Shown here: piece by piece, positions 1 through 64,000 of the stretch
How positions within the stretch are numbered: position 1 is the first letter of the stretch
How the letters are laid out: each line of letters opens with the position of its first letter
From: Salvia splendens
Taxonomy: Eukaryota > Streptophyta > Magnoliopsida > Lamiales > Lamiaceae
Direction: 5' to 3'
NCBI RefSeq assembly: GCF_004379255.2
Contig: NC_056042.1
Span: forward strand, 13,439,901 to 13,503,900
Length of the DNA stretch: 64,000 bases
Program-made: the position numbers and the translations under genes
Notes under the pieces: generated by a model
What the model saw: only the letters and a program-made list of their open reading frames with translations
The model's database searches: none
Told to the model about the DNA's origin: nothing

Positions 1-464
1 CTCAACTCAATTTGGTCGATAGATCTCGGATGACTCCCGAGCAACTTGATTCACATTTGGCAATAATAAGGGGTCTCCGAAAAATATTAGGGATAGGGCC
101 AGAGGACTAGTCTTCCACGGGGTATTTTTAATTATGTAATTTTTATTTTTTAGGATTTTAATATTTAAGAATTTAATTATGTAATTTTTAATTTTTAGGA
201 TTTTAATGATGTACTTTTTTTTTATTTTTTTTTTGTAATTTGTAATAATATTCCAGGTATTTTTAATGCATTTTAATATTGTGGAAATGTTTTTATTTAA
301 ATTGAATAATAGAATGGTAGGGCCCTTGAGCATGTCCTTGCGGAAGAACATGAATGTGGGTGTTGTGCTCTTGGGTAAGAGCAGGGGGTAAAAAATTAAT
401 AAAAGTGGGTCCGGGCCCATTTCCGTGCTCTTGCCTAAGAGTATGGATGGGGATGATCTGATGA
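1..464 (-). mobile_element. PIF/Harbinger-like MITE, partial
   Basis: This stretch is the reverse-complement relative of the element at 18,800-19,080: both share the blocks GTGCTCTTGCCTAAGAG, TGTTGTGCTC and CCTTGCGG and the same AT-rich tail of repeated 'aggattttaat' units. The end near 464 resembles the terminus GAGCATCC seen on intact relatives at 15,576 and 24,246, but is degenerate. The other end is not resolved and may lie outside the window. It is non-coding; the short open frames here are low-complexity. Confidence 0.5.
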
Positions 465-703
465 GCCTCGACTCGCCACAGTCGAGCCCGGTGAAGAAGC
501 ATGGCTTGGTGAATGATATATTTTATTTTTTGATAAATTAAATATTTTAAGAAGGGGTTGATTCATTCAATACATGTTAAATTGGCGCTGACCATTAACA
601 ATTGATGACTCTGTCCAAAATGGCCTAAATTCGGTCTGTTTTCATTTGTTCAGGATGTAATAATTCAAAAGATAACGTTATGAATCAAAATCATAAAAAT
701 ATA

Positions 704-965
704 CTCCCTCAGTCCGGCTAAGATAACACCTTTCTTAATCGGAATGGAATTTAAGGAATTGTTGGTAATGTGTTTAATTAGAGAGAGAAAAAGTGGGTGT
801 AAGTATTAAATGGAGAGAAAAAGAGAGTTGAATATTTAATTGAGAAGAGAAAAAGGGGTAGAGTGTACTAATTAGAAAGAGACGGTTCTAAAAATAGAAA
901 TGTATCATTTTATTTGGGATAAACATTAAAAAGAATGAGTGTCATCTTAAGTGGGACAGAGGGAG
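704..965. mobile_element. Stowaway-like MITE
   Basis: The ends CTCCCTCAGTCCGGCTAAGA and (reverse complement) CTCCCTCTGTCCCACTTAAG form terminal inverted repeats of Tc1/mariner Stowaway type, flanked by TA at 702-703 and 966-967. The duplicate copy near 14,170 lacks the element and has a single TA there, so the insertion site is confirmed by an empty paralogous site. Confidence 0.85.
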
Positions 966-1242
966 TACGTCAAGAAGCTCTGAACATGGTCACATATTCA
1001 TACCATAGCCATCAATTGTTGGCGAATGAGCATATCACGGTTGTGTCGAGCAAGTAGAAGGTTAAGGTAATCAACAATCAAACACTATGACAAGTTATAT
1101 AAGTTTTTTAGTAATATACAGAGTACTAATTATTTTATTCTTTTTATGTTTCGACACAGTGCATCTGGAGCTAACATTATTGAAAAGAAAAGTAGAAGTC
1201 TTACCTATATCATGCATTTTTTTTTCTTTTTTACTAATATAT

Positions 1243-2395
1243 ATGTATTTATAATATTGTCTGGTTATACCTAATGTAGTTCCGATATAATGTTTCTATC
1301 ATTGTAGAAAAGTGGATTTTGGCCTCCTTAGGGCTTAAATAGTGAAATTGGAAGCATTATTTTATAAAAAAGATAGTTGCCGACGAATCTATTGAGCTTT
1401 TAATACATGTCATGGATGACAGAGTTTTTGAAGATCAATGGATCAAATTTCTTATTAATTGGAGAACACCGGATACAAAGCTAAAATTTTTGCATCTCCA
1501 TATAATCATCATTTTATTTAAGCTATGAACTCACTTTATTTCTGTACCTGATATTATTAGAATACAACTAAGAGAAAAAAAAAACTTGAGCTAAAAAGGT
1601 AATGAATCAAAGAATATGATAAAAGTCATTTGTGCAAGTTAAAGCCAAATCGACAATATTTCTTTCTTACATATTTAATTTATAATTATTTTTTACAATA
1701 TATTAGTAACCTAACAATGTACATAGGAACAAGGACGATGCTCAAATTGTGTTCAACTATTTAGTTTATGTTTTGTTTCTTCGAATGGAAACCCAAGTGA
1801 TGCTATCTCAAGTAAAATTGTATGTGTCATTCAAAGTAACAAAATACGAACGAAACAGTTGAACACGAGTTGGATATCGTCCTTGTTCCTTTGTCTATGA
1901 ATATAGATATTGTTAGATTACTAATGTATTGTAAAAACAATAATAAAATTAAATATAGTATATATAATAAAGAAAATACTACCAATTTGGCTTTCACTTG
2001 CGCAGGTGACGTTTTTACTATTTTTTTATTTTTGATTCACTACTTTTTTCGGCTCAAATTTTAGTTTCTCATACTTGTACTCTAATAGCAAATAAAAAAA
2101 TAACTGAATTCATAGCTTAAATGAAACGATTATTTTATGGAGATATTAAATATACCTTGGCATCTTTTGTTCTCCAATAAACAAAAGTTTGATTTATTGA
2201 TATTCAAAATTTCTATTATCCATGTCATGTATAAAATGCTAAATAGGTACGTCGGCCTAATATTTTGTTTTTAAATAATGCTTCCAATTTCTCCATTCAA
2301 GCATGATGGAGGCCAAAACCCACTTCTCGGCAATGATTGGACATCGATTCGTAACTAAATTACACAAAGCCAACCAATATTAAAATTATGTACTT
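1243..2395. repeat. Near-palindrome of about 1.15 kb, copy 1
   Basis: The two halves are inverted copies around an axis near 1,815. For example GAAGCATTAT at 1,351 matches ATAATGCTTC at 2,275, AACAAGGACGAT near 1,728 matches ATCGTCCTTGTT near 1,877, and CCAAATCGACAATATT matches the inverse of the segment around 1,980. Arms are diverged and contain small indels. It has no coding signal. It could be an old foldback transposon. Confidence 0.7.
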
Positions 2396-2469
2396 ATAAT
2401 TGAAAAACATGTAGTCATTAATATAGGTAGAATTAGTCCAAAAGGATAAAAAAGGCATGATAAATTATA

Positions 2470-2673
2470 CTCCCCTCCGTCAACAAAAAATACACTAGTT
2501 TTACCTTTTTTGGGGTGTCCACCAAAATTAGACTAAGTCTAGAAATGGAAACTTTTCAACCAATACTAACACTCATTCCACTATCTTTTCCCCCTCATTT
2601 GTTTTACTTTACTAATTATACATTAAAACCAAGGTCGTTTATAATCTTGTCTATTTTTCATGGACGGAGGGAG
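2470..2673. mobile_element. Stowaway-like MITE
   Basis: The ends are CTCCCCTCCGTCAACAAAAA and, inverted, CTCCCTCCGTCCATGAAAAA, with TA on both sides (2,468-2,469 and 2,674-2,675). It is 204 bp and non-coding. The second duplication copy lacks both this element and about 70 bp upstream of it. Confidence 0.7.
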
Positions 2674-2675
2674 TA

Positions 2676-3735
2676 TGACCTTAGCTTTGTTAAAATGTTA
2701 TTACCTTTCCAACATCGAGCATCTCAACTTTTTTCCCTCCTTGGCATAGCGTGCCAATTATTAACATCTATCGGATAATAGTTGCCATTTCTTGCGATCA
2801 AACCTAAGAAATGACAAAGCTTACTTTTCTCTCCACTTATAGGTTGACCAAACTCCTTATATTCAACAGATATGGAGTAAGTTTGAAGGACGACCCATAA
2901 GCCTCTACATTCCTTTTCAATAATGTTAGCTCGAAATACACTCCCTTGGAATATAAAAAGAATAATATGATTAGTCTATTATTAAAAAGCTTATGGTATA
3001 TAACTTATCATTTGTTTGAACATTACCTTATCATCTTCTTGTTCGACACCAACACTTTGCATCCTATTTCGCCAACAAATTCAAATCTAATTCCATTTTA
3101 CAGAATAACCATCCTTATCTATTGAACATGAGCATGTCCTATCCAATATTATTTTTTTTTATCTTTATTAGTTGTCAACCTTTGTCTAGTCAATCCGTTA
3201 AATAAAAAATATACAAATTTTTTTTGTATACATTGAAATTCAAGGTCTCTATCTGAATTAAATTTTGTATAGTTATATTTGTTGCAAAAAGGTTGTTGAA
3301 AATGGAGAAAAAAAGGGCGGAGAAAACTACCGAGAAACCACCATGAATTGAGAAAAACCGCTCGAAGAAGAAAGATAGGGAAAGGAGAGAAAAAAGGAGA
3401 AATATCGACTACATTTTTGGTAAATTTGTAACTATTTTTGAATTGCAAATTACAATGAGGAGCCTTATATATAGGCTTCGGTAAAAGAAAAAAAATTAAC
3501 CAATCAACCTAACTAATTACATTTATTTTCAATTTCAACAAAAGTGGTGATACTTATCAAAGATAATAAAGAAATGGGATATTGACCCTTATTATTACGA
3601 AACTTTTTTAAAATTTGTTTTTCTCGCGAACTTTAATAATTGTTTAATTTTTCCATCGGCAACAAAATCTGGCAATTTATTTTGTTATTACATCATCACA
3701 TAATATATGGTTTTCATTGAAAAATTATAGTAACT
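2676..3735. other. Non-coding, end of duplication copy 1
   Basis: AT-rich sequence. Up to about 3,200 it is collinear with 19,440-21,340. Around 3,448-3,475 the minus strand has a TATATATAAGGCTCCTCATT-like promoter-type string that could be a relic of an LTR, but no LTR ends are visible. From about 3,560 it is one arm of an inverted repeat that continues on the far side of the copia element (11,006-11,270). Confidence 0.4.
3560..3735. repeat. Left arm of inverted repeat interrupted by copia
   Basis: The reverse complement of this arm contains GGAAAAATTAAACAATTATT and AATATCCCATTTCTTTATTA. The right side of the copia element has GGAAAAATTAAACAACTACT (11,142 on) and AATATCCCAAAATAAAGGAG (about 11,249 on). 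The copia element therefore appears to lie in the middle of an older inverted-repeat element. Confidence 0.5.
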
Positions 3736-4107
3736 GTTGGTTTCTGGGGATTACAAGAGATATAACCGGGCGTAATACAACCCAAAAGAAAGAATACAAA
3801 AGGAGAACCTGAACTTAAAATTACAACGGAAAATCGAAACAACTAAACCGTGAATTAGCCGAGTCGAGGAGGCCTCTTCCCGCAAGACGAGATACGCCCC
3901 GGTAGTGCTATCGGTTTGGCATGTCGTCCCCAAAGGTAAAACGACTACGTCTCTGGTGAAGCAGCACCGCAATCAACAGAGCTCCGGCGAACTGGATGGA
4001 GGAGAGGGCAGAGCTTTCGACAGAAAAAACAATGCAGAGAGAGGGAGAGAGCTTATGAATGCAGAGAATGCTTGTTTGTTTGTAGTAATGCAGTGGTATG
4101 GCTAGCC

Positions 4108-4115
4108 TATTTATA
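4108..4115 (-). promoter_or_regulatory. LTR TATA box (3' LTR copy)
   Basis: On the minus strand this reads CCTATAAATAGGC, a good plant TATA box. About 30-40 bases downstream the sequence becomes ACTACAAACAAACAAG, a plausible transcript start region. The same box is in the 5' LTR at 10,281. Confidence 0.6.
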
Positions 4116-4372
4116 GGCCAAGCCACCATGCAGGGTCAACCAAGCCATTGAAGGCTCATCATGGCAGATTTGTAACCGTCGTCGGTTACAAGCGTGTGGC
4201 AGGAGTGTGCCTTTCGCGTGTGGAGCGTGTGGATTTCTTATGTGGCAGCCGTGACTGTGTCTCGCTTGACCATGTGTCAAGCCACTTGGACTGCTAACTC
4301 GGCGGTGGTCTAAAAAGATTAGTTTGGGCCAAGCACCAAGCCCAAAGACCACCCAAAGACCAATTCCCAAGA

Positions 4373-4500
4373 TCCAAGTCCAAGTCCAAGTCCAAGTCCA
4401 AGATCAAGATCAAGATCAAGATCAAAATCAAGATCAAGATCGGGATCGGGATCGGGCCAGGGCACGGGCTCAGGCAGGCCGGCGGCGGCGGCGGCGCGCG
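4373..4500. repeat. Hexanucleotide arrays and (CGG)n in the LTR
   Basis: Successive arrays of CAAGTC, CAAGAT and GATCGG are followed by a GC-rich stretch ending in (CGG)n. The other LTR (10,535-10,640) has far fewer CAAGAT units and a longer GC-rich stretch. The open frames across this region are products of these short repeats. Confidence 0.85.
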
Positions 4501-4852
4501 TGTTGGCTCTTTCACCCATCTTGATCCACTATAATTATTAAGTAAGATAAAGTCACTTAATTTAAACACATTAAAATATGCGTTAATCCTCCAATGTTGG
4601 ATAATTAACACTAGTTAATTATTTCCTAAGCTCCAACTTCAAGCTTTAATTAAAAGCTAATTATGCCCAACTTTAATCCACTATTTCTCACTCACCGGAA
4701 ATCGGATTTGAGAAAGTGAATATACTACATTTATCTACGTAAAATGTAGATCGACGCTATGTCATTTAATTTCACAAAATTAAATGTTTCGTCACATTTA
4801 TTATTTGGTCAAAATCCATTGACCGGGCATATTTAATCCATGATTTTTTACA

Positions 4853-4866
4853 ATCCCCCACATGAG
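4853..4866 (-). promoter_or_regulatory. Polypurine tract of the copia element
   Basis: On the minus strand GTGGGGGAT directly precedes the TG of the 3' LTR, the usual place and composition for the plus-strand primer site. Confidence 0.7.
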
Positions 4867-5434
4867 TGGAAATAGCCGAATGCATATGCATGCAGACACA
4901 AGCTCAACCCTCGAGAGGTAAGCATAAGGATAGGTAGTTGGCTTTGAACCTTCCATAGTCGACACCATCGAATACATAGGCGGCTTAGTAGCGCGATGCT
5001 TTGAACTAATCCCCCACGGCGTGCACCGAGACAATGGTGTTAACGCTTAAACACCTCAACCTCATCCGTTCTCACGTTTTGTGCCCGTTGCGGTCTTGGA
5101 CCCCACTTTGGATTCTTAAGTGCGTTTTATGAAGCGACCACACTTCACACTTACATAGGTGATTCTTAGTCAAGTACCTTGCCGTACTTGGTCTCTTTGA
5201 GAAGTCCATCTCTTTGAGATATTTAAGAACCATTAAAAGTCATAGACTTAGCTTGTACCACTAGGCAAGTTCTCCAACACTCTATTGCTCTCTAGGGAAT
5301 AGATATAGTTGAGTGTTTCTCATGAACTCTCATAGCTTAGTTGTCCCTTTGAACCAAGTTCTTGGGATCTCCAGTCATCATGGTTGGGTTACCACTATGA
5401 TAATTCTTTAGTTTGTGGATTTCAAACCCATTCC
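4867..5434 (-). other. copia 3' untranslated region
   Basis: Between the RNase H stop and the polypurine tract. I see no coding signal. After the first stop at 5,435-5,437 the same frame continues for a few codons (GMGLKSTN) to a second stop, which resembles the normal C-terminal tail of related polyproteins, so the first stop is probably a mutation. Confidence 0.6.
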
Positions 5435-6850
5435 CTATAGCAACTTATTCATTTGATCACAGTTTAACCCTTTGGTTAGCGGGTCCGCTAGATTATCTAT
5501 TGACTTCACATAGTCAATTGTAATCACCCCTGTTGTGATCAAATGTCTCACGGTGTTATGTCGTCGACGTATATGTCGAGACTTACCATTATAGAAACCA
5601 TTGTTTGCCCTTCCAATAGCCGCTTGGCTATCGCAGTGGATCAGCACTGGTGGCACTGGCTTAGACCAACATGGAATATCTTCAAGGAAGTTCTTAAGCC
5701 ACTCGGCTTCCTCACCAGCCTTATCTAAGGCAATGAACTCCGATTCCATTGTTGATCGGGCTATACATGTCTGTTTTGTAGATTTCCACGATACAGCACC
5801 ACCCCCAATTGTAAATACGTATCCACTTGTTGAAAGTGAGTTTCTATTATCAAATATCCAGTTCGCATCACAGTATCCTTCAAGTACCGGGGGGTATCTC
5901 GAGAAGTGTAGCCCATGATTTTGAGTATGTTTTAAATATCTCAAAACCCTCACAAGAGCTCTCCAATGCTCTTTGCTAGGATTGCTCATGTAACGACTCA
6001 ACTTGTTCACGGCACAAGCAATGTCAGGTCGAGTGCAATTAGTCAAGTACATAATGCACCCGATGACCCGTGCATACTCTTCTTGTGCAACAGGCTCGCC
6101 TTTGTTTTTGCTCAAGTGAACGTCGAGTTCAATTGGAGTCTTAACTGGCGCGCCATCATAGGCCTTGAATTTATTCAATATCTTCTCAACATAATGTGAT
6201 TGTGTTAAGATGATTCCATCAGACGTTCTTAGAATCTTCATTCCAAGAATTACATCGGCTAGACCCATGTCTTTCATGTCAAAGTTTCTCTTTAACATGG
6301 CCATTGTATCGTTAATTACTTGAGTGTTGCTACCCAAGATTAACATATCGTCAACGTATAGACACACTATAACATGGCCGTTATTAGTGCTCTTGATGTA
6401 GACACATTTGTCGCACTCGTTGATTTTAAACTCATTTGATAACATCACATTATCAAACTTCAAGTGCCATTGCAATGACGCTTGTTTTAATCCATATAGA
6501 GACTTTACGGGCTTGCATACCTTTTTCTCTTGTCCAGGTACTAAAAACCCTTTGGGTTGCTCCATATAAATTTCATCTTCTAATTCACCATTTAGAAACA
6601 CGGTCTTTACATCCATTTGATGAATCTCAAGATTGTGCAATGCAGCAATAGCGAGAAGCACTCGGATAGATGTAATCCTTGTTACAGGTGAATATGTATC
6701 GAAGAAGTCATGTCCTTCCTTTTGTTCAAAACCCACCTTTACTACTAATCGGGCTTTATACTTATCAACTGTTCCATCGGCCTTCAACTTTCTTTTAAGG
6801 ACCCATTTGCATCCTAAAGGTTTAGCACCTTTGGGCAAATCAACCAACAC
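5435..6850 (-). pseudogene. copia reverse transcriptase and RNase H
   Basis: A 471-codon open stretch. The reverse transcriptase part opens with [20 protein letters not shown], contains KARLVVKV and [16 protein letters not shown], and has the catalytic box YVDDML at about residue 167. The RNase H part has the motifs [16 protein letters not shown] and HCDSQAAIG and ends DPLTKGLNC, all typical of Ty1/copia. It would copy element RNA into DNA and remove the RNA strand. It is cut off upstream by an in-frame TAG at 6,851-6,853, where relatives have Trp, and downstream by a TAG at 5,435. No active-site residue looks lost in this stretch, but it cannot be made as part of a polyprotein. Confidence 0.93.
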
Positions 6851-7484
6851 CTACGTGTGGTTTAGCAAAATTGAATCAATTTCGCTTTGAACAGCTTCTC
6901 TCCAATGTAACCCGTCTGGGCCATCGAATGCTACTTTTATAGATGTCGGTTCTTCATCTAACATAAAAACAATGTAGTCAGGACCAAATATTTTTGGTGT
7001 TCTGACTCTATTACCACGTCTTAGTACTGTATCCTTTGGATCGGGCCTTGCACGCTTGCGCGATTCAGGTTCCTCATCCGTTGATTTAGAACTAGTGGCT
7101 TCTTCTTCCACTGGTTTAGAACTAGTGGCTTCTTCAATTCTTGTCTCAGAATTGGTTGAGACTTTTTTCTTGTCTTTGCAAGGAAATGTATTTTCGAGAA
7201 ATACAACATTCCTCGACTCAATTGTTGTTCCTACTGTGATAGTCGATATTTCAGACTTGTGAACAACAAATCGATATGCACTACTGTTAAGTGCATATCC
7301 AATGAAGATGCAATCAACCGTTTTAGGTCCAATTGTAATTTCTTTGGGCCGGAGGAACCATCACCTTTGCCAAACACCCCCACACTTTGAGGTATTTGTA
7401 GGATGGCTTCCTTCCCTTCCACAGCTCATAAGGAGTAACATCTTTTCCTTTGAGAGGAATCTTATTCAAGATATAGTTGGTTGT
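6851..7484 (-). pseudogene. copia integrase C-terminus to RT linker, frameshifted
   Basis: This section joins the integrase core to the reverse transcriptase in three different frames. After a lost G in a G-run near 7,505 the frame carries on as a normal integrase C-terminal region ([34 protein letters not shown]). A second frameshift lies near 7,345-7,355. The last part (ARPDPKDTVLRRGNRVRTP, then GPDGLHWREAVQSEIDSILL) is the linker that precedes the reverse transcriptase in copia elements, ending at TAG 6,851-6,853. Confidence 0.8.
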
Positions 7485-8833
7485 CAAAACAGCTTCCCCC
7501 ACATGTTATGTGGTAATCCTGAAGTCTGAAGCAGTGCATTCATCATCTCTTTTAGAGTTCGTTTTTTGCGTTCTGCAACACCGTTAGATTGTGGTGAATA
7601 TGGAGCAGTTGTTTGATGAATTATACCACTTATGTTGCATAACTCCTCAAACGGGGCTACATATTCGCCTCCTCTATCGCTTCGAATCGTTTTGATTTTA
7701 CAACCAAGTTGATTCTCAACTTCGTTCTTATAATTTTTGAACGATTCTATTGCTTCATCCTTACTTCTTAAAAGATAAATGTAGCAATACCTTGTGCAAT
7801 CATCTATGAAAGTGATAAAGTACTTTTTACCACCTCTAGTTTGCACCATCTTTAAATCACATACATCCGTGTGAATTAATTCAAGGGGTTTTGTGCTTCG
7901 TTCAACTGAGTGAAACGACAACTTAGTCATTTTTGCTTCAAGACAAATTTCACATTTATCTTGGGTATCCACTTCATTAGCCTTTAGTAAATCTAAATTC
8001 ACTAATCTTTTAATGGCTTTTGAATTTACATGTCCCAATCTACAATGCCATAAATTTGAAGACTTAGTCAAATAAGATGAAGTATATGCTTTATTATTAT
8101 TCGCCAATGGCTTTGCAACACTGCGAGTTGCCACACTAAGCTTGAAAAGCCCATCGGTTACATAACCTTTTCCGAGGGATTTTCCAAACTTATACAAAGC
8201 AAACCTATCAGACTCAAATACAAGTTTAAACCCCTTATTAACTAGTATTGATCCTGACACTAGGTTCTTGCAGATGTCAGGGACATGCAGCACATCCTTC
8301 AAAGTGATGGTGACGCCAGACGTCATCATGAGAATCGCGTTGCCAACGCCGAGGATTTCGGACGATGCTTGATTCCCCATGTTGATTTTCCTCCCTTCAA
8401 CAGCCGTGTAGGAGGCAAACTTGCTCCTATCTGAGCAGACATGAGCAGTAGCGTCGGTGTCGATGTACCAGCCACCCTTGTTATCAACAAGGTTAACCTC
8501 TTCAGTGACCACAACAATGAGGTCGTTTTCATCCCAGTCCTTGAACTCCTTCTCAACGACGTGGGCAGCCGGCTTCTTCTTCTTGCTGCGGCAGTCTTTT
8601 GCAAAATGGCCCGGTTTGCCACATTTGTAGCAATCACCTTCAAACTTCTTTGTAGGCTGCTTTCCCTTCCCTTTGTCACTTGGACGATTTGGGCGAGGGC
8701 GTTTGTTGGAGGGACCGCCCCGCTCCAACAGATTGGCTTTGGCTTCAAGTGGGGTGAAGCCCTTAGCCTTTTGGTCGCTTTTGCGCACATCAGCCTCAAT
8801 GCGCAACTTCACGATCAAGTCTTCAAGGGTCAA
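7484..8833 (-). pseudogene. copia zinc knuckle, protease and integrase
   Basis: In order: a CCHC nucleic-acid-binding knuckle, [14 protein letters not shown]; an aspartic protease whose active site reads [12 protein letters not shown], where the family has D-T/S-G, so the catalytic Gly is Asp; an integrase zinc region (HCRLGH then CEIC); and the integrase core with D in IHTDVCD, D in IRSDRGGEY and E in NGVAERKK, the D,D-35-E triad. It is separated from gag by an in-frame TAG at 8,837-8,839 and ends early at a frameshift near 7,505. The protease change alone should block polyprotein processing. Confidence 0.92.
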
Positions 8834-8836
8834 CTG

Positions 8837-9816
8837 CTATCGCTTGTGCTTGAGATAGCTCTTGAAGTCCTTCCAACTAGGAGGAAACTTGTCAATGATC
8901 CTGCACCTTAGGAATTTGTCGGGCAAGGTCATCCCTTTAGCCACTAGTGCGTGGATGATCATTTGGAGCTCTTGGACTTGCTCCATGACAGGTCGAGAAT
9001 CGACCATCTTGTAGTCCATAAATTTGGAAGCTACAACTTGTTCAGTCCCTGCAGCATTATCTATGCTATACTTCTTTTCTAGGTTTTCCCACATTTGTTT
9101 AGATGTGGTTACATTGGAGTATACATTGTAGAGGCTATCATCTAATGCACTTAAAATAAAATTTTTACATAGATAATCCCCTTTTCTCCAAGCTTCATAG
9201 TCCGCCATGACTTCGAGCCTAGTCTCTTGGTCGCTTGACGCAGGCGGCTCATTTTCCGTGAGGAAGTTGGCGACTCCCAATGTTGTCAAGTAGAACAACT
9301 TCTTTTGGTACACCGCTTGAAGTCAGATCCTCCAAACTTTGGTGGTTTCTCGGCAGGTGGCATCATTCTTGGTGCCAAAGGTGCCGCACTTGGTCCATGG
9401 AAGGAACTAATTCCGTTGCCCCCGAAGGAGCCAACAACATGGTTAGGCATAGAGCCCCCACCATTCATGTTGGGCATAGAGCCCGCCATGGTCGTACCAG
9501 CCCCGAAGGGACTAGCACCCGCATGAGACCCGAAGGCCCCAGCATTCGTGTGAGACCCGAAGGTCCCAACACTCGATCCATTAAAGGATCCGAAGAAACC
9601 ACTAAAAGTGGAACCAACCGAACCACCAAAGGTGGAACCAGTGGACGCCCCGAAAGGGTTGTCCAAAACCCATGGGACAGTTGAAGAAGCGGCTGGGAAG
9701 CCGGGGGTTGGCATCATCGAGGGGATCGATGAAGTGTTGACCGGTTCAGTGGTCGCCATGGTGGAGGAAGTGGCGGCGGTGGTGGTGGTAGCAGCGGTGT
9801 TGGATTCAGTCGACAT
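8837..9816 (-). pseudogene. copia gag (capsid)
   Basis: The start is ATG at 9,816 (MSTESNTAAT). The N-terminal third is rich in Ser, Thr, Gly and Phe (GTFGSHTNAGAFGSHAGASP). The capsid domain of UBN2/retrotran_gag type follows, with FLTENEPPASS, YEAWRKGDYLCKNFILSALD, MWENLEKKYS, MEQVQELQMIIHALVAKGM and FPPSWKDFK. One base is missing near 9,310 (the expected Trp codon in FKRW is broken), and an in-frame TAG at 8,837 separates it from the zinc knuckle. In an intact element this forms the particle that packages the RNA. Confidence 0.88.
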
Positions 9817-9907
9817 CTCCAGCAAAGGTGTTAAATGTTTCGAAAGTTTTTAGGTTCAGTTTAGTGTCCAAATTCCTTCAAAAGCAAGTTATATCTCGTC
9901 TTGCGAT

Positions 9908-11005
9908 TGTTGGTTTCTGGGGATTACAAAAGATACAACCGGGCGTAATACAACCCAAAAGAAAGAATACAAAAGGAGAAACTAAACTTAAAATTACAAC
10001 GGAAAATCGAAACAACTAAACCGTGAATTAGCCGACTCGAGGAGGCCTCTTCCTGCAAGACGAGGTACGCCCCGGTAGTGCTCTCGGTTTGGCGTGTCGT
10101 CCCCAAAGGTAAAACGGCTACGTCTCTGGTGAAGCAGCACCGCAATCAACAGAGCTCCGGCGAACTGGATGGAGAAGAGGGCAGAGCTTTCGACAGAAAA
10201 AACAATGCAGAGAGAGGGAGAAAGCTTATGAATGCAGAGAATGCTTGTTTGTGTGTAGTAATGCAATGGTATGGCTAGCCTATTTATAAGCCAAGCCACC
10301 ATGCAGTGTCAACCAAGCCATTGAAGGCTCATCATGGCAGATTCGTAACCGTCGTCGGTTACAGGCGTGTGGCAGGAGTGTGCCTTTCGCATGTGGAGCG
10401 TGTGGATTTCTTATGTGGCAGCCGTGACTGTGCCTCGCTTGACGATGTGTCAAGCCACTTGGACTGCTGACTCGGCGGTGGTCTAAAAAGATTAGTTTGG
10501 GCCAAGCACCAAGCCCAAAGACCACCCAAAGACCAAGATCAAGATCGGGATCGGGATCGGGCCCAGGCCTGGGCCCGCTGCCAGCAGCCCGGGCCCGCGA
10601 GCACGGGCTCGGGCGGGCGGCGGCGGCGGCGGCGGCACGCGCGTGTGCGCGCGTGTGGGCTCTTTCACCCATCTTGGTCCACTATAATTATTAAGTAACA
10701 TAATGTCACTTAATTTAAACACATTAAAATATGTGTTAATCCTCCAATATGGGATAATTAACACTAGTTAATTATTCTCTAAGCTCCAACTTCAAGCTTT
10801 AATTAAAAGCTAATTATGCCTAACTTTAATCCACTATTTCTCACTCACCGGAAATCAGATTTGAGAAAGTGAATATACTACATTTATCTACGTAAAATGT
10901 AGATCGACGCTATGTCATTTAATTTCATAAAATTAAATGTCTCGTCACATTTATTATTTGGTCGAAATCCATTGACCGGGCATATTTAATCCATGATTTT
11001 TTACA
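9908..11005 (-). repeat. 5' LTR of the copia element
   Basis: TG...CA ends at 9,908 and 11,005. On the minus strand it is followed by ATCGCAAGACGAGATATAAC and not by the usual initiator-Met primer site TGGTATCAGAGC. The TATA box is at 10,281-10,288 (minus). Confidence 0.93.
10281..10288 (-). promoter_or_regulatory. LTR TATA box (5' LTR copy)
   Basis: Minus-strand GGCTTATAAATAGGC. This is the copy that would drive the full-length element transcript. Confidence 0.6.
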
Positions 11006-13444
11006 GTGACGTGATTACAAAGTTTCTAGAAGCCTGATATGGCCACCCATTTCATTTTAATGGATTTTGTTGCTAGTGGGAAAAAAATTATACAACTATT
11101 AAAGTTTGTGATTTGTATGTCAAGTTCAATGTTTGCTAATAGGAAAAATTAAACAACTACTACTATTAAAGTTTGTGATATTCTATGTCAAGTTCAAAGT
11201 TAATGGGAAAAAATAAAGTTTTAAAAATTTTTGTGATATTAGACGCTAATATCCCAAAATAAAGGAGAGAGTATTACATATAAGTATCTTCATTCTGCTA
11301 CAAGAGTAACGTTTCTTTTGGCACGAAATTTAAGAAAATGATATTTAAAGAGATAGTGAGATACAATTGCACCTCAAAATTAATTTTTTTAACTACTGTT
11401 ATTAGTGTTATATAATTATTTAACTGACTTGGAGTATTATATTTTTTATGAAACTTTGCAAAATAAAGCTTTAAAACAATATAAGTACGTAAGAAATTTA
11501 TATAAGGAAATAAGATTGAAAATAAGATTTGGGAAATGATTTAATTCCGAAAGCTAAACCCTAGTTTAAATATAATTAAACCTCTATAAAAAAAGAGTAA
11601 AGACTATCTAATCCACCATTTCCTTGTAGTTGTAGAATCGCCGCCACCGCCACCTCCACCGCCACACCAAACAACCTCCAATAGGAGCAGGGTTGCACGC
11701 CGGCGACCTCAGTTTAAATAGCAACAAATAAAATTTGAATCCAGGTATATTATACTTTTGCAATTTAGGAGGGATAAATTATATTGACAAAATCTCTTTA
11801 TTATGCACGCCACCATCTATATTTATTTCTGCTTAATTTTTTATGTGGTTTATTATAGCAGTTTTAATGATTTGTTTTGCCTTTATTTAATATACTAAGT
11901 TTATTTGACAAATTCTCTATTTTATGTACTACATTATTAATAGTAATACATTATGTTTTAGTAGTATAGGTTAGTTTTAAGTGTTTAAATTTTTGAGATT
12001 TTTATGAAGCAGGTGATCAATCTTTGAATGCTTGTTTGGTCATTTTTATAATTTCATTAAGAAATACTGTGTGTTTTTACAAGTTTAAGATGATGCTATA
12101 GTCAATTCTATTATATTAAAGAAATGAATAAATTAATGTAATATAATTTTCTTTTATAATTGGAAATGTATTATTTTAAAATTAAATAGATATTTTAAAT
12201 ATGCTTTTCCCTTAGACTCACTTTTTTTTAGTGGTATGATATTTGAGGTGGAGTTGTTGAATGAAGTAAAGTAAGAAAAAAATTAGTTAAATATTTTAAT
12301 GAAATGAGATAAAAGAGAAGGTTATATTCAAGAATTAAAAAGTGATAATCTTGCTTAGGGCAAACATGAAAAGTAAGGTGATCATTTTGTATGAAATGGA
12401 AGGAATATTGTCATAAAAATTAGTCATTTAAAATATACTATTTGATTTTTTGAGAACTGTGTTTGATTCGCTTATGAAAAAGTTTGAGCTAGATATTAAG
12501 AATGATGAACATCAAATATTCTTGTTTGACATGAGTTGTCTTACAAAAGTGAATGCTGACTTATTTTGTTATTTTTGGATGCTATTGGCAATGGGTTAGT
12601 CTCAAGATTCTATAAAATTTGGTTATCTATTTGTTTAGAATGACATTTTATTTGTAATAACTTATCGTGTATGTTTGCTAAGCTTAAGTCAGGTACTCTC
12701 ACGTATGCTATTATGCTTTTAAAGGACGAGTGCAACATAAAAAAATGTTCGTTTACTAAACGAACTAAATACTCTCTTTGTTACTCAAAAATACTGTATG
12801 ACATGAATTTTAATATAAAATTAATAAAGTAAGAGATAGTGGAAACGTGAGTAATATTAGTTGATTGCAAGGTAACATTATTAATACTAGAATTTAAATA
12901 TTTAAAACATTCCATAGAAACTAGTCTAATTTTAATAGACGTCTAAAATAATATTTTTTTAAGAACGAAGGGCGTATGTCTTAAAATATTAATTGAATAA
13001 TAAATGCCCATGATCAATAAAAATGACGGTAAACTGATTATTCTAGAAAAATGGACTTAGAATTGTGCTTGTAAAATTTTTTTATTTATTTCAACATGAT
13101 TTTATAATGATATATAGATTGCACAACTAAGACTGGATAGGTAACGTAATTTATAATAATTTTATAATGATATATAGATTGCACAACTAAGACTGAATAG
13201 GTAACGTAATATAGGTAACGTAATTTATAATAATTTTATAATGATATATAGATTGCACAACTAAGACTGAATAGGTAACGTAATTTATAATAATTAATTT
13301 GATCTAAAACATTATCTTTTGAATTATTGTATTTTGAACAGATGAAAATAGTTCATTTTGGACTGTCGCCAATTAAACATATTACATATTTTGACTGAAC
13401 TAACACCTTCTTAAAATATTTAATTTATCAAAAAATAAAATATA
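11006..13444. other. Non-coding AT-rich region
   Basis: No gene recognised. 11,006-11,270 is the right arm of the inverted repeat around the copia element and contains two to three imperfect ~70-85 bp units with ATTAAAGTTTGTGAT. A GC-rich patch at about 11,638-11,710 with CCGCCACCGCCACCTCC and a nearby CCAGGTATATT could be a relic of a first exon and donor site, but no frame is convincing. Around 12,760-12,980 a degenerate Stowaway-like element may be present. Confidence 0.4.
13099..13290. repeat. Tandem repeat, 60-bp unit, three copies
   Basis: The unit contains TAATGATATATAGATTGCAC, then AACTAAGACTGAATAGGTAA and CGTAATTTATAA. The second copy is followed by an extra 15-base partial unit (AATATAGGTAACGT). 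Copies are nearly identical, so the expansion is recent. Confidence 0.9.
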
Positions 13445-13666
13445 ATCCCTCCGTCCTCAACGAATATGCACTTTGGAGTCGACACGAGTTTTAATGTAAA
13501 ATTGGTAAAGTTAGAGAGAGGTAGAGAGAAAAAGTAAATAAAGTATTGTCAGTGGAGAATAGGTTCCACCTCATTAGAGAGAAAAAACTTTCCAAAATTA
13601 GAAAGTGCATATTCTTGTGGGACGGACTAAAAGGAAAGAGTGCATATTCTTGAGGGACGGATGGAG
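13445..13666. mobile_element. Stowaway-like MITE
   Basis: The ends are ATCCCTCCGTCCTCAACGAA and, inverted, CTCCATCCGTCCCTCAAGAA, flanked by TA (13,443-13,444 and 13,667-13,668). It directly abuts the hairpin element that follows. Confidence 0.75.
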
Positions 13667-13667
13667 T

Positions 13668-14003
13668 ATTATTCACCAAGCCAGGCTTCTTCACCTGACT
13701 GGACTAGGGCAAGTCGAGGCTCCTCAGAAGCAGCTGTTTGACGGCGGCGATCAGCTCCTCCGTCGGATTCTTCGGCGGCACTAGATTCTTGAAATTCCGA
13801 CAGAAATTCATGTGCCGATTTAGCGGTGACTGTTATATTTGGGAGCAAAGAAGCGCCAAATCGGCTCTGGTGGAATTTCAAGAATCTGGTGACGCAGAAG
13901 AATCTGACGGAGGAGCTGATCGACACCGTCAAACAGTTGCTTCTTAGGAGCCTCGGCTCACCCCGGTCGAGCCCGGTTAAGAAGCCTGGCTTGGTGAATA
14001 ATA
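13668..14003. mobile_element. Hairpin element with a coding-like segment in both arms
   Basis: Outer termini are ATTATTCACCAAGCCAGGC and its inverse. Arms of about 135 bp (13,668-13,802 and about 13,868-14,003) are inverted copies. Translated toward the outside both arms give similar peptides: right arm FKNLVTQKNLTEELIDTVKQ then LLLRS, left arm FKNLVPPKNPTEELIAAVKQ then LLLRS. Conserved amino acids with changed bases suggest a piece of an exon was taken up and doubled by inversion. I do not recognise the parent gene. Duplication copy 1 keeps only the last ~60 bp of the right arm (about 465-520). Confidence 0.65.
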
Positions 14004-15572
14004 TATTTTTTCATTTTTGATAAATTAAATATTTTAAGAAGGTGTTAATTCAGTCAAAACATTTTAATTGGCATTGACCATCAATAATTGACGGCTTTGT
14101 CCAAAATAGACTAAATCTGGAGCATTTTTATTTGTTTATGATGCAATAATTTAAAAATTAATATTTTAGACTAAAATCGTAAAAATATACATCAAGAAAC
14201 TTTGAACATGGTCACATATTCATACCATAGCCATCAATTGTTGGCGAATGACGATATCTCTGTTGTGTCGAACAAGTAGAATATTAAGGTACGAGCAATC
14301 AAACACTGTGACAATTTATATAAGTTTTTAGTAATATACTTTTATTTTATTCTTTTTATGCTTCGACACAGTGCAGTTGGAGCTAACATTATTGAAATGA
14401 AGACTAAAAGTCTTACCTATATCATGCTTTTGTTTATCTTTTTTAATATATATGTATTTATAATATTGTCTGGCTATTCCTAATGTAGTTCTGATATAAT
14501 GTTGCTATCATTGTCAAAAAGTGAATTTTGGCTCCATCGGGCTTAAATAGAGAAATTGAAAGCATTATTTTATAAACAAGATATTTGGCCGACGAATGTA
14601 TTGAACTTTATATACATGTCATGGATGATAGACTTTCTGAAAATTAATGGATCAAACTTCTTGTTTATTGGAGAAGCGGATGCAATGGTAAAATTTTTAT
14701 ATCTCCACAAAACCATCATTTTATTGAAGTTATGAACTCACATATCTCCGTGATTGATATTAGAATACAACTAAGAGAAAATAAAAAATTTGAGCGAAAA
14801 AGTTAATGAATCAAAAAATAGGAAAAAAATGATTTGTGCAAGTTAAAGCCAAATTGGCAATATTTCTTTGTTATATATTTAATTTAATAATTATATTTTA
14901 CAATATATTAGTAACCTAACAATGTACATTTTCATAGACGAAGGAACAAGGACAATGCTTAACTTGTGTTCAACTATTTAGTTTATGTTTTGTTTGATGC
15001 TATCTCAAGTAAAATTGTATGTGTCATTCAAAGAAACAAAATACGAACTAAATATTGAAACCAGTTGGATATCGTCCTTGTTCTTTTATCTATGTACATA
15101 AATATTGTTAGATTACTAATATATTGTAAAAACAATATTAAAATTAAATATGTATATAATAAAGAAAATACTACCAATTTGGCTTTCACTTGCGCAGATT
15201 ATGTTTTTACTATTTTTTGATTCATTATCTTTTTCGTTCAAATTTTGGTTTCTCATTCTTGTACTCTAATAGCAAAATAAAAAAGATAAGTGAATTCATA
15301 GCTTAAATGAAATGATTATTTTATGGAGATATTAAATATACCTTTGTGTTCTCCAATAAGCAAAAGTTTGATTCATTGTTCTTCAAAAATTCTATTATTC
15401 ATCTTATGTATTAAATGCTCAATAGGTACGTCGGCCTAATATCTTATTTTTAAATAATGCTTCCAATTTCTCCATTCAAGCTTGATGGAGGCCAAAACCC
15501 ACTTTTCGACAATGATCGGACATCGAATGGTAATTACGTTACACAAAGCCACAAAGCCAGCCAATATTAAAA
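14004..15572 (+). repeat. Segmental duplication, copy 2, first part
   Basis: Collinear with 520-2,390. It lacks the Stowaway-like MITE found at 704-965 in copy 1. No gene seen. Confidence 0.8.
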
Positions 15573-15573
15573 T
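14450..15573. repeat. Near-palindrome of about 1.1 kb, copy 2
   Basis: Same inverted-repeat design as 1,243-2,395, with its axis near 15,010. The Harbinger-like element at 15,576 inserted at the outer edge of its right arm. Confidence 0.65.
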
Positions 15574-15635
15574 TAGAGCATCCACAACCGTGCTCTTGCC
15601 GACGAGCATAGTTGTAGGCCCGGCCTCACTTTTTC

Positions 15636-18600
15636 TGTCACGACCGCATTTTCTAAGGATAGAAAACACGGTTGATCGCGACTAGGGGAGGATTAAAGAA
15701 ACGGGGAAGAAAGGGGAAAACAAAAATCGACCATAGCTCGAAACAAATGGGAATTGCTTGAAATAAAATCAGTGTTTTGAACAAAATTAGACCTGAGTAT
15801 TTTAAGATGCACAACGGAAGCAAATGAACGCGGTTCCATGTATGAAGACATGAACCTCCGAGAGTCAAAATCTGACTGAATTAAATGTCTTGTCTCAATA
15901 GCACTTCCTCCACCACTTCGCTGCTCAACCTGCACATTTAGAAATATATGCAGGGCTGAGTACAAAAAGTACTCAGTGAACACATTGCCGAAAATTACAC
16001 ATATACATTTGAACATATTGTCAAGCCATCATCATAGTAACACTCGGGGTGTTGTTGAAAAGACCCGAGCTTACTAAAAATATCACATTGGACTGCAGTC
16101 CCTTTTTCCTGTACTTAGCCATATCTGATCACATTGTGCCGTTGAGATGGTGTTCTCACACGGTCACCTTACATACATGTGCCGGGAAGGTGGCCACTTT
16201 CCACGGTCACCTTCTCTGCCCAACATGTCAGAGGTATCCTTGTGCCGGGAAGGTGGCCACCTTCCTCGGTCACCTGCTCTGCCCATCATGACAGAGGTAG
16301 CTTGTGTACACTAGTCCGAGCGGGGACACCACCCTCACTGGGACCCGAATTCGACTTATATCATCATTCATAATTCACTTGGCCTTAGCCAAACAGATAT
16401 GCATCATACACAAAAACATTTATGGCAAGACAACATCTTTAAAAATCACGAACATGTGTTCAAGTTTTCATAAAATACGATTCGTATTTTTTTAGTATAA
16501 GAAAGCTCACCTCGTTTACTTAAACCATTCAATATCCATTTAAGGCAACCCTCGTTCCTCGAGCTCACGTACACACAATAATCCTTGCCAACATCACAAC
16601 ATAAGTCAGCCTTCCATAAACTCATTTTTTTTTCCTATGCATGTCCTATCGTTCCTCTCTCATCGTTTTTCTCAATTTACCCAACCCAATGTTCAACACA
16701 AGAGGGAAAAACACACCATAACATATTTCAAAGTGCAACACCTAACCACACCAATAAACACACTCCTTGGACATACATGCATCATATAACACCATAAATC
16801 TTGAAAATAAGCACTATTTTATTAAGGCATAAAACTGGCAGAACTGCGCGACCGTTTTGTAAATATCACTAAAAATCCATCCGACCTCATATGAAGCTAA
16901 AATTTGGTCACAACACAGTAGACACATTCAAGTTCAACCAGTTAAAATTTCACACCGAAATAATATCATTTGGTCAGTCAAAACATTAATACAACACTCT
17001 GGTTGGAACATAAAGATTCGGGCAGCATTGCGCAGTTCGTTTGAAAAATTCACCATAAATTCATACAATGTCCAATAAGGCTGAAAATTTTACAAGACTC
17101 AGAAGACACTTCAAATTTTCATCTAGTTCAAGAATCACATCAAACGGAGATCATTTGGTCGGTCAAAAAGATTTCGAAACCTTCTGGTCGAGAAAACACG
17201 TTACTGGCAGAATTGCGCAGTCGACTTCAAACATTTTTCAAAAATTCATTTTTCAACAAAAAGGGCTGAAATTTATACGAGACACAGAAATCACCTTGAA
17301 ATTTATTCAGTAAAATTTTCATATCAAAATTAGACCGTTTGATAGGACAATCACACATCAGGAAATACTGTTCGAACGTCACAAATTTCAGACTCAAAAT
17401 TTCGAAATTAGAGTTTCTTTCCCAATCATCCAACCACAAATTCTCATGCTTATAACACACAATCATGCTTGATAAGACTCTTATAAACATGTTTGCACAT
17501 AAACTTACATCATTCACCAAGGATTCAAAACAATCTCTACATAAACTCATTCAAAAATCGCATAACTATCAAAGTTCTCACGCAAACTCACTTTCCCACC
17601 GATTAATTTTGCGATCTATGATTCCTACACTACTATATGCATGTAGGGATCAAGAACATGGTTCAATGAAGGAGATGAGAAGAAAATCTTAGTTATACCT
17701 TTTTGAATCAAGAAAAACGAACGGTAACTCTTGAAAATCCACTCCAATTGATGCAAGAAACAAGAATTGAGTGGAGGATTTTTGGAGAGATTGTAGAGAG
17801 GGAGGGGAAAAAAAACGTGTGGAGTGAGGGAGAATGGGGGCTAGGGTTTATATTAGAGATAGGGATGAATTTAGAGATAGGGATGAATTTAATTATAGAT
17901 AAGCTTGGTATTAGAGGTAAGGATTACCTTATCCATTAACCACTATACATATGTATGTAACATGTAGTTTCATGGTGTGTGGAATAAGAGGAGCCATATT
18001 TTCCTATCAAACAAGAAAGTCTCCCTTCTCTCATATACTTCTACAAATCAACACCAATAAATAAAAACCCACAAATAAAAAGAAGGCAAGGTTTCGAAAA
18101 TTATGGCTAGAAATTCAATAAGGAATTTATTTGGTATTTACTTGGAGAGGAATAGATTCACAATTTAGGAAATAAACAATGAACATTCCATAAACAAGGG
18201 AACAAAATAAATTAAATCTCCAAGTATGAAATACTGAGGGAGGGGGCGAAAATTTGCTTAACTCGCCGCAAGGAAATAATTCAACTCTTAATTTAATTGG
18301 GTGGGGGAATAAAATGTGGCAAGATTTAATTGGATTTAAAAAAAATAGCTAAAGGAAATCAACAAGGTACCAATTAAATCAAAGAAACTAATTCATCCTC
18401 CTAATTAAAATAGAGAATATTCGAAACTTACAAAAAAAAATAATAGGTTAGAGTTCGAATCTCATGTAGCACAATTTAGGGATAATTTGATTTGGATTTA
18501 ATTTGGATGAATATCCCAAAACAATTAATTAAATCCAAGAAAGAATAAACCTTCCAATAATTGGAGGGGCCGACAATAGCTACTTTATTTGGCTAGAACA

Positions 18601-18794
18601 AGATGCATGATCTTATTTAAATTGATTTTCCCCGAATTAAAATATAAATATAAAAGTATCAAATACTTCATTCCCTATCACCCACGAGAATTATTTCACA
18701 TAATTCACTTAATCACATAGAAACAAAGAAATTTCATAATTGAAATTTCAAATCAACTTATTAAATAAAAGTCACAAAATTCTGGGATGTTACA
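15636..18794 (-). mobile_element. Solo LTR, probable Ty3/gypsy, 3.16 kb
   Basis: On the minus strand it begins TGTAACATCCC and ends GGTCGTGACA. The target duplication TTTTC is perfect (15,631-15,635 and 18,795-18,799). No internal domain, primer site or open reading frame is present, so it is a single LTR left by recombination between two LTRs. The length and the start TGTAACATCCC fit long-LTR chromovirus-type gypsy elements; that assignment is inference. Confidence 0.85.
16178..16310. repeat. Two-copy tandem repeat inside the solo LTR
   Basis: A unit of about 66 bp starting TGTGCCGGGAAGGTGGCCAC is repeated, each copy followed by GGTCACC and CTCTGCCCA. Further imperfect units of about 160-190 bp (with TGGCAGAA-TGCGCAG and ATTTGGTC) occur at 16,845-17,330. 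Confidence 0.75.
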
Positions 18795-19531
18795 TTTTCT
18801 GTCTGCTCTTAGGCAGGAGCACAACACCCACATCTGTGCTCTTCCGCAAGGACGAGCACAAGAGTCCCACCATTCCATGATTCAATTTAAATAAAAACAT
18901 TTCCACAAAATTTAAATACATTAAAAATACCCGAAATAATATTACAAATTACAATAAAATTTAAAATTACATAATTAAAATCATAAAAATTAAAAGTAAA
19001 TAATTAAAATCCTAAAATTTAAAAAGTACGTAATTAAAATCCTAAAAATTAAAAATTACATAATTAAATTCATAAGTGACTGAATTTCGTCCAAATGGAT
19101 GATGAATGTGTGTATTTATAGATGGTTTTGGGATTAATTTTTTTTAAAAAAATTTCAAAAAATTTCAAAAAAACGGTAATAAAACGACTATATTTTTGGG
19201 AATCCGAAAATATATATTTTTTAATTTTTGGTATTATTTTCGATTTTTTTTAGAAAAAGAAAAAAAGAAAATGCCAACTGCCAATAGAAACACGCCACGT
19301 CGCCCTGCTCACTGGCACGGACGTGCTCTATGCATAGAGCATGTCCGTGCCAGCGGCAAGGCGCAGCGGTGGACAAGCTCGTCCTTGCCAGCGGCAAGGA
19401 CGGACTGTGAGCTTGTGCTCACCATTGTGAGTGCTCTTAGCTTTGTTAAAATGTTATTACCTTTCCAATTTCGAGCATCTCAACTTTTTTCCCTCATTGT
19501 TGATAAATTATATACTAATGTAAGCTTTTTA

Positions 19532-19755
19532 ATACTCCATCCGTCCGCAAATAGAAGTCTCATTTCATTCTGACACATGTTTTAAAAAATGTTAAGAAAA
19601 ATGAGTGGAACATAGTTAGTGGAATATAGGCTTCGCTTGTATATATTAGTTTTAAAATATATGTGAGTGGAATGAGTTGGTGGAATGTGAGATATTTTTA
19701 CCATTTATAGTAATAGTGAACCGAGGCTTCTATTCGTGGACGGACCAAAATGAAA
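19532..19755. mobile_element. Stowaway-like MITE
   Basis: The left end CTCCATCCGTCCGCAAATAG is matched by the inverse of CTATTCGTGGACGGACC near 19,730. The right boundary is imprecise because a second, related string (TGAGATTCGCGGATAGAG) follows. Confidence 0.55.
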
Positions 19756-20146
19756 AATGAGATTCGCGGATAGAGCAAGTATCCGCAAGTAGTAGATTAA
19801 TCATATTTTTTTATATATTTTGAGACAGTTTATTTTTTTTATATGGGCATGATTGGTTGCCCTCATAAGAGCCAATAAAAGGCCCTCTTCTTCAACCTTC
19901 TTCTCCTTTTGGTAGAACTCGAATTTGTCGGTGAATCCGGTAGAAAAATCCCGGATCTTGCTGGTTTTGAGATTAGATTCGGCGACTGAGGCATTCCACC
20001 ATCCGAGACAAAAGCAGGTATAGTTTTTTCTCTACTTCTTCGACTATCTGATTTGTAGCTTTATGCCTAATTTGCCCTCCCTCCCACCACTATTTGACTT
20101 CTACATGCCCATAACCACGTGACACTGATTCGGCAGTGATCGCGCG

Positions 20147-20510
20147 CGAACCGCCGTCTATCGCAACACTGCTGGGGAGCTGGCGTTGGTGGATGTTGGT
20201 AGAATCGGCAGTGATGACAGAAGCAGGTTTTGGATAAGCTGATTGCCGTTGTGTATGAAGATATGGAGGGTATTTTGAGAGGAGTTAGGAAGAGATTTGA
20301 TGTGTAAGGATTTCTTCAGAATTATGCATACCAAGTGTTTGATAATTTGGTTGTGTTAATTTAGTATACCGTTTTTGTGTGGAACATTTTAGATAGTAAT
20401 TTTACAATGAGGTGATTTTATAATGCTCTCTCTGCTAGTTCCCAAATTCTACTTGTGTCCTTTGCAGCGTAGGCCTGGAATTTCCAAAAGTCGAGGTTCG
20501 GTTTGAAGAA
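20147..20510 (+). pseudogene. PDR-type ABCG transporter, N-terminal fragment
   Basis: Two pieces read like the N-terminal cytosolic region of plant pleiotropic-drug-resistance (ABCG full-size) transporters. The first (20,147-20,303) gives RTAVYRNTAGELALVDVGRI, GSDDR and, after one missing base near 20,222, VLDKLIAVVYEDMEGILRGV and RKRFDV, then GTAAGG as a donor. The second (20,468 on) follows TTTGCAG and gives VGLEFPKVEVRFE, a hallmark of the family. The intron position and the motif order match; no nucleotide-binding domain or membrane segment follows, and the frame stops shortly after. It is a dead fragment, inserted into the second duplication copy only. Confidence 0.65.
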
Positions 20511-21480
20511 AAAGTGGGGGTTCGTTAAAAGCCGCTTTGAGAATGTGATTCTTCTTGACAAAAGGTTGGCTGGGGATCGTCACTGAAATTAAAAATGAAG
20601 GGCAACTTGGCAAAATTGAGGCGTGCGGAAGAAAAGAGGGAGGGGCAGCGGCAGTTTGAAGCGAACCTCGTCAGTTTTAGATTGTTAAACAAGAATATTG
20701 TGGAGTAATTTCAGGGATTTGTGCTCAACAATCTCTGGAGGCCTATTTTTGCTAGTTGAATGTTGTGTAGAGGTAAGAAATTTATGGAAGAGTAGTTTAT
20801 TAGAATTGTTGTTTATCTAAAATGATGTGTATAATTTAGTCGAATTGCAAGCGGAATTTCTTTCTTGTTGGAGTGTGCATTATGAGGATACAATGGTATC
20901 AAGTTAAGAAGTTGGGAGCTTGTGTTTCGTGATGGTTAAGAACAACCACAGAGCTTCATCTTTGTGAATGTTTTTATGCTGTTCTTGTTTAAGAGCACTG
21001 ATTTTTTTATGTTTTAAAAATGATTAGGAACAACCAAAAAGCTACACCTTTTGTTGAATGCTTCTACTATGAATAATGGTGCTCTTGTTCTAGTACATTG
21101 ATTCTTAATCGTGTTTGATTCGACACGATTATGAAGTGGACATAATAGCAAGCTTTGCCATTTAAAAAGCTTACATTACTATATAACTTGGCCAATACCT
21201 TTATCATATTCTTGTTCAACACCAACACTTGCATCCCTATCTATTTCCATTTTATAGAATAACCATCCTTATCTTATCCAATAACTTTTTTTCTTCTCTT
21301 TATTATTTTCTTTATGTTGTCTTTGTCCTTTAGAAGCCATTAGTCAACAAGTTTTTACAAATAAATACATACACTATAAGTTATTACAAATAAAATTTCA
21401 TTCATTAGTCACCAAGTTTTGAATATATAAAAAAAATCTTTTACAATGTCAAAATGAAATCTTCAAGGTGTTGCCATTGT

Positions 21481-21850
21481 GAAGGAGAGGAATTGAAGCA
21501 GATATTAAGCAGCACGACTTTAACTGTTGAGGTTGTTTTGCAACTGTTTGATTGAATTTTGCACAACTTCTCTCAAGGCTTCACTTCCCCATGTGGAGAA
21601 AACCTAGTTAGTTAAATTTGTTTGTTATAACCATATTTATTCTATAATCAACCACTGCACTTAACCTATAAATGCATAATTGTGGGAACACTACAATAAT
21701 ATTATCACTGACATTTAACAAGGGAATGAATGACTACTTATTAACTTTCAACATCCAAAATACAATAAGATTTCCCCACAAATTGAACTATGTTGCAAAA
21801 TGTAGGATATTGTTTCACAAGGCACGACGCGTAACGGTATGCAGCAGATC
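21481..21850 (-). other. Region downstream of the epimerase gene
   Basis: No frame of interest. On the minus strand it would contain the 3' untranslated region of the epimerase gene; an AATAAG-type string about 110 bases after the stop is a possible polyadenylation signal. Confidence 0.45.
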
Positions 21851-24019
21851 TCAAGGCTTCGATCGGTATCCCCATGGATTCTGGCTTGCCCACTTCCATT
21901 GGTCTCTACACATTTCATCGATGCCATACTTCGCCCTAAAAACAACATAGGATTACAGATCAAAACGGCTAGCAAATTGAATATGCGAATATTCAACAGA
22001 AACGATATAGTGTATATATATACTTACTTCCAACCAAGCTCTCTCTCAGCCTTGTATGTTGACGCATAAACAGCTGTTGCATCTCCCGGTCGTCTTGGAC
22101 AGAGTTTAATAGGGAGTTTCTGTAAGAAATGAAAATGTTCCAAGTATATAAACTAGTTCAGCACGTATACAAGTTTCGTGTTTTCCAAACCATACCTTTC
22201 CTGATGCCTTCTCGAAAGCTGACACCATTTCAAGAACGGATGTGCCACGACCAGTCCCCAAGTTATAGGCAACGCAACCTCAAATATGAAAATTGGACGA
22301 ATCAATAAGGTGAAGCATATGCTGCTCTATTTAATACCATTAACGAGTGTATTCACCTATGTCATTGTGTTGCAGAAGCTTCTCCAGTGCAACAACGTGG
22401 CCATCTGCCAAATCCATAACATGGATGTAGTCGCGAATCTGCTAAGAAGAAACTGGAAAACATAGTATCTTGGAATAGAATTAAATACAACAAAAGCTCA
22501 AAATAAACAAGGAGAGATGTAGTTCTACAAGCTTTTGCAAATACCCTAAACATGTTCTTTAACTTCCTCGTGTATTCTAAAGTATTCGAGTCTTTTGTAG
22601 TACTAAAAAAGAACTCTACGAATTGCATACGAAAAAAATCACTTAACATCGCTTAAAACATCAGATTAGCCTACATACCGCGCTACCATCAGGTGTGGGA
22701 TAATCATGACCATAAACATTTAACTCGGGTAATCTACCAACAGCCACTTGTGTTATATAAGGCATAAGATTGTTGGGGATTCCTCTAGGGTCCTCTCCAA
22801 GCATGCCGCTCTCGTGGGCCCCAACCGGGTTGAAGTATCTGAGCAAAATTATTCTCCATTTTTGGTCTGCCTTGTGCAGATCTCGAGCAATTTCTTCAAG
22901 AAAGAGCTATTGAGAAAACAAGAAATATGTTAAATTTAGGTCTCCACTGATACAACATTTTCTTGAGACTCAACCTTGAAATCACAAGTGGTCTTAAGAG
23001 GACAGACCTTAGTGCGACCGTAAGGGTTCATAGCCTTCAACTCAAAGTCTTCAACACAAGGGATTTTATCAGGCTGACCATAAACTGTTGCAGACGAGGA
23101 GAAAACCAACTACACACAAAGCAACAATATATGATGAGACTAAGTTATATCTAATCCACCAAACCAAACCAAATAACTCTAATTAAGAGAGATAGATCAC
23201 CAAATCTTTTGCTTAGATAAAATACATCAGAGATGGTGATGAATCATGTAATTCTTGAAGTTGACATTATATCACAATTAATACTATTAAAATGCTTATA
23301 TGATTAGTAGAGGAACATAGCATACCTTTTTACAGTTATATTTAGCCATGACTTTGTATAAATTAATAGATCCAACCAAATTGTTGTCAAAATATCTCAT
23401 GGGATTAGCAACACTCTCACCAACAGCTTTAAGCCCAGCAAAATGGATCACTGCGTCAAATCTATCAGAGAAAGTTAAAGAGTTATAGCCTCTCCAACCA
23501 TTTACACTAAACTCAAACTTAAAAGAATATTCTCTATATTATACTTTTTTTACTCATAAAATTGAATTTTTTTTATTAGTTTAGTGTAAACCTAAAAATA
23601 GGCTAATTACCTATCTCATTTTAAGTTTTAATGTAAGATTGGAAATGATCTTATAACGAACAGAAAAGCAGAGCCTTCCAAAAAGAAGAAAATTTACTTG
23701 GTCTGAGAAAACAATATCTCCAAATCATCCAGGTTTGTGATATCCCCCTGCATATGCAGATTATGCAATCAACACAAAAACATCAATGAGAACGGAAGTG
23801 CTTTAATGAAAGTGAATATACCAAATGGAAATGGAGATTGTTGGAGAGTTGGGGGCCGACCAGCTCCCTGACTTTGTCAAGGGATTCTTGGACGGCGTTG
23901 TCGAGATTGTCTAAGACGGAGACAGCGAAGCCGGCGTTGAGCAGCTGCAGCACGGTGTGTGTGCCGATGAAGCCCGCGCCACCACTCACCAAAATCGATT
24001 CTTTCCTGCCCAAAACCAT
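21851..24019 (-). CDS. UGE: UDP-glucose 4-epimerase (UDP-galactose 4-epimerase)
   Basis: The only intact host gene seen. Exons on the minus strand are 24,019-23,822; 23,747-23,698; 23,461-23,326; 23,109-23,008; 22,906-22,679; 22,438-22,357; 22,278-22,196; 22,119-22,028; 21,935-21,851. All eight introns are GT-AG, and the sum is 1,056 bases, 351 residues plus stop, the usual length. The enzyme interconverts UDP-glucose and UDP-galactose with bound NAD+, in the cytosol, and feeds cell-wall and glycolipid synthesis; plant members can also act on UDP-xylose/arabinose. Visible family marks are the Rossmann motif GGAGFIG (13-19), SSSATVYG (132-139, catalytic Ser134), YGRTK (Tyr158, Lys162 of the Tyr-x3-Lys pair), [12 protein letters not shown] and a C-terminal [14 protein letters not shown] chose ATG 24,017-24,019 because it begins the conserved N-terminus. 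The member number within the family is not decidable here. Confidence 0.96.
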
Positions 24020-24217
24020 TCTGCTGCTTCTCAATTGTGATCAGATCAACAAAGCTCCCGATTTTGGGATTTTAAATACAAAATAGGATGAGGAGTCAGT
24101 GTCAGAGTTTTGAGTAGAAAGCGGAACACAATCTAACTTGCGCTCTTTTTCACGGAATGCTATGGATTCTTATTTATTTTAAGTGACAAAGTTAATCCCC
24201 GTAAAACTTTTTTACTA

Positions 24218-24808
24218 CTCCCTCAGGGTCCCAAATAGTAAGTTAGAGCATCCGGATGTCCGGGCTGATAAGCGACCAGCTAGCAGCTCGTCCATCGCGG
24301 ACGTCCACTATTGGAGCCGGCGAATGGATGACGGACGAGAGGTTGTTCGTGGTGGGGAGGCGTTAGCCGGTCGCTCGTCCGCTATTGTGGTCAGGCGACG
24401 GACGAGAGCATTTTTTTTTATTTAATGAAATTATTATTGCACTTTCTCCGTCTGTATTCGTGTCGAATTTTTAATTCCGTATTTGTGAATTTGTTATTAT
24501 TGTGCTTGACTATTGGTTAGTCCTAGTGCTAGGCTATTATTGTGCAGTTGGATGTCCTAGTGACGTGGCAGGAGATATTTTTGGAATGTCCTAGTGCTAG
24601 GCTATTGGGATGTCCGTCCTACTGTGGATGTTCTTACGATGAAACATTTGAACATGAAGATTAAGAATTAGAAAATGAATTTAAATAAAAATAAAAAGAA
24701 AAAGAAGGAAAAAAATAGATGATGGAATAAAATAAGAAAGATTAGACGTTTTGTTTTTTGTCAAAAAAAGAAAATGATTCTACAAAACAATTTAGTTGAG
24801 TGAGGGAG
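24218..24808. mobile_element. Stowaway-like MITE hosting a second MITE
   Basis: The ends CTCCCTCAGGGTCCC and (inverted) CTCCCTCACTCAACT are flanked by TA (24,216-24,217 and 24,809-24,810). Its own sequence is only about 200 bp; the rest is the inserted element at 24,246-24,633. It lies about 200 bp upstream of the epimerase start codon. Confidence 0.7.
24246..24633. mobile_element. PIF/Harbinger-like MITE
   Basis: The ends GAGCATCCGGATGTCC and (inverted) GAACATCCACAGTAGGACGG are flanked by TTA (24,243-24,245 and 24,634-24,636). It is non-coding, with repeated GGATGTCC and CTAGTGCTAGGCTATTG strings. It belongs to the same superfamily as 15,576-19,436 but is a different subfamily. Confidence 0.75.
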
Positions 24809-24810
24809 TA

Positions 24811-25683
24811 TTAGTTAAATTCCGTCTAATTACACTGTTTAATTTTTTTTTATTTCCTAAATTGTGGTAGTGTAATTTTAGCTTATATGATCATCATCCC
24901 CGTTGTACATTTAACATTATTTATTGTTTTAGCATATATTTATTTGAAATTAAAGAAAAAACTAATAAATTGAACTTTAATTTTATGAATTTCATAAAAT
25001 TAAAAATATCAATAATATTTTTAATTTATTATAATAAAATGAAATATATAAAATTAAATAAATAATTATAAATAATGAAAGTGATTGCACATATTATATG
25101 TAGCCTATCATTTTTCTGTATTACATGTAGCCTATCAGTTTTCTATACATATGTAACAAGTTATTTTCACAAACATGTACGCTTACATTATAAAAACAAG
25201 TAGCTCGTTTTAGTTATTGCTTTTGAAAATATGCAACCTAGATTTAATGCACAGCCAAAGTAAGGAATTTGAATTCTTCCTAATCTATAAAAGGAATTTG
25301 AATTCTTCCTAATCTATAAAATCAATAACCTCAAATCCCAATCTACGTTGAGTAATTTTTATTACTAAAATTTATAGTAGTACATTATAATGTAAATTAG
25401 GAAAAGTAAATAAAACCAGTTGTGATGAGTGTATGGATTGGGCGAGAAATTATGGGTGGAGAGAGAAAACACAAAACAGCATATGCATTGCATGGGATGG
25501 TTGTTAAATGTCTGCCGTATCTTATCTTACACGTCATATTTCGGCGTTACGTCTCTCTCACCTCATCATTAATTTTGTCGACTAATAATAATGTACTCCA
25601 GTTGTTATTTTCGTGACATATAATAATATTCTAAATTAGAATTTTGATTATAATAAGTTTATAAGGTGCAGTTGCGACTTCAT
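24811..25683. other. Non-coding AT-rich spacer
   Basis: No gene seen. Includes a two-copy 29-bp tandem repeat at 25,262-25,319 (unit with GGAATTTGAATTCTTCC, itself containing GGAATTTGAATTC, a near-palindrome), and two copies of ATGTAGCCTATCA near 25,099 and 25,126. Confidence 0.6.
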
Positions 25684-25692
25684 GATTTTAAA

Positions 25693-26601
25693 CAATGTTT
25701 TAAAAATCGGACCGGCAAGCGAACCGGCGACGTTACTGGTTCACGGTTCAACCGGTCGAACCACCGGTCTAACTATTTTACTGTTGCAAATATATATAAA
25801 AATATATTAAATTTAGTAAATGATTTACAATTAATAATATATCACAAAACATTAAACCTTATAGATAATTAGTGATGTATAAATATAAATAATATTAAAA
25901 TTTAGTAAATATATTCACATATATATATTTAATATTAGTTAGTCTAGATAAAAAATTTAATATTTCATGTATTAAAATAGATAATGTTTATATTAATTTA
26001 AGAAAATTTATTTCGTAAAATAATATATAATTAAATACGAATTAAGTACTTATTAATTAGTTTAGATAAGATTATTCATTAATGTCAATAGCTAGGTATA
26101 TAAATTAAGTATGTAATATAAAAAATTTATTTATAGTAAATAATGAATTTTATATGGTACTAATAATAATATAGGTGGTAAGTAGAGCATCATTAAAATA
26201 TAAAGGATGATAATTATATATATTATAATTAACAATTATATTAAAGAATAATAAAATTAAAATGAATTATTAGTTTTTATAGATAAAATTAATGGTTAAT
26301 GTATAAAAATATTTAATGTTCAAATTGTTCCATGAGCCCATGTGGTGGAGTGGTAGTGGTCTTCTTAACTAGAAGAGAGGTCATGAGTTCAACCTCTACC
26401 AACAACAAATTTTAAAGAATTTTGAAAAAAAATAGAAAACCGGTTTCCGGTTCACGGTCCAACCGGTCTGACCGGTCGGTTCCACCGATTCACGGCGGTT
26501 CAATGCAATGGTGGTTTAAAGGGGTGAACCGGACCGGACTACCTACCGGTTCGCGGTCTGACCGGTCGAACTGGCCTGTCCGGTCCGGTTTTTAAAACAT
26601 T
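25693..26601. mobile_element. Non-autonomous Mutator-like element
   Basis: Ends are CAATGTTTTAAAAATCGGAC and, inverted, AATGTTTTAAAAACCGGACC. The sequence GATTTTAAA is repeated exactly at 25,684-25,692 and 26,602-26,610, a 9-bp target duplication typical of Mutator-like elements. The GC-rich arms are full of ACCGGT and CGGTTC strings, around an AT-rich middle. It has no open frame. A tRNA-like piece lies at 26,333-26,405. Confidence 0.8.
26333..26405 (+). other. tRNA-like segment, probable SINE head or degenerate tRNA
   Basis: TGGTGGAGTGG fits a polymerase III A box and GAGTTCAACCT a weak B box about 45 bases later. TCTTC-TTAACTA-GAAGA forms a perfect 5-bp stem with a 7-base loop in the anticodon position. 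The acceptor and T arms do not pair well, so this is not a functional tRNA; an A-rich stretch follows, as in tRNA-derived SINEs. Confidence 0.4.
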
Positions 26602-26759
26602 GATTTTAAAGATGAAATTCAAAAATAATTTATAACATGGTTTCTCTTTATGTTTATGTGTTTCTTTACGTTTCTGTTTATCTATACTACACAATTATTC
26701 TATTCTGTCACAACAAACTTGTATCAAAGCTTGGTTTTCGGACTAGGGTATTGAATTCC

Positions 26760-27000
26760 GCATCTAGGCATGCACAAACCGAATGGGACCGACGGTTAAC
26801 CGCCGGTTCATAAACCGGAACTGAAACCGGCGCGGCGGCGGACGGTTCGGCGGTTCACACTGTCCGGTTCAAGTTCAACGAAATGTGAAACCGGAACCGC
26901 CGGTTCAACGGTTAAACTGGCAGATCATTAAAATTAAAAAAAAATTATTTATAAAATTTGATTTTTATATTAAAAAACAATTTTTACAAATAAATGAATA
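26760..27000. mobile_element. CCGGTT-rich element remnant
   Basis: About 180 bp rich in AACCGGAAC and CGGCGGTTC strings starting near GCACAAACCGAATGGG, followed by an AT-rich tail cut by Athila element A at 27,001. It is compositionally like the arms of the Mutator-like element upstream but not the same sequence. No target duplication can be assigned. Confidence 0.4.
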
Positions 27001-27305
27001 TGATGAGGCTCGTTTCATGCATGTGTTCTGTGATAGTACTGCACCCAATTCTACTATCTAACGTGCGAATATGAGCCATGTGTGTATGAAAGTTCGCCAT
27101 ATTCAAAGGAAGAACTAATCAACTAGGCGGACAGACAAATCGAGGAAAAAGAGTGAAACTGTTGCGTGAACGGATTAAGTCAGATCAATCGGAGCCACAG
27201 GAGTTCCCGCATAGAAGATGGAGCTAAAAACCCCTACCAAAAGCCAAGGGCATGAATGATATTTCGAGAGGACGGTACCCTAGGGATCAGAGCCCTACGC
27301 CTCTC

Positions 27306-27313
27306 TATAAATA
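27306..27313 (+). promoter_or_regulatory. TATA box in 5' LTR of A
   Basis: CTCTCTATAAATAGCAAGCC, conserved at 59,375-59,382 in the 3' LTR. Confidence 0.6.
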
Positions 27314-28182
27314 GCAAGCCAAGCGCGAGTTAGGGGGGGCAGATAGAGAGAAACACATTCCTGATTTCAGCTCTCTTCAAGGGCTAAAATGGGAGCTCCC
27401 AACACTCAACACTCCTGAATTCTGTCACTCACACACTTGGTCTTAGTTTAGTTTAGCAGCGTGGTGTGTTAGTTTTATCAGCTCTATCTTTTAGTTCTGT
27501 AATTCCGCTTCGAGAAGAAGTGATGAAACAATTTCTACTCTTAGTTCTTTTTACTTCTAGTTTATGCTTAACGTTCAGACTTGGATGTGTTGATTCGGTG
27601 ATTTCAGTTTATTGATCAATGTTTTGTGGAAGTTTGTTATTATGCTTGAATTCTCTGATCTACTTTTGATTTCCTATTTACGATGCATATCTTTGCTCAA
27701 GTATTTTGTTGCGGTTTGATTTGGTTAGATCCGAGTCTTTGATTTATATTTATATCTGATAGATGAGTTGGTATTTCCGCATGATTATGGATGAGTTGCG
27801 GAGAAAATTATGGATGAAGTGCTTTAGGATGTTTAGATCTGATAGATGAGTTGGTATTTCCGCATGATTATGGGTTAGTTTCTTATTCACGTGAGTGTAG
27901 TTTACTTCTTGGGGGCAGATTTTTAAATTTACAAATTGTTATGATAAGATTTGTTGTTTTAGAATGTTCAGATTTGATTATGCTTTGTGTTTTATGTTGA
28001 TTCCGTGAAGAAGATGAAGTTGTTAGAAAAGTTTTACTTTATAGTACGTTTTGCAGGAGACTGACAGTTATCCACTTTATTCTGTTTGTCCATTTCAAGA
28101 AATTACGTGATGAGTTGATCAAGTAGATTTTATTTCGCTTAAGTAAGTGGATCAGTTTAGTCTCTCAAGTAAAGTAGTTTAA

Positions 28183-28309
28183 CTTAACCCACCCCTAGAA
28201 AGCGTGGCCGCAACCATTCCTATTCATGTCCGCAACCAATGTAAAACACATCATCTCTGTGGGATCGATCCTTACTTCCATATACTAGTTAATAGTATTG
28301 TGGGTTAAG
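28183..28309 (+). other. Conserved LTR stem-loop, A 5' LTR
   Basis: CTTAACCCAC (28,183-28,192) pairs perfectly with GTGGGTTAAG (28,300-28,309) around 107 nt. The loop contains GTGGGATCGATCC. In B and C the same stem is CCTCAACCCA / TGGGTTGAGG. Confidence 0.6.
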
Positions 28310-28522
28310 GTTTTGAAATCACTTTTGAGCTCTCATTCAAGTCGGATATAAGTCAAGTTGACCAGTCTGATTTTCCACTGGATCCACACGCCAGCATTTT
28401 GCAGGTAGAAGACATACATCTGGCCAGCTGGATCAGTTTGACGATTTAACTTGAGTAATCCAAAACATCAGTAGACAAAGAGAAGAGAGCAGGCGACACC
28501 ACAAAGAAAGCAAACTTTCAAA

Positions 28523-28540
28523 TGGCGTCGTTGCCGGGGA
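28523..28540 (+). promoter_or_regulatory. Primer binding site, tRNA-Asp type
   Basis: TGGCGTCGTTGCCGGGGA lies two bases inside the 5' LTR. The complement of the tRNA-Asp 3' end is TGGCGCCGTTGCCGGGGA; one base differs. This primer is characteristic of Athila-type elements. Confidence 0.85.
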
Positions 28541-28819
28541 TGATGACGTTTATCCTACATTTGTTGCAAGACACTTTGGTGTACATATTGTTAATATTTT
28601 CTTCCTTTTGTTTTCAATTGAGAGAGAGCTCATGGAAACAACATTAGAGAATCAATGTCCTTATCTATGTGGATCAAGCGTTTTCCCTGCTGTTGTGGAC
28701 CAAAGGAACTACTGGAGCAAGAGAACACATAGATGGGCGGAGCGTCTCTGGTTTTGCTTAAGAATTTTAGTGTAAATTTTGTAAATAAACTCTTTGTTGT
28801 TTTTTTTTGTTTTCCCCAA

Positions 28820-29560
28820 TTCGACGACACCGAGTTCAGGAGGCAGACAGAAGAAGAAGAAGAAGAAGAAGAAGAAGAAGAACCAAATGTTGTCCAACCT
28901 AGACTACCTTCTAGTCAGCCAGTTGACTCAGATGCCAACCGTGAAGAAAGTCAGGACATCATCTTCATGAGTCCGCTAGGATCAATTGCCTGCCTAGAGG
29001 AGGTAGAAACTACCATTGTTGGTGATCAGGAGGATGATCCAGAGATAGGGTCACTCTATGCCCACGATGAGAACAAACCAGCCCATGCTATCTCTAACAC
29101 CTCCGGTCAAGAAGCAATATATATCAAACCAGACTTGCTGGTCGGTTTACCCGCATTCTTGGGAGCTAGTACCGAAAGGCCAATCAAGTTCTTGCGTGAG
29201 TTCGACAAAATTTGTAGGATGCAGAAAAGGCCAAATGGGTCAAGTGAGGAGGACTTCAAGCTAAGGGTCGTCTCTCTCTCTTTGAAGGATGAAGCAGATA
29301 CTTGGTTCAGAGGGTTATCACCAAACACCATCAAGTCAAGGCCGGAATTCAAGGAGGAGTTTCTCAACCACTTCTTTCCAGCATCAAAGACAAGTGCACT
29401 TCGAAGGGAAATCAGGGAAGCTACTCAGGGGTGAAGAGAGCTTAAGTAAATATTGGCAAAGATACAAGGGTCTTTTGGACGCATGCCCAAACCACAACAT
29501 GTTAGAAGTGGAGATCTATTAAAGATTCTACGATGAGATGGATGCGAAAAACAAAGACCT
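28820..29560 (+). pseudogene. gag of Athila element A
   Basis: The open frame to 29,434 contains an acidic run encoded by a (GAA)n microsatellite (28,849-28,881), then the retrotransposon gag core: LVGLPAFLGASTERPIKFLR, EFDKICRMQKRPNG, FKLRVVSLSLKDEADTWF, LSPNTIKSRPEFKEEFLNHF and FPASKTSALRREI. This is the capsid-like domain of Ty3/gypsy gag (PF03732 family). A frameshift near 29,425 moves the next motif, ESLSKYWQRYKGLLDACPNH, into another frame, and a stop cuts it at about 29,520. No zinc knuckle is evident. The start codon is uncertain because the frame is open upstream into non-homologous leader. Confidence 0.8.
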
Positions 29561-31346
29561 GGCGAACTCATCAAGTGGGGGAAGTTTTTCCAAATCACCC
29601 ACAAGCTTCCTCAGTCAAGACCCAACCCAGACTGACTAAGTAAGTCACCGCCAGAGCACGGGTGAGATCTGGAATGCAAACATGAGTTGGAATCCTACGG
29701 AGAACAGAGGAGCAGCCGAGCCCCGCCTTAATGGAGCTGGTATGAGGACAATCCACCTCTCCCATACCAGTCAGAACCATATCCAACTGCCACCCAAATG
29801 TCCACATGGCAAATGGGATATCCAGACCACCAACCTTAACGTGATTCTCAAGATTATGGATCTAGTCAGCCAGAATACCAAACTGACTACTCTAGTTATT
29901 ATCCACCTTCCCAAGATCATCTCCCAACATGGCAAGGTGAGGACTGGCAAACTCAAAGCCCCCAGTCTCACCAAGACCTAGTCTATCTCAGTCAGAATCA
30001 ATATAACCCTCATCCTCAACAAGACTATGAACCACCCTTGGATAGGGGTTTGCACACAAATTCTACAGAATGAAGGATTGGGGGATTGATTATATCCCAG
30101 CAGAGCATGAGGCGTTGCTTAAGGTCAAATGCCGAGCTGACCCTGGAAATGCAACAGACGTATGATGAGTAAAAATCCAGCATGGATGAAATGATTAAGC
30201 AAGTTTCCCTGCTAGCTGATATCATGAAGGGGATACAAGATGACATAGCAAGGTCTGTTGAGAACAAGCGGATGGAGGATGAAGAAGGTGTATTCAATTC
30301 TGAAGATAAGGGACTGACAAATGCAGAGCAAGAGTCGAGAATGCCACTGGAAAGGAGAAGAGAGGTGAGAACTGTTGAGTTCGAGTCAACAGGAGAGGAG
30401 TCCCGAGCCAAAGAAAAGTCAATCGTCACGCCTCTCATGGACGGCATGACATGCGAAACTCCAGAGGAAGCGAGTGATGAACCTCAAGGGAAGGAAAAAG
30501 ATACCCTAAGCGTTGTGAAGAATTCGACGCTACAGTATTCTACCGCCAGACAAGAACAGGGCATGACTTCGAAGATGGAATAAAGAAAATTGCACCGGAG
30601 TGAAGGCAGAAAATTCACCAGGAGAGAGACCACCCCCGGTTATAGATAAGCCAGATGGATGCTACGAAGAGGAAGGGCCAAGCCCAGGAGATGAAAGAGC
30701 TGGGAAAGGAGCTGCGAAGATAATTCACTGTAAGCAACTGAGGCAGTGGCCTAAGCCGCCTAAGGTGGGAAAGCCTCTTGACCCTGGACTACGCCCCATG
30801 GAAAAGAGAAAAGTGCAAGGAGCCTACAAGAATCATAAGAAGAAACGGGAACCCTTGATGGTGATGTACCCTCGAAAGAACAGATGGACAGAAGGAACTA
30901 CTAGAAGAAAAGTTGTCTCAGGATCTCCAGTAACAGGGAAATTCCCCAACGGATCGCCGACCTATGAACTGATCAAGTTAAAAGAAAGCTCAGGATCACT
31001 TGATCCGGCTAATTACAAGAATGGCGGCAGGGACCGAAGGATGGAAGATTGTGAAGAGGGAAGGAAGCTGCTAGCTAACGAGCACAAAGTTTCGATGGCT
31101 ACAAGCAGGGTAGAAAGTACTACTCACCCAGTCTTGGTGGGATTCAAAATCAATCAAGCTCAAACAAGCAAGGGTCAACTTGCAAGCGAATCGATCCACC
31201 ACATTCTGGGAATTACAATGTTTCAGGGAAGTGTCCTATTCCATAACCTTATCTTACTATTCCATCTGGGCGAGAAAATTGTAAATAAGTCTGTAATGTG
31301 CGTAGCGGGAGAAACCCTGCCACTCATGCTCAACTTGATCAAGTAA
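29561..31346 (+). pseudogene. Element A middle region, unrecognised open stretches
   Basis: Open stretches at 30,182-30,583 and 30,600-31,346 are highly charged (many E, K, R; for example DEMIKQVSLLADIMKG, KKREPLMVMYPRKNRW). They lie where gag C-terminus and pol should be, but show no protease, reverse transcriptase, RNase H or integrase motif. Most likely a decayed or replaced pol region. I do not recognise the second stretch. Confidence 0.45.
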
Positions 31347-31699
31347 TAAATGGTCTAGCACAACTCTTGAAATTCATTTGCTCAACTCATTTACACTTGT
31401 ATGAGCAAAGCATTGGATTAATTGAATTCCGAGAGTTGCCCGCGACTTGGAATAAAGTTTTTGTTTTTATTTCAGAAAATGGAAAAAATATTTTTTCGAA
31501 AAAGAAAAAATCTTGGATGTATCTGGGAGGTATTTTTATTTTCAACGCGTTGTCATTAGACTCTTGTAGAAAATCTCTGACCAGTACTCCACAAAAATCT
31601 CTTATTTTGTTTCTTTCATAAGTAAGGATTTGATTGGAAAGGTAAGAGACAGAGAATTACTGCGCAATTTTGTTTTTAACAGGAATAGGTAAAAGGGGG

Positions 31700-31922
31700 G
31701 GGGGGAATCAGAAAAGTTTGAAATTCAAAATCTGGCGTAGAAGGCGAACGGTCGCTGATGTCATGGCAACCGTTCCCTCTCCCCCTTTTTCACCCCTATT
31801 TTATTAAACTTCATTCTCTCTCTCACCTTTTCACACTCTAGCAAACCCTTTGCACTCTTACTTCTTGAATTCCTAATTTCGTATTTCTTAGTTTCAGGCG
31901 AAGTCACTCTCCATCATCACCC
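31700..31922 (+). promoter_or_regulatory. Pyrimidine-rich leader of the env-like gene (A)
   Basis: GCGAACGG...GCAACCGTTCCCTC, then a C/T-rich stretch (TCTCTCTCTCACC) and TTAGTTTCAG, a good splice acceptor, lead to ATG 31,923. C has a similar block before its env-like open frame (minus strand, about 53,250-53,430, with GCAACCGTTCCC and CTCTCTCACTC). It could be a spliced leader or an internal promoter for the third gene. Confidence 0.45.
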
Positions 31923-33461
31923 ATGGACAAATCACCCGCCTCTAGCCAGTCCCAGAAGCCTTTAGCCAGAAACCATGATACCTCCAACTCCCCAGTCAAT
32001 GACATCGCCAACAGCCGGTACATCTCAACCAACGGAGACGTCCGTGGGTAGTACGTACCTAAGAATTCGTGAAGACATAGTGGGAAGATTCAGCCCGAGT
32101 GGTAAAATGAGTGAAGTTTTTTCTCAACTAGCAAGGAAATTCAAAGATGAAGAGGAACATCTTGACCCTACTGCAATCGGAATTTCAACCAGAACACCGA
32201 TCCATACAGACCCAGCCGAAGCACACGCCCTCGCCACATTAACAACCTCTCAGACTCACTTACCTGTGACAGAGTCCCCAAGAATTTCCGATAAGCGCGA
32301 AGAGAAGGTAGAATTCGAGGAGGAGGTGAAGTCAAGCGAAAGAGAAAGCGACCGAGAGGAGGAGAAAGGCGGAGAAGGAATGGAAGAGGAAGTAGGGAGG
32401 CCAGATGAGGAGAAATCCACCGGACGAGAAAAGGAAGTGGTGGATGAGGACGAGGAAAGATCGGACGATAACGAGGAGACCCTTGATCGGAGGGCGGTTA
32501 GGAGAAGCTCCCGTGCAAGAAGGGGCTGGAGAGAGAAGAACTAGTAAGCCTGCGAGAGGAAGCTGCAATTCTGCTAGCTGCGAAGAGAGAGGCGATAGAA
32601 AGGAGGAGGAAGGGGAAGCAAGTAGCAACCCCTAGCAAGAGTAAAAAATCAAGATCGGCGTCACTAGGCGTAGAGATCCGGGAAGTTGCTACCAATCCTA
32701 CCCAAGCAACCCACTATCAAAAGGAAGAGCAACATATCGGGGCATTTAAGAGGATGGAGGTCGATCTAGACCAAAAGCTGCTGAAGGCTATGGTCTATTT
32801 CGAGGACCCAAAGTTGAAGAGGAACTGTGCGGGAAGAGTATCAGAGTCAAGGCCAGCACAATCCGGGATGCAGATTCACTATCCGTCCCTGCACATGATG
32901 GGAGTCAATGAGAAATTCTTTGGGTACATCAGAGGCATTGGTTTTGGCTGGTTGCTGGAACATGCACCCTATGAGGTGCCAGTTAACTTTGTGAAGGAAT
33001 TCTTTACATCCTTCCACTTTGATTATACTACCGATTTAGACAAGGAGTCCTTCTATTTCCGAGCATTCAATTAGGAGATGGCTATGACCCTCATAGAGTG
33101 GTCATTGAGACTAGGGCTGCTAAGTCCCGAGGCGGACGAGAGAGGGGATTGGTTTTTGCGGGAGATTGGCCAACCCAAATGTACTAAGGTGGTTAACACT
33201 GAGGAAGTGTGGAATTTGATAGGGGCTAAAGGCGTAGACCCTTTCAAAACCAGTGTATCAACAGGGGAAGAGATAGTTGATCCTGTCTTGAGAATGACAC
33301 ATCTCTTTTTGGCCCACAACCTCCTTGGCCAATCAAACAATATTATCACCATGATAGAGTTGTATTTCATGTGGTGCATGCTTGAAAGAGCAGGTTTGTG
33401 CAGGTTCGTGTATTCAACTGATCAGGGGGTGATTCCCAACCTAGTTGTGTCGCTGACATGA
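31923..33461 (+). pseudogene. Env-like third gene of Athila element A
   Basis: The first ATG (31,923, MDKSPASSQSQ) is closed after about 42 codons, while an overlapping frame from 31,975 runs to 32,544 with an acidic low-complexity region. Two further stretches (32,754-33,074 and 33,078-33,461) hold the conserved domain of the plant Athila third open frame ('putative plant transposon protein'): GYIRGIGFGWLLEHAPYEVP, VNFVKEFFTSFHFDYTTDLD, MTLIEWSLRLGLLSPEA, VDPVLRMTHLFLAHNLLG. The same domain occurs in B (45,928-46,233). A stop at 33,072-33,074 and the insertion of B after 33,458 break it. No signal peptide or membrane segment is clear. Confidence 0.7.
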
Positions 33462-34853
33462 CGACCTAAAACCTGGTATCAAGAATTTCCTCAACCCACG
33501 TTACCGGTTAGTATAGTGAGAGCAAGGGTCGAATCCCACATAGATAGATGATTGCTTTCTGTGATTGTGGTGATAATCTGGAGGGGGTTTGGTTAGCTAT
33601 CACGTTTGGGTTGAGGTTTTATCTAGACACAAACTAAAGGGTGGACCTATACTCTACTGGCTGGTACGGTGCATGTGAAAAGTGAAAGTTTAGTAAAAAT
33701 AGGTAGACAATGACAGAAATGGATCTCCGACCGAACTGGCTGATGAACTGCCAGATCCGCCAAAAGTCTGACAAAAGTGGAAGGACAAAGGGTAAAGTAG
33801 CTGAAAAGTAAAAGTGGTCCCCAAATCAGATGTAGATGTTGTCTTCTCCAACAAGTTTGCCCAAAATTCAAATAAACACAGATTACATGGATAACAACTC
33901 AAATCAACACTTTCCATAAATTAAGATCCACAATTAAAAGCTAAAACAACCGATTAACGACCTATAATCCCAGAATTTAACATACTGACTAACATGCAAG
34001 GTGACGACAATCACGTATTCACAGATCTCATGCATTAAACTTCAAATTTGAACGATTAGCACTTGGAAACCTAGCAAATAAACTCAGATCTAGCCTACTC
34101 AAACGAAATCAAACATCAACACTTAGAAATTCCTTGCAGACTACTGGATCTAGCTAATCTAGACAGAATGTAACACGATAGCAACGAAAAGATGAACAAA
34201 AGCAAACTTCCATATTATAGCGTTTGGATCTCAACACGATACTTCAAATCAACAAGAGAATTAAGTTTCAACAGCAGATCTAACAAGATAAAACAAAATG
34301 CGAAGTTAAACTAAGAAAGCAAGTAAAGATTGTTTTGCCACTCGGGCGATGAAACAGTATTCTGGCGACTACTACGGCTGGAGGAGTTGACGGTGAACTA
34401 TCCCCGGTAGAATTCTGAGGTCTTCAAGTGATCATGACTGGTGGCGAGGAACGAGAGGTGTAGTGCTAGCCTCGGCTTCGGAACTAGAACTTCTGAGAGC
34501 GGTTTCTAAGTGTGCCTCTAAAAATGAGTAGTCTCCCTTCATTCATCATGTGACCTTCTATTTATAGGGTGGATTACCCCAAAATTAGGGTTGTTCTTCA
34601 TTGTTCATTGTCGCTTTTGCCCCCGTTAAATAGTTGGTCGTCTACTAGCAATCCTCTCCGCTCCATCTCGAGCCTTTGGGCATGCATCCTGGTCAGTATT
34701 GCACCCTTTTGCCGTCCTTTTTCACTTGAGCCTCCCGATTTCTTTACTGCTGACTTGCACCCTTTCCTGCACACTTACACAACTTTTCTTACAAAATATG
34801 TACGTTAAGCTCATCATACTGACCAGTAACCAAGGCCTAGAATCGACTTATCA
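33459..34853 (-). repeat. 3' LTR of block B
   Basis: On the minus strand it starts TGATAAGTCGATTCTAGG at 34,853, directly after the conserved pre-LTR block. The low end is put at TGACGACC (33,459), but is uncertain by several bases. TATA box on the minus strand at about 34,560-34,568 (CACCCTATAAATAG). Confidence 0.75.
33489..33616 (-). other. Conserved LTR stem-loop, B 3' LTR
   Basis: CCTCAACCCA (33,489-33,498) pairs with TGGGTTGAGG (33,607-33,616) around 108 nt. Confidence 0.6.
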
Positions 34854-34887
34854 AACTGCTCACACTTAACACATGCTTGTCCTCAAG
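34854..34887 (-). promoter_or_regulatory. Conserved pre-LTR block, B
   Basis: Minus strand CTTGAGGACAAGCATGTG then TTAAGTGTGAGCAGTT, immediately before the LTR. The same block precedes the 3' LTRs of A and C. It occupies the place of a polypurine tract but is not purine-only. Confidence 0.6.
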
Positions 34888-35645
34888 CGTGGAGGAACAA
34901 ACCAACATATACGAGAAAAAGCATAGAAAACACATTAAAACACATTGAACATACTATATTTTCAACCATCCCTCCCCTTGTGGTCGAGTGCAATCCGGCC
35001 TTAAGCAGCCTTGAACTTATGTCGCCCCCCTTTTCCTCCCTAGCCAGTATATCCGCTTGTCAAGATTACCCAAACTCTCGGTCAAACACTAGATTCGCTC
35101 AGTCACTCCTTCTTCACCAAGGATGTTAGGACTGCTTCTCTCAACACGCTGGACCACAGATGTTTCGGACTTAGATCTCACTAGTAGCTCTTAAGGGTCT
35201 TTAAAGGTTTGTAATAGGGTCGTGGGCTTGTAACGTTTAGGGTGGATGTTCTAAGGCTCTAAGGTTCAAAACTAAACTACTTTATTCTGATGCGAGGGAG
35301 TTTTGTGTACTTAGGCGCTAGGCTGGGTGACCTTCTTTGGCTTGATCCTCTTTGATTGGAATTTTTCAACTGGTCAGTAGGCTTCTTGGTGGCTTTGCCA
35401 CTTATTTGATTTTCTTCTTCCTTCTTCTTCTCTTTTTGGGCTGGATGCCTTTCTGGCCATTTTCTTCTTTTTCTTTTATCTCTTTTTGGGAACCAAGTGT
35501 TTCACTCGGTCCATTTTCTCTTTTCTTCTTGCCTTTCTTTTGCAGTTGGCTTTTCGGTTTCTCCTTCTCGGTCAGTTGCCTCCCTGCCTCATGTCTTCCA
35601 TATAGGGGTTAAAAGAGGGGCTAGAAAATGGGTTCTAAGGGAAGG
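34888..35645 (-). other. Block B 3' non-coding, distal part
   Basis: No gene. Pyrimidine-rich on the plus strand at 35,410-35,590 (TTCTTCTTCCTTCTTCTTCT), giving spurious frames. The sequence is interrupted at 35,646 by the TA-chained elements and resumes at 44,300. Confidence 0.6.
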
Positions 35646-35696
35646 ATATATATATATATATATATATATGATATATATATATATATATATATATAT

Positions 35697-35979
35697 TTGA
35701 TCTATGTAAAACTAAATTTAAATACAGAAACGCAGAACAATATCATACGTAGGGCACTTTTAGGTCATAGTTAGTTAATTTTTAGGTCATGCTAACAAAG
35801 CATGACCTAAAATGATCTTAGCATGACATTAAACCCAAATATTATAATATGACCTAAAATTGCTTAATTATGACCTTCTGTGTTTTTGGTTAATTATTGA
35901 CCATTAGATTATCTAATCCTAGGGCCAAGATTTGAGCTGCATTTTTGGATTTAAATGCATTTTTATTTTGATCATCTCC
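35697..35979. mobile_element. Small TA-flanked element E1
   Basis: Ends TTTTGATCATCTCC next to (TA)n, the same terminus as E4 (42,188-42,200). It contains a perfect 14-bp hairpin TTTTAGGTCATGCT / AGCATGACCTAAAA at about 35,790-35,823. Non-coding. Confidence 0.5.
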
Positions 35980-36002
35980 ATATATATATATATATATATA
36001 TA

Positions 36003-36250
36003 GATGTGTGATCAAATATTAACTTTTTATAGTAATAACTAATAACTAAATATCAATTTTGTATATTAAAAATATCAACACAAAGACATAAATTTATCAA
36101 TCTTCTTATGTTGATAAACTTATGTCTTTGTGTTGATATTTAAATTTACATGTTGTATTGATATAATTATATCTTTGTGTTGATAATTTTAATACACAGA
36201 ATTGAAAGTTATTAGTTATTACTGTAAATTAGTTAGAACACTAACACAAC

Positions 36251-36252
<2 letters not shown>
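36003..36252. mobile_element. Palindromic MITE E2
   Basis: About 250 bp between two TA tracts, with inner inverted pieces AACACAAAGACATAA / TTATGTCTTTGTGTT and outer AGTAATAACTAATAAC / GTTATTAGTTATTACT. A second copy in inverted orientation lies at 39,414-39,646. Confidence 0.7.
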
Positions 36253-36284
<32 letters not shown>

Positions 36285-36286
<2 letters not shown>

Positions 36287-39200
36287 TTATACTAAAATGA
36301 CAACACTTATTTAAATGACATTGTACTAGTAATGAGAACCGTTGGATTCTAAACCAGATTCATCCTTATTCTGCCATGTGGCAGTCTTGATTTAATGTTA
36401 AAAAAATTAAAAATAATGCAGAAGGCTATTAATGGAAATAAAATTATAGCAGATTTTCTCCAAACGTAAATCTGGGTATTTCCTCCTTCTCTCTTTCTTC
36501 AATTTGTTTCTTCAATTTAAGCCGTTAATCCATCAAATCTTCAGGGGAAAAATGCCTTCAATCTCTGTAATTCTCTCAATCGCTTGCGCTACTTTCATTC
36601 TGCTAATTTCAATCTGTGTAATTCTTCCAAATCGCTGGCTGCTGCTTTCAATCTCTTTTTTCAATTCCGCAGATATTCATCTATGTTATTCTGTATTCAA
36701 TCTTTGTAATTCTTCATTAAAATCTTCCATCTTCATTGAATCCATGGAGAATGATGATCCTGCTGACGTCCAATTCATTAATTCCGCAAACGGTTAATAT
36801 TTACTTATAATCGTGTGATTGTTAAATTGCTTATTACAGTTAATGGATTTTGATATTGATTGAATTTCGTGAATTTGATATGCAATTGAACTTACGGATT
36901 CGTATCTTCTCTTGTAATTGAAATATATGTCTCGGGAATTGAATCGTGGGGGTTTATATTTTATAACTTACTGCAATTTAGTGATTGACTGTTTGTATCA
37001 CGCCTTACAGATTTCGTTTGTCAGATTGCTTGACTAAATATGTTATATTTCTTGCTCATGTTTACTAAATTGCATGTCAGTGTCCGATATTCCCCGATGA
37101 TCGACCAATTGAAAAAAATTCTCTAATTGTAATTTGTTGATTGATTGTTTTTATGCCAGATTGATTGTAATTTATTGATTGATTATTTTTATTTCTCCAT
37201 ACAAATTTGTATGCCAAATTGCTTGTTTAAATAAGTGGCATTGCTTACTTATATGTATTAAATTGGATGTTAGTTTCAACTGTAATGCTAGATTTTGGGA
37301 AAGAGTTGAGAGCAACTCCCCAGCCTTGCCTGATACAGAAAAGAGGTTAAGAGTGGAAGGAGATTTTTATTTCATTGGAAGACCGTATGCAACTGAAGAT
37401 CAGACAACGAAAGAGTTGAGAACAACTCATCGGCATTGCTTGTCTGTAACAATTTTTTTCACATACTCTCATACAAATTCAATTAGCACTTGCCTCAGAA
37501 TTAGTAATTGCTTGGTTGAATGCATTGGATTGCTTGCTCCGTAATTCGAAATAGCATATATTATCATTAATTCCATATTTTTCTTTATAATTTAATTGCA
37601 TCACATATTGCATGACAATTTAAAATGTATTGCATATCAATTTATAATTTAGTGCTTGGTAGCACCAAGGATTTAAACAGATTAGTGCTTGAAGTTTTTT
37701 ATACTCAACTCAAAATTCGTATCGCAATTTGCTTGCCATTGTGTCGGAATTTGCTACAAGAGTTTGTTTTGCTGGCCAATGTGTTAGAATTTGCTTACCA
37801 TTGTAAATCTTGCCTTATGCATGTTTAACATTCAATGTCTACACCAATCAAAAGTCATTGCCCATCAAGAGTTAGTTTACTCATTGCCCATCAAGAGTTA
37901 GTTTACTCAAATTTTTTTTAAACAAAACACAGTGATGTTCATTCTCCTAAAACAATATCATTCACTATTCAAGGTCTGGGGTATTCTGCAACCATCTTTT
38001 CAACATCAACGGGTCATTTCTTTTGCACCTCTTCAAAGTGGTGTGTTGTCGTTCTCATTACGTCATCAACGACTCGTTTCTTTAATTGAGTCCTGTGTTG
38101 CACGATAAAAACCATTACACTTATCATGTATTAACAAGCACATTCTCAACCATTAATTAGTAATTAAAGCGAATATTAAAGGAACAATTAATAAGCTTGA
38201 ACAAGCAATTCTAACAAACTGAACAAGAAATGCGAACACTTTGAACAAGCAACCTGTTTATCAAGCAATTCTAACACTTTGAACAAGCAATTCTACCACG
38301 CATACGTTTATCAAGTAATTCCAACGGGCATACAATTCAAAATAGCTAAATACTAATGTATTAACAAGCACATTCCCAGCCATTATAACACACTGAACAA
38401 GAAATGCCTTTTGACCCACATTTTGAATGATTATCAAGCAATGCGTTTATCAGGCAATTCTAACACACTGGACAAGCAATACATTTATCAAGCAATTTTA
38501 ATACACTAGACAAGCAATACGTTTATCAAGCAATTTTAATACACTGGACAAGCAATTCTAAAATACTGAACAATAAATTATCAATCTAATTAATTGTATT
38601 GAAAAATTAATAGGCATACCAAGCAAAAGAGACCATAGGATAGATAATTCGAAATGTAAGCAATAGAACGAGGTCGAACTGACCTCGACAGTGCATTGTG
38701 TCAGTCAAATCGGCCAACTGCCGATGACAACAACAACGCGACTGACCCGACGAACAACCACTTACGCAATAGTGAAACAATCAACGCATAAGCAACTAAT
38801 GAATCATTAAATAACCAAGACCACTAGAATCGGAATGAAAAATTTGCTTACATGAGTTCAAACAAATTGACACACGTCAATACCAAATCCCAAAAATGCA
38901 CACATAACAATTACCCAACCATTAAAAGAAACTACCAATTCGTAAAATTAATCGGATGAGAAAAGATGAGAGAGAAAAGCTGGAATTGATCAGCAGCGAC
39001 ACTCCTTCTTCCGTCGACGCTAGAATCGAAAACGGGTGACGGGGAGAACTGCTAGAAGAGAGACGCTTAATTGGAGATTTCTCCCTAGGGTTCAAGATTG
39101 AGAGAGAGTCGATTAATTGAAGAGAGAAAGACCGAAGAGAGTTATTGCTGAGTGGGAGAAAAATTGTAAATTAAAGTGCAAAATAACCGGGATTTTCAAA

Positions 39201-39377
39201 TCCCATATGAGTTTCTTTAATGTGAAAATGACAAAAATACCCATGCAAGCAATATTACGTTAATAGGCAAACAATTTGTACTCTAATTCTATAATTCAAT
39301 CTCGTCCATCTATTTAAGATATCAGATGGCTTAAAATGGTGTTAGCTTGTCATTTTAACTATGGTGTCACCATAGTG

Positions 39378-39380
<3 letters not shown>
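36285..39380. mobile_element. 3.1-kb TA-flanked element E3
   Basis: Ends GGTTATACTAAAATGACAAC and, inverted, ACCATAGTTAAAATGACAAG are imperfect terminal repeats. Near the left end the plus strand has a short open start (ATG 36,745, MENDDPADVQFINSANG) followed by GTTAATAT as a possible donor. Near the right end the minus strand has C/T-rich leader-like sequence (39,180 down to 38,900). Both halves contain many ATTGCTTG-type motifs, and 38,210-38,560 is a degenerate tandem array of GTTTATCAAGCAATTCTAAC. No transposase domain is seen. Confidence 0.5.
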
Positions 39381-39413
<33 letters not shown>

Positions 39414-39417
<4 letters not shown>

Positions 39418-39646
39418 TTGTATTTGATCACACATCTATATATGGTTGCGTTAGTGTCCTAACTAATTTACAGTAATAATTAATAACTTTCAATTCTATG
39501 TATTAAAATTATCAACACAAATACATATTTTATCAACACAAGAAAGATTGATAAATTTATGTCTTTGTGTTGATATTTTTAACATACGAAATTGATATTT
39601 AGTTATTAGTTATTACTGTAAAAAGTTAGTATTTGATCACACACCT
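39414..39646. mobile_element. Palindromic MITE E2, second copy, inverted
   Basis: Same family as 36,003-36,252, opposite orientation: it ends TTAGTATTTGATCACACACC where the first copy begins GATGTGTGATCAAATATTAA. Confidence 0.7.
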
Positions 39647-39999
39647 ATATATATATATATATAGAGTAGTGATTTAGGGCAAGTGCCCATTAAGTACATA
39701 ACTAGAGAACAAATCACAGCCACAAGATTAAGAAAATCAAGGGAGTATTAATACATGTGATTTTTGAATTTAAAAGAGAATCAGTTCACTCTTAGCACAA
39801 ATTTACTTCACTATAACAAGGTGGGGGTATAATGGTCACTTCACAAACAAATTTAGGGTAGAAAGGTAAATGCTCTCATTTGAAAATTAACCTCGTCGCG
39901 CGATTCAACCTTCTCGTCGCCGTCGTCGTCGCCTCGAAACCAGCGACCTCTCCGTCGTCGTTTTGCACCGCGGAATCGGAATCAGTTCCCTTCCACAGC

Positions 40000-40105
40000 A
40001 TCGCCGATTGAAGCGTGCGGACTCTCTCTCATCATCTGAAGCACCTCTCTGACGGCGCCGCACGCGTCAAGCATATCCACCGATCGCGACAGAGTGTTGA
40101 AAGAA
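40000..40105 (-). pseudogene. DUF241 gene fragment in E4
   Basis: On the minus strand this reads LSRSVDMLDACGAVREVLQM then MRES, matching the E5 copy at 42,600-42,700 and the plant DUF241 family pattern (a leucine-rich helical region with LLDLCGxxRDxLxxMKE). It is shorter than the E5 copy: homology breaks at about 40,100. Confidence 0.6.
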
Positions 40106-40551
40106 TTGGCAGAATAGGATGGGGCAGGTGTCACTCTTGTTTAAAGTTTCTGTCACAAAGTTTGGTTTCAACACAGAAACGGAGAGGCAGATTGTGTATG
40201 GAATTGCTGTGAACTTCTCTCTATTTCCTCTACTTGTGTAATTGAGAGATGGAAAGAGAGAATGGGCAGAAAGAAAGCTCAGGTTAAAAGAGCAATTTAA
40301 TGGTGATAATTACAATTTAATTGGGTTAATTTCAATTTAATTGAATTGTTGGCTGTTTAATGATGGAATCGATTCTTTCAGGTGGTGGTGGAGTGTAAGA
40401 TAGAAATATGAGTAGAGTAGAAAATCTGGTGAATTTAATTGGGATTAAATTGATCTGAAATAAATTTTGATTAATCACCATGATTAGAATTTATTTGGTG
40501 ATTAAATACTTGCAGATAACGGCTAAGGAGTGGAGTAGAAGCTAAAGCATT

Positions 40552-41394
40552 TTTATAAGAAAATATCATAGAGACTTCACTCTAACCTTGGAACACATCA
40601 CTCTAATCATGTATTTATTTCACTGATGTGAACAAAATATATCACTATAAGAAAATATCGCATAGACTTCACTATAACCTTTGAACACATCACTCTAATC
40701 ATGTATTTACTTCATTGATGTAAACAAAATATATCACTATAAGAAAATATCACATAGACTTCACTCTAGCCTTGGAACACATCACTGTAAGCATGTACTT
40801 ATTTCACTGATATTCACAAAATAGATCAATCACTATAAAAAATATCACAGAGACTTCACTCTAGCCTTGGAACACATCACTCTAATCATGTACTTACTTC
40901 ACTGATGTTAACAAAATAAATCACTATAAGAAAATATCACAGAGACTTCACTCTAGCCTTGGAACACATCACTCTAAGCATGTACTTACTTCACTAATGT
41001 TAACAAAATAGATCACTATAAGAAAATATCAGAGACATCACTCTAGCCTTGGAACACATCACTCTAATCATGTATTTACTTCACTGATGTAAATAAAACA
41101 GATCACTATAAGAAAATATTACAGAGACATCACTCTAACCGTGGAACACATCACTCTAAGCATGTATTTACTTCACTGATATGAACAAAATAGATCACTA
41201 TAAGAAAATATCACAGAGACTTCACTCTAACCTTGGAACACATCACTCTAAGCATGTACTTACTTCACTGATATTAACAAAATAGATCACTATAAGAAAA
41301 TATCACAGAGACTTCACTCTAGCCTTGGAACACATCACTCTAAGCATGTACTTACTTCACTGATGTTAACAAAATAAATCACTTGTTCGTAGAG
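40552..41394. repeat. Minisatellite, nine units of about 92 bp
   Basis: The unit begins TCACTATAAGAAAATATCAC, then AGAGACTTCACTCTAGCCTT, GGAACACATCACTCTAAGCA, TGTACTTACTTCACTGATGT and TAACAAAATAGA. Units differ at a few positions. A related five-unit array is in E5 (42,955-43,395). Confidence 0.9.
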
Positions 41395-41704
41395 GAGGTT
41401 TAAATACTGCTTGTTTTTTAATATCAATTTAGTATGACATTTGCAGTAGTATCTTAGACTATATGTTGTTACTTCTAGGACATTCTCTTATGTAATAACT
41501 AAGTATGGCCTAGATAACATGATGCCTTGCTCCGTGGTATGTGTCTTTCCCTGCTTCTTTAGAATATGTCTTTTATTTCTTAAAATTAAATGTCTTAAGG
41601 ATCCTTTCCTACTTTTTGTATATATTATTATAAAAGCATAGCCATGAGCAATATTCAACGTACTTGCTGTGCAGTGACAATTTTTCCTGTCTCGTTTCTC
41701 TGAC

Positions 41705-42000
41705 AATTAATTTTTTTCTGTCCACTCCGAGCAAGGGTAGAAGCTGAAATCCGGCCTCACTTGCCTCAACCACGGCAAGAAGCGCCTGTTCTCCTCCTCC
41801 GGCGCCGATCTCCGCCCCTTCTCCAGCACCGATATGGAAGGAATCGCCACCGCGCCGGATCTGGCGAGAGGAGGGGGCAGGCCGACGATTCTCTCTGGCA
41901 AATCATGTACTTGAACTGCTGGGGGCAGAGCTGACCACCGGAATCCCCACTCCTCTCCGTTGGGATCCTCCTCTCGCACAAGGTCGCCGACGGATTATCT
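41705..42000. other. GC-rich captured segment in E4
   Basis: About 300 bp of much higher GC than its surroundings (CCTCCGGCGCCGATCTCCGC and similar), open in more than one frame on both strands. It is absent from E5, which has a different GC-rich segment in the same place. Likely another captured gene piece; I do not recognise it. Confidence 0.45.
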
Positions 42001-42589
42001 CTCCACTTGTTCGTAGAGAGAGTATGCATGAATGTGGTGTGTATGTCAAAATATGGAACAATGTATTTTAGAAAATACCCCATGCAATTTGTATTAATAG
42101 AAAATGAATACTTAATTTAGTCATTAGAGATTAAGATAATGAGTGGCTGAGATTTGTTCTCTAGTTATACATTTAACATTAGTTATACTTTGATCATCTC
42201 CATATATATATATATATATATATAGTAGTGATCTAGGGCAAGTGCCCATTAAGTACATAACTAGAGAACAAATCACAGCCACAAAATCAAGAAAATCAAG
42301 GGCTAGTATTAATACATGTGATTTTTGAATTTAAAGGAGAATCAGTTCACTCTTATCACAAATTTACTTCACTATAACAAGGCGGGGGTATAATGGTCAT
42401 TTTACAGACAAATTAGGCTAGAAAGTAAAATGCTCTCATTTGAAAAAACCTCGTCGAGTGATTCAACCTCTCTTCTCTCTTCTGCAAAATTTGCGCGATT
42501 CAACCTTCTCGTCGCCGTCGTCGTCGCCTCAAAACCAGCGACCTCTCCGTCGTTGTTTTGCACCGTGGAATCGGAATCAGTTCCCTTCC

Positions 42590-42785
42590 GCCACATCGCC
42601 GATTGAAGCGCGCGGACGTTCTCTCTCATCATCTGAAGCACCACTCTGACGGCGCCGCACGTGTCGAGCAGATCCACCGATCGCGACAGAGATTCCTCCA
42701 TCGATTTCTGATCAACACCATCGACTCCTGATAATTTATTCCGGCTGAATTCCTCGAATGAATTGTAGAGCTGCGCAAGCGCCAC
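42590..42785 (-). pseudogene. DUF241 gene fragment in E5
   Basis: The minus-strand open stretch contains LAQLYNSFEEFSRNKLSGVD, GVDQKSMEESLSRSVDLLDT, CGAVRVVLQMMRENVRALQS and AMWRKGTDS. These match the N-terminal half of plant DUF241 proteins (LYNSVEELL, ESLSRSVxLLDxCGxxRDxLxxMRExVxxLQSAxRR). The matching part ends near 42,590; the open frame then runs into unrelated sequence. The parent family's role is not established. It is a captured exon piece, not a gene. Confidence 0.65.
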
Positions 42786-42954
42786 GAGATCGGATTAAAG
42801 CAATTCCGAGCTACCAGATCCGCATTTCAATTTCTCAAACTACGAGTGCATAACTTCTACTGATTTGAGTTTTGAGATTGGCTACGTACACATATTTTAT
42901 AGAATTTCTTGTAAATATGATGTTTCGTTTTTTCAGAATGTTTCTTGTAAATAC

Positions 42955-43395
42955 ATCACTCTAAGCATGTTTTTACTTCACTGATGTGAACAAAATAGAT
43001 CACTATAACCAAATATCACAGACACATCACTCTAACCGTGGAACACATCACTCTTAGCATATTTTTATTTCACTGATGTGAACAAAACAGATTACTATAA
43101 GAAAAATAACAGAAACATCACTCTAACCATGGAACACATCACTCTTAGCATGTTTTTACTTCACTGATGTTAACAAAACAGATCACAATAAGAAAATAAA
43201 ACAGACACATCACTCTAACCATGAAATACATCACTCTTAGCATGTTTTTACTTCACTGATGTGAACAAAATAGATCACTATAAGAAAATATCACAGAAAC
43301 ATCACTCTAAGCATGTTTTTACTTCACTGATGTGAACAAATAGATCACTATAAGAAAATATCATAGAAACATCACTCTAACATTGGAATACATCA
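42955..43395. repeat. Minisatellite, five units of about 90 bp
   Basis: Units with ACATCACTCTTAGCATGTTT, TTACTTCACTGATGTGAACA and AAACAGATCACTATAAGAAA. They share the core of the E4 array but have their own variants; the fourth unit is shortened. Confidence 0.85.
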
Positions 43396-43719
43396 CTCCA
43401 TTAATATCACGAATTATTGTATATGTTGAGAAACAATCAAGAAATGGTAGTAGTAATAAGTTGAGCAACAATCAAGAAATGACGCAAGTAATAAGTTGTG
43501 CAAAAACTAAGAAAGAGCAGTAGTAATATGTTGAGCAACAAATAATGAACTCATTGTGACATTTCATCAAACACATATTGTGCTCATATTAATATACATC
43601 TATTCTTCTTTATCTTACAATGAATCTAACCAAAAGATTTAAAGAAAATAAAAAAAACAATAACAAAATTTACAGATAATCAAAAACAATTTCACGAAAA
43701 ACATTTTAGAAATCCATCG

Positions 43720-43990
43720 AAATTTTCCAACAGCTGCAACGATCACCAAAAACTTCTCCTCCATCACCGGCGGCTCCGCCTTAGAAGCTCTGTCTCCTCC
43801 TCCGTCGGCCTCGAGGTACCTCTCGGCGTCTTTGGAGAGCTTCCAGTAGGAGCAGGCGAGGATCAAATGAGCGAAAGCGATGAGCCCCAGCATCGCCGCA
43901 AGCCCGCCGAACAGGTATGGCACCGGCGAGTGCCACGGCGACCGCAGAACTGGCGACGGCGCTGCTGCTGATGATGCATCAAAATCCGCA
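43720..43990 (-). pseudogene. GLUTAMINE DUMPER (GDU) gene fragment in E5
   Basis: On the minus strand the frame SPWHSPVPYLFGGLAAMLGL, IAFAHLILACSYWKL, and after an acidic linker EEKFLVIVAA, is the conserved core of the plant Glutamine Dumper family: a single membrane-spanning helix preceded by SPWHSPVPYLFGG and followed by the cytosolic VIMAG-type box. These small membrane proteins alter amino-acid export. The captured piece lacks a proper start and runs into A/T-rich element sequence after VIVAAVGK, so it is not a functional gene. Confidence 0.85.
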
Positions 43991-44201
43991 ACTCCTCCTC
44001 CACCCTCTCCTCTCCCTCCAGGCTGCTCCGGAGCTCCCTCTCTAGCTCCACGTTCCTCCGCCGAAGCGCCTCCGACGCATCACGGTGGCGGCCAGAGATC
44101 GGCACACAGGGAGAGAGAGAGAGAATGATAATAGAAATAGAGAGAGATAATGTGTGAATGGAATGTGTATGTGAGAATATGGGAACGAAGTTTATTTCCA
44201 A
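43991..44201 (-). pseudogene. Second captured coding segment fused upstream of the GDU piece
   Basis: The minus-strand frame from 44,201 reads element end sequence and then RHRDASEALRRRNVELEREL, RSSLEGEERVEEELRILMHH, a charged helical stretch. It enters the GDU segment out of frame (the GDU frame is shifted), so any fusion protein would end early at 43,863. Parent gene not recognised. Confidence 0.45.
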
Positions 44202-44721
44202 AAATACCCATAATATGTGGCTGAGATTTGTTCTCTAGTTATACACTTAAAATTAGTTAGACTTTGATCACTCCTCTCTCTCTCTCTATATATATATATT
44301 GTGTGTGTGGAGGGGGGGTTTCCTAATGCCCTTAGGATTTTTCTACACGCAGTCACTTTACCGTAGACATCATGTGGCAGTCACTTTTCTTTTTTATGTG
44401 TTTAGCGGAAAGTGGTTCCACTTTAAGCTTTTTAACTCACCATTTAAGAGGGCTTTTGTGTCTGGCTCTAAGGTTGAGCTTTTCTCTCATACTTGCATCA
44501 TCTATACTGACTATGAGCTACTGGGAGGGGTGGTTTCCATTGTTTAGCATACTTTATTTCCATCAATTCCCCTCACCGTCAGTTCGAAACAGTTAAGTTT
44601 TAAGCCCGTTCATTAAACACATATCCTAAAAAAACTATTCTAAAAGGACCTAGCACAAAATCCTAAAAACAAACTAACACATAAAACAAAACTAACATAT
44701 ATATACATGTCGTACTGGCTA

Positions 44722-44740
44722 TTTCCTCCCCCTCCCACTT
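44722..44740 (-). promoter_or_regulatory. Internal polypurine tract, B
   Basis: Minus strand AAGTGGGAGGGGGAGGAAA. It lies about 1.2 kb before the 3' LTR once the TA cluster is removed. C and A have similar tracts. Confidence 0.5.
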
Positions 44741-44840
44741 CACTAGTGCCTGCCCTCAGGTACGAGCTGTGAAGTGGAAAATAGGATGGCTAGTATGACA
44801 GACAAAACAACTAAACAGAAAAATTACTATGTCTTGAAAC

Positions 44841-44879
44841 TTCTCACACTTAGACTATGTAATAGGCTAAGTGGGAGAA
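44841..44879. other. Hairpin in B 3' region
   Basis: TTCTCACACTTAG (44,841-44,853) and CTAAGTGGGAGAA (44,867-44,879) pair with one mismatch around a 13-nt loop. A weaker repeat follows at 44,952-44,993. Confidence 0.6.
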
Positions 44880-45125
44880 TGTTAGACTAAATAACGGAAA
44901 ACACATAACAAAACATATATAATTAAACATACGCCAATTTAGCAAACTCTTTCTCCTCACACTTAGACTATTGACTAGGCTAAGTATTGAGAATTGGAGT
45001 TTGCGCCAACAAAAACTAAAAACACATATATACAATTTATCTACCTAAATAGAAACCTATCAAACAAAATTAAAAAGAAGACAGAAAAATTAGAAAGAAA
45101 ACTTACTGGTCATTAAGGGTGGTGG

Positions 45126-47854
45126 TCATTTGTTCCTCCTACTCCTTCTCGGAGTGGAGTTTGGTGCAGGTGCTTCCTCAGGTAAATCTTCCGGTTGTTC
45201 AGTTCCGTCATCTTCAAACTCCTCGTCTTCCTCCTCTTTCTCAGCCGATTCACTTGGATCATTTCTTCCGCTAGCTAGGCCACTCGTCCCGGCCTCACTG
45301 CTCATTCTGTTTCTTGCCATCTCCTTTAATATGATTTCCCTCACATCCTCCAGACATGCCAACTCTGCCCGTGCCTCCCTGTTCTCAGCTGCCAATTCCG
45401 CCACCGCCCTCTCCAGGTTCGCCTGCCTCTGCTCTTGGGCCTAGACTCCCTGGCCAGCCAGTACTCTTCCCGTAGGATCGCAGCTTCACCCATGGCGTAA
45501 AAACGCGGGACGCCTTCCTTGTGTATATATACACTATGTTTGTGCGGGTGAAAAAGAGCGTATCAAATAGGCCAGGAGGGTCCACCATGATGGGAGACAA
45601 ATTCTCCATCTCCACTATGGCTATATTGTTCCCCACGAAGGCCCCTAAGATATGGTAGAGGGATAGATTTGTTGCAGGATGAGTGGCGATGTGGTGGCAT
45701 TGATAGGTGGTCCAGAACTCAAGATGCACCCTCCTTCCGCGTTTAGCACACCATAGAAGGTACAATTCAGTCATTGAAGTTCAGACGGCAGAGTTTGTCT
45801 GTCCTAGCAGGTTGTAATCCAGGTAGAGTTGAACGAGGCGTAGAATATGGTTGTTGAAATGGATGGAGTGGGATATGGTAGATGCAAATTGCCCAGCAGC
45901 AGGGTGGGTTAACTCTTCCCACGCTTCCTAGGGATTGAAATCTATATGCCTCCGAGGGATCCCCCTTTCCCTACTCCTCCATTCAGGCCATATGGCCTCT
46001 TCTAGGCTGCACATCCCAAGCCTAACTGTCCACTCTATCAGACTCATTCTCACTTCCCTCCCAAATACCCTGAAGGTTATCGACACCTCATCCAGGTCAG
46101 TAGTGACTTGGAACCTGAAGGTGGTGAAAAATTCCTTCGCTAACCTAATGGGTATATTGGGGTCTCTATTTTCTAACAACCAGTTAAATCCTAACGCACG
46201 TATGTATGACAGAAAAGGTTCACGAGCAGCCAATTCATCGAGGTAGAGAAAGTGGAGTACCTTGCCTCATTTTACCTGTTTGCTGTCATCTTTATCATCG
46301 AAGACATCTTGAAGCTTTTTGGTGTTGTAATGCTTTATATCCTTCGTCAGGTCATCATTGAGATCGACCTGCCAGGGCAAGTACTCCAGCCTCTCCACCA
46401 GGGGGTGGATTAACTCGCGGTGGTTCTCAGGCAATTGCTGCTCCTGGAACTCCTCATCCTCCAACGATACGTCGCTCTCTGAATCCGGTTCTTCACTCGA
46501 GGTGTATTCGTCATCGCAAGCCTCTCGTCGACGTTGTGGATCTCTTCTCTCCGGATCTCGGATCACTATTCCGGTGTTAGTTGTGCAGGGTTTCTTGCTG
46601 TCTTGCTTTGCTTTCACAGGGGCTTTCCCCTTCCTCTTTCTTTCTTGCAGGTATCTTTCCTCCTCAGTATCATCGTCTGGCTTCTTCACCGTCGATGTCG
46701 CAGGTTCCCTTGTGTTGGTAGGCTCGGTCTCAAGGGTTGTGATAGACTCTTTCTCTGTTGGTATGTTGTCTCCTACTGCCTTCGATTCAAGGTTCAGACC
46801 CTTAGCCATCTCGGCAGTATCCTTTTCCGGTCTTGTAGGAGTTTCGACCTCCCGGTCAGTAGGGGTAGGTGGCATCACTTCTGTTTCCCTTGGGGTGTCG
46901 TCTAGGTTGGCAGCCGATAGGGATTTCTCATCAGGTTTTGTAGGAGTAGTCCTCTCATCTTCACTGGAAATTACCATTGCATCAGACGCAGTGTTGGCTC
47001 ATGCCTTCCTGGCCATTCTCCGCCCTAAGCATCTTTGCGACACATGCTTGGGTTTCTGCCTTTCCGCCTTCGGATCGTCCTTCAGCACCAACTTTCTCTT
47101 GACGACTTTTGGTTTGATCATTGAGGGCGCTACTGCCTCCGTTTCACAGGTTGGAATTTCCGATTCCGACTCCACTTGTTTCTCAACGCCCACCCCTGCT
47201 ACTGACTAGGGGACTATTTCCTATGGTTCTCTAATCAGTTCCGATGTGCTGCTGTCTTCTACTGCTTTCGATGCGAGGTCCAGACCCTCATCCATCTCGG
47301 CAGTATCATCCCTTCTCGCGTTTACTCCATCCAGAATTGACTGGAACTCTTCGTCAGTCATTAGACCTTGCTTCCTGGCCGTTTCATTTAGATTCGCTTC
47401 GTCCCTCTTCTCACCTTCAGTTACAGGTTCCGCGTTCGGCGTCTCCTCCATTTTCTCTTTCCCTTCTTCCATCCCCTTCTCTTCCACTATCATTTCCTCC
47501 TCGGTCGACCCTTCTGTTTCGGTGCTTTCCTCTTCCGTTCCTGGATCTTGGTAGGCTGATAGAGGGCTAACGTCCAGCGGTTCAATTTGGGGCTGCCTTG
47601 GGGAGGGTTTTGATGTTTCTGAGGGTGTGGTTTCTTTTTTGAGAAGCATCGGCGGGTGTAGGGGTTGATGAAGTCAGGACGGTGGTCGGATGAATTGCAG
47701 CAGTTGGAATTTCTGGAGGGGTAGGCATCATCGAGGCGCCGCTGGTTGTGCTTGCTACACCGCCTAGTTGACTCAGGCCCGCCAACGTTGTTCCCCAATC
47801 CATGTTAGGGTTTTCCTGTTTGAGATATGCCGCCAGAACGTCGAGAGAGACCAT
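45126..47854 (-). pseudogene. Env-like third gene of block B
   Basis: A series of open stretches in several frames: 47,854-47,582 (MVSLDVLAAYLKQENPNMDW), 47,649-47,221 and 46,977-46,267 (acidic, low complexity, TEEEERYLQERKRKGKAP-like), 46,233-45,928 with the Athila third-gene domain (SYIRALGFNWLLENRDPNIP, RLAKEFFTTFRFQVTTDLD, MSLIEWTVRLGM), 45,774-45,385 and 45,404-45,126 (C-terminal acidic tail ending PRRSRRNK). Frames change at least four times. The same domain is in element A at 32,900-33,130. Its role is unknown; 'env-like' refers to position only, since I see no clear signal peptide or membrane span. Confidence 0.7.
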
Positions 47855-48677
47855 CGGTGCCGTCGGTGGGGCTGATGTCTGCGGTTGTGGTTGTGGAACT
47901 GTCGGTTGTGCTTCCGCCGATGGTTGGAGTTCCGGCTGTTCTTCTCGGTTGGGCGATGGGGGTTTGGCTGAGGCTTGTTTCTGGGTTGGTATTTTTACCC
48001 CATGGTTGGAATTGGTGGTTGGTCTTGGTTTTCCCGGTGGTAAATTGAGAAGTTTCTGGAAAGTTTGAAATCGACGATGGGGGTTATGTCTTGGGAGAGA
48101 GAATACAGGTAAGGGTTTGTAAAAGTGAATGGAATAGGCGGTTGGGGGGATTATATATTGGCGAAGGCAGTTGGGTTTTGACCGGTGGTAGGCGGTTTCC
48201 AGATCGCGACGCTTCGGGTGGAAAGCGGTTGAAGATCCTCGCCACTGATTGGATGGCGCCTGTCACCTCACTGCCTCACGCGCCCTCCCAGTCGCAGCCT
48301 ACGCCTGCAAAGCTGCACCTAAGGACACCCAATTCAAATTTCCTTCCCATTCAATTACTTCACTAATTCAAATTTTCCCCTCAATTTGCTAAGTATGGAA
48401 ACAAAATAAAAAGGACGCTTTATATATATTTTCAGAGTTTCACCAAATGGGAAACTTTCTTGGTCAGTACGCACTCCGAATATAATTTAAGTTCCGAAAA
48501 ATATTTTTGAATTTTTAAATTTGGTACCTTTTTAACATTAAATTTTAGGCTATCAAATATTTACAATATTTACACTTCCACCTTAGGCAATTTGAAATTC
48601 TACCTGGTCAGTATATGCAAACCTTATCCTTAAAAAAACTGACCGAGTGGAATTCCAAATTCTTATCCTACTGATCA
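47855..48677 (-). promoter_or_regulatory. Spacer between integrase and env-like gene (B)
   Basis: No convincing gene. On the minus strand CCAATATATAATCCCCCCAA (about 48,144-48,165) is a TATA-like string followed by C/T-rich leader (TTACCTGTATTCTCTCTCCC), similar in place to the leader in A. Could serve a separate transcript for the third gene. Confidence 0.35.
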
Positions 48678-49099
48678 TTAGGATACATCAAGGTGTGCGT
48701 GCAGTGGAATTTCTTCCACTACACACATCTCCGTGTTCTCCCTAAATATCTTCAGCCTATGTCCATTTACAATAAAAGGTTCAGAGTTAGGGGTACTCCC
48801 TGAAATTTCCACTGCTCCATTAGAACGAATGGCAGTTATGATGTATGGTCCTGTCCATTTTGATTTGAGCTTCCCAGGCATTAGCGTTAATCGCGATTGG
48901 AAGAGTAGTACTTTCTGATCAACTTGGAGATATTTGGTCCTCAGATTTTTGTCGTGCCATAATTTTGTTCTTTCCTTGTACCACATGGCTGAATCAAACG
49001 ATTCCAATCTGAATTCCTCCACTCATGCAGTTGCAGCTTCCTTTCCTCCTCACAAGCTCTAGCATCCATGTTAACTTGTTGCACTACCCAGTATGCTCG
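48678..49099 (-). pseudogene. Integrase C-terminal part of block B
   Basis: Contains SAMWYKERTKLWHDKNL, then the GPF/GPY-like module WTGPYIITAIRSNGAVEI, and ends VNGHRLKIFRENTE and VVEEIPLHAHL, which is the normal end of Athila-type pol. A one-base deletion near 49,025 separates it from the preceding stretch (49,099-49,025, with AYWVVQQVNMDARACEEERK). It is the continuation of 55,539-55,818; element C lies between. Confidence 0.85.
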
Positions 49100-49104
49100 G
49101 TGTT

Positions 49105-50591
49105 TGAAGTGCTGATAGAAATACTGTGTGTGCTTTTATGCTAGGTCAAGCTTCTCAAACCAGAGAATCCGCTAGAACACAAGGTCTAGGAACTCGGAGG
49201 ATCTCAGAAGTCTCAGTCGTTGGATACACAAATTCCGCATTCAAAACCCTCAACCCACTATACTATGAATTAGTACAGGGAAGTAGGGATCGATCCCACG
49301 AAGATGGACGCGTAAGAAAGCATTTAGAAGACTCTGGAAAGGTGAATGACTGCTGCCATGCAAACTTGGGTTGAGGTGGAACTATTACTAGACTCAGGAA
49401 TTAAATCTAACACTAGACCTAGGAAACTGTAAACATCATGCAGGCTTGGAACATATTTGTAACTACGAGATATCTAACTAACTTCCTCGACCAAATAAAC
49501 GACTACCTAATATAGCTAGACAGAAAGCGAGTAAACAGTGGGGACCATTTTCCAGAAACAGCAAGTACGGATGAAAAGCTGCAGATAACAAACTACAAAT
49601 TTAACTAACAACGATATGCATTCCTTACCTGATTCAAACGTGAACATGAAGAAAAGTAGAGCAGATTTCCAGATTCAAACAGAATGTAAAAGTTCGGACG
49701 TCGGAACTTGCGATTAGCCGGAAGTTAAACAGATCTACATATACTAGACGGAAGGAAATAAATATACGGAAATGAGGCATCAAACTACGACTACTCTGTT
49801 CAAACCCACACGTTGGATGCTCAATCCACTCCGGATCCAAGCAATCCGAACCCAACTACAATCAAAATCAACTCCATAAACTCCAATTCAGCAAATCTAA
49901 TCTGATCAACAACAATCGTCAACGATTCTACTCCAATTCAACAAGCAAATGCGAAAAGCACCCAATCGAGTAAATGACGACGAACTCAGAAATAAACATC
50001 ATTCATACTCAAAATAAATATCGCCATATCAGAAAACAGAAATTGCATAAAACCTGGTTAATTCGACAGAAAAAAAATAGAGTCGAGCTTCGAACAGCGA
50101 AGGTCGGTGAAATTCACAGCAACGGAAATGAAATGAAAGCGATAAATTGTATCTTCGCCCTACGCAAGGACGGTGTTACCCAACAACTAACAGAAAATGA
50201 AACCCGAAATCCCCTACAACTCCTCGGACATCCCCCCAAGTGTGTAGAAGTAAATGAGCTAAAAGAGCCAAAAACCCCAGTGTCTCCCCCCAAAAAAAAA
50301 GGTTAAAAGTCCCGTTCTGATTGCATGGTCTTGCTCTTATATAGGCGCGGAGGATCTTCTAGAAGCCTTCGCAGAAATCTCAGTTTTTCCCTTTAGCTTT
50401 GCTGCTTCCTCCGTCTAGTCATTTTTGTCCATATTGCTCACTTTTATCGCCGATTCCCTTCGCCATGCAATCGTCCTTCTTTCTTCCTGGACCTGGCAAA
50501 ACTTTCTACACACCTGGCTTAAACAAATGTGTTAGACCCCGTAAATGCATAATTTCAACCCCTTAATCAATGCATGAAATTAGCCTTATCA
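49105..50591 (-). repeat. 3' LTR of element C
   Basis: 1,487 bp; begins (minus) TGATAAGGCTAATTTCATGC at 50,591. TATA box on the minus strand at about 50,335-50,347 (GCCTATATAAGAGC). Confidence 0.88.
49248..49376 (-). other. Conserved LTR stem-loop, C 3' LTR
   Basis: CCTCAACCCA (49,248-49,257) pairs perfectly with TGGGTTGAGG (49,367-49,376) around 109 nt; the loop carries GGATCGATCC, a 10-bp palindrome. Confidence 0.6.
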
Positions 50592-50625
50592 AACTGCTCA
50601 CACTTGAACCATACTTGTCCTCAAG
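50592..50625 (-). promoter_or_regulatory. Conserved pre-LTR block, C
   Basis: Minus strand CTTGAGGACAAGTATGGT then TCAAGTGTGAGCAGTT, directly before the LTR, as in A and B. Confidence 0.6.
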
Positions 50626-51521
50626 TATAAAGACAAGAAAAAAAAAGAAATAAGGCGAATTTCAACGCATGATTATCCTATGACCGACTCTACAGACACA
50701 AACAAAACACAAACTCCTAGACCTAGACATACTACAGACTCACAAAAAGAAAATAAACGCTTAAAGAAAAACACAAAGGCATGGACTAGTTTCAACTTTT
50801 AGGCAGCCGTCCCCACAAGCTTAAGGTCTATCCGATTCGTCTACAGTCTCCAAATCCTCCCATTTCCTTCCTCTACTTAATCGGTTCGTCAGTTCGTCAA
50901 GATAGCCTATCGACTTCCCAATTGTTGGATTCACTCGATCGCTCATTCCTCACCAGGGATGCTAGGATCGAATCACTCTTAAGTTAATGGTACACCACCG
51001 ATGCATCGGATTATGAGAGTTTCTCTTTCCTACAGTCCTCCTTTTTACTTCCTTGGTCAGGTTATTATTGTTTCCTGCCCTTTGGAAATTTTCTTTTGCT
51101 ACCATTTTTTTTCTTTTATTTCTTTTCCCCTGGACTTCGTTCAGCTTATACCTCATTTCTTGGACTTCGTCTAGCTTATACCTCATTTTCCTGGACTTCT
51201 CCAGCTTGTTCCTCCAGACTCTTCTCCCTAAGCAATCAAGTGGTGGCCCCCTTTTTATACAAGTTAGCTCTAAATGTATGGCTTATAACTCACATTTATG
51301 ATGGGGCTTCACAACTAGGTCATGTAAGGCATCCTCCATCGTCCTTACGTCATTCAAACTGAATTCAGCTTATTAAGGAAAAATGTCTCAAAGTTGACAT
51401 GCTTCCTATCTTCAATTGCTCTCACTAAGAGAATCTTGTCTTATTATATTCACTAGCTCATGCGACACAAAAAAAACTTAGACCTAAAGACTCCTATCGA
51501 CATTAAACACAAATTGTACTA

Positions 51522-51540
51522 CTCTCTCCCCCTCCCACTT
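51522..51540 (-). promoter_or_regulatory. Internal polypurine tract, C
   Basis: Minus strand AAGTGGGAGGGGGAGAGAG, about 0.93 kb before the 3' LTR. Confidence 0.5.
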
Positions 51541-51661
51541 CACTCAAGCTTGTCCCCGAGCTATCCCAGTGAAGGGGGGAAACAGGGAAGTAATAACAGA
51601 CCACAACAAAACACAAAACGCACATCATACAAAACAACAAATGCACATAAACAAAACAAAC

Positions 51662-51785
51662 TTCTCACACTTAGACCGAGCAACGGGCTAAGTGGGAGAA
51701 ATTACAACAGAATAAAAACCAAAACATGCCCTAAAGCAACATAAATTTCTCACACTTAGACCAAAGATTGGGCTAAGTGGGAGAA
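51662..51785. other. Paired hairpins in C 3' region
   Basis: Two copies of TTCTCACACTTAG...CTAAGTGGGAGAA (51,662-51,700 and 51,747-51,785). Stems are 13 bp with one mismatch; the loops differ in sequence but are the same size (13 nt). Confidence 0.6.
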
Positions 51786-52053
51786 GACACACATAAAACA
51801 AACACAAATATCTACAACAAAAGGCATGTTGAACAACACAAACACAAACATATAAACGCATAAAAAACGGAAAGAAAAAGAAAGAAGAACTAAAAGTTAA
51901 AAGTTACTTGGTCATGGGGGGTCTCGATTCGGGGGCCAAACTGGGGTGGAACATAGGGTTGGGGTCACCTTCGCTTTCTTCCTGGCCGGCGACTCCGGCT
52001 TCTCCTTTTCCTTCTCACTTAGTTTCGATACTGGCTTCTTCACTGACACGGGC

Positions 52054-53238
52054 TTAGATGCAAACGGGGCTATCAGGGGCTTGGACGCTGATGGGGGCTA
52101 CTGGAGAGAAGAACTTCCCTATTGCTTCCAACAATCCTTTCGTCAACCAGACTTCTGCTGGCTCAAAATTCAACTCCTCCTTTTTTTCATCCATCTCTTC
52201 TTCATCAGACTCACTATCTAGAGTAGGGCCAACTCGTTCCTTGGCGAAAGGAACTTTAGTAGGGGCTATGAGTGGAGCCTCAGCAGATTTGCCCGCTGTA
52301 GTCTGCTTGGACTTCTTGGTCCGGGAGGTAGCAGCATGCTTGCCTTTTCTTTTGCGTTCCTCCGCCAGGCGGCACTCCTCTGCTTCGTCCTCCTTCTTTC
52401 TAGAACCAGGGATCTGCTCCCCTTGTCCGCTTTCTGTTCCCGAGGCTAAGCACTCCTCCTCTGGGGGTAGGGTGAGATTTTCGAACTCATCCCTTAAGCT
52501 TCTCCTGGCCCTAAGTCTGGCCTCCCTTTTATCCACCGGCGAATCTGTGGCCTCCAGAATCTCTACCAGATCTACCATCAATTGTAGCCCATTTCCCTTG
52601 AGCATCGAAACGTCCTTAGTAACGGGGGCCTCGCACCCTTCAGACAACCCAGGGGTCCCCCCTTGATGTAAACAGGGGTTTCCCCCTCAGCAAATAACCG
52701 GTCAGAAATAAGGGCTTCAAAACCCACAAACTTTTCTGGGGTTTCCTCTTCAGCAATTTTTTCATCAACAACAGTGGTTTCCCCCTCCGAATCACCAAAT
52801 AACCCAGGGTTCCCCCCCAGTCACTACACCTTTAGTAACAGGGGTTTCCCCCTCAACAACCTGTGTTGTACTCTGATTACCTACCGCCATGCGCACGAGT
52901 TCCACGGCCGGACCGCCCTCGCCTTCATGTTCCTCACCTACCGCTGCGTTTCTCACCGGCGTGCTGGTAGTCGGTTCGGCTTCTGCATTTACAATCGCGG
53001 GTTGAGCTGTCAAATCTTTCGGAACCACCGGTGATGGTGGTGCTGCGGTCGTTGCGGCGGAAGGTTTGTGCTGCTCCATCATTGCCGTGAAGAGGGCGAA
53101 GGCCTTCATTGCCTCCTTTGTACTTCCGAATTTCTTCACCAAATCTGACATGAACGCCGCCGCACCGGAATCGGCGAATGTGGTGGGGTTCTCTGCTTTG
53201 GATGTGTTCTTCATGACCTGAATCTGCAAATTTCTCAA
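52054..53238 (-). pseudogene. Env-like third gene of element C, N-terminal part
   Basis: Two open stretches: 53,238-52,792 (start probably ATG near 53,212, MKNTSKAENPTTFADSG, then LVKKFGSTKEAMKAFALFTA) and 52,647-52,054 (acidic with a basic patch ERKRKGKHAATSRTKKSKQT, a possible nuclear signal). By position and composition this is the N-terminal half of the third gene of Athila elements; the conserved FGWLLE...TTDLD domain of A and B is missing, so the gene is truncated. Between the stretches the frame is lost near 52,700-52,790. Upstream (53,250-53,430) is the C/T-rich leader also seen in A. Confidence 0.55.
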
Positions 53239-53738
53239 GAACTTGGGTGAAATTTTTGATTAGGGTTAGACATTTATGGGTATAGCGAGAGAAAATTTGG
53301 GGATTTTAGAGTGAGAGAGATTTAGGTTTTTGGAAAATAAAGGAAAAAGGAGGGAATTAGGTATATTGAGTAAGGATGGGAACGGTTGCAGGCGGTTGCA
53401 GGCATGATGTAAGCAACCGTACGCCTTTCCATAAAGTAAAAATTTGAAATTCGAAACTTCACCACTTCCCTCCCAAACTAAAATCTCTCTGCCACATGTA
53501 AACGCTACTCTCCGCAATACCATATTTAGGAAAAAAAATGAAACGCCAGACTCCCAGGTCAAGGATTCACATGTGACAAAACAATTTCCCTAAGAAGTCT
53601 GGTGTTTCGAAAATATTTTTGGAAGATTAGATTTTTTTCTTTGTTTGGTAATTTTTACTATTTGAAAAGCAATTAAACTATTTACACTTTCAATTGAGTA
53701 CTCTCAAGATCCCCTGGTTCAGTGTATAGATTGAAAAA
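53239..53738 (-). other. Leader of the C third gene
   Basis: No gene. Minus strand GCGTACGGTTGCTTACATC then GCAACCGTTCCC, followed by C/T-rich sequence; equivalent to 31,730-31,850 in A. From about 53,739 upward LTR sequence begins abruptly. Confidence 0.45.
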
Positions 53739-55533
53739 TGCATCCCCATTACGACTACTCTGTTCAGATCCACACGTCGGATGCTCAATCCACTCCGGAT
53801 CCTAGCAATCAGAACCCAACTACAACCAAAATCAACTCCATAAACTCCAATTCAGCAAATCTATTCCGATCAACAACAATCGTCAACGATTCTACTCCAA
53901 TTCAACAAGCAAATGCAAAAAGCACCCAATCGAGTAAATGACGACGAACTCATAAATAAACATCATTCATACTCAAAATAAACATCGCCAAGAAATTTCA
54001 TAAAACCTGGTTAATTCGACAGAAAAAAATAGAGCCGAGCTTCGAACAGCGAAGCTCGGTGAAATTCACAGCAACGGAAATGAAATGAAAGCGGTAAATT
54101 GTATCTTTGCCCTACGCAAGGACGGTGTTACCCAACAACTAACAGAAAATGACTAGACGGAGGAGACAACGAAGCTGAAAGGTAGAATGAAGATTTCTAC
54201 GACGTCTTCTAGAAGATCAACTCCGCGCCTATATAAAGAGGACTCGGTGGAGGACTAGTGACCAGATTATAGCTCGTAGCTCACTCACATTTACACACTT
54301 AGGGGGAATGTTCGGGAATTTGTAGGGGTTCGGTTCATTTCACTGGTAGTCAGTACTTGGGTAACACCGTCCTTGTGGAGGACGAAGATACAATTTAATT
54401 GCTTTCGTTTTAATTTGCTGTCGTGAATTTCACCGAGCTTCGTTGTTCGAAGCTCGGCCTAGTTTTCTGTTGAATTTTCATTGGTTTATGCAATTTCTCT
54501 TTTCCATATTTGAGCTGCTGTTGATTTCGATTATGGATGCAAATTTTTTGAGTTTGCCGTAGTTACTGTGATTTTTGCGTTGGTTTACTGAGTTTGAGTG
54601 GAATTATTGGAAGCTTGTGTTGATCGGGGCAGATCTGGTGAAATTGAAAGTTATGGAGTGGATGTTGTAGATTGTTGGGTTCGGAATGCTTAGATCCGGA
54701 GTGGATTAAACATCCGACGACTGGATCTAAAACAGAGGATTCGTGATTGATGCCTAGATTTCGTGTGTTCATTTCATTCCGTCTAGTATATGTAGATCTG
54801 TTTAATTTCTGGCTAATTGCAAATTTCCGACGTCCGAATTTTTATATCTTGTTTGAATCTGGGTATGTGCTCTGTTTTCTTCATGTTCGCGTTTGAATCA
54901 GCTGATGAGATGCATGTCAGAGTTAGTTAAATTCTTAGTTTGTTATTTACAGCTTTTATTCCGTACTTGCTGACTCTGGACGATGGTCCCCGCTGTTTAC
55001 TCACTTTCTGTCTAGCTATATTAGGAAGTTATTTGCTCGGTCTAAGAAGTTAGTTTAATATTTCGTAGTTATGAGGATGTTCGATGTCAGCATGATGTTT
55101 ACAGTTTCCTAGGTCTAGTATTTGATTTCCTGCCTAGGTTTAGTAGTAATTAAACCTCAACCCAAAATTGCGTGGCAGCAGCCATTCACCATTTCCAAGG
55201 TGTTCTAAATGCTTTCTTACGTGTCCATCTTCGTGGGATCGATCCCTGCTTCCCTGTACTAATTCATAGTATAGCGGGTTGAGGGTTTTGAACGCGGAAT
55301 CAGTGTATCCAACGACTGAGATTTCTGATATCCTCTGAGTTCCTAGACCTCGTGATCTAGCGGATTCTATGGATCTGAGAAACTTGACCTAGCATTAAAA
55401 GCACACACGTTTCCAAAGCGAGTTTTCACTGGACCTGGCGAAACTTTCTACACACCTAGCTTAAACAAATGTGTTAGACCCCGTAAATGCATAATTTCAA
55501 CCCCTTAATCAATGCATGAAATTAGCCTTATCA
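53739..55533. repeat. Rearranged 5' LTR of element C (inverted mosaic)
   Basis: Three parts. 53,739-54,149 is LTR sequence in the element's orientation (matches 49,775-50,208). 54,150 to about 55,425 is LTR sequence in the opposite orientation, running from the promoter region (CTAGACGG..., TATA CGCCTATATAAAGAGG near 54,230) to an LTR end (AGCGAGTTTTCA). 55,426-55,533 is the first ~108 bp of the LTR in the element's orientation. The first part is very close to the 3' LTR; the inverted part is clearly more diverged. Confidence 0.8.
55155..55284 (+). other. Conserved LTR stem-loop, inverted LTR piece in C
   Basis: CCTCAACCC (55,155-55,163) pairs with GGGTTGAGG (55,276-55,284) around 112 nt; loop with GTGGGATCGATCCC. 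Confidence 0.6.
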
Positions 55534-55538
55534 GTGTT

Positions 55539-55818
55539 CAATCCCTACTGGTAAATGACACATCTTTCCGAAAACGATGTAGTAAGGGGACATTCCTATC
55601 AGCGTTTTGTAGGCTGTCCTGTAAGCCCACAGAGCATCCTCCAACCTTGCACTACAGTCCTTCCTATAAGGGTTGACTGTTTTTTCTAGGATGTTCTTTA
55701 TCTCTATGTTTGCGATCTCAGCTTGACCATTGCTTTGCGGGTGGTAGGGGCTAGACAGTCTGTGATGAACTCCATACCTCTTCATCAATGCTTCGATGGT
55801 GAGGGACAAATTTTTCAT
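55539..55818 (-). pseudogene. Integrase core part of block B
   Basis: Contains [60 protein letters not shown] and [17 protein letters not shown], the second half of a Ty3/gypsy integrase catalytic core with the Glu of the D,D-35-E triad in QAEI. The first two Asp residues would be further upstream, but homology stops at about 55,818. The rest of the gene is at 48,678-49,099. Confidence 0.88.
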
Positions 55819-56077
55819 TATTATTTTCCTCCGTGAGTTTTTCAGCTCTCTTCCGTGAGAATGTTTCTGTCTTCTTTATTCGAGTCCTAATATTTTGATA
55901 AGATCAGCCTACCCTGATATCGAGATACAGTTCGGGAACCAATCAGAAGATCCATGGTCTGGTATTGAAGATCATCACGTGGAGAAGGCGTAAGCTATTG
56001 ATAGAGCAGGTTTGTGTGCAGGTGTCGTGTCAAGCCAAGGATGGATCCTACTGATAAGGATGAAAATCCCAGCTATG
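55819..56077 (-). other. Deletion junction region of block B
   Basis: About 260 bp between the 5' LTR and the integrase fragment. No primer site and no coding motif. The whole gag-protease-reverse transcriptase section is missing here. Confidence 0.55.
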
Positions 56078-57507
56078 CCTGAACCTGGTATCAATAATTC
56101 CTCAACCCACTTTTACTGACTAGTATAGTGGATGTAAGGGTCGAATCTCACAGAGATGAATGCGCTTTGGAAATTGTGGTGATATTCTGGAATGGTTGGT
56201 TAGCTACCACGCTTGGGTTGAGATTCTACCTAGACAAGAATTAAAGATGGTACTCTACTGAGTAGGAGGTGTGAAAGATGATTAACAAGCAGTTGTGTAC
56301 GTGAGATTGAGGGAACATTATGTTTCAGAAAATATCTGGAGGGTACGGGTTACTATAAAAAGCTAAACGGAATATCAGAGAATAAGTGGTAGTTAGGTGA
56401 CTAGGCTGACATATCTGTAGGGTACCAGCAGAAAAAGTAGAGAAAAGTAAAGGACAAAAGCAAAAAGTAACTAAAAAGTAAAAGTGGTCCCAAATTTGGA
56501 TGTGGACATTGTCTTCTCCAACGAGTATGAACACAAATCAAACAAATCAGATTCCATGACCGAGAATTTCAGGTTAACAAACTTCACAAAAATAGATTTG
56601 CAATCTAAACTCCAAATCAAAAGATGAATCTAACGAAACTGAAATTAAGCTTACTGGGTGACATGCAAGGTGGCAGAAATCACGTAAACTAGGCTTCCAC
56701 ACTTAACCATTTCAGATCTAAAATCTAACAGCTATCTAAACTCATGAACTCAGATCTATCAATTCGGAAATGAAAACATGCTCGCAACACTTGAAAATTA
56801 CCGTAACAACTAGATCTAAGCTATCTAGGCAGAAAGAAACAGAATCAAACAGGAACCGATGCACAAAAACGACTTCATATCATAAAAATGTTTGGATCAC
56901 AACTAAGACTTCAAAGTAAGCAAATATTGAAAATGTAACCGATCCAACGTAAGAAAACAAAGTGCGATTAACTAAGAAAGTAAATAAAGATTGTTTTGCC
57001 ACTCCGGGAGATGGAACTGCTGACACTACACAACTCGCTGACTGGAATGAGAAAATGGGAACTCCGACGAACTGATGAAACTCTCAGGTTACCATGGCTG
57101 TGGCGAGGAATGAGAATATGAAAGACTAGGCTGAAGGAACTGATCTACCGAGAGAGAATACTCTAACTAAGTGTGAATGGCGATCTCCTTTTTTCTCTCC
57201 AAGTGGCTTCATTTTATAGGGAGGCCTGCCCTTGATTTTTAGGGTAGACTCTCTTCGTGAAATGACTCTTTTACCCTTGTTTGTGGTTGATCCTTCCCAT
57301 CAATCCTTCTTCTCCATCTCGAGCCTTTTTTGGCATGCATCCTGATCAGTATTGAACCCTTCTGGCGCTCTTTTCACCTGAGTTATCCGATACCTTTCCT
57401 TCTGACTGGAACCTTTTCCCTGCACACTTTAGCAACTGTTTTGCAGATATATTCCAATTATGCACGTTATACTGACCAGTAATCAAGGCCTAGAATACGA
57501 ATTATCA
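56078..57507 (-). repeat. 5' LTR of block B
   Basis: On the minus strand it starts TGATAATTCGTATTCTAGG at 57,507. The low boundary near 56,078 is inferred from where similarity to the other B LTR ends. TATA-like string on the minus strand near 57,217-57,224 (CCCTATAAAATG). Confidence 0.7.
56100..56222 (-). other. Conserved LTR stem-loop, B 5' LTR
   Basis: CTCAACCCA (56,101-56,109) pairs with TGGGTTGAG (56,214-56,222) around 104 nt. Confidence 0.6.
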
Positions 57508-59034
57508 GCAATCGATGATTCTTTGGAGAATCAAATCGGTAACTCTAAACCGTAGTATTCATGTTTAGGATTTACTTTCTTTGATCATGAATTATTTGTG
57601 TTCTAGCATGCAATTATATGTTTAACATGTAAATTGATTAATTGCATAATCGGTCAAATATATCCTTATCTGATTTATTTGTTTTGTACAAGTCTTCCGC
57701 TGTGCAAGGGGCACCAAACCCCAATAGTGGGGGGGCGAGGAAGTCAGTGTAGTCAGTTTTTGAAGCATGCATGTTTAGATATGAACTGGTTTAGATAAAT
57801 AAAGGAAAGATTCTCTTAGTAAGAGTGATTGAAGAGATGATACATGTTGATTTGTGAGATTCTCTCCTTCAATAAATCGAAATCTGTTTGGATGAAGTAA
57901 GAACGATAGAAATGCTTTAATCTAGATCTTCTGTGAAGCCCTCTAAAATGTGAGTTGAAGGCCTAGAGTAAAACACTTTCTACTGTTAGATAAATAAGAG
58001 TGCATACCATTGATGCTATGAGAAATGTGACTGAAGGCAGTAAGGACTAATGGCACTAGGAATAACCAGTTGAGCCAAATTCTTTCGAATCGTATCCAGC
58101 CTCATTGTAAGGGCACCCTCTAATTTGCACACTTGAAACCTAAACACTTAACCTCTCCTATGTAAGCCAATGTTTTACCTACATGTGAACAGATGGATAG
58201 GGATGAGGCAACTCACCAAATTGGGGTAGAAAGAATAGGCTGATCTGATAAAAAAAAGTGAGGAGAATATGTAACCATAAAAAAAATAGAGAGAATGAAT
58301 GAGCTTTTAAGCAAAAAGGGAAGGTTCCTTGCAAACTTAACCCACAAAAAGAGAGACCTTAAGAAAAAGGGGGCAGAAATCATATAACCTGATCCTTAAA
58401 AAAGAGAGAGATAAAGAATGTATAGAGCTAGAATGTCTAAGACAGAAAAGAAAAAAAATATATGATCATCCTTTGGGAAATAGTCGGAATAAACAGGGAG
58501 GTTGTCCTGGTTTTATCTCTAGTTCACATGTTCACATAAGTTGAGTTTATTATCTGTTATAAACTTAGAACCCTTAGGACTCTTACCTAATCTCACATAA
58601 CACCCTATTAGCCCCATTACAACCTGATCAAAGACCTTAAGAACTGTCTTAAGTTGGTGATTCTCGCAACATCAATGATATGGCACAATGAATGAGTGAA
58701 TAGGTCCTAATATTTATGGTGAGGAATGAGCGACTGAGTAAATCCAACAGTTGGAAAGGATAGAAGCTATCTTGACAAACGAACAAACATGATTAGGTAG
58801 ACAGATGGAGGGAAAGAAATCTGAGACTGTAAACGATTGGATTGACCTTAAGCTTGTGGGGATGATTGCCAAACAACATAAACCAGTTTTGTCTTTTATT
58901 TCTTCATGACAATGTGTTTAGTTTACTTATGTGTTTTTCCTTTCTAGGTCTTTTACTTTTCCTCTTATTTTATAATGCTTTTGAATAAGAACCATGATTG
59001 AAACTTGCCTCTTTTCTTTGTCTTTACTTTCATA
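57508..59034 (+). other. Element A 3' non-coding region
   Basis: No gene. It includes a polypurine tract AGTGGGGGGGCGAGGAAG at 57,726-57,743, about 1.3 kb before the 3' LTR, and several purine-rich stretches at 58,240-58,460. Confidence 0.55.
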
Positions 59035-59068
59035 CTTGAGGATAAGTATGGGTTAAGTGTGAGCAGTT
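59035..59068 (+). promoter_or_regulatory. Conserved pre-LTR block, A
   Basis: CTTGAGGATAAGTATGGG then TTAAGTGTGAGCAGTT, directly before the LTR, as in B and C. Confidence 0.6.
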
Positions 59069-60552
59069 TGATAATGCTCATTTCATGCATGTGTTCCATG
59101 ATAAAACTGCACCAAATTCTACTATCTAACGTGCGAATATGAGCCAGGTGTGTGTGAAAGTCTGCCATATTCAAAGGATGAACAGATCAACTAGGCGGAC
59201 AGACGAATCGAGGAAAAGGAGTGAAACTGTTGCGTGAACGGATCAAGTCAGATCAACCGGAGTCAGCAGGAGTTCCCGCATGGAAGATGGAGCTAAAAAC
59301 CTCTACCAAAAGCCAAAGGCATGAATGACATTTCAAGAGGACGGTACCCTAAGGATCAGATGCTTACGTCTCTCTATAAATAGCAAGCCAAGCGCGAGTA
59401 GAAGGGGGGGCGCAGATAGAGAGAAACACATTCCTGATTTCAGCTCTCTTCAAGGGCTGAAATGGGAGCTCCCATCCTCAACACTCCTGAATTCTGTCAT
59501 TCACACACTTGGTCTTAGTTTAGTTTAGCAGTGTGGTGGTGTTAATTTTATCAGCTCTATCTTTTGGTTCTGTAATTCCGCTTAGAGAATAAGCGATGAA
59601 ACAATTTCTACTCTTAGTTCTGTTTACTTCTAGTTTATGCTTGACGTTCAGACTTGGATATGTTGATTCAGTGATTTCAGTTTATTGATCAATGTTTTGT
59701 GGAAGTTTGTTATTATGCATGAATTCTCTGATCTACTTTTGATTTCCTATTTACGATGCATATCTTAGCTCTAGTATTTTGTTGCGGTTTAATTTGGTTA
59801 GATCTGAGTCTTTGATTTATGTTTTGTCTAGTTGCGAAGAAAATTATGGATGAAGTGCTGTAAGATGTTTAGATCTGATAGATGAGTTGGTATTTCTGCA
59901 TGATTATGTGTTAGTTTCTTATTCACGTGAGTGTAGTTTACTTCTTGGGGGCAGATTTAAATTTACAAATTGTTATGATAAGATTTGTAGTTTTAGAATG
60001 TTCAGATCTGATTATGCTGTGTTTTATGTTGATTCTGTGAATAAGATGAAGTTGTTAGAAAAGTTTTACTTTATAGTACGGTTTGCAGGAGACTGACAAT
60101 CATCCACTTTATTCTGTTTGTCCATTTCAGGTAATTACGTAATGAGTTGATCAAGTAGATTTTATTTCATTTAAGCAAGTGGATCAGTTTAGTCTCTCAA
60201 GTAAAGTAGTTTAACTTAACCCACCCCTAGAAAGCGTGGCCGAAACCATTCCTATTCATGTCCGCAACCAATGTAAAACACATCATCTCTGTGGGATCGA
60301 TCCTTACTTTCCTATACTAGTTAATAGTATTGTGGGTTAAGGTTTTGAAATCATTTTTGAGCTCTCACTCAAGTCGGATATAATTCAAGTTGACCAGTAT
60401 GATTTTCCACTAGATCCACACGCCGGCATTTTGCAGGTAGAAGACATGCATTTGGCCAGCTGGATCAGTTTGATGATTTAACTTGAGTAATCCAAAACGT
60501 CAGTAGACAAAGAGAAGAGAGCAGACCACAACACAAAGAAAGCAAACTTTCA
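59069..60552 (+). repeat. 3' LTR of element A
   Basis: Starts TGATAATGCTCATTTCATGC, ends GCAAACTTTCA; TATA box at 59,375-59,382. Nearly identical to the 5' LTR apart from scattered substitutions and the missing partial duplication. Confidence 0.92.
60215..60341 (+). other. Conserved LTR stem-loop, A 3' LTR
   Basis: CTTAACCCAC (60,215-60,224) pairs perfectly with GTGGGTTAAG (60,332-60,341) around 107 nt. Confidence 0.6.
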
Positions 60553-60975
60553 GAACACAAGAAATTCATAATAGCCCATATATATTTGATGGGCTTGTGA
60601 ATTCCATGAAACCATTCTTGGTTACTATTTCTCTTTTATAGAGACATCCTTTAATGTTTTATGTTTCACTTTCGATGTGGGACAAAATACGTTGAAATAT
60701 TTTCTTTTATAACTACATGTTTAGATCATTCATTTATCTTTTTTCAATGTGGGATACAAAACTTTCTTTTGTCTTCTACTTTTCTTCATTTTTTGTATAA
60801 TACATATAAACAAAATTATTATTTGAATATATTCTTGACTGATAAAAATAAATAATTATTGAGAAATATGATTTGTATATAGAAAAATAATTATTTGTAT
60901 AATAGTTATCATTAGATTTATACATATTATAATTATTCTTTTAATGTGTATAATAGTATTTATTAGTTTACATAT
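60553..60975 (+). mobile_element. Possible LTR remnant of a copia element
   Basis: AT-rich, with two GATGTGGGACAAAA / AATGTGGGATACAAA strings typical of plant copia LTRs. LTR ends are not clear. It precedes a copia coding remnant. Confidence 0.35.
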
Positions 60976-61520
60976 GTAGGGTTACCCACTCGTCATCCTT
61001 CTCGTTTGCCTTCTTTGCTTTTCCTTTTTCTATTAGTGGCGCCCACAACCCCTGATGCTTCAGCAAAGATCACATCAAGACCCACTTCACAATCATATTC
61101 TGCCTGTCTGACGATGTTATCATCAAAGTTGCTGACAGGAAACTGCGGCTGCCCTTCTGAAGCAACGTCTGTCCCGATTACACATGTTGATGTTAAAGTA
61201 GAAGATCGGCAACAAGCAACTAGTTCAGCCACAGAAAGTCTAGCATCGGGATTATCTGCTACGGATCAGAAGAAGTTGAACTCAAAAGGAGGTTCGAAAG
61301 GTTCACAGCCCGAAGACATTTGCAGATATTATAAAGAAGTAGGGCACTGGTATTATGATTGCACGAAGAAGAAAAAGAAAAAGGGCAAGAAATAGGATGC
61401 CAGTGGTTCAACAACTATGGTAGAAACTGATGACACAAATTCTGAAGAAAGCCTGGTGCTGGTTGCAGATGAACAACCACACTGTAATGATGTGTTGATT
61501 CTTGACTCAGGAGCACCGTA
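60976..61520 (+). pseudogene. copia gag C-terminus and protease start, truncated
   Basis: The open frame to 61,395 contains LTMLSSKLLTGN, and a damaged zinc knuckle ICRYYKEVGHWYYDC, in which the second Cys of C-x2-C is Tyr, followed by a Lys run. After a TAG stop at 61,393 the same frame goes on to VLILDSGAPYVIA, resembling the D-S-G protease active site region of copia elements. Homology ends at 61,520 where another element begins. It is not expressed as a functional protein. Confidence 0.6.
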
Positions 61521-64000
61521 TGTAATAGCCTAGACTTAGATTCTCGAGAATTATGAAATAAAATACTAGAATCTTATATAAAGAATGAATGAGTATGTTT
61601 ATTCCTTGAATAAAAGTATTAATACAAATTCCAAAATTTCAAAACTAATAAATTACTATTTCTAGAAAGAAACATGCACCAACTATCATCGAATTTTCGT
61701 ACAATTGGGAAACAAGTTTAAGTCTAGCCACATGGTTGAGTTCCTAGCAACTATGTCGATCTTCATCAAATAGGCCACCTCGGCCCAGATTTCAGAAAGC
61801 CCGAATGGGCGAGGCATCAAGGGAGCACCTTCTCCGCGGCTAGCCGCTTGACGCTGCCAATGCCTAGCCAGAAACGGACCGGAACACACATTAGTTTGGG
61901 AGTTTGGATGCATGAACAAGAGACAACTAATACCATGTTTTAGAAAAGGGAAGGAGAACAATACCTTTCAGAAATATGAGGAAGAGCTGGGCCGAGAAGG
62001 GCAAGATCAGCTAACAAATTCCTCCCCTCCAACTGCTGCACTGTAAGGCTACAGATGGCAGCCCGTACCACGTCCGTTAGACCTGCTATGGTCAAGGAAA
62101 ACAGCCACAAAGTGCCATCTCCTGAGTGCACCTGCAACAAGGGACGAGAATTCATAAATGAGTTTAGTACTAGACTACACAATAGGCCAAAAGCAGTTAA
62201 CGGGTGTGGAGCATTGCATGGACTCAGCAACTCCACTAAAACCACGAGTACACCAGCCCCAAGATTAGTTAGGAAGGAACAAGGACTCAAAGTACACGCT
62301 CTGCAAAGCTGCAGGAAGAGTAACAAACCGCACAACCTGTGAAATCCTTTTCCAACCAAGTACATCAGATATTGTGCAGCTTTCAGTTACACAATAGTCT
62401 ATAAAAGAGTATAACCCCAGCCCTTACCTCCTCCACAACCATTTGTTGAAATTCTGGCAAGATAAAGAGTGAGAGGAGCAGAGACCAGGGCAGGAACCGA
62501 GAGCCAAAGTCTAAGGGACGTGTTACAACCCAACCACAAACCTCTCAGGTAATCCATCCAACACCAAGATCTAAAGCTCATATCACTCATAGCATCAGTT
62601 ATACATCACAAGCATGTTAAGACTCCATCGTTCCAGGAACTTAAGCATGATAGAGCTCATGTTTACCTAAGAACCTAGAACCACTTTTGTAGGAGCTTTA
62701 CTGCCAAGGAAACTCGGTTTAGCTACTGCCCTAAGCCCTTATTTAGCGATCTTTTGCAGCACATGTTTAGAACAAGGATAGCCATAAGCAACCTCTTGAA
62801 CCCAACTACTATCTAAACATCGTTTCAGATATGCATAAATGGTAAACTAGACAGTGAAGGGGTTAAAAGGGTGACTTAGCTTAGGGAAGGTTGTCCGACG
62901 ATGGATGATGGAAGCCGAGCGACGCCGCGAGGCTAGATCGACGGCGAGCACGCCGGCGGAGGTAGCCGCGGGCAGAACCGTTGCTCGAACGGAGAATCGG
63001 AGCTGGCTGGCGGTCGTCGGCGAGATATCCACAGCGTGGCAAGTCGGCGGAACTGGCTGGCGGCAGATGGCGATGCACACCACTGCAAAGCAGCCGAGAG
63101 GGGGGGAAATCACAGAGGCGACACCTCCACCTCCACCTCCGTTCCGACGATGACTCGAACCAGACGAGCTCCAGTGATGGCGACAAAAACAAGCGAAGCA
63201 AGCCATTTCCGGCGCTTATTCAGAGAGGAAGAGAATTAGGGTTTGCTAAAGTTTGGAAATGAGAAAGGGGGCAGAGAGGTGTCGACGGTTGGGGTAATAG
63301 GCAAGGTTTTGGGCCTTTGCAAATTTAAAAAAAAAACCTTTGGACCTCACTAGAATAGAAAAAAGAGAGGAAGAAGAGAATGGTTTTGGGCCAGAAATGG
63401 TTAAGTTAAATTGGGCCATAGCAAAGAGGGCTGGGCCGATTTAATTAAGAAATAATTAATTCTTAGCTGGGCCTGGGAATTTAATTATTAGGACCATTAA
63501 TTTGGTTGAAGTCATTACCTTAGATGATTTCAAAATTATAATGACATTAATTTCTTTAGCCACGAAAGAAAGGAAAATCGTTATGCCGTGTGAAATAGTA
63601 TTTAATAAATAATTGAATCGGACCTTTATTGGTCACAGAAAGTATTTTAAAATACTTAAGATAATTCGGGAATTTATCGTACTCGAACAGTTTGGCCAGT
63701 TCCCGAATAAATTAAATCGTCGATTTAATTAAAGTATTCAGATTTCTAAACTTAGAAAAAAGAAAAAAAAATAAAGAGCACACGCTTAGGCATGCATTCA
63801 TGCAAGATGAATAATTACTTAAAGCCTAATTTAAGTATATTAATTTTTGTAAAGGAACGTAGTCGCACGACGCGTAATCTCAGGACAGGGAAAACACTCG
63901 TTTGAAAGAGTTTAAGCAAGCGAGGTGGGCTGCTCTTTTTTCTTTTAAAGCGTGTTTTATGTGAAAACATGATTTACTTTGAATGAGTTGTCCTGCCATG
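61521..64000 (+). mobile_element. Probable long LTR (Ty3/gypsy), continues past the window
   Basis: Begins TGTAATAGCCTAGACTTAG directly in the copia protease frame. It contains, on the minus strand, exon-like stretches (for example VHSGDGTLWLFSLTIAGLTD at about 62,080-62,140, between TTGCAG and GAAAGGTATTG), a GC-rich stretch at 62,900-63,160 and many GGGCC strings at 63,310-63,480. I recognise no known protein. The far end is not in the window, so LTR identity rests on the TG start, position and composition. Confidence 0.45.

Follow-up and report, generated by a model that had tools for sequence, protein, structure and literature searches.

Several kinds of Mutator-like elements, some with pieces of plant genes, strung end to end in TA repeats of Salvia splendens

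Several kinds of Mutator-like elements (MULEs), some of them with pieces of plant genes, are strung end to end in TA repeats of Salvia splendens. They lie within a 64-kb stretch of DNA (C11:13439901-13503900 in the genome search; assembly, 805.9 Mb), which was analysed as a whole and is called the window. We are highly confident that this is an array of the SaTar type, in which four non-autonomous MULE families were inserted serially into a TA microsatellite, presumably by one or more FAR1-type MULE transposases. An initial annotation of the window had regarded a serial array of different families as unusual. In this respect it is not supported, given published descriptions of such chains, and the architecture is already known from SaTar arrays (PMC5907723) and from clusters in pineapple (PMC8449440). 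Salvia as a host and the gene-carrying members of the array are modestly new.

Layout of the array

The window is 61% A+T and contains 22 perfect TA runs of at least 8 bp. All eight of its perfect TA runs of at least 12 bp fall inside positions 35646-44299, and they are counted as seven tracts because two of the runs are a single tract split by one G (Table 1). Seven runs of at least 16 bp were observed; first-order Markov simulation of the stretch, repeated 500 times, never produced one of this length. TA makes up about 2% of the array (192 of 8654 bp). Across the whole array, element termini sit directly at the tracts, so the seven tracts with element ends at them, as initially described, are present. 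The members of different families lie end to end, none interrupting another, and the same holds for four stretches found elsewhere in the genome (L009, L010, L011, and L023). Two points of the first description were revised. It counted about six elements, but there are at least seven, as what remains (23 bp) of another E2-type copy lies beside the inverted E2 copy, E2r; and it had every element bounded by (TA)n, whereas the right flank of E5 is a compound tract.

Table 1. Features of the array and their positions in the window
Feature	Position	Strand	Remarks
TA tract 1, left array edge	35646..35696	.	one G interrupts
E1, 283-bp miniature element	35697..35979	+	imperfect terminal inverted repeats of about 47 bp
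TA tract 2	35980..36002	.	
E2, 250-bp fold-back miniature MULE, high copy	36003..36252	+	
TA tract 3	36253..36284	.	
E3, 3.1-kb element, ends unlike other members	36285..39380	+	
TA tract 4	39381..39413	.	
23-bp remnant of a further E2-type copy	39414..39436	-	GATC end only
E2r, inverted E2 copy	39444..39645	-	about 76% identity to E2
TA tract 5	39646..39663	.	
E4, 2.5-kb Pack-MULE-like element	39664..42201	+	inverted-repeat score 48, shuffle maximum 28 (300 shuffles)
E4, probable BPS1 fragment	39985-40110	minus	Pfam E 0.0074, under curated cut-off
E4, 92-bp minisatellite	40554-41383		
E4, probable Transferase-family (PF02458) fragment	41935-42018	plus	Pfam E 0.024, under curated cut-off
TA tract 6	42202..42224	.	
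E5, 2.05-kb Pack-MULE-like element, E4's family	42225..44274	+	inverted-repeat score 55, shuffle maximum 25 (300 shuffles)
E5, BPS1 fragment (PF03087)	42480-42794	minus	Pfam E 1.2e-10
E5, 92-bp minisatellite	42949-43315		
E5, GLUTAMINE DUMPER fragment	about 43750-43983	minus	protein search E 7.9e-38
Compound (TC)n(TA)n tract, right array edge	44275..44299	.	TA run 44287-44299

Element ends and families

Terminal inverted repeats scored above all 300 shuffles in E1 (32 against a shuffle maximum of 28), E2 (97 against 35), E2r (84 against 30), E4, and E5. E3 had a score of 22, below its shuffle maximum of 26. E2 is strongly palindromic and folds back on itself (fold z = -10.1), and both its palindromic nature and the inverted copy, as first annotated, were confirmed. 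The 23-bp remnant aligned with an E2 end at 89.7% over 29 bp, a few tract bases included, and only 7 bp of TA separate it from E2r. The right end of E1 is GGAGATGATCAAA, as in E4. On the left, E1 starts in the window with TTGATC; since three relatives carry GGGTT ahead of TTGATC, the copy in the window is probably trimmed at its left end.

The relatedness of the ends was analysed by comparing eleven of them, ten from the window and one from the transposase-bearing stretch L022 described below. These gave 55 pairs, and the 19 pairs scoring at least 22 were shuffled 400 times each. The score of E1 against the right end of E4 was reached by 0 of 400 shuffles, and the best pairs between E2 ends and E4 or E5 ends by 0-1 of 400. 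No direct resemblance between E1 and E2 was found at the tested score (at least 22). Weaker end similarities, reached by 3-5 of 400 shuffles among 55 pairs with no correction for their number, count for little. The related ends that the initial annotation pointed out in E1 and E4 are real in terms of similarity, but they are not confined to these two elements, as E2 ends resemble those of E4 and E5 too. None of the eleven ends paired with an E3 end at a score of at least 22, apart from the two E3 ends themselves, which pair weakly with each other (4 of 400 shuffles in the 70-bp test). Judging from these sequence comparisons, the members are assigned to four families (E1, E2, E3, and E4/E5), three of which have related ends, and E3 stands apart.

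Four reading frames of E3 were scanned against Pfam, with no match and no transposase recognised. A relative of E3 was found at about C1:41746112-41754428, with 82% identity over 1.7 kb. Inspected by eye, it starts with GGG, ends with CCCC, and has the perfect 10-bp repeat TGTTGGAGTA as its flank on either side. It sits in ordinary DNA, outside TA, and no transposase that would make it an autonomous element was recognised by eye among its listed frames. A second relative (L014) also begins in non-TA DNA.

Gene fragments in E4 and E5

Pack-MULEs have MULE ends around host gene fragments, and their cargo differs from member to member within a family; their definition is not known to include TA targeting. 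E5, and E4 by its relatives, resemble them in having host gene fragments between MULE ends. In E5, the Pfam and protein matches identify the cargo as pieces of BPS1 and GLUTAMINE DUMPER genes. The protein search with the latter gave 1266 matches at E <=0.001 among 1776 candidates, the best being a Salvia splendens protein (85% identity, 49% of the query). A further E5 frame (43866-44234, minus strand) matches four proteins, two of which are S. splendens hypotheticals, and its sequence type is presumably like that of RESPONSE TO LOW SULFUR proteins. The array also suggests that some public gene models have been built from such elements.

E4 and E5 had both been annotated as gene-capturing. For E5 this stands, whereas the matches of E4 itself are under the cut-offs and those in its relatives are above them. 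Among 20 chosen frames inside or adjoining matched members, several of which had no match, BPS1 was found in two stretches that hold E4/E5 relatives (E 2.2e-11 in L009 and 3.1e-10 in L013) and the Transferase family in four (3.6e-21 in L009, 2.5e-16 in L017, 5.2e-18 in L019, and 9e-32 in L028). An LRR N-terminal domain (E 1.1e-5) was found in another such stretch (L027). E4 therefore probably carries BPS1 and acyltransferase (Transferase) pieces, as its relatives appear to do. No transposase was found in the scanned E4 and E5 frames of the window.

Copies elsewhere in the genome

A search with the whole stretch gave 244 matches, and those listed, a part of them, fell mostly on the E4/E5 minisatellite. 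Twenty stretches were fetched around the leading match places; this sample is non-random, and the query contained the TA tracts, simple repeats being reportedly skipped. In these stretches, 30 of 33 E4/E5-family ends lie near TA (left ends, 17/17; right ends, 13/16), where the ends counted had alignments stopping no more than 7 bases short of the terminus, further-trimmed ends were dropped, a TA run of at least 8 bp within 30 bp was required, and some neighbouring ends have one tract in common. The three right ends with no nearby TA run are in L025, L026, and L028. Relatives of E1 in the same 20 stretches lie near TA at 3 of 3 left ends and 2 of 3 right ends, and the one miss has a 7-bp run. 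The single E3-family end in these stretches is not near TA (0/1).

The families also recur side by side. In L009, L010, and L023, a TA tract separates E1 from an E4/E5-type element. L009 and L023 share one arrangement and L010 has another, so that the pair may have moved jointly in the first two. L011 holds a chain of an E4/E5-type element, E2, a 0.38-kb transposase-related miniature, and another E4/E5-type element. The outer flank of a member in L016, which starts with GGATGTATTCAT after the tract, matches at least 11 of the 20 stretches, some of them weakly (73-76%), and in L026 it abuts an E4/E5-type end with no tract between them. We take this flank sequence for a further element family. 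Nesting by another type of element occurs as well: a member in L023 holds a 1.5-kb insert with a Plant_tran frame.

E2 offers the cleanest test of TA preference because the E2 query contained no TA tract. There were 745 first-look candidates, of which 40 were scored, giving 40 full-size places besides the window's own at 94-96% identity. The flanks of all 40 were covered; one place is in L011, and two (L064 and L065) are apparently duplicate assemblies of a single site. Nine copies had a TA run of at least 8 bp within 25 bp on both sides, 10 had one on a single side, and 21 had none on either side. Such runs occur in 0.5-1% of background 25-bp windows (53 of 11,051 in the window outside the array and 360 of 37,640 in the fetched stretches). 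GA, TC, and TG tracts adjoin some copies elsewhere.

Nineteen E2 copies have no dinucleotide tract on either side. Among them, a 10-bp duplication of the flanks was seen at 8 or more of 10 positions in 7 copies and at 9 or more in 4, and it was perfect in 3 (L039, L046, and L067). When the E2 flanks were re-paired 1000 times with the same slack, the corresponding rates were 2.2% (at least 8/10) and 0 (at least 9/10). No clear 10-bp duplication was found in 12 of the 19. MULE-size target duplications are known here only from some E2 copies and from the one E3 relative, the 10-bp length being the one scored in E2, and the array elements behave as MULEs. Target duplications inside TA are not visible.

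These observations support the conclusion that TA repeats are preferred sites for the E2 and E4/E5 families. The preferential insertion into TA proposed at first is borne out by 19 of 40 E2 copies and by the E4/E5 ends, but it is not obligatory. Ordinary duplications of 9-11 bp away from TA, which the initial annotation had named as evidence against targeting, do occur: 10-bp ones were seen outside TA in an E3 relative and in some of the E2 copies, so that TA is a preference, not a requirement. The E2 family, with its 40 other copies, lends itself to studying why a single element can behave in both ways.

A transposase-bearing relative

In L022, frames of a stretch adjoining a TA tract contain a FAR1 match (E 2.8e-16) and a MULE transposase domain (E 3.1e-24). 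A 28-bp TA tract separates this stretch from an E4/E5-family right end. The end of the transposase stretch aligns with the right end of E4 at a score reached by 0 of 400 shuffles. A SWIM match below the cut-off lies in L029, which adjoins L022. A search of L029 for the other end of the transposase stretch found none, with a best score of 30 against a shuffle maximum of 35. For the relative with a transposase and E4/E5 termini that the initial annotation sought, this stretch is a candidate, with one end like that of E4 and only that one end found.

The 0.38-kb miniature in L011 is flanked by TA on each side. At one end, it shares 57 of 62 positions with the terminus of the L022 stretch, and its other end aligns with that same terminus over about 39. 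This other end starts with GGGTTGCGTT, as do many E2 copies.

Mechanism and alternatives

We propose that the elements would be cut and pasted by a MULE transposase of the FAR1 type or by several related enzymes, each insertion producing a target duplication of about 10 bp. Insertion in ordinary DNA would leave a visible 10-bp duplication, and insertion in a TA repeat would leave TA on both sides, which could become the next target. Since new elements would enter the linking TA and not the element bodies, a non-nested chain would result. The preference for TA repeats would be strong, not absolute. We infer an order of insertions in the array; a transposase of the L022 type presumably moves the elements in trans, and the TA tracts may grow once an element has inserted, through slippage or gap repair. 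The view that a single microsatellite became a landing pad for successive elements, already put forward in the initial annotation, is supported. Through the gene-carrying members, fragments of unrelated genes come to adjoin. We are evenly divided on a broader idea, namely that the TA-targeting MULEs of Salvia include gene-capturing members, which juxtapose fragments of such genes as BPS1, acyltransferase, and GLUTAMINE DUMPER at TA, and that a single FAR1-type transposase lineage drives their miniature, cargo-bearing, and chain-forming forms.

The unequal flanks of E5, which ends at about 44274 with TA on the left and TC-TA on the right, do not fit a plain duplication and speak against SaTar-type cut-and-paste. 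They are accounted for by a recombination model, put forward as speculative by Valdes Franco 2018 (PMC5907723), in which circular MULEs, their ends joined by microsatellite filler, are integrated into genomic microsatellites through homologous recombination and not inserted by a transposase. This model also covers the GA, TC, and TG tracts beside other copies and the joining of elements with no nesting. It is a rival on mechanism, not on the SaTar-like nature of the array, and the choice between recombination and transposase is left open in PMC5907723. However, the 10-bp duplications outside microsatellites argue that cut-and-paste works for both the E2 and E3 families, and we consider recombination unlikely as the source of the array.

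Distinctly less probable than recombination is non-selective insertion into AT-rich DNA, with the TA tracts grown later by slippage at element ends. Short TA sites in maize did expand after insertion (PMC5907723, citing maize work), but tract growth leaves the end-to-end linkage of different families unexplained. With TA at about 2% of 8.65 kb, repeated insertion between elements could hardly be expected if there were no targeting, and the TA runs beside nearly half of the E2 copies far exceed the background frequency given above.

Serial insertion is also preferred for E4 and E5, for which a local tandem duplication is very improbable. The two are adjacent, in the same orientation, and alike at their ends (the left 0.44 kb is 86% identical and the last 66 bp 91%, with the 92-bp minisatellites between). 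However, they have no mutual match from the minisatellite to the last ~190 bp, and the left ~1.17 kb of E5 is 91-94% identical to members in L009, L013, L016, and L017, compared with only 86% over 0.44 kb for E4. The array is no composite element either, because the same families recur elsewhere in other orders: the inverted orientation of E2 and E2r around E3 would suit a single unit of 35.6-44.3 kb, or an E2-E3-E2r unit with long inverted repeats, but this is almost certainly wrong, as no listed match (part of 244) other than the window's own place covered the full stretch from end to end, at least 40 other E2 copies exist, some with their own 10-bp duplications, the E3 relative likewise has separate ends and a duplication of its own, and E2 and E2r share only about 76% identity. 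A Helitron origin was considered but dropped; inverted repeats and 10-bp duplications fit MULEs.

Comparison with known systems

In guayule, rice, sorghum, and citrus, SaTar arrays consist of unrelated MULE families chained by microsatellites, none interrupting another, and in guayule the targeting of microsatellites is described as a preference, not a requirement (PMC5907723). The Salvia array shares with them its non-autonomous MULE families in linear, non-nested chains, joints that are often TA, varied dinucleotide flanks, and some copies with 10-bp target duplications instead. Transposase-bearing MULEs in such tracts and fused or truncated neighbours within clusters are further likenesses (PMC5907723). 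The Salvia array differs in its host and in two members of 2-2.5 kb with gene fragments (those of E4 being weakly supported by its own matches) and minisatellites, whereas families in guayule measure about 0.4-1.7 kb and, of five families in rice, three are labelled non-Pack-MULE (PMC5907723). A word search found no form of 'captur' in the main text of PMC5907723. In the open-access literature searched, no report of gene-capturing members in TA-joined arrays, or of such arrays in Salvia, was found. Salvia can now be counted among the plants whose MULEs form microsatellite-joined arrays.

The closest parallel to E2 is MuTAnT of Medicago truncatula, a fold-back miniature MULE of less than 300 bp, mostly in TA microsatellites, with short target duplications outside perfect TA and with some copies that lack terminal Gs (PMC4486113). 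Its autonomous relative, AutoMuTAnT, has a Jittery-like transposase, which we count as a likeness. The target duplication reported for MuTAnT is 9 bp, against the 10 bp scored in E2, and chains of different families do not figure in the description of MuTAnT in PMC4486113. The termini of the array look different from the MuTAnT terminus mask (PMC4486113), as judged by eye only.

The Ac-mMITE clusters of pineapple are likewise (TA)n-flanked, Mutator-derived, and non-nested, with some GA and CT flanks; they differ in consisting of two related MITE families, and long cargo-bearing members are not mentioned in the account of these clusters (PMC8449440). In carrot, fifteen MITE families lie in TA stretches, a Mutator origin is suspected, and the recombination model is cited; the difference is that these are MITEs only (PMC8227079). 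Micron of rice and TAFT of maize, as cited in PMC4486113 and PMC5907723, are also elements flanked by TA repeats.

Captured fragments and predicted genes

The minus-strand frame of E5 (Table) was common to two public S. splendens hypothetical proteins, P0122 and P0124, and in P0124 it adjoins a sequence with the source name glycerol-3-phosphate acyltransferase. This suggests that captured fragments may be the building material of some gene models. The 92-bp minisatellite in the interior of the E4/E5 family has matches several kilobases long in two stretches from elsewhere in the host genome (L011 and L021) and in host contig C253. A 0.6-kb segment of E4 is bordered on both sides by the 15-base sequence CACTTGTTCGTAGAG, as if it had been acquired or duplicated in place. 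At L049 (C16:2556700-2557420), another host locus, E2 was observed as a tandem pair, the linker of which is a TG repeat, not TA.

A possible retroelement around the array

Comparison within the window revealed a 1.5-kb direct repeat (91% identity), and a Retrotrans_gag frame is located just inside it. The repeat pair are candidate long terminal repeats, possibly of a single large retroelement that encloses the TA-linked array.

Table. Features in the window
Feature	Position	Strand	Match
Ty1/copia-type reverse transcriptase frame	5435-6850	minus	RVT_2, E 2.7e-73
Direct repeat, 1.5 kb	27001-28520; 59069-60552		
Retrotrans_gag frame	28733-29434		domain match
92-bp minisatellite, E4	40554-41383		
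CACTTGTTCGTAGAG (E4)	41380-41394; 42004-42018		
92-bp minisatellite, E5	42949-43315		
E5 frame	43866-44234	minus	P0122, P0124
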